DNA of 64,000 nucleotides from Camillea tinctor (lineage: Eukaryota; Ascomycota; Sordariomycetes; Xylariales; Xylariaceae), in the NCBI GenBank assembly GCA_022578605.1, contig MU394112.1, positions 1 through 64,000 on the forward strand, given 5' to 3'. The notes under the pieces were generated by a model. That model searched no databases, was not told where the DNA came from, and worked only from the letters and a program-made list of their open reading frames with translations. Shown piece after piece: positions 1 through 64,000 of the stretch (position 1 is the first letter of the stretch; the number at the start of each line of letters is the position of its first letter). Position numbers and translations under genes: made by a program.

Positions 1-93
<93 letters not shown>
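1..93. repeat. 93-nt poly-C homopolymer at window edge
   Basis: The first 93 bases are all C, followed by AGGAAGTAAAATC. It is not a fungal telomere repeat (TTAGGG/CCCTAA). A homopolymer this long at a sequence edge may be a real simple repeat or an assembly end artefact; the sequence cannot tell which. A second, shorter C18 tract lies at 46899-46916. Confidence 0.9.
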
Positions 94-1624
94 AGGAAGT
101 AAAATCTTAAAAAAGAGTAGGTAAATAATAGATAAATGAAGGCTGCTAGTCACGAACGGGCCGTGATGAACAGGGACAAGAGCGCGGCAAGAAAAGGAGG
201 AACTAGCGATGGGATTGAGTTAGGGATTTACCTCACCAATTTCAAATATAATGAGTGTGGTGCTGATTGGGGTAAAAGCCTGGAAAAAATGTAGAAGGAT
301 ATTCAAACACTCCAGATATAGTTTGAAGCGATGTTGGATCGGCAGTTACTTATTGCTGAGAAAGTTGTGTGGAGGAGTTGAAGGTGTGTAGGTAAGGAAG
401 AGAGATGAGTATGGAGTTGTATGCTTAAGAAATCCAATACCTACTTAACCTAGATACTTCCCCAAAACGCCATAGATTGATTGTTGTATGCGGAACTCCT
501 AATCCAATATTTTATAAGTAGCTAATTTATGGAAATGATACTTCATATCGGGTTATGTTGCTAGTAGATATAACTGTGACTTCCCCCAGAATGTGGTCCT
601 CTAATATTTCTCATTTTTTCATCGATATCACGTCTTTCCAGTGTATTAATTTGAGCACCCGTATATCATGTAGCCATGCATGAGTTCTTACGAGTAAATG
701 TCGGTCTATAATCCCCCATCCCCCATAAACCAGAGATTTGTGTTGACTTACCACGCACTTCCCTTATTTACTATTGATACAAAATTGTAAATTTCTTGAA
801 AACTCTATTGTCCATAGTAGCTACCGAGACCTTAATTAAAGGGGCAGCAACGATGGCTTGAGACTAAAGATCCGTAGTCTCAAAGTCGACTTGTGTCAAC
901 ATCAGATGATAGTGAGAGAAAAAGATGATGCTAATCAGTATAATACTGAGTCCGGTAGTGGTCGTAAGGTAAGATATACGAATATAATTAATAGTAACAA
1001 CACTGCAATCTCAGGTAGAAACACAATATTCCAGCACCATGAAACTGTAGTAAATCTACTTCACAACTATCCTTGGCCACCAGAAAGCTGATGCCAAAGC
1101 AGTTGGCAAGATGGAAGGTAGAGTTGTATTCATTCTTGTCAATGAACCTTAACCCTCCATGGGCCTTAATTTACTTAAATAATTCTGGTGCGGACACGAC
1201 TGCTTACCGCAAATAGGTATCAGTATCTGGGATTGGCCGTGCTCAAACGTGTTCCATAGACCAGGCTCGCATGCCGATGGTTAAATAACATCTTGTATGT
1301 GGGAGATACATCTGATTCGACTTTTCTGTAATCACAAATCACATGGGACCTATGCTTGACCCGTCTCTTGAGGCCAATATGGAAGCCCCTTTTCGTTGCT
1401 GTAGAGTATGGCATGGATAATAACTATTTGATAGGCTATGTGACGTGAGGATCTCTGTATCGTCCCATACCTGCTCTGGTATGTTTAGAGAACCATTATC
1501 TCTTTGAAAAGGATACAGCTTAATCGCAAAGTCAGTCACTAGATATTGGTACGTTGTTACAGTTTAGGTACTTATCATTTTATATACTTTATATGATAAT
1601 CTGTATCTATTTATGTTCTTTTTA
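94..1624. other. Intergenic, no supported gene
   Basis: About 1.5 kb of AT-leaning DNA with stops in all frames. The longest open stretch (858-1091, plus) starts at a TTG and has no upstream ATG support, so I do not call it. No RNA gene or clear repeat was seen. The right end abuts the 3' end of the minus-strand coiled-coil gene. Confidence 0.6.
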
Positions 1625-3913
1625 TTATCGCATTATGGTATCTTTCATACGTTTTAAGTTAGAGTTGATTGAGTTAAGTACGGACAATAGAATCCACAAG
1701 AATAATAAAAGTGAGAAAAAGAAGATAACACTCCTTTTGTCGTCTAACCCTCTCCCTATTTCTACAACAGTCTCGGATTCTGTGGTATTATCCACACCAT
1801 CTCCACGCAGATCCTTCAGAGCGCCTTCCTCCTTGCTCTCCCGATTAGCTGTGAAAACGGGGTTTCCTGGCGGCTGAAATGCCTCTATCATCACATAGTC
1901 GTCGTCTAGAGCGGCAATGTTCTCGTTCTCGTTCTTGTACTCGTTCTCAGGCGGTCCGACGGGAAGCTTCTTTTGTGAAGACTCTTCTACCTGATCTCGT
2001 AACCTCTCCATAGTACGTCCGCGACTTACTGATCGCTCGGTGTGGCTTGTTGCTGTTGTGTGTGTTGGGGCTCGCCACTTAAGCGGTTCGGGACCCCTAG
2101 ACTGTATGTTTGATAGTCCGCTGGGCACAGAGCTAGACCGCACCGATTCATAAGCGGAGTTAGCCGGCTCGTATTGCGGCTCGTATTGCGGCTCGAAGTC
2201 ATTGATGTCTTCTCTTGATCCTTGTGGAAAGCGTTCTTCGTAGAAGTCGCGTGTTGAGGGTGGCGTATACACATACGCATCTCTGAAAGGCATGGGTTGC
2301 GCATGTCCGTATGCAGCATCGGCTAGTCCGACTGCCAACGTCCTGGCGATAGGTAACGCCAGCTCATCCCTTATTGCGCGCAATGTCTTGCGCTCTTTGC
2401 GCTCCCGACTTCTCTCTTCTAGCTTCAACCGCAAGAGACGATCCGTTCCCCGGCGCTGGCGAGGTCTGCGGCTGACAGAGGTCAATACCGTCTGCGCGTC
2501 GCTTTCAGTGTCAGCATCTGAGCCCGGCGGTTCTGGAGCCCTTGGCGGCAGTGGCGGAGACGAGTCGCCATCCTGAGGGGATGGCAACCTATAGGAAGAT
2601 TGTATACTTGGATTGAGCGACTCTGGAGGATATCTCGAGGGCTTTATTTGGGGACTAGTGGATAATTCTGGCGTGAACACTGTGGATGCTTTTATCTTGC
2701 TTGTTCTCCGTCGCCCTGAACTCTTTCTCCTGGCTTGGGACCCTGGCTGCGACCAAGCTTTCCTAGCCTTCTCCTCTGTATCTGCCCGACTCCCTATTCC
2801 GAGCTCTTGCTGAATTTTCCCTCTCAACAAAACCATAATCTCATCAATCTCTTGTTGTACCTTTACTTGGATTAACCTTGCTGATTTGTCGTTCCACCCT
2901 GTCTCGTCTTCTTTCGCCTTGGCAGCCGCCCTGCTTTCGGCCTCAATCATCTCTCTTATTTGTCTTTCCATTCTTGCTTTCTCCTCAGCCTCACGCTGCT
3001 TCGCCTCTTCGATCTCTTGTCGCTCTTTTTCTATCTTTCGTCTAATAGCCTCTTCTAAATCTGCTTGCCTTTCCTCTTCTTCCTTTATTGCATCTAGTCG
3101 CTTTTCGACTCCTTGCTCTACTAACTTTTCAATATCTTCGTCTATGGGTGTATTTATATCGCTTAAGCCAAGTGAAATGTTTCCTATCCTGCCTCGAGGT
3201 CCGTTGAACTGCGGCAACCCTATTGACCCACGGAACATCTTGTCTTCTCTTCGAAGCCGTGGTAGGTACGGTGGTGCTCTTGCGCCTACATTATACGGCG
3301 GACCTTGTCGTGGGTAATATCCTTGACGCTCATAGGATTCCCCACCACGGTTGCTATTTTCCACAATTCGATAGAACGAGGGAGCGGGTGTATGTTTGAC
3401 CTTGTTTTTCGGATACAAATTCTCAATACTCTCCGTTGTGGATGATCTCTTTCCGGCGCCAGTGTAATAAGGGCTGTCGTTGGATTGCCTTGATACATCT
3501 GGTTTTCTGTTTTCGTTGGTACGCGACGGGGAGTCTCGACTCGTGGACGTAATCGTGATTCGTTGAGAGACGGGTCTATTACTGGGCGGAAGGCCTGATT
3601 GATGACGGTTTTGGTTCCGCCCCCCTGGGTTTTGAGATGGTGTCCCCCATGGCGGACTAACACTACGAGAGCTAGATGGAATATGTCAATAGTCGTGTCT
3701 CCAGGAATCAATGTAAGTCACAGCTGGACTTGACGATTGTTGGTTGGTCTAGCCTCACCGTATGCCTAAGCCTGAATGCGGCTCTGAGCGACGCACAACT
3801 TCAAATTCAGAAGAATACTCAGAATCATCGCCACCATCTTCGACAGTGGGTTCATGGTATATGGGGATAGGATTGAACCGAAGTATAGGGGGGCGTCTTG
3901 GAGATGCGGACAT
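1625..3913 (-). CDS. Coiled-coil protein with C-terminal membrane anchor (function unknown)
   Basis: Two exons: 3913-3759 and 3671-1625, joined across an 87-nt intron (GTGAGG donor, TTGAC branch, CATCTAG acceptor), giving 733 residues. The ATG at 3913 is the first in frame; the frame stays open through the splice. The N-terminal third is disordered and rich in Ser, Pro and Arg. A charged Glu/Arg/Lys helix at about residues 225-350 (IKEEEERQADLEEAIRRK and following) is a likely coiled coil. A second charged segment lies around 465-500. The end has a single hydrophobic stretch of about 20 residues (SVIFFFSLLLFLWILLSVLN, about 700-719) and a short basic tail, the layout of a tail-anchored protein. 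I do not recognise the family. It is divergent from the NLR gene starting 1.26 kb away, which may be chance. Confidence 0.75.
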
Positions 3914-5169
3914 ATCGTTGTGAATTGGTTGTAAAGTTGGGTGATGCACTATTCATTGATGCCCTGGTTGTAATTATTGATCTTCACACCCAAAGCTATG
4001 AGCAATTGAGATATTGTGAGCGATATCGCCCCGCCGAGATGGGATAAGAAAATATAATATGATGAAGAATTTACCATGATAAAGAGTGCATAGACTATCT
4101 AGGTAGTGTCTCTAGATAGTCAGATTTCCTTTTTTTTCCCCCTTCATACGCCCGCCTGCTATTGTTTTGGGGACAAGGGGAATAGTTGCCCTTCCCTAGC
4201 TGTACGAGGCTGTGAAGGACTAGAGATTAGTCTCTGACTACAACACGCAACCATCATACCTTTTGTTTAATAATGGAAAACAAAGTCAAGAATATAATTA
4301 TATGGGGGCGACGAATCGATCTCGAGTCATGGTATCACTACGCGATGAGTAGAAGTGAGAAGCTACATTTCTATAAAGTCAATGCAATTCAAATGTATAA
4401 ATACAATCATAGATCAGCTCTGTTCCCTGTTCCGCCCCCACGACACCAATACCAAATATAGGTTGTAATGATGTTACCTTCATCCTTGACCTTGAGGTGA
4501 ATCTGAAATAAAAGCGGGATTATTACTACTTATAGGGCAGGGTAACTGCAGTATGCTGGGATCGGGGTGGAGACCTGTGAGAAGGGTCCAGGGGTACAGG
4601 AACCTCTGGAAGAGGGAACGCGGAAGTGATTGATGGACTCTACACCAAGGTAGTGGTGTCTAACTTCGTAGCCTGCTTCGTCTGACCGTACCTTCGGGCC
4701 AACACCCGCCCGATATACGAAGTATATGAACCTTGACACAAAGAGGCTGCAATACGCATGCATCTTTTGCTAACCGGGCATCTCAGTCCGCATAATAGTC
4801 GAGCGGCACGAATTAATAATGGCGATCATGCACCAGCAGACCTCTGCAACTAAATCCTACAATTTGTTGCAATCGTCAGCACAACTTATCCTGATTAAGC
4901 CAAATGCGCCCAGCTCTTGGTCGGGCTTCACCCTAGGACTGGTGATCTTGAATTAGCGCTGTGGCTGACGGATAAGTTGGGACCCTTTTGGAGGAAAATC
5001 TCTTGTCTTTATCGGCTTGTCCACCCGTTTTTAGTTTTCGTAACTTCTTTTTGATATTGCATACCTAGTTATACATGAAGCTATTACTTGTAGTTTTCCA
5101 GGAGTTCCACCAATTGTACTTTGCGGTTCACTCTTCGTTACAACAAGCTATCTGAACAGTATTGCAAAA
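3914..5169. other. Intergenic region between divergent genes
   Basis: This 1.26 kb separates the divergently transcribed coiled-coil gene (minus) and the NLR gene (plus), so it should hold both promoters. There is no supported ORF; 4273-4461 and 4530-4763 are open but lack start, splice or composition support. Confidence 0.55.
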
Positions 5170-8100
5170 ATGTCCCTTCGAAACGAGAATTCTCGCTCGC
5201 CTAGGCGTACAAACGCAGAGAATAGGGGGCCTGGAAGTCAGTTCATGAGTGACGGACCTGGTGATCAGAATGTTGCCAGTGGTAGTGGCGTGGTGTTCAC
5301 AATCGGCCAGGTCAACAGTGAGCCAATATCCCTTCTCGTGATATTGCTTCAAACTCTAACCACTATTTAGCATACAATAACAACCTCCCGGACACAGCAG
5401 CGAATGGGATATATCCTCTACTTGGCCGCTTCCAGTCTACATCGCCTGACGAATTGGGCGCTCGTTCCCAGGGATCATATCGTACGTTTTCAAATAATAT
5501 ATTTAAAATTTAACTCAATAGCATTGTATTGATTATTTCAAGGAGATAGTATAAACACATGGCTGGCACGTCAACTTGGAAAGCCTCCCCTTACTTTCCG
5601 TCAACATCACGATGAGATCCTCCGCCAAGTAGTTCAGGGTACGGGCAAATGGATTCTTAGCAAAAAGGAGTTCCTTGATTGGAAAGATCCTACGAGCACT
5701 TCACGGTTTTTATGGATGCAGGGAGTTAGTAAGTTATAGTCGAACTGTGATCATAAGCTTTTCTATGTTTCTATTGTATCTAACAATGTCTCTATAGCCG
5801 GATCTGGTAAAACTGTTCTCGTGTTAGTAGCTAAGAGTCGGTACCATTCTAGGTTTTGAAACTGATATCCTTTTCCATAGCTCTCTTATTATCGACTGGC
5901 TTGAGAAAGAAACAAAAAGCACGAAAGATGTTGCTTGTGTATATTTCTACTTGCAAGAAGGAGAAGAGAATTCTACATCGCTCGCACACATATGGGCGGC
6001 TCTGTTAAAACAGCTATTACTAGGATCAAGCGATCTAGAAGGCGAACTAAAAGAAACTTTTTACGACTCCCTCCAAGGCTCAGCAGCGATCCCTCTATCC
6101 GAGTATATTGACCTCTTTAAAAAATTAGCTGTTACAATGAAGACAGTTTACCTAGTCATCGACGGCTTAGACAGTTACCAGACTGACCCTGAAGAAGAGG
6201 CACATCAAAGCATTGAGAACGCTCTAAAGGAGCTCCCGGATAGTGTACGAGTACTTTTCACGTCTCGAAATGACTCAATCGGCATGGGAACCGGAGAAAC
6301 TACGAAAATACTCATCACACCACAAAAAGAAGATGTGGAAACTTACGTGAAGAAACGAATCGAAGACAACGGGACACTGAGCAAATTATTAGAAGTGGAC
6401 GAGTATCGAAGTCAAGTAATACATGAAATTACCAACACGACACTGCTAAGTAATATGTTAGTTTGATGCATTAAACCTTGAAACCCTACGCAGGAGTGCT
6501 GACAACGTCTAGGTTCCTGTTAGCTAGACTTCATATGGACAACCTAAGCAAACAAGGGACACAAAATGGCATAAAGATAGCATTGCGTGAGCTTCCAGAT
6601 AGCGCTGTCAAAATATTCGACATATTGGCCTCAAAAATAACCCATAACAACCGTTTTGACCGTAGTCTGGCGAAGCATGTCCTTACTTGGGTAATACATG
6701 CAAAAGAAGAACTGAATGCGGATCAGATTTGCGAGAGCTTTGCTGTCAAAAAGAGTGCTGGAAATGCATACCAAGAACATCGACCCCTGAAAGATGCTCT
6801 AGTATCTACTTGCCATGGCTTGATCATCATGGATCCAACTAACGAGATACTCAGCCTTGTTCATAAATCGGCGTTGAAATCAATACAAAACTACAAGATT
6901 ACCACAAAGAATCCTAACCTCGACATGGCCAAGACGTGTCTAACCTATCTTCTCATTGAAGAATACGATCAAGAGGGGGAACCTCCATTGCTCCGATATG
7001 CAGCAATGAATTGGTGGGCTCACGTTAGCCGCGAGGGACAAGAAATAGACTGTGAGGTCGAGTCGTTAATATTAAAGTTTCTCAAGGACAGCACCAAACT
7101 GGCTAGATCATTCAAGGCCATTTATGGGATGAACGACGGCGTCTTCGACGGCATGACAGGTTTGCATGCAGCGGTACACTTCAACCTGTCACCCTGGGTA
7201 ACGCGGCTCCTCAGAGGGGATGTTGATATAGATGCTCAGTGCTTAGACGGTCAAACAGTTTTGCATTGGGCAGTCAGGTACGGACGAAACGATATTCTAG
7301 AATTACTCATCCGTAATAAGGCAAACCCAGATCTCTGTGACCGGGCTGGGGATACACCACTCCACAAGGCTCTTATGGGGCCAACGACTGACGATACACC
7401 ACTCCATCAATCCATGAAAAGGTCAGCAGGCAGCGATGAGGATATGGTGAAAGCACTTATTAGGGGCAACGCACGACTAGATGTTCAGAATGCTAAGGGT
7501 CTCTCGCCTATGTCCTCAGCCATCCGCTATGGGCCCACGTCAATAGCCAAGATTATGGCTGAGAGACAAAGTGATGTTAATGCTGAGATCTTCGAAGGTT
7601 GTACCTCACTGCGTCAGGTATTTTGCCACGGATTTACGATAATGAAAGACAGCAAGAAGCGAGGTTTTCAACCCAATACAGATGATTGGGTTCAACTAGA
7701 AAATGCAGTCAGGAACCACGTCCGTCTCTTGACCGACGTATTGCTCAAGCGTGGCGTAGACCTTAACCGTCCCTCAGTCGACGATGGATGGACGCCACTA
7801 GTGTACGCAGCACAACATGGCGATATGTCCAAATTACGCCGACTGCTAATGCGAAAGCCCAACCCTGCTGATGTCCATCTGCCAGATCTGGGGGGTAGAT
7901 CCTCTTTATGGTGGGCCATACAAGAAAAGCACATCGCTGCAATCCAACTGCTGGCTGAGCATGGTGCTAATATTAACGAATCATATGATGATGGATCAAC
8001 GCCGCTTCTCATAGCTGTTAGACGGCTAGATAGCGAAACAGCGAGACTACTTATCAAGTTAGGGGCTGATGTAAATATGAGAACGGCGAGTGGGTCAACG

Positions 8101-9132
8101 CTTCTAATCGAAGCGACTAAACTTCGCGACTACGACATGGTTTGGATACTATTAAACGCAAAGGCAATGCCAGACGAGCGTGACACTAATGGGCGTTCAG
8201 CCCTCTTCTATGCTACGAAGGATAAAGAGAAAGCTCTGGTTTGGCTGCTGGTCACCAAAGACGATGCGACTGCGAGTTCCAATAGGGCCACCAGAGCCGA
8301 CAATATACAGAAGTCCCTTGAACTGGCCATGACCTACGATAACCTCTCGATGGCATGGCTCTTCTATGAGCATGGGGCTTCGCTAAGCGCCTTTAATGAC
8401 AAGGGCACAACCTTATTACACCAGGTAGCTAATTATGGGGATCTTAAGGCTGCCCGGTTCCTCATTGAAAATGGCGTGCCAGTCGATACTAAGGACGCGG
8501 CCGGCTCAACACCACTACATTATGCAGTTCTTCGTCGGAAGGACCAACTGGCGGGCTTCTTAGCATCGCAAACCCCACGGTCGTCGGAGGGATCGCAACT
8601 AGATATCACTGACGCCAAGGGTAACACGGCTCTTATATTGGCTACTAACCTGAAGCTGCCGGCCATCATGCAGATACTGCTCAGGTACGGCGCTTCGTGC
8701 AATGTCCGTGGTCCAGACGGTATGACGGCCCTGCACCACGCTGCTCGCCAAGGATTCGACGAGGGACTCGAGTTACTGCTAAACAAGGCATATTCCGGCG
8801 ACCCTAACGCCGCAGATGACGAATATTTCACTCCGCTCCACCACGCAGTAGACGGCGGAATGGCCGATCGCAGGACAGTGAAGATCCTGGTCGATGCGGG
8901 CGCTAGCATGGAAAAATGGGAGAAGAACGGGCGAACGCCGTTGATGCTCGCAGCCCAACGGGGTGATGAAAGACTAGTGTATAGCCTCCTGGCTGAGGGG
9001 GATGATGCTCAGGCAATGAACGACAGAGGGTTGACAGCTTTCGCCTATGCGAGTGAATCCCCCGAAGTCCAGCAGCTTCTTGACGAGTGGTCACTGATGA
9101 GTGAATGGGCTCCTGGTAGAGACTACTACTAA
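5170..9132 (+). CDS. NLR-type STAND protein: amyloid-like N-terminal motif, NACHT domain, ankyrin repeats
   Basis: Six exons: 5170-5317, 5371-5481, 5543-5728, 5798-5822, 5881-6456, 6513-9132, for 1221 residues. Two donors are the weaker GTTAGT form (5823 and 6457); these choices restore the family phrases GKTVLVSLIIDWL and NMFLLARLHM. Residues 20-46 carry GPGSQFMSDGPGDQNV and a Gly/Ser continuation, a Gly-x-Gly-x-Gln pattern like fungal amyloid signalling motifs. The NACHT domain has Walker A GVTGSGKT (147-154), Walker B VYLVIDGLD (246-254) and a sensor-like VLFTSRND. A winged-helix-like region follows. From about residue 560 to the C-terminus there are a dozen or more ankyrin repeats (TPLHxA, GADVN-type phrases); they are diverged rather than near-identical. 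STAND NLRs oligomerise after ligand sensing, and the N-terminal motif would template effectors. The two motif-bearing genes downstream fit as partners. The ORF looks intact. Confidence 0.88.
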
Positions 9133-9622
9133 TACAGAGTACTTAGTTTTACACCTGCCAATATCAGACATTATAGGCAACTAGGGGCATTGAGTTTTCC
9201 AAAATTCTACGCTATAGTGATTGGAATTCTCTTCTCATGTACGTTAACATAGACTTGGCATATAGAAGTGGATTGGATTTGAAGGTCTAATGCGACGATC
9301 TGGTATTAGACGTATAGGGCATGAAGGCGATGCACTTAGTCTTATCACGATGTGTTAAGGACATTTTTCTAACCCAAGACACTCTATATCACTATCTTGC
9401 GTCGAGGGTAATAAAAGATCCGAATTTCTAAACACACGACTGCCATCTGACCTCCTTACTCAACTAGGTAGATAAGTGGCTGGGTAGATACAGGGATTAT
9501 ATTACAAGTGCGTACATTGGGGGCCGCCGTGGTGACAAGGGACTGGTCGGTCCTCCTTGGCCCTGGAGATAGATAATAGCAACCCGGGTTCGTAAAGTCT
9601 GAACTGAATCCTTGCCTGCCAC
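9133..9622. other. Intergenic between convergent NLR and effector 1
   Basis: A 490-bp spacer between two convergent genes, presumably holding both 3' ends. No ORF, tRNA or repeat was seen in it. Confidence 0.6.
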
Positions 9623-10255
9623 TTACTGGGGAGTCATACCAAAGTAAAAAGCCCCGGACGATTGTCCGTTGACTTGGATCCCCCCATCCATTGCTACATT
9701 CTGATTCCCTTGTCCTGAGTGAATGTATTGCGAGCTAGAATAATGCGGCGCTATTGCTGGGCTGCTGCAACCTTTTGGTTTCTCTCCTGTCTTTATCCAG
9801 TCGATGAGACTCTCGACCTGCGCTTGCGTGGCCGCCTTGACGGCACGATTGCTTGTCAACACCTGAAGATCGCAGATAATGCCGTCCATCAGATTCTCAA
9901 CCTTGTCGGCACTAGGGATTGTCTTGAGAGCCTTGAGATAACGTTCCATGCGCTTGGCACGTGTTGATGGTATGACAGCTTGTAGCACCTTTTGGAGGGA
10001 GGCCGCCTTGTCACGACAGCTCTCCAACACTTTGGTTAGCGCCATACGTGACTCAACCGAAGGAATGTCATCTGCCTCGGCCAAGCCAGTGCATGCTGCC
10101 TTGAGCGTGTCCTGAACAAGGGGAAGGCGTGTAGCAACGTCGCGAAATGACTGTGGCAGGCCGCTGGCGTCGTCAACGGCGTCATACAGCCTGAGCGAGG
10201 CTTCGATGATAGCAACAATGCCTGAGATCAGGCCAATTACTTCAGAGCCCGACAT
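9623..10255 (-). CDS. SesA-like effector 1 with C-terminal amyloid-like motif
   Basis: A single-exon gene of 210 residues starting at the ATG at 10255. Residues 1-160 are helical and match the pattern of the SesA-type N-terminal domain found on fungal NACHT proteins: MSGSEVIGLISGIVAIIEAS, then LYDAVDDASGLPQSFRDV, then a Cys-containing helix (ESCRDKAASLQKVL) and the basic MERYLKAL segment. After a Pro/Ser linker, residues 173-206 hold SSSQYIHSGQGNQNVAMDGG and a Gly/Ser/aromatic tail ending AFYFG. The spacing of Gln, Gly and Asn matches the NLR N-terminal motif. In known fungal signalosomes (HET-S/NWD2; sesA/sesB of Nectria) such a C-terminal motif receives an amyloid template from the NLR and activates the N-terminal domain. 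The role here is inferred from motif and proximity. It is divergent from effector 2. Confidence 0.82.
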   Translation of the reverse strand: MSGSEVIGLISGIVAIIEASLRLYDAVDDASGLPQSFRDVATRLPLVQDTLKAACTGLAEADDIPSVESRMALTKVLESCRDKAASLQKVLQAVIPSTRAKRMERYLKALKTIPSADKVENLMDGIICDLQVLTSNRAVKAATQAQVESLIDWIKTGEKPKGCSSPAIAPHYSSSQYIHSGQGNQNVAMDGGIQVNGQSSGAFYFGMTPQ

Positions 10256-10971
10256 ATCATGAATTTCATTTGATATAACCTAGCCACGTGAGAACTTGTC
10301 TTGACGGTAATCTGGTTTTCGGTGAAAAGAGGCAGCCTGACTAAATATCTTTAGCAGCAGAGGTGAGAGATGATACTTTGACAAGTCACTGATATCTTCG
10401 CTTTCACACGAGGCGAGAGGCAGTCCTGGCTGCTCTAGTGTGGTGCACTAAACTTGGTTGCATCGGCCTTGATGGTTGGGCTACGATTGGGCGAACATAC
10501 GAAAGGATCCTGCAGGCTGTGGTGGACTCGATCGATAGGTTATGTCGTATTTCACATCTCTTTGCGGCTGATCATACAAGGATAATACTATTATTATACA
10601 CTATTTTATAAGCAAGGTCCTATTGCAAGCACCCATGGTGAACGACTAACAAAGTAGGACAAGTGGTGTCCCTACATAACTCGCCGGTCGAGGTGACTTC
10701 GAGGCTTTCCTTTTTATTGGTTGTAATAATCATGTAAGAGGTATCGTAGGTGAGCCGACCCCAGGTGTGGAATGACATTGGATATACGCATATTAAGTAA
10801 ACTGCCTTTTGATTCTTTATCTTCCTAGCAGTCTCAAGCCTTAATAACGTCCGCATTTTCTTCCCTATAACCACATAAGTTCACTAAAAAACTCGGAAAC
10901 CACATCATACTTTTATATATTTCAGTGTCCTATCAGCTGAGATCTCTTAAGTATTTTCTGTTACCGTCAAG
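10256..10971. promoter_or_regulatory. Shared upstream region of the two divergent effector genes
   Basis: The two SesA-like genes start back to back, 716 bp apart, so this spacer must contain both promoters and could coordinate them. No specific operator was identified. The ORF at 10620-10874 (minus) has no start or family support and is treated as chance. Confidence 0.5.
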
Positions 10972-11634
10972 ATGTTAAGTGAAATCACCCAAGACAATGT
11001 TCTCATGGCACTTGACGATGCTATCTACGCCTTCCGGAGAACCGTCAAATCGTCTGAGCCTATTAAGGACATCACAGACCTTCCTAATGCCTTCCTTGTG
11101 GTCCACAAGCAACTTCCAATTATCTTCCAGGTGCTTGAGTCGATGCAAAAGAATTTGTCAAACGACCAGCCGACGGAAGAGTTGAAAGAGAGCTACGCAG
11201 CCGTGAGCCAACTTGCCGAAATATGTCGAAAGCAGGCATTGTACATGCAGAGCATCTTTAATTCTGTCACGAGCTCGAATGACAATGTTTCAAAGCTTGA
11301 AAGATACCGCACTGTCGTGTTAAAGAGCGAGGACCACGTCAAGATAGAGGCGGTAGTTCAGAACCTTATTGAGGAGGCCATCAAGGTAGCAGTGGCGCCA
11401 TTAGTCGAAGACGACCTCATCGAGCAGTTAAAGGATTGTGAGGCCGAGATCTCGGAGGTGGAAGCATCTCTGGATTTAGAAGAAAAATCTAAAGGGGAGA
11501 TGGTAATGACCAATTACGGCTCGGGATACCAGTTTCTACACAAAGGAAAAGGTCACCAGAATCATTGTTCAGGAGGGTGGCAGTTTACAGGCGACAACGC
11601 CACCAACAACTTCCCCCCAATGCCAGCGAGGTGA
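10972..11634 (+). CDS. SesA-like effector 2 with C-terminal amyloid-like motif
   Basis: A single exon of 220 residues starting MLSEITQDNVLMALDDAIYA. It aligns by eye to effector 1 over the helical domain: xIYAFRRTVK with LYDAVDD, LPNAFLVVHKQLPIIFQVLE with LPQSFRDVATRLPLVQDTLK, EICRKQALYMQSIF with ESCRDKAASLQKVL, and KLERYRTV with RMERYLKA. It is therefore a diverged paralogue. After an acidic helix (CEAEISEVEASLDLEEKSKG), residues about 184-208 read GSGYQFLHKGKGHQNHCSGG then WQFTG, the same Gly-x-Gly-x-Gln-aromatic then Gly-x-Gly-x-Gln-Asn pattern as the NLR and effector 1. It is probably a second partner of the same NLR, or of an NLR elsewhere. Identity to the SesA family is weaker than for effector 1. 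Confidence 0.75.
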   Translation: MLSEITQDNVLMALDDAIYAFRRTVKSSEPIKDITDLPNAFLVVHKQLPIIFQVLESMQKNLSNDQPTEELKESYAAVSQLAEICRKQALYMQSIFNSVTSSNDNVSKLERYRTVVLKSEDHVKIEAVVQNLIEEAIKVAVAPLVEDDLIEQLKDCEAEISEVEASLDLEEKSKGEMVMTNYGSGYQFLHKGKGHQNHCSGGWQFTGDNATNNFPPMPAR

Positions 11635-12211
11635 TGGCTAGAATATTGGCCATAGAACTAGAAATAGGGGAGACTACTCTCATTTGTATAAGTCTGTGAG
11701 GGATTGAGCGACATTAGTCAAAGTTAGCCACTTGTTATACTGCTTAGGTAGCTGAAGAGAAATGAATAGCAAATCAAGTAAGGATTTGATTTCAACGCAA
11801 CGGAACTAACCTAGAGAACTTGAAAAGAAAAACTGTATAACTGAAAGCAATTCATACCTCTTTCCTAGTTCTCCGAGCCCACACCCCCACCCCCACCACA
11901 TACACACACCCATCAAAGAAAAGGTTCCAGTACTCCATGGCAAAAATTAATAGTGGCATACCCTCGATTTTGGGGAAGTATTTAGGATACATTTAGCTTA
12001 AAGTTAATGTGTATTGGAGTGAGACGATAGGTGAGGGAAAGGATGAAGTGTATTAGTCCAGGAGAGAGTCTAGAGGAGGGCGGAAGCCCGATATATATGT
12101 ACATATGATAGTAGTGTAGTACCGTAGAGTGGGGTGGTAACCCCATATTCCAACAATGTGAACGATTTTTGATGCAAGGAGTTGATATAAATGGTACTAA
12201 AGAGCCGAGGA
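11635..12211. other. Intergenic, simple-sequence patch only
   Basis: No supported gene. A short C/A-rich simple stretch (ACACCCCCACCCCCACC and following, about 11880-11910) is the only notable structure. Confidence 0.55.
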
Positions 12212-12891
12212 TTATGAATATGCTACTGTACATGGTGTGATAGGGGTAAGCAATCCTTGCTTGGTGATCTATATCCAGCAGTCACGTCTCTGTTTCTACA
12301 AAGGCTTCGGTGGAAGTATCTAATACACATGAGTATACACTTCAAATATATCGAGTGAGAATACATATTACTTACTGGATAGAGCTGGTATAGGTCAATC
12401 AAGATCGTGCCATCGGCGCCCCTGACCAAGCGTATCCTCCCCGCCGTCTCAACCTCCATCCTAACGCCCTCCTTGGTCTCCATCGTAGCCCTCCCGTAGA
12501 GCATGACCTCGTCTGGCTTTCCGGGCGCAAACGCAAAGATCTTCTCAATGTCGTGCCGACGGGAAGCTAGGTCTTTTGCATTCATAATCGCGGCTTGGAG
12601 TATAGCTGGACGGGGCACAATTCTTGTTAGCCTTCTTCTTGTGCTATACTTAGCTTTATGATTTATCCTATGAAATGTCTATTTCTGATAACTCATGCAA
12701 GAAAAACGGTCATTACCTTCACGACCGACAACCCCCGCCGCTCCCCGCTTCAGCGATCCGTTTTCCGCGAAGCAGTTCGCCCACTCGGCTGTTTTCGAGA
12801 GGTCATCTGCGAGGGAGTAGAACCTTTGGATGAATTCTACGAGAGGCCGGTCAATCGCAGCGGCGTCGTATTCGAACGGGTGAGCAGCCAT
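12212..12891 (-). CDS. SnoaL/NTF2-like fold protein (small, function unknown)
   Basis: Three exons: 12891-12717, 12605-12376 and 12268-12212, giving 153 residues from the ATG at 12891. The first two splices are well supported: joining them restores VVGREAILQAAIMNAKDLAS with no stop, and the donors are GTAATG and GTAAGT. The last short exon (ITKQGLLTPITPC and following) is less certain. The layout, an N-terminal helix with PLVEFIQRFYSLADD and WANCFAENGSL, a GREAI-type helix and then an ATMETKEGVRMEVETAGRI/ILIDLYQLYP strand pair, fits the SnoaL/NTF2-like fold common in fungal polyketide and stress-related proteins. The fold does not give the reaction. No cluster partner lies next to it. Confidence 0.68.
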
Positions 12892-13983
12892 TTTTCATAA
12901 ATTGCCAATGGAGGTAGATGATGATCATGTATGCTATCCGAATCACAGGTATGATAAAAATCGCCGAGTTAAGTTCAAACCTACCTCCGTACGAATATAA
13001 ATGTTTACAACTAGTAGTAGTGGGACTTAAAATTTGGAACAAATATTTGCTGGGCCTCCTTTCTTTTTTTTTCGGGATTCTCCAGTTCGGGAATCCTGGG
13101 CATCGGAGTCCGGATGCAGGACAAACTGGCATTACTGCCGGCCCTTCATGCTAAATTTCTGGTAAAAAACAAGAGCAAAGCAAAAGTCCCATATAGGTTA
13201 TGCCAATTGCCAGAGTTTTGAATTAATTACATACGTACCTAGGTAGACATGACGTTGACAGAATTAATATATTCCATACACTTCAACTTAATATAAATTT
13301 CACTCTTATATATCGAATATCTCTTCCCCTATAGTAGACTCGACCTGCCTACGCCCTAACTCCCTGTCCCCCCGGAGAAGAAAAACCCACTCCGAATGTT
13401 ACTGACTGGCACGAAGACAAGCTTATTGCAACGTGCACCACAAGATCAACAGTGCATACAGTGGCACTCGCGACAAAGGAAAAAGAATGCCCCTTATCCA
13501 ATAGCCACTCGATACCATCGCCATCGGGGCCATCCGTTAGTGATCGACAGCATTGATATTTTCGAGAGCTTTGAATCCCGCGAGCTAGCTTCGCGAGTAA
13601 GAATTGCCATATGGCACCTCTTTTCCCCGTGTGATGACTTTTCTCATTACGATTTGACTTCTGAGTCATAGCATCTTCAGGATAGTGACTTCGAACTCAA
13701 ATAGAAGAAAAATCAAAAAGGGGCATATGCCCTCTATATGTGACAAGAAGCTATTAGTACTTGATAGAAAAGCGTAAATTTACCAACATCAAGCGTAGAA
13801 AGATCCTATCTACGACCAAGGCAAAGCTCTGGGTTGCGTCACCTATCTAGCATATGCCCCAGAAGATGAAAGAAGATCACGACATGATCTTAGGGGCTCA
13901 GTTGCTTTTTGCTAAACTCGTCTCGCATAACATGACACACTCCTCCCCTCTCTTAGGGCACCCTTTTTTAGTTGATCGCCCAC
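12892..13983. other. Intergenic, includes one TACCTAGGTA palindrome
   Basis: About 1.1 kb without a supported gene. A 10-bp palindrome lies at 13236-13245 (see findings). Open frames at 12918-13154, 13349-13669 and 13396-13671 overlap on opposite strands and show no family signal. Confidence 0.55.
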
Positions 13984-15689
13984 TTAATAAGGCAGAAACC
14001 CTTCCAATATCAACCCCTCCTCAATGCATTCATCCAACCTACTGTTTATCCACCCCTCGCCCTTCACTCTTGCCAAACCCCCAATTGCTTCCTGTAGCTG
14101 CTGCAGCGAGACGCGGAGAACAGGAGCAGAATCGTCAGCAGAATTCGCGCTGCCCTCCCCCGTGCTATGCTGCTGCTGTAAGATCTTAACAATACCCCCT
14201 TTGAGCTCGGCGGTCGCCTTATCCTCGCTGCCGTCTTCACCCAGAGTGCCGAATAGCTTTTCCGCGTTCCGGTAGTACACCTCTGCGTTCTTCGCCAGCT
14301 GGCCTTTCGTGCTCAGAGCCTGGGGGTGTGGAGGCCGCGAGTAGGCCAATGCGTGGAGGAGCAAGGATATATCGCCGCGCAGAAGGTGCGTGGTCGCCAG
14401 GAGATGGTTGTCCTCTGCGGCAGGGGGGAGCTTCGAGGCAGCCGTGAGGTGGGATTGCGCCTCAATCAGGAGCGACCAGCGTAGTGATACGGGGGAACTT
14501 GGATCGGAGGCTTCGCTGGGGGTTTCGTGCCTATACGAGTCGGCCAACACCAAGTTGAAGGATATGAGGGCGCGGGCGCGGGCAAGCAAGACCTCATTAT
14601 GACCCTTATCAAGCTCGGGCTGAGAGAAGGCCGCGTCGATCTCTCGCTTGTACACTAGTGGCTCGAGTATTTGGCGGTTCCGAAAAGCGACCTCCAAGTA
14701 TTCACTTGTAAACACAGCTTTCGCGAGTGCTGCTTCTGATATGCGCTCTTTCGATAGAACATCGCGATGTTCATTAAGGAGATCGGATAACGTCTCTGTT
14801 AAAAGCTTTGTAGAAAAGGAATTAATCCAGGCAAGGGATAAAGTAGCGTCAGGGCCACTTAGCATGGGGAGAGAATAGTTGATAGAACTGCAGAAGGTAG
14901 TGAGGGTATTAATCTGAGCAATGATGGTGTCCAGAAGAGTATCGGCAGTTACTGGCTCTACCACACTGACCCATTGTTCTTCCTCCTCATCCTGGGTTTT
15001 AGAGGCTTCAGAAGCCTCATGACTGGTTGATGAATCATGGGTACTAGCATCGTAATTTGTAGTCTCTTGCATTGCCTGCTCAAATTCTAATCGACTTTGA
15101 GTAAAGGACTTTTGTTGAATTGCAAAGCAACGATCCTGGTAATCCAGGGCCTGCTCTAGAAAGTTCAGAGCTTCTTTCTCGCTAGAACCGGCAGGATGGT
15201 CTTGCATAATGTTTTCGGCCAGTGCAGTCAATACTTGTGCCATGTTGAAGAGAGTGTCGGCATTATCAGACTCCAGGTCAATGGCGTATTGGTGGGAGCT
15301 CAGGGTTTGACGGAGAAGGTCCAGTATGGGTACATCAAGTTCGTTAGAAAGATTAGGATGAGTTGCGACTTCGAGTTCAAGTCGTGCCTTGTTGTAGGCG
15401 AGGTCGAAATTCTGTGGGAACTTTGCTAGACCTTGAGAATAGACATCCAGAGCACGGCGGGCAAAACGTAACGACTTGGAAGCATCCCCGGCTCGGTGCT
15501 TGCCCATGGCATCCTCATGTTCGCTTGCCAGCACTAAGTAATCATCTGCATCATCAAGTTTCTGGAGGTGATTATTAGTGAGTGAACCGATTTTTCAGGT
15601 GGCAAATTTCCATGTTAACTTACCGGTTCTTTGGCCGCCTTTTTATTCTTATTCTGCTTCATAAGCGCTTTCGTCCGCGGTAAAGGCAT
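13984..15689 (-). CDS. TPR-domain protein, possibly Acl4-like ribosomal chaperone
   Basis: Two exons, 15689-15624 and 15561-13984 (62-nt intron, GTAAGT donor, CCAG acceptor), 547 residues. The short basic first exon reads MPLPRTKALMKQNKNKKAAK. It continues into LDDADDYLVLASEHEDAMGK and a helical repeat region with TPR-like phrases (SLRFARRALDVYSQGLAKFP, FDLAYNKARLELEVA, NADTLFNMAQVLTALAENI, EALNFLEQALDYQDRCF). An acidic linker (about 195-215, rich in Glu, Ser and Thr) separates this from a second helical region with HLTAASKLPPAAEDNHLLAT and YYRNAEKLFGTLGEDG. The protein is probably a scaffold or chaperone. I suspect the Acl4 family (dedicated chaperone of ribosomal protein L4), but that rests on memory of fungal orthologues, so I leave the symbol empty. 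The TPR assignment is firmer than the Acl4 one. Confidence 0.8.
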
Positions 15690-16298
15690 GATGAGATATA
15701 GTGGCAAGACAGGATTTGTTTATTATTCATAGGTAACTAGGAAATCAAGGGGGTCCTGGGTCGGTGAAAATGATGAGTGAGTGATTAGCGTGAGAGCTTT
15801 CAAGAATTACTTTTATATGTTAGTTTGATTTCTGAGAATAGATAACACCAGCTGGTGCCAGCTGGTAGAATATCCCTATTCTTCCCCCTATTCCCCCCTA
15901 TTCCCCCAATTCCTCCTATTTATCGTTCTTCTTATTCCAGTCCTATCTTACTTATTCTAAAACTACTACACAACCCCCCGTATCACCTACAATGAACTTT
16001 CGTAGACATTATTATTGAAGGGTTTACAGCACGATACATCATCTTGACCTACCTGACGCCAGACATACCAACATTATAGAAAATTATAGAAAAGTGCAAT
16101 GTCAACCCAAACTAGTTTCGTCTTATTTTATTATTTTCTTTTCTCTCCGCCTTTATCCCCGTCCGCTTGTTGAGCCCTCGTCATGAAGCCTCTGACGATC
16201 TAGGAATTCATTGAGAACCAGAAGATCGCTTGTCGTCTAAGGAATACTGCCGTATCTTCCCTATGCGATCATTCGGATGCCCACCCGGAAGCTCCGCT
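15690..16298. other. Intergenic: upstream region of the TPR gene
   Basis: It lies upstream of the TPR gene and downstream of the DUF7587 gene. It contains two adjacent 10-bp units (A/G)CCAGCTGGT at 15847-15866, each with an internal CAGCTG E-box, followed by a C/T-rich run (CCCCCTATTCC type, about 15880-15925). Regulatory roles are possible but unproven. Confidence 0.5.
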
Positions 16299-17861
16299 CT
16301 AACCCAGTAATTTCTCTCTTCGCGACCTCTCCCTATCCTCTAGAGCTAAGAGGACCTGCACTAGCCTATAAACTGACGGAAAGCCCTCATGGTACGTGTA
16401 AGGATTCACGAGGCCAACTTGGCCGGCTCCCTTAGCTGGCAGTTGTAAGGCCTGGAGCTCTTTAGATAGCTGCTCTTCAAGCTCATCCAAGAGTACTGCA
16501 TTGGAGTTTACATTTGAGTTGTCATTGAAGTTGCAATACATTACCACCGTTACCGCAATAATAATATCCGGCCTGGTATCATGTGGGGGGCGGAACAACG
16601 AAGCGAGCTTCTTAGCTACGCATACCTGATTCTTGAGACTCCTGCGCTCAGTGCCTTGAAGGGCTCTATTACGGATTAACCCAGCGGTGTCTGTCACTTT
16701 CAGCATGTTCCAGGATACGCAATGGAACCCATTACCGGTAACTGGGCCGTATATAAGATACTCTTCGGAGTAGTCATGATAGGTTAAGGTGGCCTTCCGC
16801 AGCGCAGGGACGTGGTACACACGCACGTGGCTCTCGAGTCTATCTGTGTCTAGGATAGCTAAATAGCGACTGACACCGTGATGAATAAATGATCTGGCTG
16901 TCATGAAGTTGGCAGCCCACGAGCTGAAGTAGGTGGGGGTAGCGACATTTCCCAAGTGGTCGTCTATCATGCCTTGCAGGTTTTGAATATCATATATGTT
17001 GGTTGGCAGGCGCGGCTTTTTGGTGTGGGGGTCAAGATCGAGGAACACATGTGGTATGATGCCCTTTGGACTGTTGAGTCGTGAGTCAGAGCCGCCCCCT
17101 GACATGGAGGTAAACCCTCGAAAAAGGAAACGAGGGAGTGTGCGGCGGGACATTTCTAGGTTCAGAGCAGATCACAGTGTTAGTGTATATCCATCAATGC
17201 GGAAGGAATTATCCTACGATTTCAGGATAGTCTTCTGGCATGATAACGCACCTTCTAGTCTCTTCCATTGTTCAACAGAAATTCCGATCATTGGTAAAGT
17301 AGGGGGCGGATAACCTAGTGATCTTGACCTAGTTTGTGATTTTGGTGGTTTAGGTCCTGGTAACTGCACAACAGCACTACCTTTCTGTTGATGTACTGGT
17401 TTTTTGTTGGCATGTCCATTTCCACAGTGGACTTTGTCGGCATGAGGCGGGTAATATGGAACTGATAATAGTTCTTGAGAGTGTAGCGAGTATGGGGCTG
17501 GTAGAGATACAGAGGGATTGAACCAAGAAGCCGGGGGGCGCCAGATAAGTTGAGATATAGATACTGGAGCTTTATGCGTCTTGTGCTGTGTATGTTTCTT
17601 AGAGTCAATACTAAGGTTAGGAACTACATTTTCTGGAACACTGGGAGACCCCTTAAAGGTTTTGTATGTAGTTAGATCAATTAAGGGGGAGTTTATCTTC
17701 GCCTTCGGCAGGAAGCTAGTAAAGAGGTTAGGAGGATGTTCCGGGTTAAAAATAGCCGAAAAATCCACGGTCTTGGTTTTCTTCTTCGGTGGCGACCCTA
17801 TATCGGCAATGGAATGCTCGCCTAGATCGGCGTAATGCCTCGAGCCCTTTTTAACGCCCAT
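16299..17861 (-). CDS. DUF7587-type fungal protein with disordered N-terminal extension
   Basis: I join two open frames into one gene: exon 1 17861-17252 and exon 2 17155-16299, 488 residues, across a 96-nt intron (GTGCGT donor, CTGAAC branch, ACCTAG acceptor). The join gives QWKRLEEMSRRTLPRFLFRG with no frame break. The N-terminal 200 residues are basic and Pro/Ser-rich, with a possible nuclear-type basic patch (PPKKKTKT, about 24-31). The C-terminal part contains RFLFRGF, IIPHVFLDLDP, FSSWAANFMTARSFI and a helix-rich tail, the pattern I associate with DUF7587 proteins, a large fungal family without a known reaction. If the intron is wrong, the second part could be a separate gene starting at the ATG at 17153. 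Confidence 0.65.
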
Positions 17862-18766
17862 GGCCCTGATGAGATTTTGCGACGAGATGAACTTATTTTA
17901 TTGCTCAGAATGGATTAATATTTATAATACCGTGGTCCCCATGGGCCCCTTATAGCATCACGACCATATGTTCTTGTATATTCTATGCTTTTGGATGTAC
18001 TTGTGAAATTGGGGTATCCTAAAAGAATGTTCTATAACACACGAGCATATATAAGAATGAATATGCCAATTAGGTTGCACGAATGACTCCCAATTTTATC
18101 ATTTCTAAGGGCTTCGGCTCGAGTGATAAATAATAAACATACAAGAAGGAGCTTTGCAATGCAACAAAGGCAGACGACAAGTGAGACAGTTTACTATGCC
18201 TACATGAAATCTGACCTAGACCTCGTTGTAGAAACTATAGAGCCCGGAAAGAAAGAGATCACCGTCTTCAAAAAAAAAAGTTCCATTATGATCGAATACT
18301 TTCTGGTTACGCTCATTACACAGGCATTTATGCCTATAAAGAGAACTAAATACTATAATACAGCGTAGATTATTCTTATTAGATAGGCACAAAAATTTAA
18401 GAAACATTACTTGCTTATATTAATGAGAGTCTTCAATCCTTCTTATCACGAGCAAAGAAGCAATTATAATCTTGATCTAGGCGTATTAATACACTATTCA
18501 GTATTTTCTATTTAGTATTTGCAATACCAATATGGAATATACCTCATCACAGCCCCATATACGTTAACCAGCACTAGATAAATCTAACCTACCGCGTCGC
18601 GCGAACAATTTTCGACAAGTGTACTACAGAATGTCCAAGAAAAAGAGTTTTCTTAGCTGCTAAGCCAACTAGTAATACCCCATGAGCGAGAGAAACTTGT
18701 CTTGATTGGCGACGTATACATAGATGTCCATAACACCTTATATTCTGTATCAATTATCCAATTGCA
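17862..18766. other. Intergenic, AT-rich, no supported gene
   Basis: About 0.9 kb upstream of the DUF7587 gene and of the tRNA-Gly. The ORF at 18123-18368 has no family or splice support. Confidence 0.55.
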
Positions 18767-18837
18767 GCATCAGTGGTTTAGTGGTAAAATCCATCGTTGC
18801 CATCGATGGGCCCCGCGTTCGATTCGCGGCTGATGCA
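18767..18837 (+). tRNA. tRNA-Gly (anticodon GCC)
   Basis: A 71-nt cloverleaf without intron. Acceptor arm GCATCAG pairs with CTGATGC (18830-18836), followed by discriminator A. The D-loop reads TTTAGTGGTAAAAT (A box). The anticodon stem CATCG/CGATG encloses loop TTGCCAT with GCC at 18799-18801. The T arm CCGCG-TTCGATT-CGCGG is intact. A T-run about 10 nt downstream (18849-18854) is a likely RNA polymerase III terminator. Confidence 0.95.
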
Positions 18838-19308
18838 TAGAATTCTACTTTTTTCCTCTCTTGTAAAGCACTCAACACTACTTGCTGCTACGCTACTCAA
18901 CTCGATATGAGTAGCACTTCTTCTTCTTCTTTTTTTTTCTTCTTCAATAGATAGCCACCTGGATTCTTTCATTCGACACTATGGTTCACATAAATGATTA
19001 ACCATTTGCACATACCCTGCTCTGGGAACGTTAACGTTGTGAGTGAACTAGGAGGGCTTCACAAGCTGTGTCATATCTACCTCATATACGAGCTAGAGAT
19101 TGACTGAGATGATCTAGGTTATCGAGTGACGTGGGATATAACTTCAATTCCGAATATTTTTAACACTTTACCTACCTAGGTACATATCTAACTCCCAAAT
19201 ACATAAACCGACACACTTATAGACCACCTTTAATACTCCGAATCTATGCATACCTACTACATATACCAACTTAATCCTTGACACCACGCTTCTTCGCCTC
19301 TGAGATAG
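18838..19308. other. Intergenic, includes one TACCTAGGTA palindrome
   Basis: No gene. It includes the pol III T-run next to the tRNA, a C/T-rich patch (about 18915-18950) and the palindrome at 19173-19182, about 130 bp beyond the 3' end of the oxidoreductase gene. Confidence 0.55.
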
Positions 19309-20612
19309 TTAACCTCCCACCTTCTTCACCTCCAAGACAGCCTTTCCAAAGTTCCGGCCCTTGAAGATGTCCACGAATGCCTCGGCGGCGCGGTCAATGC
19401 CCCCGGTGGTAACGTGTAGCTTGCCCTTCAGGCTACCATCGGCGATCCACTGCTGCACGTTGCGCTGGTGCTCTGCGGCGTAGGCGGGACCGAAGTCTGG
19501 GTCGTCCAGGATGAAGCCGCGCATGGTCAACCGTTTGATGAAGACCTCGACGAGGTTGCGCACACCGTAGCGCTGCTCGAGTGGTGTGTTGTAGGTCTCG
19601 ATCTAATTTTTTTTGTGAAAGTGTAAGTCAGTATGTTGATTATTCGTTTACTAATGAATATAGGGAAAGAGAACGTCGACTTCAGGTTTGGGTTAGGGAA
19701 TAAATGTTAGGGTTAATGTAAGTGTTTTCCACTCACCATCCCGCACACGACGATGCGTCCAAAGTTCTTCAGGTGCGTTATCGCGCCCTCGAGGTGCGCG
19801 CCACCGACATTCTCATAGTATATATCCAAGCCCTCAGGTGCCAGCCGCGCCAGCGCATCGACAGGCTTCTCCTTCTTGTAGTTGAACCCACCGTCAAAGC
19901 CCAGCTCGTTGATAATGAAGCTTAGCTTTTTGTCGTCGCCCACTGACCCAATCACTCGGAGCCCCTCACGCTTGGCCAGCTGGCCCACCATGGACCCGAC
20001 GGCGCCTGCAGCCGAGCTCACGAAGAGGGTCTCGCCCTTTTTGGGCTTACCGATCTCGTATAAGGAGGAGTAGGCGGTCACTGATTATTTAATGAGGGAG
20101 TTAGTAAAACTCAACACGCCTGGCTGACGCTTCTCTCTCCTTTTAAATCTTCGATGTGGGGCTGCAATTGTCAAGGAAGGGAGAAAACACTTACACCCTG
20201 GCGGGCCCAGAGGGCCAAGAAACAGGTCTGGCGACAGACCAAACTGATTATCGATCTTCGTCACGAACGGGAGGTCCCCAGTTGAGATAGCCGCGTACTC
20301 AGCAACCGGCACGATGCCGGTGACGAGGTCCCCCTCGCGGTAATCCGGGCTATCCGACTTCAGGACGCGCGCGATGGCGGCGTTCGTGATAGGGTCGCCG
20401 ACAATGAACGGCGGCATGAAGCTGGGAACTGACGGGTCGCGCATCCGCGTGCGCAAGTATGGATCCAGAGACATGGAGAGAATCTGGATGACTAGGCCAC
20501 CGGGAGGCGCGGCACTGGTGTCGAGAGGCCGGTCCTCGACGACGAGGTGCTCCCCTGGGACCGGCAGGCCCGAGGGGATTTTGTGGAATATCAGGGTCTT
20601 GTTTGAGACCAT
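19309..20612 (-). CDS. Zinc-independent MDR oxidoreductase (leukotriene B4 dehydrogenase/NADP-dependent alkenal reductase type)
   Basis: Three exons: 20612-20195, 20080-19737 and 19602-19309, 351 residues. The introns restore GPPGLTAYSSLYEIGKPKKG and VVCGMIETYNTPLEQRYGV, both characteristic of the family. The N-terminal substrate domain has LSMSLDPYLRTRM and GDLVTGIVPVAEYA. The Rossmann domain has ETLFVSSAAGAVGSMVGQLA (the AxxGxxG cofactor loop), IGSVGDDKK and DIYYENVGGAHLEGAI. There is no zinc-binding cysteine cluster. Members reduce the alpha,beta double bond of enals and enones using NADPH in the cytosol, often in detoxification or inside secondary-metabolite pathways. The physiological substrate cannot be read from the sequence. 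Length is normal for the family. Confidence 0.9.
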
Positions 20613-22661
20613 CTTGGGGAAAGGAGGGGTTTATAGCTAGACGTTTCCAACCTGGATGGGGGAGAAATGGGTTCAAAGGTGCTATATAGCTATATTCAAT
20701 ATTGAATATTTTATAGAAAGTCAATGTGGTATGTAACTCGTATACAATATTTAAAAAAAAAAAAAGATTATACATACTATAGGTTATATAGTTTTATACC
20801 CAATCGACTTTTGCCTCGGCCCCCTTTGCATTAATATCTTTTGGTTCAGGAACGAATGAGACTTCGAAAGCGTATATACCATATATCCGCTTTTACTACT
20901 ACTGTGATGTGTGGACCATGACTTGCAATAACCCCGGGCCACGTATCAATATATTAACAGCCGTGTAAACTGTCTTATACAGGTACTTATCGTCATATTT
21001 AGAGAGTCCTATTGAAGTATGTCTATTCCCGCTCCAGTTCCACCGGCTTTACTTAATTCCTCTCGTGCCTCGGCTGTTGTTTTTTCGTCTGTTTCGCAGT
21101 TTAGACGGGCCTCGTTGTTTACTGGAGCACCACACTTTTGTGCGTCCAAGACCTGCGGTATATCTGGAGTTTCGGAGTGCTGTTTCTCGATATAGGAACT
21201 TGCGGGGTGGGAGTGCCCCATCGTCGTGCTTTAGTATAAACCAAAAAGGGGTATTCTATGGCTATTGGATATCACATTTGCCGAACCGGGTTACTAGCTC
21301 AACGTCTTTCTCGTATTAGTTGCATCGTATGATTAATCAGATGGACGTTATCATAGTTAAAACGAACGTCAGCGATTAGTAAATGCCAACATTGTATGTA
21401 TACTATTAATCGTTGCTAGTACTATATAACTAAATTATCTGGCTCAGTCTCTCCCCCTCCCCCACCTTTATACTCGGATCCTTATAGTATAGGCTCCATA
21501 CCTGCATATATAGTACCTAGCCTCACATCTACGATATACCATAGTATAGGTTACGTCATTCAAACCACGATGACACCCAAAGCCGAGGTATGCGTATGTG
21601 TCTGAGTGTGGGTGTGGGTATGCCTAGTCTTCAGCGGGATCCCTAGCGGTATGTCGTTTTTTGGACGAGATAGCACGATATAATGAATGCAGCGATCACT
21701 CCAACAAGGAAGATATTGGCAATTGTTACCCCATCGATGCAGCCGCTGCCAATAGTAGCCATACTGGGGATGCATGGACCTGCGCGGTAAACCAGCAGAC
21801 GACAAGACCTACCGCCGTCAAAAGATTACCAGCCCCATGATGGATATAGTTATGTCTTCTTTTATTTAAATTTTCGTAGGTCTTAAATTTTAGTAAGGGT
21901 GTTTAGTTCTTGGAAGACGTGGATAGTATGTGTATGGAATTGAGACATGAAAAGGAACCAAAGAGCATATCTCGAAGGTAGATTTCTGGTTTTAAACGAT
22001 GTCTTCCGAGTCCCAATTACGACATTCACGTTGGTGCGTACCAGGGGTAACTAATGTAACGCTGATTATAGGATAGGGTATACTATCTTGCAATCGTGAA
22101 CAACTAGACGGCTCAAGAATATAGGTCACCGATGCTCAGCACATAAGATCGTCATGCACGCAACTTAAATCATCTTCGTTCTCTATGGCATATATACGCA
22201 CCCCTACATAACGACCTTTGATATCGCCTATTTCATGGATGGATAGTCCCTCTTGAAAGAAAACCTTGCGCCTAGACCCTGCGTACGGAATAAGCACATA
22301 TAAATATCTATGATGAAGTTCCAAGGTCGAAAGGACTTACCATCAATATTCCAAAACTCTTCTATACGCGCCTCCCAAAAATCATCACTCCTTAGATTAC
22401 TATATGGTCATCAAATCTCTGCTCTTTTTCCTTGATGCTGCTTTTATCCCCGTCACTCGCGCGCTCTATCAGAGTTTTCATCGTTCATAAGCCCCTCCTC
22501 TTCAGGGAATATGCGCTCGCAGTACACGATCTGCTGAGGTCGCCGTGGGCGGCAGACGACCAGGATAATCACACTATTATATACAGCTCGTCAGCCATGG
22601 ACATTACAACCACCATAATAAAATTCCACGGGCGGCGAATAAGGGGTATTGAAAAAAAAGC
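20613..22661. other. Long intergenic region, mostly empty
   Basis: About 2 kb between the oxidoreductase start and the arylsulfotransferase 3' end. A small GT-rich patch is present (GTATGTGTCTGAGTGTGGGT, about 21596-21615). One small ORF is listed separately (21009-21221). Otherwise I see no gene. Confidence 0.5.
21009..21221 (-). CDS. Possible small disordered protein (70 aa), weak
   Basis: An ATG-started frame of 70 residues beginning MGHSHPASSYIEKQHSETPD. The composition (Glu, Lys, Pro, Thr, Ala rich, with EKTTAEAREELSKAGG) looks more like a coding sequence than the surrounding AT-rich DNA does, but there is no family match and no splice or promoter evidence. It could be a chance ORF or a relic exon. 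Confidence 0.25.
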   Translation of the reverse strand: MGHSHPASSYIEKQHSETPDIPQVLDAQKCGAPVNNEARLNCETDEKTTAEAREELSKAGGTGAGIDILQ

Positions 22662-24587
22662 TTACACAGAAAAACACCCCGCCAGCATAATCCCCGCCAG
22701 CGCCTCAGCAGGCGCATCCATCACCGCGCCGCGCATCGCGCTCAACCGCGCCTTCTGGCTGGTGGTCACGTCGGTGACCGTGTAGTTGAGCTCGCGCACG
22801 TCGCCGGAGGGCACGTGGACGGCGGGGGTAGCGCCGAGGATGACGCCGTGGCGGTCGAGGGCGGCGACGCGGGCGAACGTCGCGTTATTGTCGACGAAGA
22901 AGCCGGTCTCGAAGCCGGTGCGCGGCGAGCGCGCGACGACGCGGTCCCCGCCGTTGAGGGTGCGGATGTCGTCGGACATCAGCTGTTTTTGGGGGGGTAA
23001 CTTGTTAGTTTACTAACCTAGCATATACCTAGGTAGTGGGGATAAAGGGGGGGAAAGAGGAAATGCATACCAGAACCCACCGATCCACCTCCGTCGCCCC
23101 ATTCCACGAAACAAACACATACGCCCCCTTCGCCTGCCCGTCCTCCTCCGCCTTCACCACCGCCACACTCGGCCCCCACGTCGGCCTCCCCACCCACTCC
23201 GCCTTCCACGCGCGATACGCGATCACCGGCACGATCCCGTGGTCCATCGCGAGCACCTGCCCGCGCTGCACGTCCATCGCCAGGTCCCCCTCGGGCGTGT
23301 ACTCGGTGTACATGGGGTTCTGGCCCCAGGCGACGAGCACATTGCCCCCCGGTGTTCGTTGTACCCCACCCCGCGACGCGGAGATGATGCGCTGCGGGTG
23401 GCGCCACTCGTTCACGAGGCGCACCGTCATGGCGGCGAAGTCGAGCTCGAGCTCCACGCCGCGCGAGCAGGAGGCGGGCGCGCGCGTGCACCAGCCGTTG
23501 TGGATGTTGTGGTTGTCGAAGAGGGTGAGGCGCGGGGGCGAGGAGGAGGAGAAGCGCGCGTTGTGCTGCCAGTGGAAGTTGGCGCGGCCGGTGAAGTTGC
23601 CGCTCTCGTCGTCGAGGGGCGTGATGTCGCGGAATTGGTTGCGCTTGCCGCCGAGGACCCATTTGACGTGCCCGGTTTGGCCGTCGATGAGGATGATGGA
23701 GTGGAGGTGGCGGTAGCTGACGAGGAAGTCGCCGTCTTCGGTCTAGGGGAGTTGGTTAATTGTATAGCTCGGAAAGAGTGTAAACCCCTGAAGGCTGAGG
23801 AAAACGTTACTTTCTCGACACTGTTCATATGCCACATATCCGTCGGCCCGGGCAGTTCGAACACGCCCTCCCCGTGGACTGGCCAGAAGGAGTCCTCCAC
23901 GTTGAAGAAATCCCTAGTATTAAACTGGAACTTGACCTCGTTGGTCACCGGGTCGATCTCCTGAATATGATTGTTAATAATAGGCCCGGCGCCCGGCTCC
24001 CCTAGGCTCGTCAAATCGGCATCCTCCGCCGGCGAGACGATCAATACCACCGTGTTGTCGTGCGTGAGCATGGCTTCGTGGCTGTCGGGCGTGATCCCTG
24101 CTAGGTTGCCCTGCGGCCGCACCTCGTATATCGGCTGATACTGCTGGTTGTAGATGTGGACCGCGCCGCCGGCGAAGACGGCACACACGGGCTGGCCGAG
24201 AAACGTGTAAGTCCGGTGGGCTTGGGCATCGGGGAAGCGCTGATCGGCCCATATCAAGCTCAGGTCCTTGGACGAGATGATGCTGGGGCCGAAGCCGTCG
24301 TAGCCGCCGGTGATGAAGATGTACGGCGTTGGGTCTATCTTGTCCAGGTCGAGCTTGCTGACATGAAAGCGCGGGGCTTTGATGGGCGAAGAGAAGAACC
24401 CCTGAGCAGGCACGGAACCGAACTCACCCGCCTGGTAGGAAGGTAGATAAGTATGATGCGGTATATCAGCAGCAACCTCGATTATCAGTAGGCTATATAG
24501 AAGGAAGAGGTAAACGACGGCGTGAGCCGCTGTCAGCCTCGTTGTCTTCATTGAGAGGAAGGAGAAGAGGAAGCGCATCCCCGACAT
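22662..24587 (-). CDS. Arylsulfotransferase (ASST)-family protein, secreted or membrane-anchored
   Basis: Three exons: 24587-23811, 23742-23071 and 22982-22662, giving 589 residues. Residues about 13-40 are a hydrophobic signal or anchor (MKTTRLTAAHAVVYLFLLYS and following). The mature part shows the beta-propeller phrases of the fungal arylsulfotransferase family: FITGGYDGFGPSIIS, HEAMLTHDNTVVLI, IINNHIQEIDPVTNEVKFQF, DMWHMNSVEK, then across the splice TEDGDFLVSYRHLHSIILID and GGKRNQFRDITPLDDESGNF, and FDNHNIHNGWC. A hydrophobic C-terminus (LAGIMLAGCFSV) may be a weak anchor, and the last exon end is the least certain point. In bacteria ASST transfers sulfate between phenols; the fungal proteins' substrates are unknown. 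Intron 2 contains a copy of the TACCTAGGTA palindrome. The coding sequence is very GC-rich. Confidence 0.83.
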
Positions 24588-26307
24588 TGGCGTGACGACA
24601 ACATTCGAAACTCCGATGTTGCCATCGTGAGATCAGGAAAAGCGGCCAAAAACAGCGGCTAACCAATATTAAAAGGTAAAGAATAAGTGTGAAAGTAAAG
24701 GAGAAACCCAACCCAGTTCAACAGTCAGTATCCACCAAACAAGGAGTCCAGCCGCTGCGAAATAAGGTACATGCAATTACCATGGGAATGGGGACCTTGA
24801 TCGACGCGTGTAAGTGCACAAGTCCCACCGAAAGAACGGACGCCACGATGATCTAAGGCTGGCCTAGATCACTCCCGCCTCTTCGAATCCTTCTTTTTAG
24901 CTTCCATCGTAAAGGTCCGCGGGGGTTCATAATTATCGTATACTAACTTAGTTATAATGCACTATTCAGGTATGGTCATTATAGTGAGAATATGCCCAAC
25001 TATAGCGTATGGAAATATCATGAACTAGGTATTACTTGTGCATGTCTCCTCGTAACTGAGACAGGTTACTGCGTTGTATTTGCCCTAGATACCTAGTCAG
25101 TCACCAACGAGTCATTCTATAAGGAAAAGGCCCCTACGTAGTCGATTTCCAAATTGATCCCTGACGGAAAAGAAATAATTTGATAGATTGTCACCGTCAC
25201 TCATATTCGACCGTTTTAGTTGATAACTTATCGAAGCCAATTTCATAGTCTTGTAGTCTCTCCTAGTGAATCCTGGCTCAGTATTATATTTTGTTCCCTT
25301 TTCTCGCAAGTTATCGTGAGCTATGAAGACAATGATGGAGCACGCAACATGGGCTGAAAAAAACTTTACCACACATTAACATACGTAAACTGTGCACTGG
25401 TGACGTACTCTCTAATGAGGCGGGTTTCACCCTTTTTCTGTTTCCTCTTTATTTTGCCTTTATACTTGATTATATAGGTTAACCAAGTGGGAACCGTAAA
25501 CTCGGGTCGGTATCCTTCGCCTGGCGCCCCAGTACCGTGGTTGGAGGAAAGCCAAATTTGCGATTCCCACTTAAAATATAACGGGCACGGGACTCCGGGA
25601 TCGCAATCTTAAAATCTCTCGATCACCACCAGTAAAAGCGAATATATAGTGTAGTGTCGACATTGAGAACGCTACATATACATATAAAAGAAACATAATG
25701 GTGAGATTGGATATTTTAGCAGTCCTACCTCGGATGCGCCGCGGCAATACGTCACACACGTCACCCGATCTTCGGATCGGGCCGCATCTTGAATGGGTTG
25801 CAGCCGGCTAGGTACATCCGTAGCGGTGAGACTCGGAAAGTGATGACTTTTGCCATGCCGGATACTTACTTACATACGGAACCATCAAGATACCTAGTCC
25901 TCAAGTTTAAGGTAGGCAGTTACTGCAAGACACTTCAAAAACATACTGAAATACCCTATAAGGTCGACTTTTATAATATGATGCGGGTACCCAAGCTCGG
26001 ACAAGGTGCCTCGTGTTAATAATTTAAACACTGTTGACGTATCCTCGGTCCCGACTACATTGGTTAGATGGTCAAGTCTGACAGATAAGAATATGTTTAC
26101 CTTGGTACTATCCAAGGTTTTGGTAACTCTTTTGAAGAGATATATACGACATGTGTCACGCTCCGCGGAATTTCGCTATAGTTGGAGATAAACCCTAGGG
26201 AAAGAACTCACCCACCTTGCGTCACAGAATGCATATCGCTGAACTAGCGCTAGTACTGCTGCACGGTCGATATATATGGTGTTCAAGTCTGGTCTGATCT
26301 GATCTAT
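24588..26307. other. Intergenic, no supported gene
   Basis: About 1.7 kb between the ASST gene start and the 3' end of TSR3. Several 60-90 aa open frames (for example 25112-25372 and 25789-26019) lie here without start, splice or family support. No RNA gene was recognised. Confidence 0.55.
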
Positions 26308-27552
26308 TCACCATCTCTTGGATGCCGACGCGCCACCTGACGAGAATGTCCGGCTTGTGGTACTTGCCCTTGCTCTCTCCTTTTCGAGTTTGGCCAAGCC
26401 GACTCTGTCGGTGATGGGAGTGGCATCGATAATATTATCGAATGCATCGTTGCCGTCGTCCTCATCCCCATTATCCGAGTCTGGCTCTATATCGGAGTCT
26501 ACTTTAAATCGTTCGGGTTGGGGTGGGGGGATAGCCTGTGGTTTAGGTTTCCGGTCTGTGTCATCGGAGTTGGCGAAGGGTTTGGAGGCCAAGACTTTCC
26601 GGCGGATCTCTTCCATTTCCGCATCATCGTCGCTATCATCTGAAATATCGAACGGGTCTTTACTACTCTGTTTTTGGCCTTGATCACCAGTGTTTTCTCC
26701 GGGCTTCGGCCATTGAGCAGGTTTTTTGCCGAGATATATTCCATCGAGGCTCGCGTCATCGCCATCCTTTTCTCCATCTCCATCTTCGTCTTCATCCTCA
26801 TCCTCATCCTCGTCCTCGTCGTCGTCGTCTTCATCATCGGAGTCCACTAAAACTCTTCGATTGACATTTCCTCCCTTCCATAGATCGTCATCGTCGGCAT
26901 TATCCCGGCTTTCGGCGTGTTCCCGTTCTAGACGTTCCAACCATGCACTCTCTGTCTTCTTGATCTCTTCTTCGCTTGTACAAGCGGCGTACTTCTTAAG
27001 CAGCTTCGAGTTGATATTCAAAAAGGATTCCCCGTAGTTGAAGGGGCTCAGAGCCTGTTCGGCCCAATCGGGATGCCCACAGATATAGAAAGCGGCGGCT
27101 AGAGCCTCGACACAGTTCAGGCGGTAGGGTTTGCCGTAGTTGACGGTGTTGGCAGCAACCAGATAGGGTAGGAGACGTTCGCATTTACCACCGACTTTGC
27201 TCCATTGGATTTCCTGAGTCCTGGCCCAGGAGCATTCCACGACAGCTGCGCCGTACTGGTCCATGAGTTCCCTGTCGGCAGGGGATAGTGTGTGCTTCCC
27301 ATTGGGGGTGATGATGACGCCGTTGTGGCGCTGGCCAATGTGCAGTTCGCGCATGAGGCCTAGCTTGATCAGCTTCTTGCCAGAGCATCGCTTGGGGTCG
27401 CAGTGGTTCAAGTCCCAACAGGCAGCTTTGAAAGAAGGTTGTGACGAGGTTCCATTTTCGGTATCGTCTTCGGCTGGTCGTGGGCGAGCTCGAGGATTAT
27501 TGCTATTCTTCCCACCACGGAAGTTGTGTTTGTCTTTTTTATGGCGCACCAT
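26308..27552 (-). CDS. tsr3: 18S rRNA aminocarboxypropyltransferase Tsr3
   Basis: An intronless gene of 414 residues. Residues 40-215 contain the Tsr3 signature: FKAACWDLNHCDPKRCSGKK, LIKLGLMRELHIGQRHNGVI, LSPADRELMDQYGAAVVECS, ERLLPYLVAANTVNYGKPYR, LNCVEALAAAFYICGHPDWA and FNYGESFLNINSKLLKKYA. Tsr3 transfers the aminocarboxypropyl group from S-adenosylmethionine to the hypermodified pseudouridine of 18S rRNA, a late cytoplasmic step in 40S maturation. The C-terminal half is a long acidic, low-complexity tail (runs of Asp and Glu, about 240-290 and 355-385), common in fungal orthologues but long here. It is divergent from the GGA gene, about 960 bp away. Confidence 0.95.
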   Translation of the reverse strand: MVRHKKDKHNFRGGKNSNNPRARPRPAEDDTENGTSSQPSFKAACWDLNHCDPKRCSGKKLIKLGLMRELHIGQRHNGVIITPNGKHTLSPADRELMDQYGAAVVECSWARTQEIQWSKVGGKCERLLPYLVAANTVNYGKPYRLNCVEALAAAFYICGHPDWAEQALSPFNYGESFLNINSKLLKKYAACTSEEEIKKTESAWLERLEREHAESRDNADDDDLWKGGNVNRRVLVDSDDEDDDDEDEDEDEDEDEDGDGEKDGDDASLDGIYLGKKPAQWPKPGENTGDQGQKQSSKDPFDISDDSDDDAEMEEIRRKVLASKPFANSDDTDRKPKPQAIPPPQPERFKVDSDIEPDSDNGDEDDGNDAFDNIIDATPITDRVGLAKLEKERARASTTSRTFSSGGASASKRW

Positions 27553-28512
27553 TTTTTATAAATTATTTCTGGTATATTATAATCTGGTGATATTGCAATG
27601 GAATTGTTGAAGTAAAGGAAGATTAAGCAGCGAGATATTGTAGTGTAAGTGATAGTGGGTAGAATGTCAGGTGTGTAGGTTAGTAGGTTGTAAAGTCAAT
27701 GAATGCTAAAAAGAAATACTAAGCCTGACGTGGGGTAACTTGAATAGAAGGTTCAAGTCTGGTTTGTCCTTGCTCGTCCTGTCAACTTTGAATCTCTTGT
27801 TTGCGACGGACACGCTAATAATCCGTGCCGTGCCCCTCGCTCTTCAACTTAGAAGTGCCTGCCTTGCCAGGCTTGCCCAGGTCCCAGGATAAGGTCCCAG
27901 GATAAGGTCCCTCCTCCCCCTAATGAAGTCTTATGTAATGAATACATACTACATACATACTTTTTTGGACACATGTACAGTTACTTCTAACCGTTGTATC
28001 TACGTACTAGGTATTCCACCCTGATAACCTCCCACATTACGTATAAAGGTACCACTTCTATTTCTACCAACTACATCACCTAAAATTACATTTGAGCTGC
28101 AGCCTGCCGGTCTGCCGGTCACTCACTGAAGTCCCCTCAGGTCCTTCCCCCCCTAGGTTCCCCCCTCTAAAAAGTATTGGACACAATCAAATCATCGTCA
28201 ACAACTTCTTTTCTAGCAACTTCTCCACTATCAGCTCTTGTGCCACTTTGCCAATTCTCAACTCAACATAACATCCTCTTGGGCAAAAGTCGTCGGGGGC
28301 CCTGCTGTGCCGGACCCACGAACCTACACCAGAATTCTACAACATCTAAATTGAGGTTGTTGTCTTGTCATCCTTATTATCGCCGCCATCATCTTCAACA
28401 TCATCGTCAATCATTACTTGGGATATGTCCGTAGCTTCACCGAGCACGTAGTGCCTTGCACCCTTTCTCTCCCTCTGATATTCCCGCTTTGCGATAACCG
28501 CTGTCGCCCTTC
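27553..28512. promoter_or_regulatory. Divergent promoter region tsr3 / GGA
   Basis: A 960-bp region between two back-to-back housekeeping genes. It contains a perfect 13-bp tandem duplication GTCCCAGGATAAG (27881-27893 and 27894-27906) and a short CTGCCGGT duplication near 28105. The last 350 bp are C/T-rich, as expected for a fungal 5' leader. Confidence 0.5.
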
Positions 28513-30687
28513 ATGGAGGCCGCTTCTGCCCGTGCCGCGGCAAGGAACCGCTGGGACGAGATCGGTTACCCTCGACCCTCCCAGCTGCAGCGCTTCATCG
28601 CGAGTGCTTGCAGCCCCGAGAATTACGAGCCCAATCTTGCACTCAACCTCGAGATATCCGACCTCATCAACAGCAAGAAAGGTTCTGCTCCACGCGAAGC
28701 TGCCGTCGATATTGTTAAGTACATCAACTCGCGCAACCCCAATGTTGGACTCCTGGCTCTCAATCTCCTCGACATATGCGTCAAGAATTGCGGATACCCA
28801 TTTCATCTTCAGATCAGCACCAAGGAGTTCCTCAACGAGCTTGTCCGGCGCTTTCCTGAGAGACCCCCCATTCGATATACCCGTGTCCAGTCCAAGATCC
28901 TCGAGGCCATTGAAGAATGGAGGAGCACCATATGCGAAACGAGCCGTTATCGGGAGGACCTGGGCTTCATCCGGGATATGCATCGCCTGTTGAGTTACAA
29001 AGGATACCATTTTCCCGAGGTTAGGAAGGATGATGCTGCTGTTTTGAACCCGAGTGATGTAAGTCAAGCCTTGTACAAATGTTGCAGTGCGCTTGGGAAG
29101 TTAATAACATATCTACCCAGAACTTGAAATCTGCCGAAGAAATGGAAGAGGAAGAACGAGAGGCGCAATCTGCCAAGCTGCAGGAGCTAATACGGCGAGG
29201 CACCCCCGAGGATCTACAGGAGGCCAATCGACTTATGAAGATCATGGCCGGCTACGACACGAGGACTAAGACGGATTACCGCGCAAAGGCTGCCGAGGAG
29301 GTCGGCAAGATCCAAGCCAAGGCTCGATTGTTGGAGGAACGGTTGGCCGCTTTCAAGCCAGGAGATACCATGACTGACGGCGATGTCTTTGAAGAGTTGG
29401 CCGCCTCGCTCCAGAGTGCCCAACCCAAGATACAGAAGATGTGCGAGGAGGAGTCTGATGACCATGAAGCCGTGGCTAAGCTGTTCGAAATTAACGATAG
29501 TATACATCGAACCGTCGAGCGGTGGAAGCTTCTCAAGAAGGGTGACATCGAGGGTGCTAATAGGCTGGCTGAAGGGGCGCCCATACCGTCGTCATCCACA
29601 GCTCCTGGGAAATCTACCTCGGCTATGAACGAGCTTTCATTGATTGATTTCGACGCCGATGCTAATGCCAATGCGGCTGGTAATTCCAATGGCACAAGCA
29701 GTAATGCCGGCTCAAGTTCACAAGCTGGTGGAATAGAGAACGACCTGTTGGGGTTATCGTTGGGTGACAGTGGTGGAAGCTTCGGTCAAGGAGGTGGAAT
29801 CTCTCTTGGATTCGGAGCCAACCAAAGTTCGTCAACCCCAAATTTCTCTCGTAGTATTTATCTATTGCTTCTAACTAACCGTTTTTTAGACGTACCAGGA
29901 CCTGCGCTATTATCATCCATGACACAAAACAGCAGCGCCAAAGGACGTACTCCTTCTCCTACCCCCCCACCCTTTTCCCCCTTTTCCGGATTTGTCTCGC
30001 AACCCTCGAGTTCTCAATCCAACACCCCCAAACCCGCAGCAGGCCAGTTCGCCGCATTCTCACAGCCACCGTCACAGAAGTCCAGCGACCCCTTTGCCGC
30101 ACTTGCTTCACCTCAGTTCTCATCTAAGCCTTCCACGCCTAAGCCAGCTGCTACGACTCCTGCTGCCCCGGCCCCAGCTAATAACGATGACGACGAGTGG
30201 TCATTTTCTTCTGCTCTGCCACCGGAAGCCCCTTCACTCCCCAAGGAGCAAACCCTAACCATAAAGGAAGGACCCTTACAGATACTCATGAAGGCCACCC
30301 GGTCGCCCCAAGCACCCGCTGCCCTCGCATTGCTCATCAGCTTCTCCAACAACACCCCCCAGCCCATAAGCAACCTCCATTTTGAGCTAGCGGTAACGAA
30401 GGTAAGCCCTCCCCCCCCCCTCACCCCTTTAACCTTTTTTTTATGTGTCACTCGACACTGACATGCCTTTGTTCCAGGGCTTCGAACTGCAACTCCAGCC
30501 GCAGACGGGTCGCGCCCTGCAGCCCAACCAGAAGCACGGCGTTACGCAGGCTATCCAGGTGTGGTACGCCGGGGACCGCACTAAGCGCGTCGAAAGCGTC
30601 AAGCTGAGGTGGCGCGTGAGATACATGCTGGGACCCAACGATGCGATGAGTGAGATGGGTGAGGTTCCTGAGTTTAGTCTTGCGTAA
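28513..30687 (+). CDS. GGA-type clathrin adaptor (VHS-GAT-GAE)
   Basis: Four exons: 28513-29058, 29121-29826, 29890-30401 and 30478-30687, 657 residues. Intron 2 is uncertain: a GTTCGT donor at 29827 gives a normal 63-nt intron, while GTAGTA at 29851 would give 39 nt; both keep the frame. The N-terminal VHS domain (about 10-150) has NYEPNLALNLEISDLINSKK and NVGLLALNLLDICVKNCGYP. The GAT domain (about 190-310) is helical with LQELIRRGTPEDLQEANRLM and RTKTDYRAKAAEEVGKIQAK. A Ser/Pro/Gln-rich hinge follows. The C-terminal GAE ear (about 530-657) has LALLISFSNNTPQPISNLHF and WYAGDRTKRVESVKLRWRV. GGAs sort cargo at the trans-Golgi with Arf1 and clathrin. Whether it is the Gga1 or Gga2 orthologue is not resolved. 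Confidence 0.93.
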
Positions 30688-31910
30688 GGAGGGAAGTAAA
30701 AGCGGGGAAAGGATATTATTATTCTTTTTTTTAAGCTTTGAAACTTTTTAAAAACTTGAATTAAATGATGAAAATGAGTTAGGAAGGAAGAGGGATGGGT
30801 ATTACTACATTAGCGTTGCCAAGAGAAAGAAGAAGAAGAAAAGAGAGAAACTGTGAATAGTGCTTCCTAAGATGAAGTATTTGATGCATGGCCTTGCGTT
30901 CTTGTGTTGTCTTGCTAGGAGGGGTTGAAAGGGAAGGGAAGGGAAGGGAAAATAAAGAGTGGGTGAAGGATGGGAAAAGGGGCAAAGTGGTAGGTAGTAG
31001 GGATGAGGCGGGGGGGAGTACTCAAGGTTTCTAAAGCAAGCGAAGAAGGATAGAAATGAGAGAGAGAGAAGAAAAAAGAAGATGGAGATGAGATGAATAT
31101 AAAGATGATGATGATGAGAAAAAAGACCAAGACTAGATAAAACATGGTTTTTTTTTTCGTGACATGAGTGAAAGTTTTTCAATTCTAGTGGTAGTATTGT
31201 TGTCCGTGTGTGTACATTGTTATACCGCCGTGGGGAGATACTTAACCTACCTTCCTCCTCTTTTCTTTTAAACTATTGCCTCAGGGTAAGGGGCAGGGGA
31301 GACGATAGATAGGGAGGGTGAGTGGGCTATGGCTCGTCAGCTCGCCTACATGTAAAACTCTAAGCAACATACCGTGTAAACTAACCTACCTAGTCTATAG
31401 TTATAAAATAGAGCGAGTGAGTATGAGAGAATGTAAATAAGTACGTATGATAAGGCAAGGCAAAGTCAGGTCAGGTTATATAACAGTAGTAGGAGGGGTC
31501 TATATACTAGAGCTATAACATTGAATGTCCTATACCATTGCGTATTTTCATTCCCTATTCCTACCCCATGTCGATATGTCCATCCATCCATCCATCCATC
31601 CATCCACTTTCAAGTACCTAACCAATAGGTAGTGGTTTAGGTCATACATATTATGTACATTCCTCATTTCCTCCCCTCTTACCCCCTTTTAGCCTAACTT
31701 ACGTCCCTTATATGTTCATTCATCACCCTTTTTGTATATATACCACCATTTTTCTCTCCTTTCTACCTCACCACCCCATCTCTTGTCATCCCTTTTCTCT
31801 TCCTAAGCTATATATTGTATTGTAAATGGAGTGTATAATGATCTGAGATGCGATATGCAAGTGGTCCTATATCCCACTACCTTTCATTCCCCACTCCCAA
31901 CCCTACACGC
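30688..31910. other. Convergent intergenic region with simple repeats
   Basis: The 3' ends of GGA (plus) and mitochondrial IF2 (minus) face each other here. The DNA is simple-sequence rich: purine-rich runs (AGGGAAGGGAAGGGAA near 30930; GAGAGAGAGAAGAAAAAAG near 31055) and a CCAT tetranucleotide array (about 31578-31605). No gene was seen; the open frames within are low-complexity chance ORFs. Confidence 0.6.
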
Positions 31911-34685
31911 TCAGCCCCTCCAGTCCTTTGTGTCCCCCAACGATCTCTTGGTGATGATCTCCTCGTATGCCTGTATCGTGTCTCCGACCTCTATGTCCTG
32001 GAAATTCTCGAAGCCCATGCCGCATTCCGCACCCTTTTGCATCTCCATCATGTCCTTCTTGTGGTGCTTCAGCGTCTCGAGCTTGCCTATTTTGCGGGAG
32101 ATTATCACATTAGCAAAGGAACAAAAAAAAGGCTCATATCCTTCACGAAAAAGAGAAATATAAAAAGATGTAAATGAAGACTCACCTTTGAAAATTTCCT
32201 CGTTCCTCCTCAAAATCTTATACAAGCTGCCCTTCGCTATGGTTCCGTTGCGTATCCTGCACCCGGCAATATTCTTATAAAAGCGCTTGTGCGTGTTGAT
32301 CGGGAAGATCTGCATCACTTCCGCCTCGCCCAGCACATGCACTGACACATCGGGCGCGAGCTCCCGGCTGAGCAACGCCATCACGTCGTCCACGAGGTGG
32401 TAAATCACATTGTGGTCGAGGATCTTCACCCCTTGCTCCTCGGCCAGACGCGTCACGTGTCCCGGTGTCGTGGTCGCGAAGTTGACGATAGTCGACCCCG
32501 ACGTCGCCGCGTGTTCCACGTCGGATTCACTGACGGGCCCTGTCGCTGAGCGCAGTACTCGTGGTTGCACCTCGTGATTGCCGATCTCAAGGATCGCTGC
32601 GCACACAGCCTCGACCGATCCATGCACGTCGCCCTTGACCACGAAGTTGACGATCTTAGGACCACTACTCTCGGCGGCAGCCTCCTCATCCTCAGCCTCT
32701 TCATATTCTTCTTCTTTTCTCTTTTCGCGTGCGCGCTTTTCCTGTTGAATTCTACGTGCCTCCGCAATGGTCTCGTGGGCAGCAGCATCCTTCTCTCGTT
32801 CGCGGAGGCCCTGGCGGTATTCCACAGCGTCCTTGGCCCTACCTTCATTAGGTGCCTGGATCACTTGGTCACCTGCTGCTGGGAGATCTTTCCACCCTAA
32901 GATCTCCACCGGAGTCCCGGGTGGCGCTTCATGAACGACAACACCTGCTTCGTTACGGAGTTGTCGGATCTTGGCCCATGTGACCCCTGCCGCGATGTAA
33001 TCACCGGTTCTCAATGTGCCTCGCTTGACCAGGACAGTGGCTACTTTGCCAATAAGCTTTAGACTACTTTCCAGAATCCATCCTTCGGCTTGACCATCCA
33101 CTTCGGCTCGGTGATCCAAGATTTCAGAGAGGGTGAGGATGGCTTCTTCGAGATCCTCCATGCCCTGGCCGGTCTTTCCGCTGACACAAATGGCTTGAAC
33201 GTCTCCGCCGAAATCCTCGATTTCGACACCGGCTGCGGCAAGATCGGATTTGACCCTGTCGATGGAGGCGCCATCTGCGTCTATCTTATTAATCGCTACA
33301 ATGATAGGAACCTTCGCAGCTTGAGAGTGTTTTATTGCCTCGAGTGTCTGGGGCTTGACGCTATCATCTGCGGCAACGACCAGTACGACGATATCGGTCA
33401 CGTATGCACCCCTTTGTCGCATGGTCAAGAAAGCAGCATGGCCGGGGGTATCGAGGAAAGTAATAGCCTTTCCTGACGAGAGAGTCACTGAGAAGGCACC
33501 GATATGCTGCGTGATCCCGCCATGTTCCTGCGCTACTATGGAGGATTTGCGAAGGTAATCAAGAAGCGTTGTTTTCCCGTGATCTACGTGACCCATGATG
33601 GTAACAACTGGCGGTCGCGGAGGCAGAACTGACATATCCTCGGGCGGGGGACGGGGTTTGAGATCTCGGTCCCCTCCGGACTCCACAGTCGGCTCATATC
33701 CGTACTCTTGCGCGACTAGGGCCGCAGTCTCTCCGGCCATGAGGCTGTCTAATGTCACATTCTCGAATCCTAGCTCACCCAGTTGCACTAGAAACTCATC
33801 GGGCTTGATTTTCAGGGCACTAGCCAGTGCGTTGACAGTGAGGAGTTCCGGTATTAGAATTGGGGTTGGCCCAGTCTTCTCAGCTTTGCGCTGTTCTTTG
33901 CGCTGTTTCTTTAAGAGCAGTTCCTGTTGGTAATCGTAGTCTTCATCAGCGCCTCCGTAGTGGTCGTCTTCCATTTCATAGCCAGACCTCCGATTGTGGC
34001 GCTTAGTATTATTATTTTTCTTGCGTGCCTTTCTCGCGTTTTCTTTTTTCAGCTGCTCCTCCTCCAACTCTTGGGCTTTCTTCTTTTTAGCTAAGATTTC
34101 ATCACTGGAGTCAAGTTCCTCCGTTTTTGATTCTGCCGCTTTGGAGTCCGGTTCCTCGGTGCTCAGTTGTTTAGTAGATGTCTCTTGGGGAGCGGTGTTT
34201 CTGGGTTTTGCTTCGAGGGAATCGAATTCACGACCCCAATCATGATCAGGGGCGATGACCTGCGGCTTGGCCGGGGGAATTGTTACTTTAGGTACTTCAG
34301 GCTTTACTGATATAGAATTCCAAAAGTCATCTGGATTAGATACCGTGGGTTTAACTCTCCTTGACATTGAACCCCAGACACCGGTTGTCGGGTTCGTCTT
34401 TATATCGTTGAGTGAAGGGGGCGGTGCCGCAACATTCGCGCTCGGTTTTGCGCTCTGGTTTCCATTCTTAATTCGATCTATAATATGTGCGGTCCGCGGA
34501 CTGTATTGTAGTGCAGATTGACCCATACTACCCCAGGATGATGAAGAGGAAGAAGGAAAGGAAGAGGGAGGGGAAGATGGAGCGGGGGCGGAATTGGCAG
34601 TGGCAGTAGCAGTAGCAGTAGCAGTAGCAGTAACAGTAGCAGTAGGAGTGGACGTATGAGTAGGAGTAGAGGTAAGAGTAGATGT

Positions 34686-34726
<41 letters not shown>

Positions 34727-35647
34727 AGGGAGAGTCGGAAGTCTGCTTTGGTCCATGTGCCCAAAACCTACCGTCCTTTACCAAATTCCCCAAGCCAGGG
34801 CTACGAGAAGGCCCGGTTCCAGCACCAAGGGTTCCTACCGCGATGGGGGGCTTTATTGGTACCGCTATTTGTGGCTGTCGGGGATGCGATCCCCGTAAGA
34901 AATTCCCAAGCGCCTTTACCTCCTTTTTCTCGGATCGCAGAGCGTATTCTACGGTGGTTCGCCTGTTAGGTTGTAACATATTTTTGTCCCGCAACCTGAG
35001 ATGTTCTTCCTCTTCCCATCTCTTCTGGGCTTTCTTTTCGTCAGCCTGGCTAGATATAAGTTTCTTGCGCGCGTTCATCTCGTGGTCGTTTAACCATATA
35101 TTCGGGTTTTCTCCGAGAGGTCTAGAGGGTCGATAGGGGGAAGTGGGATAGCTCAGAGCTGGAGAGCCCGGAGCCGGAGAGCTGGGCGCTGGTGATCCAT
35201 TTGTCCCGCTGCCTCCCGCTGCTGGGTTAGGTCCTGTCGTCGGGCTAGGAGGGGTGGCTGGCGAAGGAGACGACGGAAGGTTGCGAGGTGTAAAAGCCGG
35301 AGCGCCCCAGCTTCCACCTCCTGCTATCGGTCCACGGGGGCGGTTGGTCAACGCCGGGTTCGACCATCGGGGTGGGATGGAGTTATTGTCATTGAGGATA
35401 CGAGCGCTGGAGAAGGACTGGTGTCGCGGTTTGCAGAGTCTCGAGGAAAGAGACAGACGGCGTTGGCAGAATGCGCAGATTGAGATATCCCGCTGAGATG
35501 GGGAGGAGGGAGAAGAAGAGAAGATTCAAGTTAACTTATATGTTCTTTTATTTCTGTCTGGTTTTACCTTTTTTATGACTGGGAAAAATGAACAGTATAA
35601 AAAGAAGATCAATGAGAACTTACCCTCGATATCCTCCCTCTCAACAT
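31911..35647 (-). CDS. Mitochondrial translation initiation factor IF-2
   Basis: Three exons: 35647-35624, 35492-32186 and 32086-31911, giving 1168 residues. The 8-codon first exon (MLRGRISR) splices in phase to [20 protein letters not shown], a plausible mitochondrial targeting start; the last intron restores [20 protein letters not shown]. After a disordered 450-residue linker and an IF2 N-domain, the GTPase domain starts near residue 635: G1 GHVDHGKT, switch [11 protein letters not shown]3 DTPGHAAF, G4 NKID. Domains II, III and IV follow ([59 protein letters not shown]). It places initiator tRNA on mitoribosomes using GTP. The linker contains a Pro-Ala then Thr-Ala repeat block. Yeast orthologue: IFM1. 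It is divergent from the membrane-protein gene at 36549. Confidence 0.95.
34597..34725. repeat. Trinucleotide/hexanucleotide array inside the IF2 coding region
   Basis: Repeats of AGCAGT (about 34597-34645) and AGGAGC (about 34686-34722) on the plus strand. Read on the minus strand they encode alternating Thr-Ala and Pro-Ala runs in the disordered linker of IF2. All units are a multiple of three, so length changes keep the frame. Confidence 0.9.
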
Positions 35648-36548
35648 CCTGACAACCTCTGCTGGAAGCAGTACTGCAGCATTGAAGCGATACAGAAATA
35701 GAATACTAGTTTGCGCAGAAGGGAATGTGAGAAGAGGAAAAAAGCAGCAAAAAAAAAAAAAGAAGGTTATAGGTTATGACGAAAGCTGCAACGAATTTCG
35801 TGGGATGGATCTTTTACCCCCTGGTAGGTAAAGTACTACCTATAACTTAGTAGTACCTAGGTACATAGTAATCCAAGAAAAATTCAACGGGGCTACGGTG
35901 CGGACGGTACCGAGACTCCAAGTCTACCGGTCCGTCCACCGATATGCACCTAACTTAGAGCACCAGAAAGATGTACGATATGCCCTACCCCGCCCTGCCA
36001 TATGACGGAACATTAATAAGTACCTGATTCTACCTGCCTAAGTAGGTACTAGGTACCTAAAGTACTAGTGCTGCTAAGCCACATATGCAAAGAAGCTTAC
36101 CTAGCTTCAGCCACATTGTCATAAGGACAGCTGGAATACCAGGAAAGTCCCCGTCTTCGAACATTGAAACTTCCAGCATTGAACTGACTAATAGCCTTCA
36201 AGTTGATACCTACTTCCTACCTAGGGTAACTAGGTAACATTGAACCTTGTAATATTTTATTTATTTACTAGGTACTTACCTACTTACCTAAACTATTCAC
36301 CTCCTTTTTTTCACATCCTTCCCTCGCTGTCACTCGTTCTCCCATCACTCCCTCCTTCACTCATTTGACCTGCTTTTTATTCTCACACCAATCTCACTCC
36401 TCACCTCACATCACATCTACTCCTTCTCTCATAATCTCATAATTCTATCATCCTCGAGATTTCCTTCTCCTTTCTCTATCTAATACCAATTGTAGAAAAA
36501 AAAAGAGAAAGAGGAAAAGGAGAAATATAAGAAACAAACCTCCTCAAG
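35648..36548. promoter_or_regulatory. Divergent promoter region IF2 / membrane protein
   Basis: About 0.9 kb between divergent genes. It contains one exact TACCTAGGTA (35854-35863) and several near copies and halves (ACTAGGTACCTA near 36050; CTACCTAGGGTAACTAGGTAA near 36215-36236). The last 250 bp are C/T-rich (5' leader of the plus-strand gene). Confidence 0.5.
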
Positions 36549-37595
36549 ATGGCCCGGCAGAGAAACACGGCCACCAAGGCTACCAGCAGCAACAAGCCGC
36601 GCAAGGACACCGGCCCCCCCGCGCCCTACAAGCGGCCCCCGGAGGTCCTCGCCCCATTAATCTCCACCCTCGACGAGCGGCACGCCTACATCCTGCACGT
36701 GGACAACCAACCCGCCAGCTTCAAGCGCAACATCTTCCTCGTGCCCGTGGCCATGAACCTCGCGGTGGTGGGGCTCTTCCTCTGGCGGCTCTGGCGCGTG
36801 GGGCCGTACTACCTCAGCATCCTGGCCTCGGTGCTGGGGTACGCCAACGAAGCGACGTTCGTAGTCGCGGAGATGGAATGGTCGGAAATCACGCCGGTGG
36901 TGCTGCGCCGCGGCGCCACCTTCCTGCTCGACAGCCTGCTCTTCGTGTTTGTGTGGCCCTGGCCGTTCGACTTCTTCCTGCGGCGCGGCGAGCACGGCAA
37001 CCCGGCCATGTGGCGGTACAACGTGGGGTTCCGCGACCGCGAGGTGGTGGTGCGCCGCAGCCGCAAGTGGAGCGAGGCCATGGGCGACGTCGTCCACGAC
37101 GACACCTGCAAGAGCCTGTTCATGGCGCAGGTGGGCGCCGCCACCGCGCCGATGATCCTCGGCGAGAAGACGGGGTACGTGCTCATGAACGAGCATTGGG
37201 ACCTGGACTGGGCGGCCATGGTCGACGCGACGACCATGGTGGACCAGAAGATGGCGGCGCTCGTCGCGTTCACGCTCGTGGTGCTGGTGTTCCACGAGGA
37301 GTACGGCTGGCTCTGCGTCGACATGAAGGGGGAAGCGAGCTCGGTGGAGGACGCGCGGCGGCGCCAGGTTTTCGCGTTTAGGGACGCGCTGGCCGCCGTC
37401 GACAAGGACCACCTGTTCTACCGCTGGATCGAGATCATCCAGTTCGAGTCGTCCCAGCCCGGCGGCTTCGGTCCCGAGAAGCAGGAGAAGGCGGCGAAGG
37501 AGATCAGGGAGATGTTCCAGAAGGATGGTATCGACTTTGACCAGTTCTGGAAGGATAGCGTGGGCTCGGACTCGTCGCTGGGTCTTCAGGCTTGA
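36549..37595 (+). CDS. Conserved fungal multi-spanning membrane protein (unknown function)
   Basis: An intronless 348-residue gene; the ATG at 36549 follows a C/T-rich leader. The N-terminus is basic and disordered (MARQRNTATKATSSNKPRKD). Hydrophobic segments lie at about 60-80 (NIFLVPVAMNLAVVGLFLWR), 85-107 (PYYLSILASVLGYANEATFV), 122-143 (LLDSLLFVFVWPWPFDFFL) and 234-253 (MAALVAFTLVVLVFHEEYGW), so three or four membrane spans. The C-terminal 80 residues are soluble, charged and helical (EKQEKAAKEIREMFQKDGID). I do not recognise a named family or reaction. Coding GC is much higher than in neighbouring DNA, with strong G/C at third positions, which may mean high expression rather than transfer. 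Confidence 0.85.
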   Translation: MARQRNTATKATSSNKPRKDTGPPAPYKRPPEVLAPLISTLDERHAYILHVDNQPASFKRNIFLVPVAMNLAVVGLFLWRLWRVGPYYLSILASVLGYANEATFVVAEMEWSEITPVVLRRGATFLLDSLLFVFVWPWPFDFFLRRGEHGNPAMWRYNVGFRDREVVVRRSRKWSEAMGDVVHDDTCKSLFMAQVGAATAPMILGEKTGYVLMNEHWDLDWAAMVDATTMVDQKMAALVAFTLVVLVFHEEYGWLCVDMKGEASSVEDARRRQVFAFRDALAAVDKDHLFYRWIEIIQFESSQPGGFGPEKQEKAAKEIREMFQKDGIDFDQFWKDSVGSDSSLGLQA

Positions 37596-38183
37596 TTATA
37601 ATTTAATGAGAAGGGGGGTTAATACGTTGATAGGAAAAGAAAAGAGAGAGTCGTGGGAATGATATGGGATGGATTTGCATAGTTATAGAGTAATAGGCAT
37701 TGGAGGCGTTATTAAGTAAAGGGAAAAAAGCGCACGTATATTTTTGAGGCCCTTGTAAATCGAAGCTGTACTTTTTCCCCTCCCAAGGTTCCTCATTCCA
37801 AGGCCCTAATAATTTCCCCCCCTTTTGCGTCTCTCTTGAGCGATGGACGCGCATAGATTCTAGTACACTAAAATGGTTCGAGCCCGTATATTGATGGGAT
37901 ATTGATCATTTACGAAATGAATGAGTTGTATATTTTTCTTTTCTTTTTCCGTCTAATATCTGGTTAGAATCTACTACCATATAGATATTCTCAGTTCATC
38001 AGTAGCAAGTAGGTAACAAAAAATACGTATGATAGGCAAGTTATCCTACGCTGAACAAAAGGAAAATCTATGCGCCCTTCATACAACGAGATCGCAGCGA
38101 GTTAATGCCATCTTTCCCCTTAATGAGTGCAAGTATCCTGTTGTACTTTTAATGTGCTACTCGGCGTTGTCGAGTATATAGGG
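37596..38183. other. Convergent intergenic region
   Basis: About 590 bp between the 3' ends of the membrane-protein gene and the PDAP1-like gene. No feature was recognised; 37603-37854 is open on the minus strand but overlaps only 3'-flanking DNA and has no family signal. Confidence 0.55.
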
Positions 38184-39082
38184 TTATTTCTTTCCCTTCT
38201 TAGGCTTGGTACCAAGAGCAGCCTCGCGCTTCTTCGCTTCCTTGGCCTCGATCTCAGCCTTCCGAGCCTTCTCCTGAGCTTCTCTCTCTTCCTTTTCAGC
38301 CTTTTAAAAACCTCTCGTGTTAGCAGGTTGAATTGAGCTAGTTATTTTCAAGAGTAAAGTTAGATAACGTACCGCTTTGCGGGCAGCCTCGGCCTCTCTC
38401 TTCTCCCGAATGAGCCTCAGCCGAGCCATGTCAGCCTTGGCCTCGTCTGTCTTCCCGGCCTCGTGCAGCTTGCGGTAGCGTTCCTTGGCCTGCGCGGCCT
38501 CCATGGATTCCCGCTCTTTTCTGCTCATAGCGACTTTCTTGACGCCCTCGGTGATCTCCTCCACGTTGGGCTGGGCTTTGGTCATATTCCGCGAGGCCTT
38601 GGAGTGGTTCGGGTTGGCGGGCATGTCGTCATCCTCGCTCTCATCCTCCGAGTCTGTGGGCATGTCGCCGACCTGCACGGCACCCTTCTTCTTCTTGGCT
38701 ATAGCGGCCTCCTTCTGGGCTTTCTTGGCTTGTCTGCGCTCTTCTCTGCTCAACTCGGCTTGGGTTTGGTTGGAGGGGCCGGCATCGGATTCCTCGTCGG
38801 AGTCGTCCTCGTCAGAATCCTCTTCGCTGCTATCCTCTTCCTCGTCTTCGTTCTTCTGGGCTTCTTCGCTCCACATGCTCACTTCGTTGCCATCTGCATC
38901 GAGGGGCCGGAGATCTCTGGAGAAGTGCTTTCCGCCTGCAATCGTTCCGCAGTTAGATTTTTTTTTTTTTATAAAAAAAAGGCAGAGGTAGGAGAATAGA
39001 TTTGTTAATTACCTCCGCGGGTGAACTTCTTGAACTTCCCACCACGACCACGGGAGTTCCCTCCAGGCGCTCTGCTCGACAT
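38184..39082 (-). CDS. PDAP1/PP28-like casein-kinase-substrate phosphoprotein
   Basis: Three exons: 39082-39013, 38935-38373 and 38300-38184, 249 residues. The first exon encodes [20 protein letters not shown] and splices to [20 protein letters not shown]. An acidic Ser-Glu-Asp block (about 50-75; likely CK2 sites) is followed by [20 protein letters not shown] and by [20 protein letters not shown] then [20 protein letters not shown]. These match the PDAP1 family core (human 28-kDa heat- and acid-stable phosphoprotein). A basic coiled tail ends TKPKKGKK. The family is linked to RNA and ribosome-associated roles, but its precise function is unsettled. Confidence 0.9.
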
Positions 39083-40431
39083 GATGGTGGCTTGTATGGA
39101 TTGTAGATGGGACGGTGGGGCAGTTTCTGTTGGTAAGCTTCCTAAGATATAGTCAAGCGTAAAACCCGATTTTTAAAAGACGCCTATTGTGGTGTTGTCA
39201 CTATTTTATAAGAGATGTAAAAAGGTCGAACAAAAAGATGACATGTGCAGCATGTGCCTTTGTATTTTGTAGGAGGGGCAAAAAGGCAAAGCTTATGTCT
39301 GAACCAAGTCAATGTCTAGTAAAACAGTCAGAATGGTTGGATGGCTTGCAATTTAGCGGGGTAGATTATTTCGAGGGAGTCACCATTGGCCGCCTGACCT
39401 GACTCGATTTGTGCCCCGCCACCACCGCGAAGGTACCCAGGAACGAGCTAACCTTAATAGTACTATAGTGGCAGATGGTAGGTTCATGTTAGCGCAACTT
39501 GAGGTGAGCTATTAGAGTTGACCCACCGTGTCGTTGCAGGAAGAAAAAGGCTCCGAGTTTCCGCTGAGTGGATCTTCCAATGTGGGTCCACTCTAACCTC
39601 TTAAATTTTACCAAAACCTTTTCTCTATTTTCCTTTCTTCCTTTTCTCTTCTTTTTTTCCTCATCATAAAACACATTCCTCCATATTCACTCTGGCTTTT
39701 GTCAACTCTTTCGAGTTCAATGGCAGGTCTTGGAGGGGAAACTGGAGGATAGAGGAATATTTTATTTTCGATTACTTACCCTCTGGCCCGTTGCGGAGTT
39801 TTCTCTGCCGTTGGGTACCGGAGAAATTATCGTATCGAGACATACCTTCGTCGCCTTACCCGATCATGTTAAGCCATCGACTTTAAGAAGATACACCAAG
39901 GGGGATATCAAACGTAGCACCTGGGTATTGAAATAATGAATTGAACAATCATGCGCGCAACGGGATCATCGATCGGACCAGGACCTTTAATGTCTCAAAA
40001 TCACCACCATTTCTGTGCTATTCATGAACACTAGCCGCCCACCGTAGATGGGTTTGACATCAGATTTCAAGCACAGGAAGAGTCCTATGTCATCATCGGA
40101 CTCAAATAAGACGTCTCAAATGATAACAATCCCTTTTGTCTGCTGAAGACAGGTTCAATGTGAGTGATAGACCGGGACCAGCCCTTCTGAGGAGTTGTTT
40201 AGTACAGCCAGACGTAGACAGAATGCAACGGGATGTATCAAGGTTTTGAAATAAATAAGAGATCTTGTAGAATAGAGTGAAATCAAGAGCCGGTAGTTAC
40301 TCCTGGATATCCTGTCTTGTTCCTAATATTTTCAAGGTCGCGTCCATGACCGACAACCCAGAGACCCCATCACAAAGCTTCAGGGACACGATACATAAGT
40401 CAACGAACTTCTTGATATGACGCTCATAGGG
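39083..40431. other. Gene-poor intergenic region
   Basis: About 1.3 kb with only short unsupported frames (39187-39402, 39730-39936). It forms the left part of a 4.9-kb stretch that holds relics and a tRNA but no intact protein gene. Confidence 0.5.
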
Positions 40432-40530
40432 AAGATAATTATCATTGTTCCCCGCGCTTTTGGCTGGAAATTCGTGAACAACCGCATACTAGCCAACCAC
40501 TTTGTAGATAGGGGCGCATATAATGTCTAA
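40432..40530 (+). pseudogene. Dienelactone hydrolase-like fragment (relic)
   Basis: In the plus frame this segment reads KIIIIVPRAFGWKFVNNRIL, then ANHFVDRGAYNV and a stop. That matches the start of the dienelactone hydrolase (DLH) domain, where an IVVxPDxFGW strand precedes NNRILADHYAxxG. The upstream frame (about 40384-40431) also has a stop where the family usually has TYV, and the family Asp after VP is changed to Arg. No catalytic Cys/Asp/His region is readable downstream. The fragment is therefore a decayed copy. DLH proteins hydrolyse dienelactones and other small esters in aromatic catabolism. Confidence 0.6.
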
Positions 40531-41930
40531 GATCCTCCCCTGCGAGAACACCATGTTGTAACATAATAGGTTGTTGATCATGTCCCGGGTCATGTCGCTT
40601 CTGAGTCTATGCTTGAGACTACTCAAGTACCCATCGTATCAGAGAATTACCTAGCTAGGCCGTCAGTAGAAGCCAGTAAGAATTTGAGAGTTTGGTACCT
40701 ACGCTACTATCTCAAGAAGCACACTTGCTAAAACTGATATCGTACCGTGTCATACCCCTAGCAACCCTCTCTTCCGCGTCGTAGTTTATGATTTGATCCC
40801 CTTTAACAAGAACACTAGGTATGATTCTCCCTTCATTTCCCCCGTCATCATCTCCTTCTTTAGGCTCTCTTCTCCCCATTCCTATCAGCGCCGCAGGCTT
40901 CTTGTGGATGAGACAACAATTATATGGTATCATTTGCTATATATCGATGTTGGAAATACAAATGAGATGATTACAGATTGGCTCTTATTCTTCCCACTAG
41001 GTTAAAAAATAATAGTAATGATTTATTAATGAGAGGTTTGATAAGTTAATATAATTCTGTGAAACATAATGTCTTTTTTATTCGTGTACCTAATATAGAT
41101 CAGAGATCCAAATATTAATCTAAGCCACTTGTTGCTTCGGTCTCTTTTATGGGTACAAAGTCCTTCCTATACATCGTACTAGCTAAAGTTACATATGTTT
41201 CTTTTTCAGAGTTAAGATAACACACAAGAATATCCATACATACCTAGGTACATGACAATAAAATCAGACTGCTTACAGTTCATTTCGTCTCTACGATCAA
41301 ACATGTTTATAATCTAGAATCTTCACTTTTTCTTCATGTATTTACAATACTCACCGTGGCTATTTCACCAATCCGTAACTCAACTATTTATTGAAGAAGA
41401 TTCGAGAACAAGAAGTGCTCCTCGCCCAAATGCGCATCAATTGTTTCTATCGTATCCAATAATAAATATATTGGACCCTTTGAAGTGGAAAAACAAGATT
41501 CCATAGAGATTTAGGTATATTATATGGTATGCCGGCTTGGGCACTTATATTCCCATAATGATATTATACTTCTTAGATGATAGATTTATAAAAGTCACTC
41601 TTCCCACCTTCACGCCCCCCCCTTTTCTAGTTTAGCCTTCAAATCTATACAACAAGCGACACTCAATCGTGTGCCCATATCATCCATATCGAAGTGCTTC
41701 GCCTCCCATTTCTCTGGTTTCCCACGCAGCTTTCCTTGCGTAACTCAGCTTGGAGGGCTAATAGGTTCCACATCTAAGTCCACGTGTAGTGTAAAAGAAA
41801 TTTCTCTTCACTCACACGCCCCGCCCCACAGCAGACTTACGTTCAAAGAAAAAAGAATTTATGATAGCAAAGAAAACCTCTTGACTGGGCTATGCTATGT
41901 ATGTATGGTTAAAATTAGGTAATACATCAA
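40531..41930. other. Intergenic, includes one TACCTAGGTA palindrome
   Basis: No intact gene. The palindrome sits at 41241-41250. The region just before the tRNA is AT-rich; 41671-41922 is open but shows no family signal. Confidence 0.5.
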
Positions 41931-42038
41931 TCCGAATTGGTGTAGTGGCTAACATTTGACGCTCTCAAGTTGCTGGTCCCTGAAGCTAGCTCGTTGAATA
42001 GATCCGTCAAGCCCGGGGTTCGATTCCCCGATTCGGAG
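41931..42038 (+). tRNA. tRNA-Glu (anticodon CTC) with 36-nt intron
   Basis: The acceptor arm TCCGAAT (41931-41937) pairs with ATTCGGA (42031-42037), followed by discriminator G. The D arm reads TGTAGTGGCTAACA. The anticodon stem TGACG (41957-41961) pairs with CGTCA (42005-42009). The loop reads C-T-CTC-A then C after removal of an intron at 41968-42003, placed one base 3' of the anticodon as is canonical for nuclear tRNA introns. The T arm CGGGG-TTCGATT-CCCCG is perfect. T-rich stretches follow. Confidence 0.92.
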
Positions 42039-42670
42039 TTCCTAGACTAAACCTTTAATTTCTTTTGCCTTTCCTGACTTTTATTTCCTTCCCCTATTCA
42101 CCTTTTTGTCCCTTAACTCTTTTTTTTATTTTCTTTTTATTTGCTAGTCCAAATGGCTTGACTGTTGTCTGTTCAACTTATTGAATAAGATGCAGAATAC
42201 TATTTGACCCCTCTTTTATATCTGCGTACTTCTTACACATTAATTATAGGCCACATGTACGTGGCACTACGGAGCTAGGAGCCCAGTTTCAATATTCTGG
42301 GTAATAGTTAATAGACTAACGTGATATTTATGCAGTACCTACCTAACTGACCTACCAACATTAGGTACGTTCGGGGACAAGTTCAGAAACCTGCACACTA
42401 TTGCTTAACGCTACTACTACATCGGTGCGGTTCAGTAGGCTAAAGTGATGAATCTCGAAATATAACTGCTACCTACATGTATATTATCTATCCACGCTAA
42501 TTAGATGGACGAAACTATCAACTCTACAACGCTGACGGATTAGTTTTGAATACATGATGTTCGCAGAACAACACAGCGATTACTTAAGTATTTGCTTAGT
42601 CCAACCATCATGATGTTCAACGCAGAATATCGTTTCGTTGGATGATAGGAGTGCATCGGTTAGAAATGGC

Positions 42671-43080
42671 GCTGACGCTACCGATTCACCGACACAGGCA
42701 CGAATTTTATGGAGGAGGCAAATGCAAACTACATGGATGCCACGCTGCTACGACTGACAAACACGCTGCACAGGAACGTGGCTATGCTGTCTAAGGACAG
42801 GCTGAACGGGTTTCTGGTGGTAGGATATGCGATGGATAAGTCGGGCGTGTGGCTCATGCATTATCATGTAAACCCCTTCATAGATGAATAAGCACATTAC
42901 CTATAATATACTTAGTTAGGTTCTGAATTCCTTACAGATGGGGTTCGGAACGCTGACCTTTGGTGGATCGGCAGGCACATGTCTCAGGGATTTGGGCTCC
43001 AGGTTATCGAGCGTGAGGCGGATATTTCACAGTCCTACGATGTCGGTAGCCTTAGCTTGGTATGCGGAAACCAGGGCTAA
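42671..43080 (+). pseudogene. Laccase-like multicopper oxidase C-terminal relic
   Basis: Three broken pieces of a multicopper oxidase lie in order. Piece one (42681-42710) reads PIHRHRHEFY, a damaged HPxHLHGHxF copper motif. After a frameshift, piece two (42709-42867) ends RNVAMLSKDRLNGFLVVGYA then MDKSGVWLMHYH, where the family has RRDxAMLP and DNPGVWLMHCH; the type-1 copper ligand Cys is Tyr. A GTAAAC donor-like site follows. Piece three (42967-43080) reads IGRHMSQGFGLQVIEREADI and runs to a TAA; in the family this follows HCH as HIxWHxxEGFGLQ. The missing Cys, the frameshift and the absence of the first two cupredoxin domains show it is dead. Laccases oxidise phenols outside the cell. Confidence 0.68.
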
Positions 43081-43939
43081 GAGTGTAAAAGGAATAAAAG
43101 TGATTCAAGAGGGTTCATGTATATCGGGGTTAAACGTACGTACCTACCAAGCTCATCTAGGTTATGTGTTTGCGTGGAAAGCAATCTGCACCCTCTCTGT
43201 GGTTTTCATCATTACAAACAATGAAAAGTTGCCCCTTTCCTGATGTATATGTTTGATTCATTCAGTCTCAATTATACTTGTCACATAACCTATATGGTCA
43301 ATAGATAGGTAATAGTAATAGGGGTTCGTGCTTTAGGAGGCTGGACTATTTCTGTTAGGTAAGACTCAGAGCTGATGAAGTTTTTGAGCCTATGTAATGC
43401 CTGATGATTCATTTAGAATAATATAAACACATTATTTATAAACTCCGGATAGGCGCATCAGTATGGATAGGTTGCTGGGTAATTTATGACTTCTTAAGAC
43501 TTATGAGACGCCCTGGTTAAGTAGAAGTATAGAGACTAGAAGGTATTCATGACTGGTGATTAGCTGTGTACGATGGAGATCACGTGTGGATAAGTAAGGA
43601 TGACTCAGCACAGTGTACCAAATGCCAAGTCTTATTCCATTCCTCCGACAGCTTCATTCATTGCAACTACCTGGGCACATGCAATTACCTCTCACTCACT
43701 CACTAGCCCTGGACCCTGGTTATTTTACTGATCGCACCATCTAACCTTCATGAAACCGAACCTCTTTTTCACTTGAACCTAAATTCGATGCACCTACCTG
43801 GAGAATATACCTACGTTTGAGTTGTAGGCAGTTAAAAGGAACACTAGGTACTTACATAACCAATTGAGCTACCTAGGTACCTAACATCACGTTATTACAC
43901 GCACCTAAACTACCTAATTAGGTACCTAACCTGGGTATT
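43081..43939. promoter_or_regulatory. Upstream region of the zinc-finger gene
   Basis: About 0.86 kb before the C2H2 gene. It has one exact TACCTAGGTA (43870-43879) just 61-70 bp upstream of the proposed ATG and two related sites (CACTAGGTACTTA near 43844; TTAGGTACCTAACC near 43918). Confidence 0.45.
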
Positions 43940-44935
43940 ATGAATAGAGCACAGGCCCGTGCCCAGGCCCCAGACGCGGTATGAGCTGAACCACCCCCCT
44001 CGCCTTTCTAGTATCTCCCTATAACCCTCCCCACTCTCGATACTATTTGAGTTGAAGCTCTCATACTTATGCACCCTGCACATGATATAGGAAAGTGACC
44101 GGTTTTCCAGCATTTCCGAGACATCCAATTCAGATAGATTAATTGAAAAAATACTGAGAAAACGGATGCATGAACATGAGCATGACCGTAAGCATGAGCG
44201 GACCAAGGCAACATTTGCGCCTGTCCAAGACCCAAAGCCGTCAACCTTCGACTCGACTGAGAACTCTGGTGGTAAATGGAGGTTAGTAAACACATCTTTA
44301 ACAAAATGATAGGTTACTTATAATTTGTATGATGTGTGCTCACTACTAACTTGCATCAAAGCCGGAAATCGCATGACCATGCGCCGTGTCTCTGCCCAGA
44401 CTGCGGAAAGGCCCTTAGCAGATTGGATTCGCTTATGAGACATAGGAAGCGAGTGCACGGCGTACGCAGCCGGCATTATTGCGACCGTCTCGAATGCGCA
44501 AAGCACCCTGGCTTCAGTCTGAGCGACAACCTGAGGCGCCATATGAAAATCTCACATGGCATTACCGTCGAAGGGGACGAGATTCAGCCGAACCATCGCT
44601 CTAGCCCAAGCAGTGGCCAGGTCGGTTCAGGGACGGCGGATTCTAAGTTCTCTTTTAATCAAGCCCAGCCAACCACCAAGGCATATGCATCATCTGCCTT
44701 AGCCCGGGGCGGCGGCGGCAGCGGAGAGCTGGCATCACCGCGGACTGCCGGATTAGATAACTTGGAGCTTCTTGACCGACAGGACTTAATCCAGAGACTA
44801 CGAGCCAAAGTAGACGAGTGCGAGAGGCTTGAAAAACAGTGCCAGGTTCTGCGTCTAGAGAGGGACGAATACGCCGAGGCGCTGGGCATGTCGGAGCAAT
44901 TCAGGAGGAAAGTGGAAGCCGAAAATCGCCGATAG
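43940..44935 (+). CDS. C2H2 zinc-finger protein with C-terminal coiled coil
   Basis: Three exons: 43940-43978, 44091-44281 and 44362-44935, 267 residues. Exon 3 is certain. Exons 1 and 2 were inferred from open frame and splice signals (GTATGA, GTTAGT donors; ACTAAC branch) and give a continuous protein (MNRAQARAQAPDA, then ESDRFSSISETSNSDRLIEK). Two C2H2-like fingers lie at about 86-145: CPDCGKALSRLDSLMRHRKR with VH, and YCDRLECAKHPGFSLSDNLR with RHMKISH. A Ser/Gly-rich linker leads to a helical coiled coil (about 210-267: DLIQRLRAKVDECERLEKQC). The layout fits a DNA-binding regulator that dimerises, but no target or named family is evident. Confidence 0.78.
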
Positions 44936-47839
44936 ATACGGTCTGGCTGACCTCTTATTTTTCTAACTTAATGCCACCGCGTCTAGGGATCTGGGAAGAA
45001 AAAGTATCATCCGTGGCATACGTTACTACTACGATTCTTACAGGCTTGGCATATGCTACGCAACTTCGGTTTGGCCCTGATATGATGATGATCCGACATA
45101 TGGAGCTTATTCATCGGGAACAGAGCCAAAAATCTCATGGGAGGTTCTCACTCAACACACAACGTCAACAATTATATGTACATGCTACATCTCCACTGAG
45201 TTCACACCAACAAGCTTTGATCATGCATGATGGATGTTTTCCTCGATACCCACCTATCTGGTTTTTCACCCAGCATTCCACCAATACCATGATAAACAAT
45301 TCGTTGCCATCAGAGAAAGAGGTACCTATCGTAACGCATGAAAAAAAAAAAGAAAACCTGAAAGGGGCCTAGGTAGGTAGGTATCATGTCTCTTACGAAA
45401 CGTGTCCTGTCCAGGTCCGTGGGCTTGCGTGACTCGGTTTTGTTGCGAAATAAGCGAGAAGGTTACAGATGGAGCACCGCACAGGTTCACACAATGACCT
45501 CCCTGCCCCGCTCTCTCACTTCACGTCGTCCTGGCTCGCAGAAATGCCCCTCACACTGGCTATGTCGCGCTACACTTCATCTAGAGCCCACTCTAAGCAG
45601 GTTGTACCCATACGGGATATCAATTCACCAATCACCGGGGCCTTCTTGTGCCATGCTTGACGGCGCGACACCTACATGGCGGCTGTGAAAGTCAATGATT
45701 TTGGAGGGTTATTAGCTCAGAGTCAGTCAAAAATACTAGGTGCTCTTTGAAGTTCTGCACCGGAAATGGAATGGGTTCCCTTTACCGCCTTGGCTAAGAT
45801 TGGGAAGATTTATGGTAGAGTAGATTATATCTTATCTGCACTTCTCTGCGCTAGGCGCTGAAAAGGCGACTCTTTTCATGATTAAATTGCACATCACAGT
45901 CCGCAAGAGGAGGGGGGAGGGGAACAAAACGGTGTCCGGTACCTAGAGATGCAGATTCGAATGAAGGCGATTGAATAAGGAGGTTTAAGTCGAAAAGCGG
46001 TTTCAATAAAACGTTGCTGCTCTTTAGTATGAGCAGTTTAAATACAGCTGGGATTCAATTTGAACGAAAAGGGAGGAAAAGGAAAAGAAGATGACGATGA
46101 TTAAATGACGAAATACTTTCTTAGCATGACATCGGAAATACTGCAATTATCTCATCTTTGGCTATAATTCATTTGAAATATAACCAAACTTTTCATCTTA
46201 GCCCCGTGTGATTGATGTGTTAGAACGGAGCGTACGTAGTGGTCAAAATCCTTGGGTCTGATTACCTTACCTTACTTACCTAGGTAGCTGTAAGGTGCGA
46301 GTTAAACATATGACTTAGGTTATACATATAAGTCGCGGATATTAAATGGAGATGACATGGATATTGATACTAGTTCATCGCATATGTATGTATGCTCCTA
46401 GCCAGGTAAGTGATCACCTACGCCCGAATCCAGATCCGGTATCTAGCTACCCCGCCAGCTCCGTCCCGCTTACTTGCTTTGCTCCCGTTCCCGCTCTCGC
46501 TCCTACTTCTATGAGATCCGGTCGGACACTAGCCCTGCCAGATGGAGTAGCGTATAGACAGATGAAAAGTATAAATGGACCGGAACCGGTGGCATGTATA
46601 AGTCTGCAAGTATAAAATATGAAGACAGGACCTCGTGTGGCAATAAAGGGGGGCGGGAATATCCGACAAGATGACGGATCCGAGCTAAACATAGATCTCG
46701 GTGTTTTGGGGTTGGTATTGGTGCCGGGGCGGACTGATACCCGGACTTAGGACACGAGCTCGGCGAGTAGGATATATATTAACTGTATCTGCGAGGCCCG
46801 AGATACCAACATTTTTGACTGTATGTCGATTAACATGTATCCAGCTTAACCCATATTCCTCCTTACCAAGCTCAACCTAGTTTACCTCAGTGCTATAACC
46901 CCCCCCCCCCCCCCCCTTTTTCAATTCTTCAACCCCCTTTCCTCTAACTAATTTTTAACCCCGACCCGAACCTCAATCAGAAGTAGGGAAAGAGGCCCTC
47001 TTTGACATGAAGCCTTGAACATACTTTCGTAATATAATAAAATAGCGCGTATAGAATAAATCTGCATGTCGTGAAGATAACCATCATCATCAACCGGGCC
47101 AAGGTGATGTGACATGATGCTGTTTGTTTCTTACGCATTTATTTATTTGTATATCTATCACGTGTGTCTACTGATTCACCTGCTTTTCGTTACCTTTATA
47201 TCTTCTCCTGGCTTACACACTCGAAACAGGGGGGTATGTATTCATTATTTCAGTAAAATAAAGCCTATGCCGTGTCAAGCAACAATAGAAAACTACTACC
47301 CCGTTTTATTTTCCTTATAGCCTAACATATAAGTAACATAAGTTATATAGTGTCAACCTGTCACTAAGTAATATCCTATGCATGTACGTATTATCCCCAC
47401 GTGCCCTCTCATGTTCATTAAATCCTGCCAACTTCAGGTAGTTATGAAGAAACAAAGAATGGAAAAGTGTAAAAACCACCCCTCAGAAGAGACAACTCAG
47501 CAGCGCGTGATCTGTTTTCCTTTACTCTACCTGACCTTGCCTTATCTCACTTCACCTGCCTAGATTATGAAGTCATTAAATTGCCCATGTGTTTAAGAAA
47601 GTCCGATGTGCCTCAACTAACTTAACCTGGCTTTCACTAATTTCGTTGCTGATATACCTCCTCTTCGTTCAACCTCATCATCTCTCCTCTATTATATTAA
47701 TAATTAACCTGAGTTACTCATAACTCAACTATCTACCTCCTTCTTGTGTACGAAGCCTGTCTTCAGAACCCTTCCTCCTCTGACCTCCTCCCCAGCCCGA
47801 CCCCGAACTCGAGCCCTAGGAGTGGAAAAGAAGAAGACA
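44936..47839. other. Long intergenic region, includes C18 tract and one palindrome
   Basis: About 2.9 kb without a supported gene. It contains a TACCTAGGTA copy (46277-46286), an imperfect GCCTAGGTAGGTAGGTA near 45369, and a run of 18 C (46899-46916). Open frames (44839-45372, 45386-45688, 46346-46615, 47378-47563) lack splice, start or family support. The last 200 bp before 47840 are C/T-rich, typical of a 5' leader. Confidence 0.5.
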
Positions 47840-48758
47840 ATGTCAGATTTCGACTACGGTAAGATCCACGTCGTCATCGACATGTACGGTACGGCGATCG
47901 ACACGAGCTCCCTCGGTGCGAATCTGGTCGGCCAGGGCTTTGCCGGTGGGAATCCAGACAAGTGTGAGGAGTTGGCTAAGTTGTGGCAGCAGAAGCAGGA
48001 CGAGTGGAAGCAGTGGAGTAACAATAATACCACAGGTATGTCTTTTTTCTAATTTCCTTTCAAGCCTTTTTTATGCTTTTTCCCTACACTTCATTTTCAC
48101 TATCTACGTAGCTACCTGGTTAGATTTTTATTTTTTAACAAATAAAATAAAAAATGAATAACATCCGTATCTGCTGACCCGGTAGCCAGGAACCCGGTTG
48201 TCTGCCAAAGAAATGTTACTCAGGTCGTTCCGGGACGCCGCCGACCTTCTAGGAGTCGATCTGAACGGCGAGTTTAAGGACGATGAAAAACTCATGACGG
48301 ACATTGAGGAGTCCTACATCAATCTGAAGGATTTCCCCGGAGTGTCAAAGGCACTGAACAAAATTGACCACGAGTCGGGCATCATGTACACGCTGGCTAC
48401 AGATAGCAGTGAATGCCTTGTGACTGCCACTTTATCAAAGTACCTACTGAAAAATATTCCGATAGCGAGTACATCTTTTGAAGACTCCGGAATCGAGTAT
48501 TACAGGCCTCATAGGGAGTTATACGACGAATGCGTCAGGGGGGTGGATATGCAGGATCACCCGCAGGACGTGTATTGGGTGAGCGCAAATCCAAACGACA
48601 TTGTTGGGGCTAGGGCAGCTGGGTTAACGGCTGTATACATTGACAGGGAGGATAAGGGTTGGACAAATGTGGTGGGTAGTCATTACACTCCCTCGTTCAC
48701 CACGAAAGATATTGAGGAAGCGGTTGATAAAATTATCAACATAAAGAGAACTGCCTGA
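47840..48758 (+). CDS. HAD-superfamily hydrolase, haloacid dehalogenase-like
   Basis: Two exons, 47840-48035 and 48190-48758 (154-nt intron, GTATGT donor, CCAG acceptor), 254 residues. The join gives WKQWSNNNTTGTRLSAKEML with open frame. Residues 10-18 read HVVIDMYGT, the HAD motif I with nucleophile Asp14; CEELAKLWQQKQDEWKQWS and LMTDIEESYINLKDFPGVSK follow the type-II haloacid dehalogenase pattern. Motif II is LATDSSE rather than the usual LSNGS, motif III is YRPHRELYD with Arg in place of the usual Lys, and motif IV is YWVSANPNDIVGARAAG. The reaction is therefore uncertain: it may be a phosphatase or dehalogenase with changed chemistry. Length is normal for the family. Confidence 0.85.
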
Positions 48759-48926
48759 TAGAAACCAACAGCACTATACTATCAACTGCGTAGCGTGGTC
48801 ATGAATCATTATCATCGCTATGGAACATGGCTGCAGGAGTAACTGGTACACGGGACTCATCCTCTGGCAAGTAGATACGATGTAGAATCATCTCAGAGCT
48901 TTTCCTAGCTTCTCTCAAATAGAAAC

Positions 48927-50044
48927 TTATACAATCCTATTGAAACTCTCTAGCAGCTTGATGGCCTCCTCGGCAAACAGCTCTGCATCTCCGGGATATC
49001 GAGCGCTGAGGTAATTGTACTTTTCGTCCTCGACGACGAAGCTAGTTGGTAGTAAGTTAGAGACGCATGCGCGGTCTCGCAACGCAAAGCAACATAGTAT
49101 CATCTACGTAAGGGGGCACTAGTGAAACTCAAGAAGGTAGTGGGAGGAAAGTGACTTACGGGCCTGGATTCATGCTGGTCCTGAACTGTGCCGGGTGGCC
49201 GAGAGCTCTGGTGACCGATTCTTCGACGTTTTCGCTCCCGTGGCCGTACGTCTTGTAGTAGTCGCCTAGGAAGGCTCGCGTGCCCCAGTACGCTGCCTGT
49301 TCGAACTTCGCGGGCAAGGCGGTGGTGAGGCATTCCCGTATGACGCTACGACCATCGGGAGTCTTGGACTCGGACAGGACCATGACTCCGTGGCAGACAG
49401 CGGCCACAGCCTTGCGACTGGGCTTTCTTGTCTTGGGGAAGAAATCTACCATCAGGTTGTGGACGATAGCCGAGTCGATTATTTGTCGGACGCCTTTGTC
49501 GTGGCCACCGGGGAAGACGACGAGGTCGTAGGGGTCGAGGGAGAACTCGGGCGAGCCCCACGAGAGCGGGTGCATCATCTCTTCGCTACGTTGCATCGTC
49601 TTGTATTTGTTGACCACATCTTTCTTCGCGCCCTATGGGGAGAATAGAAGAAGAAAAAGAAACGTCAGTGAGTCGCGATGCAGCCTAATGTTTGGACGGA
49701 ATCAACGAGTGGTAGAGAGAATATATCCAAGGCGTACGAGTAGCTTCTGGGTAAAGCCTTGCAGCATTTTCTTGTCGCATTGTGGTGGCTTGCCCGTCTC
49801 GGTGGCGAAGTATACTTGGTAGTTGGCTTCCTTGAAGGCTGTGTAAGGCACGGCAGTCTCTATAAATAAATGAATAATATGTTAATATATATACATATAT
49901 ATATATATTATAAGTATTTACTTCTGTTTGTTGCGAATCAAAGGGAATACCTGTTGGGTCGTGGCCATAATCGGCCATCATGAAGATGACCTTGGGAATG
50001 GAAATTGAAGTTCCTGGGGTGAGGATCGGTGGTTCTTCCATCAT
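48927..50044 (-). CDS. DJ-1/PfpI family protein (class I glutamine amidotransferase-like)
   Basis: Four exons: 50044-49951, 49859-49738, 49632-49160 and 49041-48927, 267 residues. All four splices keep the frame and the product runs from MMEEPPILTPGTSISIPKVI to a C-terminal FAEEAIKLLESFNRIV. The family core is present: PKVIFMMADYGHDPTETAVP, YTAFKEANYQVYFATETGKP, YDLVVFPGGHDKGVRQIID, KAVAAVCHGVMVLSESKTP with nucleophile-elbow Cys152, and AQFRTSMNPGPFVVEDEKYN. DJ-1/PfpI members act as glyoxalases, chaperones or hydrolases; the reaction here is not determined. It lies about 215 bp from the RIP-degraded retroelement, apparently intact. Confidence 0.92.
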
Positions 50045-50258
50045 GTCGTGCTCGTATGGTAGATGGGCAACCTGAGGCTAAGTAGTAGTATTAGTAGTAG
50101 TAGTAGAAGAGTTAAATACTTGACTGTCTCGAAGTGTGCGCAAAGTGGACTCAAACTCGAAGTGTGTAAGAAAAAAAAAAGCAAAGTTGATTAAATTAAT
50201 GTTGTATGTAGTAGGCAAGAGTTTACAACGTTGGCGTTGCGCAAACAGAAGTTATTGA
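50045..50258. other. Flank between DJ-1 gene and retroelement
   Basis: Short 5'-flanking DNA of the DJ-1-family gene. A TAG/AGT trinucleotide patch (about 50080-50106) and an A-run near 50171-50180 are the only repeats. GC is normal, so RIP has not spread into it visibly. Confidence 0.6.
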
Positions 50259-50263
50259 CTTCA
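50259..50263. repeat. Target site duplication, left copy (CTTCA)
   Basis: CTTCA immediately precedes the 5' LTR (TGTCAG start) and recurs exactly after the 3' LTR at 57588-57592. A 5-bp duplication is typical of Ty3/gypsy integration. Confidence 0.85.
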
Positions 50264-50389
50264 TGTCAGCTGCCAAGGCATTGCCAGCCGGCACACTAAG
50301 TATAAATAGCGTACCTACCATTAGCATTTTTAGCAAAAAAATCTTTTTTTTTACATTTTTATTTAATAAATAAACTTACAACTATTACA
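50264..50389 (+). repeat. 5' LTR (126 bp)
   Basis: Runs from TGTCAG to ATTACA (TG...CA ends). It aligns base for base with the right LTR without gaps. All of the roughly 25 differences seen by eye are transitions. In its outer (left) half this copy keeps G/C where the right copy has A/T, and the reverse holds in its inner half. Confidence 0.92.
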
Positions 50390-50430
50390 TTTTAATAGCA
50401 TTTTTTTTGCGTTGCAAAACGCTATTAAAA
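50390..50430. other. Hairpin abutting the 5' LTR (primer-binding-site position)
   Basis: TTTTAATAGCATTTT (50390-50404) is complementary to AAAACGCTATTAAAA (50416-50430) with one A-C mismatch, around an 11-nt loop. It lies exactly where the minus-strand primer-binding site of an LTR element is expected. The mismatch is what a G-to-A RIP change would produce. RIP prevents reading of the original primer. Confidence 0.6.
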
Positions 50431-53400
50431 ATTCTTATTTTTAGCTCGTTTTTTTTATTTTTAATCGTTTTTTTTACTTTTAATTAATTATTATTACTAT
50501 TAGCTACGTTATGTTAATATACATCGTTATTTACTGTTTTTTTACTTTATAGTACAAAACATTAAAAATTATTATAAGTAAAAGCAGTTAAATATTTAAT
50601 TTTTTAATGCTTGCAACTATAAAATAATATTATAAATAGCAACGAAAATTATATTGCTAAATAACTATAACAATTTAAAGCAACTAAACACTTTAATTTT
50701 AAATTAGTTAAACTAATAAACCTTGCTTTAATAGCTATAATTAACAATTTAATTGTAAATAAACTAAATTATTTTTTGCTAAACTAAATAAAATTAAAAC
50801 GAGCTTTTTGCGTTTAGCTTTATAATTAGCGCTAAAAATACCTACTTATAATAAACGTTAAAAAATAAAATATTTAAGTTTAAAACTTTACTATTTATAA
50901 TAAAGCGCTTAAAATTACTGCTATTTTTTTAAAGCCTGCTTTTTAAAATACGCTTAAACTTAACTTTACGCTTAAAAACATACTTAAATTTAACACTACT
51001 TTTAAAAATATACTACTTTTTAAATTTGCTATTATTTTTTAAAAACTTTCTTAAATTTCTACACTTACTTTTATTTTTAATTCTTTACGTTATAAACTTA
51101 TACTTAATTTTTAAAAAAAAAAATTACTACTATTACTTAAACTACTTTAATGCTTATAATTAAAACTTTTATATTTTAAATCGATTAATAAATTTTATAT
51201 AAACTTAAATATTAAATTAAACCTAAATTTATTTATTTTTTTATTGTTTTTATTTTGCATATTGCTAAAATTAAACGTTATATAAATTAAGTTTTTAATA
51301 TAAAGCAATTTTACTACTTAACTAAGTTTTTAATTTTTAAAACAATTAAAAAAGTAGCGCTTATTTTTAATTTGCAAACGGACTTTAGTTTTTTTTTAGC
51401 TATAAATTAACATATTATAAAATTTTTTTTTTTTTTTAGCTTAAAATACTGCAGCTTTAATAACCGCTGCTTTTATTTAACATAAAACAAAAGTTAATAA
51501 GCTAATTATATATACTATATAATAAATATAAAAAACATTTTTTAACGCTTTTTTATTTATTACTACTTTTAAACTTAATAAAGTTAACTACTTTAATTTT
51601 ACTTTAAAAAATTTTAATAATAAAAATATAGTTACTTATAAAAAAACTATTATATATATAAATATTTTTACGTTTACAAATTAGCTAACTTACTTTATTA
51701 AAATATATAGCTAAAAAAAGGTTAAAGCAGTTTAAACTATATATTTTTAAGCTACTGCCTTAATATAGCACACTATAAAGCTAATAAACTTAAAAAAAAT
51801 TAGCCTTATTAATAGTTTTATTAAGTTAATATGCTTTATTTTATAAAAGCAATTTTGTTGCAATTATAGCAATATACTTTATAGTTTTAAATTATAAACT
51901 TTTATTATAATAAACTTTTATTATAAAAAACAATTATGTTCTTTTATTTAAAAAGTTATTTAAAACGCTAAAGCTTATAATTTTTTACTTTATAGCTAGC
52001 TTTTATATACATTTAAAACGTTAAATTTAAAAATATAAAGTTAGTTAAATAAGTTTATAAATATTACCACATTAAGCAGTTTTTTTACTTAAATAAATAA
52101 TTATAAAAGTATTTTCGTTAATAAAGCATAACAATAAATCTTTACGTTACTTTCTTTGCAGTAATAACTAATTTTTACTTTTTATAATAAGTAATAACCT
52201 TTTTTTTCTTATTTTTTTTTTATTTTTTTTTATAGCGCACAAGTTAACTATTTTTATTAAAATTAAAACTTTTACTGCAGTTATAAAAAAAAATATAACT
52301 AGCTATAAAAACAAAAACAATTTAATTAAATTAACTAATAAGCTTTATAACAATAAAATTAAAAAAACTTTTATTTTTTAAATTAATAAGCTTTATTTTA
52401 AAGCTAAAAATATAATTTATAGCTTTATTAACTATATTAATAACTATATTAACAACTATATTAAAATAATTATTAAAATAACTATTAAAATAATTGCCTA
52501 CTTTTTTAGCTAAATTAACCGCTTAATCTTTAATTTAATTAACAATAGCAAAAAAAAAACAAACAATATTATTAACTTTTATAAATTATAAAACTAAATA
52601 TTTTATAAAAAGCATATTATAATAATAAATAACTACTAAATAATAAATCTTTTTTTAATGCTAATTAGCCGCAATAACTTAATAATTTAATAAATTGCAA
52701 TAATATTTTACTTAACTTTAATTTTTTAAATACTTAATTTTTTAATAATTTTTATAAATAAAAATTAGCTTTTTTATAGTAAAAAAATTTATATGCATAT
52801 TAATAATGCAAATATTAATAAAACGCATACTTATAAAATTAATAATAAAAATAATTAAAAGCAAATTATAAAATTAGTAACTTTAACATAATAATTTTTT
52901 AATTTATAAAACTAACAATTTGTTAATTTTATAGTAAACAATTTTTAAACAATAACAAATTACATAAATACTTTTAAAAAGCTTATAAAAAACTAAAAAT
53001 ATAACATAATTACGTTTAAATCGCCATAGTAATTACTTTTACCTTTAAATCTATTATGCATATAAATAATAAAATATAAATTTTTATAATTTTTTAGCTT
53101 TTAAAAAATTAAAAAACTAAATACCTTAATTTAAAACATATTTAATTTTTTAAAAATCTTTTACTTTAAAACTTTTTATTTTAAAAAAATATATTTTAAG
53201 CTTTAAAAATTACTAAATTTAAAATCTTAATTATTTACTTTTTAATAAACTTTAAACTAAAAATCGGCATAAGCTTTATTTATAAATTATAAACTTATTT
53301 TAAATTTTTTATTATAACTTTTTTAACATTAAAACGTAAATAAAATATATATAAAAACATAAGCTATATACGTATTTTTACAAATAAAAATTAAATGCAA

Positions 53401-56400
53401 AAATATTACTTCGCAATAAAAGTACGTTATTACGCTATATTTATGTTAATTTATAACATTAATAAAAATTAATATACTACTTTTAAATATAATATTATTT
53501 TATTTTATTTTAAAAATATATAAAATAAAAAGCTAATAGTAATAAGTTTTATATAAAAAGTTACCTTTATTAGCAAATTATAAGCAAATATATTGCTTAA
53601 TATAAACATTTTAAATGTAAAATAAATTAACATTATTTTTTTTTATAAATTTGCAATAATTTAAACTTGCTACATTGTTATTTTTTTATTAATATTACCG
53701 TTTTTTAACTTAAATAAAATTAAGGTTACTATAGTAAACAATTATTACATTTTTATATAAATATATTAATTTTTTTAAATTAACTACTTAGCTTATATAA
53801 ATTAAAATTTAATATTTAAATTAATTAATAAGCATATTAGCTTTTTTACAGCTATAATAATATATAATATTAAAAAAATCTCTATTTAAAATAATACTTA
53901 TTTTAACATTTAAATTGCTTATAACTTATTAATAAATTATTTATTTTTTATATAGCTTAATTACTGCAAATATTATGTTATAAATAACAAAAAAGCTATT
54001 AAACTTGCAGTTTAATAGCTTATTAAAAAAAAATAAATAAATAAATCTTTAGTTTTTTTTACGATTTTATTACTTTAATAGCAAAAACGATTAAATATTT
54101 TAATAGCGTTACTATTTATAATAAACATAGCTTAAAAAAAACTACTATTTTCTTTAATATTATTATTAAATTTAAAAATGTTTTTTACAATATTAAGTTT
54201 GCAAAAATACTTAAAAATAAAAAAGCCTATATTTAGTTAAAACTTAAATAAAAAAAAAAAGTTTTTAAAAAATATAAGCCTTACTTTTTAAATATTAAAA
54301 ATTAAAAACTAATATGCGCTACAATTAAAAAATTAAAATAACAAAAACGCGTAGTATAAATAAAGTATTAAGTTTCTTTTTTTTTCCTCGTTTTTATAAT
54401 ATAAAAAATACTTTTAAACAACATGCATAAAAGTTATATAATTATAAACATTTAAAATTTTAATAGCATAGCTTTAATAAACGCGTATTTAATAAAATTA
54501 TAAAAAAATATGTTAACTAAAATTACATACAAAAAATACATTATAGTTTATAATGCAATATTATTTTATTATTAATAATAAGCTTATTTATTAACTTAAT
54601 AATGCTTTATAATTATTACTTTAAACAAATAATATATATTTAATATACTTATTATAAGCTATAAAAACAACAACTTATACGTTTAATAGTAAATAAACAT
54701 TATTTTAAAACCTTTAAAGTTTGCAAACTTTTATTACGATAATATTTACTTAGCTTTAGCTATCTTTAAAAAACATATGCGCAATTTAAAAATTTTACTT
54801 TTTATACTTTATAAAAAAAACATTTTATTTAAACCTTTAAAAAGTTTTATTGCTTTTTTTAATACAATAATACTTAACTAAATAGCTAATTTTTTTAGCT
54901 TCTTTACTATAAAAAAAAAACTTACCGCAATTATAAAAGTAAAATTCCTTATTATGCTTAAAAATTTTAAAACTTTTATTAACATAGCTAAATATATAAA
55001 AAATAACGTATTTAAATACGTAAAAATTATAAAGCTTTTAAAATAACGCAAAATAGCAATAATACGTTAAAATTTCTACAACAACGTAAAAGTAAGTAAA
55101 ACTTTAAAACAAAAATAAAAAAAGTAGTTTTTAACAATACTTATTAATATATTTATTAAAAAAAAACGCTAATTTTTTAAAGTTATTAAAGCAGCTTTAA
55201 CAAAATATACTACCTTTATATTTTTTAACGTTTTACAATTTTTAAAAATTAACTTTAATGTTTTAAAATAAAAAATTAGCATAACAGTATATTATATAAT
55301 AAAAAACACTATTTTAAAAATTATTAACGATTTTAACAAACTAACTATATACCTGCTTAAAACAATAATTTAATTTATTGCCTTTTTATTTTATATTTTT
55401 ACCGCTGCTAAAAAAAAATACTAACTAACAAAAATAAAAGTTTTTAACTTTATTTAAACTTTTTAAAAAGTAAAGTACTAAATAAATATTTATTAAAAAA
55501 AAGTATATATTTTTACTAATTACTATGCAATAATTAAAATAATTAAATATTATAATATTATAAATTTAACTATGCTTAATAATAAAAACTTAAAATTAAT
55601 CTAAGTTATAAAATTTATTAGCAAATTTAACGTTAAAATCTTTTATAAACTTAAAAAGTTATATATTATGCTTAATGCTTTATTTAAACTACTTATTAAA
55701 AAGTAAAAAACTAAATATTTTAGCTTAAAAAGTATTTAATTTTTTAAAAATATAAAAAAAAAATTTAATTATTTGTTAAATAATGCAAACAAACATTAAA
55801 AAATAGCTTAATATATATAAAAAGCAAAATACTTTTTTTTTAAAAAAGCCTTTTTTATAATTTAAATAATAATAACTAAAAACAACCTTTTAAGTTTTTT
55901 TTTTAAAAAAATTAAATTACTTTAACTATCTTTAAAATTCTAAACTTGCTTTAAAACTAATTATATAAATAACTTTAAATAAAATAGCATTATTAATACT
56001 TTAAAAAAAAACTTGCTTTAAAGCTTAAATTAAACACTTTTACTTTTTTATTTACGCAATAGCCTTTTATAAAAATTTTTAAAAACGTTTAATTAACTAT
56101 ATATTTTTTATAACTATAACTATAACATTTTTAATATATTATATAAAAATAACCACGTTAATATAAAATAAATAAATTTTTTAAGCTTTATAATTAATTA
56201 AAAAAAATTATAAAAATATTTTAAAAATTACTTTAAATGCATAATAATAAAAACGCGCACTTATAAACTATATAATTTTTTATAACTAATTATTAGCTTT
56301 TTATGCTTATTTTATATTATTACAATAAATATTGCATTAAGCTTTTTAAAATTACACAAATATAACGCAACTATAATTATAATTTGCAAAATAACTAAAG

Positions 56401-57461
56401 CACTACAAACTATTTTAAATAAACACAATTAAACTATTAAGCAATAAATAAATGCTTTTATTAATAAACTTTTTACAATTAAATAAAAATTTTTTAAGCT
56501 AATAATTAGTAATTAAAACTTAAAGTTTATATTAACTTTTTAAGCTAAAGTATAAAAAAAAATAAGCGCTTATTTTTTTTATTTAACTATGTATTACTTA
56601 ATTACAAATAAACAAACTAAACAACTTATTTTACATATTAAATTAACGCTATAATACTATTTCTATACATTAAAAAATTTAACTAAATAAAAAAATGCAA
56701 TTTCTTAACTACAATACAAAATAAACATAATAAAATCCGCAACTATAAAAGTATTCTTTATAAAAACTATTATAAAATTTACCTTTAATCCTTTAATTAA
56801 CACACTTAATTTAATAATAAAAGCTTTAACAGCACAAATTTAAGTATATAACATAATAGCCACGTTTACTATATTTATTAAAAAATATTATAATTTTAAA
56901 TATTAACCTTTTTTTTTAAAAACTAATAATAAAATACTTTTATAGCTACATAAAAAATATAATATTTTATAAGTAGTAATTTTTAAGTAAAAGTTTAACT
57001 AATAATACGTAAGCTTATTTATAATTTACAAATAAATAAGTTAATTTATATACAAACTATAATTCTTAAACTACTTTTATATTTACAATATAATTTTAGT
57101 TAATTACTTTAAGCTTATACCCTTAATAGATATTTTTAGCTAGTAATTGCTAATTTCCGGTTTTATATATATAAAATTATATAAAAAAAAAATCGTAAAT
57201 AAAAACGCTGCAAAAAAAAAATATTTAATAAAATTTATTAAATTAAAACAAAAATATAATTAATAAATAACTTTAAAAAACTTAAGCAAAAAAGCTAACT
57301 AAATAATAGCAAATTATAAATTTAAAAAACCAATAAAAGCATAAGTTTATAAAAAATTAAAAATTAAAACTATTAAGCATTAAAAAAATTAAAAACCAAA
57401 TATTTTATATACTACATCATTTAAACAATAAAAGCATTGTTATTTTTTAAAAGCGGCATAC

Positions 57462-57587
57462 TGTCAATTACTAAAGCATTGCTAGCTAGCACATTAAATA
57501 TAAATAGCGTACTTACTATTAATATTTTTAACAAAGAGATCTTCCTTTTTACATCTTCATTTAACAAATAAACCTATAACCATTACA
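57462..57587 (+). repeat. 3' LTR (126 bp)
   Basis: Runs from TGTCAA to ATTACA, the same length as the left LTR. Just upstream lies AAAAGCGGCATAC, a purine-leaning patch in the polypurine-tract position. The outer (right) half keeps more G/C than the left copy. Confidence 0.92.
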
Positions 57588-57592
57588 CTTCA
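57588..57592. repeat. Target site duplication, right copy (CTTCA)
   Basis: Exact repeat of the 5 bp at 50259-50263, directly after the 3' LTR end ATTACA. Confidence 0.85.
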
Positions 57593-58556
57593 GTTACCTA
57601 GCAGCTTAGGCACCTATGACGTTCGGTTATACGGCATGACGCATTAGGGACCTATCTATCCTAGAGCCTAGTAGAGGTATCTTCTAAAGTAATAGGTGCC
57701 TGCCCTTGCCGTTTTCCCCTTTGACAGGGTTTATCGCGGCAGTGTATTGATTAGATAGGAACTGATTCGATGGTGCTAGCCTAGTGTATGTTAGTGGTAC
57801 CTAGTTAACCTAGTCTCCTGCACCTAAGATTTCTCGTACTACTATGTTGTCTGTAGCCTATTCATGTAATCCTATAACCTTTCCACTTACATCCACTTAC
57901 ATCCACTTACATCCACTTACATCCACTTACACCTTCTTACATCTTATATTGCAGTTTTGGCTATACCTATAAATCTTCATGATCCTCGGTCAAATATATC
58001 GCACAAGTCTTGTCGCAAAGTGCTTGAGCCACACAAGTGAAACAATGAGAGGGATCGCGTTCTATCCACCCAACTGCCCCTCGCCCCTCTCGATACGGCT
58101 CCAACCGCAGTTGTGGTGTAAGAGGGACCCCCAGCTGACCCCGGATTGTCACCTATCTTCCTAGGTTATAATGTTATTGGACTATTCCTCTTCACCATGG
58201 AGGAAACCCACCATCATCTGTTAATCCTCGCCGATTGGTCCCAAACCACCAACGAATTCGTTCCCTGGTCCACTCAGCCCTGCTACACTACCACCGCCTA
58301 GTCCGGCTCACGGCAACTCCCTCAGCCCAACTCCATTTTCTTTTTTTTTCTTTTTGGGTGTACACTCCCTCGACTAGGCTGGTGGAAGGAAACCCATGTG
58401 ATTACCTCGTGCTACGAAACACTGCGCTGCAGATAGAGAGACAGAAAGGAACAGACTCGGAAACGAACCAGGGTCTGTTCTTTAAGCAGTATAATAACTT
58501 CTTATTTCACCCTCCAACCCCCTCCCTCTTTTTTTTCTTTTTTTTTTTTGCCCAAT
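57593..58556. other. Intergenic with 10-bp tandem array
   Basis: Normal-GC DNA resumes right after the target duplication. Five tandem copies of a 10-bp unit (A/T)TCCACTTAC lie at 57881-57930. Overlapping opposite-strand frames at 57967-58164 have no family support. A C/T-rich stretch with long T-runs (58528-58549) leads into the next gene's ATG. Confidence 0.6.
57881..57930. repeat. 10-bp tandem repeat (5 copies)
   Basis: Five head-to-tail 10-bp units reading ATCCACTTAC; the first begins with T instead of A. A sixth, altered unit (ACCTTCTTAC) follows. Confidence 0.95.
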
Positions 58557-60326
58557 ATGGTTTCATTTACATCTCTTTTCTATTTCTATACCGTTGGTGG
58601 CCTTATTGCTATGGTTGTGGGTTTGTTGGCGATGTCGCGTGTTCGAAGTCAGAATGGTAGCCGTGGCCGGTCTCGGTTGCATCCACAGGTCGATGTAGAC
58701 CATACTGAGTTTTTCGGTTCCCAGGTGGGCGGCAAGTCTGTTATAAACTACAGTTATACCGATATGCCATGGAGGCTCATGGTCTGGGATATACGGTATT
58801 TCTTCACTTTTAGCTGGGCGCTGCCTTGGATTGTATGGCCTCTGAGACCCTGCAACGGAGATCATTTCGACGAGTTGTCATTAACACGCGAGAACATGTG
58901 GTGCCTTTTTATACACGGCATTCTCATATTTTACCAGGGGTCTTTCATTTTATCTATCCCGACACTTTTCCTCCTCCCTGTGTGGTTGGTTATCATAGCC
59001 CTCGTCATCTTTTTTACCATCAATTGGGCGTTGTGCCTAGGCTTGAACGGGAAGGGTATTGTTTTTCAATCTGATCCGAAATACGCTCCAGAATTGGACG
59101 AGCACAAGCATGAGCAGTGGATTTACTTGAATGGGGTGGCTTGCGGGTGAGTTCAGATGAAAATCTCCAAGACATGCATACGAATTTCGCTAACTCGCTC
59201 CAGTGAGGCTTGGCTAAAAAGCAACATCAACCGCCTGGCACTCACCTTCAAGCGTCCGGTTATTGGTATTCACAACCGCACTACCGGGATTATTTTCGAT
59301 GTTGTTGAGTGCCTCATACAGCGCAATTTTAGCTATGCGACTGGCGATATACGAGAGGCTTATAAGGTCGTCAAGGAGAAATTATACAACCCGCAGTATT
59401 CCAAGGTTATATTTATCATGCACTCTCAAGGCGGCATAGAGGGAGGGCTTGTGCTAGATTGGCTGCTTCAAGAGCTTCCTCAGAACCTTCTGGCCAAACT
59501 CGAGGTTTATACTTTTGGCAATGCTGCAAACCATTTTAATAACCCACACCGGCACCTCGCCGCCCAGGAGGCAGAAGAGAAACAGCTACAGCCTAGGGTG
59601 CAGGTCCCCACTACGATTATGGAAGTGCCTATCACTGACTCTCCAACTGATGTGAAAATCTCGGCCGCCCAGAAGAAAATGCCAAACGGAAACGGCTGGG
59701 CTTCGAAGCCTAATGGGCAATTCGTGACTCCTACCTCTACCAGCAACGGAACAAGTGATATAACGCCCATGCGGAGACAGACGACTTTCACCGTTCCTGC
59801 CTCGGATCGTGTTATAGGTCATGTCGAACACTATGCTCACACGACCGATTTTGTTGCTCTTTGGGGAGTGCTGCACTTTGTGACCAATGAGCGAGCGAGC
59901 CCGGAAATGCCACGCTTCATCGGACGCGTCTTCAACCGTACCTCGGCATGGGGCGGCCACCAGTTCAGCCAGCACTATCTCAACGGAATGTTCCCACTCG
60001 TGCGGGGCGATAATGGAGAGTTCATCGGATGCGCTGACAAAAACGACTTTATGGACAGTGTCGTCGAGGCAGGAGGTCCCGGTACTGAGCCGAACGATAT
60101 TCGTGAAGGTTTCGAAAATAGCTTGGCCATGATCGGCCGCAAGGGTAGCAGAGATCGAACAACTGAAGTGTCTGTGCACGGCAGTTTCCACACCGATGAG
60201 GACGATATCAATGATGGGAAAGTGAGGGTCAAAAATCTGAGCCGGCTCTGGCAGTACAGGAACGGGAGAAGTCCACCCAATTTAGAGGTGGATGAGGACG
60301 GCGTGATAAGAGGGACCACACTGTGA
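58557..60326 (+). CDS. Membrane-associated alpha/beta-hydrolase-like protein (conserved in fungi)
   Basis: Two exons, 58557-59146 and 59204-60326 (57-nt intron, GTGAGT donor, GCTAAC branch, CCAG acceptor), 570 residues. The first ATG gives MVSFTSLFYFYTVGGLIAMV, a likely membrane anchor. Further hydrophobic segments occur at about 83-100 (IRYFFTFSWALPWIVWPLR) and 122-163 (LFIHGILIFYQGSFILSIP and the stretch after it). The soluble part has RPVIGIHNRTTGIIFDVVEC, then VIFIMHSQGGIEGGLVLDWL with a nucleophile-elbow-like Ser271, and VEHYAHTTDFVALWGVLHFV, which supplies Asp/His candidates. A Ser/Thr-rich linker (about 325-385) interrupts the domain. It is probably a lipase- or esterase-like enzyme; the substrate is unknown. 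Confidence 0.82.
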
Positions 60327-60586
60327 TGCGACCATGACAATGTCAACATAAAGAAGACACGATGAATGCATAAATGCAGCGGAGAGTATGAATGTAAGCA
60401 TATGGATACTCGGCGTTAACAGGAGGTTATTTGCAGCATGCTGGGTTGAGCAAATAAAGGGGGAGGTGGGTGGCTATTTTGATTTCTTCGTAGAAGGCCT
60501 TTTCAGATACCAGGTTGTTAGTCAATAAACATCTATCTACTTTAAACAACCAGGTTCGGCCCCTTTTATCTCTCTCTCTCTCTCTC

Positions 60587-63222
60587 TTATGCGACGTATT
60601 TGAGCTTGAACACCCAGCAAAACTCCTCCTCATCTAACAAATCCTCGTCAACCTCGATCCCTAGAACTGCATCCCATCCTTCCCCTTCCACGGTCCATTT
60701 CAAATTTTCTCCCCCCTCCACCGCTAACAAACTCACCTCATCTCCTTCCAGGATCGGTACCGGCGCCAGCACCCTCACCACCCCGTCCTCGCCGACCGTT
60801 GGCCTCTCCAAAAACAGCACATAGAACGCCTCGTCCGTATGCGTGAACCTTACATCATCCGGCCCACCCCCCTGCACACCCGCCTGGCTCATCACAAACC
60901 AATACCTCGTCCCAAAAATCGCCTCCCCATGCGCACGTATCCAACCCCCCGCCTCCCGCAGCGCATCCACTTCGGCCTGGACCAACGACCCATCGGCGCG
61001 GGGCCCAATATCCAGCAGCAGGTTGCCGTTCTTGGCCACAATATCCACCAGCGTGCGCACCACCTCCGAAGCGTTCATGTACGCCGCATCGGGCGTCGCC
61101 CCGTTGTACCCGTAGCTGTACGGGTCCATCCCCCGGTTGCTCTCCCACTTGCGCGCCTGCGCCGACGAGAACGTCGCGTACTCCGGCGTGTCGAAGTCGG
61201 CCGTCTGCGCGAGCCCGCACCGCGAGTTCATCGCCACCTGCCGCCCCTCTTGGCGCGTGTCGCGCCACCACTGCGCCGCGAACGCTGCGGACACGTTGGC
61301 CGCCCCGATGTCGCACCACATGATGTCGATGCTGTAGGGCGACGAGGCCAGGATCCGCATCTGCGGGAGCATCACGTCGGCGAGGAAGTCGTCCACGGGG
61401 ACGTGCCCTGTGTACGGCTCCGGCAGCCCGGTGTACGGGTTCGGCGCGAGAACCCCCGGCCACGAGTTGGTCCCCGGTACCGAGGACGCGGGGAATTGGT
61501 CGAACCCGTAGGGCCCGAAGGACGGGTTGAACCACTCCGGCAGCGAGAAGTAGGTCCCCCGCCGCAGGTCCGGGTGGTGCGTCGCCGCGGCGTCGAGGAG
61601 CTCGCGGAGGAGGTCGCGCTGCGGGCCGTAGTGCAGCGCTGTGCGGTTGGTGGTCCCGCCCGCGTCGAAGAGCGCGAACCCGTCGTGGTGCTTGGATGTG
61701 AGCACGAAGTACTTGGCTCCTGCGTCGGCGAACAGGTCGACCCAGGCTTTGGGGTCAAATGCGGAGGCTGTGAAGTCCGGGAATGTGTCGTCGTAAGCCC
61801 AGTCGGGGCCGTAGGTGCGGAGGCGGTAGTCGTAGAAGTCGGAGGGGTCGGCTTGGGGGTGGTGTGTTGAGTACCACCTTTTAGTAAGGAAAGGGGGGGA
61901 TGTGTTAGAAGCTATTATTTACATGTGAAAAAAAAGGGGGGGAGAGAAGTGACATACCAGAACCACTCGGCGTAGCTCTCATGCGGCGAGGAGTTCCCCC
62001 ACCCCGTTACTGAGTACGGACCCCAGTGGATGAAGATGCCGAACTTGGCGTCGTTGAACCAGTCCGGCGACTCGTGGCGCGCGAGGTTATCTAGATCCTC
62101 TGTCCACTCTGCCAGGCCAATCTCGACGTCCGCAAACTCCGCCGTTATCTGCTGTTGCGTTGCGCCGCCATCGACGATCACAGTGACGTTTGCTAGCCCG
62201 CTCGTGGCCCCCTCCACGCCCAGAGTCACGATCTTCTGGTCTCCTGGACACAACCGCTTCACGGTCCCTAGTGTCGTGGTGTTGAAACCTTCACCCTCGA
62301 GCGACACCGTCAGCCCCGAGCCGGCCACACACCGCGTCCCCGCGTTATTCACCGTAATCTCCACGACCTGCGTCCCATCCTCGAGCCACTTCTGCGTCGG
62401 CCGCACAGCCTGCACAGCGACCCCATTGTCACTGCCACTCCAAAGGGTAATAGCAAATACGTGCATGCGCCCTGCCGCCGCATCCGTCGTGTCGGGCAGC
62501 GTGATGGATTTCAGCACCTTGCCCGGCTCCAGCGCAGCCGTGCGCTCGAAGATGTGGCTCGTGTTCCAGTTGACGCCGTCGGGCGTGAAGCGGTTGGGGA
62601 ACACGAGCTCGCCCCGGTTCAGCGTCAGGAAGCTGAACCAATCGAGCGTGCGCAGCTCGTGTGTCGACGTGCTGCCGTCTGCATACGCGAATGTGGCGTT
62701 GGCGGTCACGGTCGCGAGCTCGACGTCGCCGGAGATGAGGAAGGAAGCTGAGAAGTACGGGTATGAAGTGCCATTGCTGCTATCATTCCCGAGATTGAGG
62801 TCAGGAACGGTAACGGTCTGCCCGCTGCATATCACGTTGTCTGTTGCGTTCGGCCCCGTGTACCCCGGGAACGAATACTGGATGCCCGTCGTGCCGGATG
62901 TGTAGAACGGAGTCGGGAGATCCGGCGCCGGGTAGGATTGGCCCAGGGCGTCGAAGGAGGCTTCCCCCGGGTAAGTGCCAAAGGCCTTGTTGTTGTAGAA
63001 TGGTGAGAGGTCAAGCGGTGCAGACTTTATATTAAGTTGGTCAATATCCGGCGGCACATATATTCGTCGGGTCGAAGGGGGGGTTGGTACCTGAGCTGCG
63101 AGGAGAGATTGGACTGTCCCTGCGGATCTTCTTGGATATCCTTTGGCATCTGCCACAGAGATACTACTACTGCTACTACCCACCACACCTATCGCGAAGA
63201 TGAGATGACTTCGAAGAGACAT
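60587..63222 (-). CDS. Secreted GH29 alpha-L-fucosidase
   Basis: Two exons, 63222-61958 and 61877-60587 (80-nt intron), 851 residues; the splice restores YAEWFWWYSTHHPQADPSDF. A signal peptide is evident (MSLRSHLIFAIGVVGSSSSS, cleavage near residue 26). An N-terminal beta-rich region of about 350 residues precedes the catalytic domain, which starts at DWFNDAKFGIFIHWGPYSVT and continues with AWVDLFADAGAKYFVLTSKH (then HDGFALF), DIMWCDIGAANVS with the likely nucleophile Asp611, and LVDIVAKNGNLLLDIGPRAD. A C-terminal beta domain closes it. GH29 enzymes are retaining exo-fucosidases that remove alpha-L-fucose from glycans outside the cell. Many N-glycosylation sequons (NxS/T) fit secretion. A family variant with another sugar preference cannot be ruled out. 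Confidence 0.92.
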
Positions 63223-64000
63223 TATAGGTACACAAGATATTCAACATTTAATCAATTGCCTCATTTTGTGCTTAGAGCAGTATAAACTGTGACCATCGGA
63301 TACCATATTCAAGGTAAACATCTACCTAGGTTCCCTACCCCATGTTAGCAGCTTCCCCTCATGGCTCGCTCGCTCGTCCATCCTAATCCGGATGGGCTAT
63401 CTGCATACTCTGCCATCATCGCCAAACGATCGGCATTGACCGCACATCGCCAGCGTAGCATTTTCAGTCGAACACGCGAGATAGTTCAAGCCTCAAGGTT
63501 CATGGGGCCTACATCCTGTTTAGAAACCGACTCGACTTGCTTCGGGGGTGGAGATAGTCCGATAGCAAGTCGATTATAAGAGGGAACGTTACATTGAGCA
63601 TCTATTTTCCCGCTAGCTTAGCTATATGTATCCCTGGAAATGTAGATATGCATACACACGACTAGAGATACAATACGAGTATTCTTGAAACCCCGCTATT
63701 CTCTAACATCAGTGTATATCAGAGTGCGTTCCGAAGTGAGATTTGCGGACCTCTTTGTGATATGTTTTGCTAAGTTTTGGTGTTTATCTTCCGCTGTCAG
63801 CTACGTATCTAATATATCTTCACTTTTCAAATTAAGAGTGATTAAGCCTAGGTTAGTTTGTGAGAATTATTACATTAACTGTGAGTAGGCTTCAATCATA
63901 CTATCCTCAACGCGGGCAGTAAATGCGTATATTGTAACAAGAGACTTATTCCTGGAAGCAGATATGATTCCAACGTTGTGTGAATTTAAGTTTTGAATAG
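63223..64000. other. Intergenic to window end
   Basis: About 780 bp upstream of the fucosidase gene. The frames at 63361-63579 and 63685-63888 lack support. A near copy of the palindrome (TACCTAGGTT) is at about 63322. Confidence 0.5.

Follow-up and report, generated by a model that had tools for sequence, protein, structure and literature searches.

A probable divergent sigma-type NLR/SesA cluster in Camillea tinctor with a second, strongly diverged SesA protein

A contig of Camillea tinctor (MU394112.1; the window, i.e., the whole stretch of DNA analysed, comprises its first 64,000 nucleotides) was found to encode an ankyrin NLR and two single-exon SesA-domain proteins, designated SesA-1 and SesA-2 (Table 1). 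Judged from sequence, this locus probably represents (at a probability of roughly 70%) a divergent amyloid-signalling cluster of the sigma type, a kind already published, in which SesA-2 shares the putative templating motif. The distinctive aspect of the locus is that SesA-2 is strongly diverged and has a first helix that is not apolar, as is also the case in its homolog P0002 of Hypoxylon sp. NC0597.

Table 1. Features of the NLR/SesA locus (positions in the window)
Feature	Position	Strand	Details
NLR gene, 1220 aa, six exons	5170..9132	+	N-terminal motif, NACHT-type NTPase (NPHP3_N), ankyrin repeats
NLR exons	5170-5317, 5371-5481, 5546-5728, 5798-5822, 5881-6456, 6513-9132	+	spliced translation
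Sigma-like motif of NLR, residues 20-43	5227..5298	+	clear repeats GPGSQF / GPGDQN, third degenerate GSGVVF
SesA-1, 210 aa, single exon; SesA domain residues 10-133	9623..10255	-	Pfam SesA 4.2e-33
Sigma-like motif of SesA-1, residues 173-195	9671..9739	-	repeats SSSQY / GQGNQN / GGIQV
First helix of SesA-1, residues 3-26, apolar	10178..10249	-	19-residue hydropathy maximum 1.80; model of modest confidence
Divergent intergenic region, effector genes either side, 716 bases	10256..10971		gene coordinates
SesA-2, 220 aa, single exon; SesA domain residues 18-134	10972..11634	+	Pfam SesA 5.2e-19
First helix of SesA-2, residues 7-28, amphipathic and charged	10990..11055	+	19-residue hydropathy maximum 0.43; helix in model
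Sigma-like motif of SesA-2, residues 183-205	11518..11586	+	repeats GSGYQF / GKGHQN / GGWQF

In published work, a STAND/NLR gene adjoining sesA and/or sesB serves as a criterion for the sigma type, and the sigma motif is described as a threefold repetition of submotifs A (GxGxQFNxx) and B (GGTQNINT) (PMC3321046); the closest described cluster, het-eN/sesA/sesB of Nectria haematococca, has its NLR and effectors in adjacent genes (PMC3321046, PMC5485727). In the Camillea locus, the NLR gene adjoins sesA genes and, as described for N. haematococca, a NACHT-ankyrin NLR with an N-terminal motif is encoded next to a SesA protein with a C-terminal motif, one receptor being accompanied by two effectors. 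However, the Camillea locus differs from the described N. haematococca cluster in carrying a second, strongly diverged SesA instead of the lipase sesB (no lipase was found among the 13 window frames and pieces scanned with Pfam), in having GxGxQN rather than GGTQN as the second repeat (a form intermediate between the published submotifs A and B), and in having motif segments that score under the NACHT_sigma cut-off.

The six-exon NLR translation is identical, letter for letter, to the deposited C. tinctor protein P0028 (1220 aa) and matches the Pfam families NPHP3_N (3.2e-16) and Ank_2 (1.7e-81); an alternative model with two other intron boundaries was dropped and the deposited model adopted. 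Skipping of NLR exon 2 (111 bases) would preserve the reading frame; the deposited protein retains this exon. Both SesA-1 (114.5 bits) and SesA-2 (69.0 bits) score above the curated cut-off of Pfam PF17107 SesA (26.3 bits), and the divergent layout of their genes suggests that the region between them may be a shared promoter region.

The three motif segments pointed out in the earlier note were found in the NLR, SesA-1, and SesA-2 at the positions given there; the pattern proposed for them, xGxQ[FY]xxxGxGxQNxxxGG, holds exactly in SesA-2 and inexactly in the other two proteins. The NLR segment ends in GSG instead of GG, and the SesA-1 segment begins with SSSQY, without a glycine two residues before the first Q, and has four residues, not three, ahead of GG. 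A six-frame search of the window for the core Q[FY]xxxGxGxQN gave exactly three occurrences, one in each protein; 100 triplet shuffles of the window contained none. Two repeats are clear in the NLR and in SesA-2; the third is GGxQ in SesA-1 and SesA-2 and degenerate in the NLR. The SesA-1 motif shows a 2-residue gap in the alignment, and its first repeat lacks its glycines.

Two profiles built without Camillea sequences, one from the C-termini of SesA proteins (23 of 27 alignment rows, leaving out both Camillea proteins, P0002, and P0025) and one from 17 NLR N-termini, recognized the Camillea segments in both directions. The SesA profile scored 31.0 bits with the NLR N-terminus, 58.9 bits with SesA-1, and 28.9 bits with SesA-2; the corresponding scores with the NLR profile were 65.9, 24.3, and 19.5 bits. 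None of the 5,000 shuffles reached the observed score in any segment-by-profile test, and all three segments thus passed the shuffle comparison that had been proposed for them, showing homologous extensions at the NLR N-terminus and the effector C-termini (0/5000 shuffles). As the segments are short, biased in composition, and under the Pfam cut-off, they might be regarded as Gly/Gln/Asn-rich low-complexity linkers without signalling function, a very improbable explanation given that the shuffles that failed to match any segment score on either profile had the same composition and that the segments are present at the matching ends in relatives. With Pfam PF17106 NACHT_sigma (curated cut-off of 27.6 bits), the NLR N-terminal piece scored 15.3 bits and SesA-2 10.5 bits, with no match in SesA-1 at E up to 1; by these scores, the Camillea segments lie outside this family. 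A NACHT_sigma match at E up to 0.1 was obtained in 12 of the 27 SesA proteins (best 2.4e-5), and the database lists this family on P0010. A six-frame genome scan for further NACHT_sigma copies gave no candidate and missed the known NLR motif too, and the NLR exon-1 peptide matched only itself in the genome; both searches are therefore a poor guide to distant copies.

A relaxed form of the motif (a regular expression drawn up after inspection of the sequences) is present, Camillea included, at the N-terminus of 21 of the 35 NLR matches and at the C-terminus of 26 of the 27 SesA proteins, the single SesA exception being a 147-aa record that ends early. The 14 NLR matches without it are the 12 lowest-ranked (P0051-P0062), P0047, and P0045, an A. 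truncatum NLR model beginning at the NTPase and lacking the N-terminus. The above-cut-off SesA domains, the reciprocal motif homology, and the presence of the motif at matching ends in relatives thus support the sigma-like NLR/SesA cluster proposed in the earlier note. That note had also called two effectors beside one receptor unusual; sigma loci where two copies of sesA lie side by side have been published (in one sentence of PMC3321046), and Camillea, with its pair of sesA genes next to a single STAND/NLR gene, resembles these, so the note is supported on the kind of locus and not on its rarity.

NLR and SesA-1 homologs are found on equally long contigs in eight relatives (8 of the 24 other SesA-1 homologs), and in Monosporascus their locus tags are consecutive (DL769_001968 and 001969). 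Extensions belonging to one cluster have been reported to resemble each other more closely than those of orthologs do, as a tendency rather than a definition (PMC3321046). We compared the motifs in eight NLR/SesA-1 pairs (Camillea and seven others, excluding the A. truncatum pair on account of the missing N-terminus of P0045). In these pairs, motif similarity was no higher within clusters (mean of 10.0/24 matches) than overall (10.3/24), 36,770 of the 40,320 permutations being at least as high as observed, in a comparison whose power is low because all eight pairs are near orthologs. The cluster-specific motif co-evolution reported for other loci (PMC3321046) thus left no sign in these eight NLR/SesA-1 pairs.

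While SesA-1 has 24 homologs besides itself (47-69% identity), SesA-2 has one, P0002 (47% over 100%), located on a contig of 66,682 bases, a length equal to that of no contig carrying an NLR match. Together with the NLR/SesA-1 pairing in the eight relatives and the lower score of SesA-2 than of SesA-1 with the NLR motif profile (P0002 reached 12.4 bits, the best shuffle 11.0), this is consistent with SesA-1 alone being wired to the NLR and SesA-2 being a chance neighbour or the partner of another receptor, with a motif inherited through shared SesA ancestry. This explanation appears rather unlikely, as SesA-2 starts 716 bases from SesA-1 in divergent orientation and its motif has more direct letter matches to the Camillea NLR motif (11/24, tied with its 11 matches to the A. 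nitens NLR motif) than that of SesA-1 (9/24). In addition, the search of the 44.7 Mb assembly for SesA yielded SesA-1 and SesA-2 and no third gene (3 candidates scored, a lower bound).

SesA-2 and SesA-1 are only 20-26% identical, and they differ in the first helix (Table 1). The 19-residue hydropathy maximum of this helix is 0.44 in P0002, close to that of SesA-2 (0.43), and at least 1.51 in all 24 SesA-1-type proteins. A missing upstream SesA-2 exon with an apolar helix is unlikely, since P0002 has the same start and the same kind of helix; a first helix without an apolar stretch, common to SesA-2 and P0002, argues for a changed role of SesA-2. In the literature text covered (PMC9815663, PMC3321046, PMC5485727, PMC12881547, PMC3531502, PMC4518210, PMC12258605, and PMC7889193), no SesA without an apolar helix is described.

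HET-S and HET-s of Podospora anserina are described as a prion-motif pair whose first helix differs in transmembrane character, the partner with the less apolar first helix not being toxic (PMC3531502). SesA-1 and SesA-2 likewise form a prion-motif effector pair differing in first-helix apolarity; however, HET-S and HET-s are variants of almost identical sequence that carry a HeLo domain and a motif of another type, while the Camillea proteins are distant paralogs in one genome. By this analogy, a HET-s-like modulator role for SesA-2 is plausible. The ankyrin NLR, as its family suggests, would bind a ligand and oligomerise via its NACHT domain, and its stacked N-terminal motifs would form a beta-fold templating the C-terminal motifs of SesA-1 and SesA-2. 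With its apolar first helix, SesA-1 would be, as HET-S, the likely membrane-acting executioner; SesA-2 may enter the same aggregate through its motif and, without an apolar helix, act as a modulator rather than a second executioner.

In MLKL and plant CC domains, an amphipathic helix provides a membrane mode of action. SesA-2, with its amphipathic first helix, could kill by such another membrane mode and the locus have a dual output, a possibility that we consider somewhat unlikely. Returning to a modulator, SesA-2 could represent a class of built-in brakes (or relays) that keep the motif, have another first helix, and cap, titrate, or reroute the NLR-seeded fibre; this broader proposal is tentative and distinctly unlikely, and, if true, would make SesA-2 a partner of the HET-s kind, fixed in a second gene adjoining that of the killer. 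Necroptosis can be compared with the fungal systems in which NLRs trigger cell-death proteins by prion-like templating, and an effector pair with one receptor motif and unlike membrane helices would allow a single-locus test of whether non-killing subunits limit fibres.

Foldseek gave no match at E up to 0.001 for the SesA-1 or SesA-2 model, and no HeLo-domain entry was among the 50 weaker matches listed for either. A search by sequence for solved relatives of SesA gave 23 matches up to E 1, all taken as spurious: the best (0.0017) was to a spike protein, and the remaining matches to solved structures carried coiled-coil-like or unrelated names.

The cluster is of an already known kind: according to one article (PMC5485727), NLRs of the PP and sigma types appear to have two effectors under their control, so the earlier note's description of two effectors beside one receptor as unusual does not hold. 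The feature worth following is the second SesA, in which the motif is kept and the apolar helix is not. The window is the start of a 259,577-base contig (C62) in an assembly totaling 44.7 Mb. The deposited Camillea tinctor NLR (P0028) is identical, letter for letter, to the spliced NLR model, and Pfam matched an NPHP3_N NTPase in this protein, along with numerous ankyrin repeats; Pfam SesA was above cut-off in both SesA-1 (114.5 bits) and SesA-2 (69.0 bits). NLR exon 2 (111 bases), which comes shortly after the motif, could be skipped in frame, making NLR splice forms with different linker lengths possible.

Coordinates of the cluster, its motifs, and other frames observed
Feature	Position	Strand	Remark
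NLR exons	5170-5317, 5371-5481, 5546-5728, 5798-5822, 5881-6456, 6513-9132	+	spliced model identical to P0028
NLR motif	5227-5298	+	residues 20-43
SesA-1	10255-9623	-	one exon; tail to tail with NLR, 490 bases apart
SesA-1 motif	9739-9671	-	residues 173-195
SesA-2	10972-11634	+	one exon; divergent from SesA-1, 716 bases apart
SesA-2 motif	11518-11586	+	residues 183-205
Small open frame adjoining cluster	12223-12678	-	no Pfam match with E of 0.001 or lower
Two neighboring open frames	60587-63240	-	match alpha-L-fucosidase (1.4e-64 and 8.4e-13); perhaps a single gene with an intron
102-aa open frame elsewhere in genome	L003:1483-1791	-	ends in Ses_B-type motif
Ses_B-type motif	G000:C7:663700-663756		

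The full pattern claimed for all three proteins, xGxQ[FY]xxxGxGxQNxxxGG, was exact in SesA-2 only; its core, Q[FY]xxxGxGxQN, was present in all three and turned up nowhere else when the window was read in six frames. A SesA C-terminus profile, built from 23 of 27 alignment rows (omitting the two Camillea proteins, the SesA-2 homolog P0002, and the short record P0025), gave 31.0 bits for the Camillea NLR, 58.9 for SesA-1, 28.9 for SesA-2, and 25.1 for P0002; an NLR N-terminus profile, built from 17 of the 34 non-Camillea matches, chosen by eye as bearing the segment, gave 65.9, 24.3, 19.5, and 12.4 bits, respectively. In each of the eight profile tests, all 5,000 shuffles fell short of the score of the real segment (top shuffle overall, 15.3), with a narrow margin for P0002 on the NLR profile (12.4 vs. 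11.0 for the best shuffle). Because shuffles stay below the observed scores, the common motif is a matter of homology or strong convergence and not of composition. Although the Camillea segments fall under the curated NACHT_sigma score in Pfam, 12 of the 27 SesA proteins matched NACHT_sigma with E of 0.1 or lower (lowest 2.4e-5), which ties the family of these proteins to sigma. Support for sigma as the prion-like element is termed indirect in PMC7889193, and a het-eN peptide fibril result is cited as unpublished in PMC3321046.

Beside itself, SesA-1 had 24 homologs at E up to 0.001 (47-69% identity), 10 of them named as Annulohypoxylon, Hypoxylon, Biscogniauxia, or Monosporascus and 5 as other genera. 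Camillea, Hypoxylon, and Monosporascus are placed in Xylariales by taxonomy look-up; Annulohypoxylon and Biscogniauxia also belong there. The relaxed motif was found in 26 of 27 SesA proteins and 21 of 35 NLR matches (Camillea's own included), the 14 NLR matches without it being the 12 lowest-ranked, P0045, and P0047. Eight of the 24 SesA-1 homologs were on a contig exactly as long as that of an NLR match (homolog/NLR: P0004/P0045, P0007/P0031, P0008/P0032, P0009/P0036, P0012/P0030, P0016/P0035, P0017/P0029, and P0018/P0038), and from these equal sizes we read each pair as sharing one contig; the Monosporascus pair has consecutive locus tags. In Camillea SesA-1, and in no other of the 26 motif-bearing SesA proteins, the glycine two positions ahead of the motif's first Q is missing (a 2-residue gap); the SesA-1 motif may be decaying, whereas that of SesA-2 is complete.

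SesA-2 and SesA-1 share 26% identity across 196 BLASTP columns and 20% in the whole alignment. The one SesA-2 homolog found beside SesA-2 itself, P0002 from Hypoxylon sp. NC0597, is 47% identical to it across the full length; this search depends on shared 5-residue words and may have missed others. The first helix is apolar in all 24 SesA-1-type proteins having an N-terminus (fragment P0027 dropped), with mean hydropathy of 1.51-2.15 over the best 19 residues, as compared to 0.43 in SesA-2 and 0.44 in P0002; the SesA-2-type helix is also more amphipathic (two proteins compared with 6 of the 24 SesA-1-type). An apolar helix of this kind is absent from MLKL and plant CC domains, which nevertheless act on membranes, and this weakens the analogy between SesA-2 and the HET-S/HET-s pair. 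In that pair, toxicity goes along with a first helix that is predicted to have transmembrane character, with one exception (PMC3531502); SesA-2 would, by this weak analogy, be the non-executing partner. SesA and HeLo are, moreover, no more than distant relatives (PMC4518210), which weakens the analogy further. Of 24 letters, the SesA-2 motif shares 11 with the Camillea NLR motif (8-11 across eight NLRs compared) and 8 with the SesA-1 motif (8-12 across eight SesA); the SesA-1 motif shares 9 with its own NLR (9-10 across eight NLRs).

The following counts against our reading. Motif likeness within clusters did not exceed that between clusters (10.0 vs. 10.3 of 24 positions; 36,770 of 40,320 permutations reached the observed mean), a fold comparison of the SesA models did not set MLKL apart from other helical bundles, and the predicted SesA-1 structure has modest confidence (mean pLDDT 63.5). 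The SesA-2 model is better (80.6), and its motif region contains short strands, which have a pLDDT of about 50, too low to be given weight.

Genome-wide, three candidates were scored and at least two SesA matches were found at E up to 0.001, SesA-1 and SesA-2, the count being a lower bound as the search is intron-blind (1 of 14 control genomes scored under cut-off). Elsewhere in the genome, a 102-aa open frame ends in a Ses_B-type motif barely above the Pfam cut-off (23.9 vs. 23.2 bits; 25.7 in the genome search), and this frame perhaps encodes a second, separate amyloid-signaling effector.
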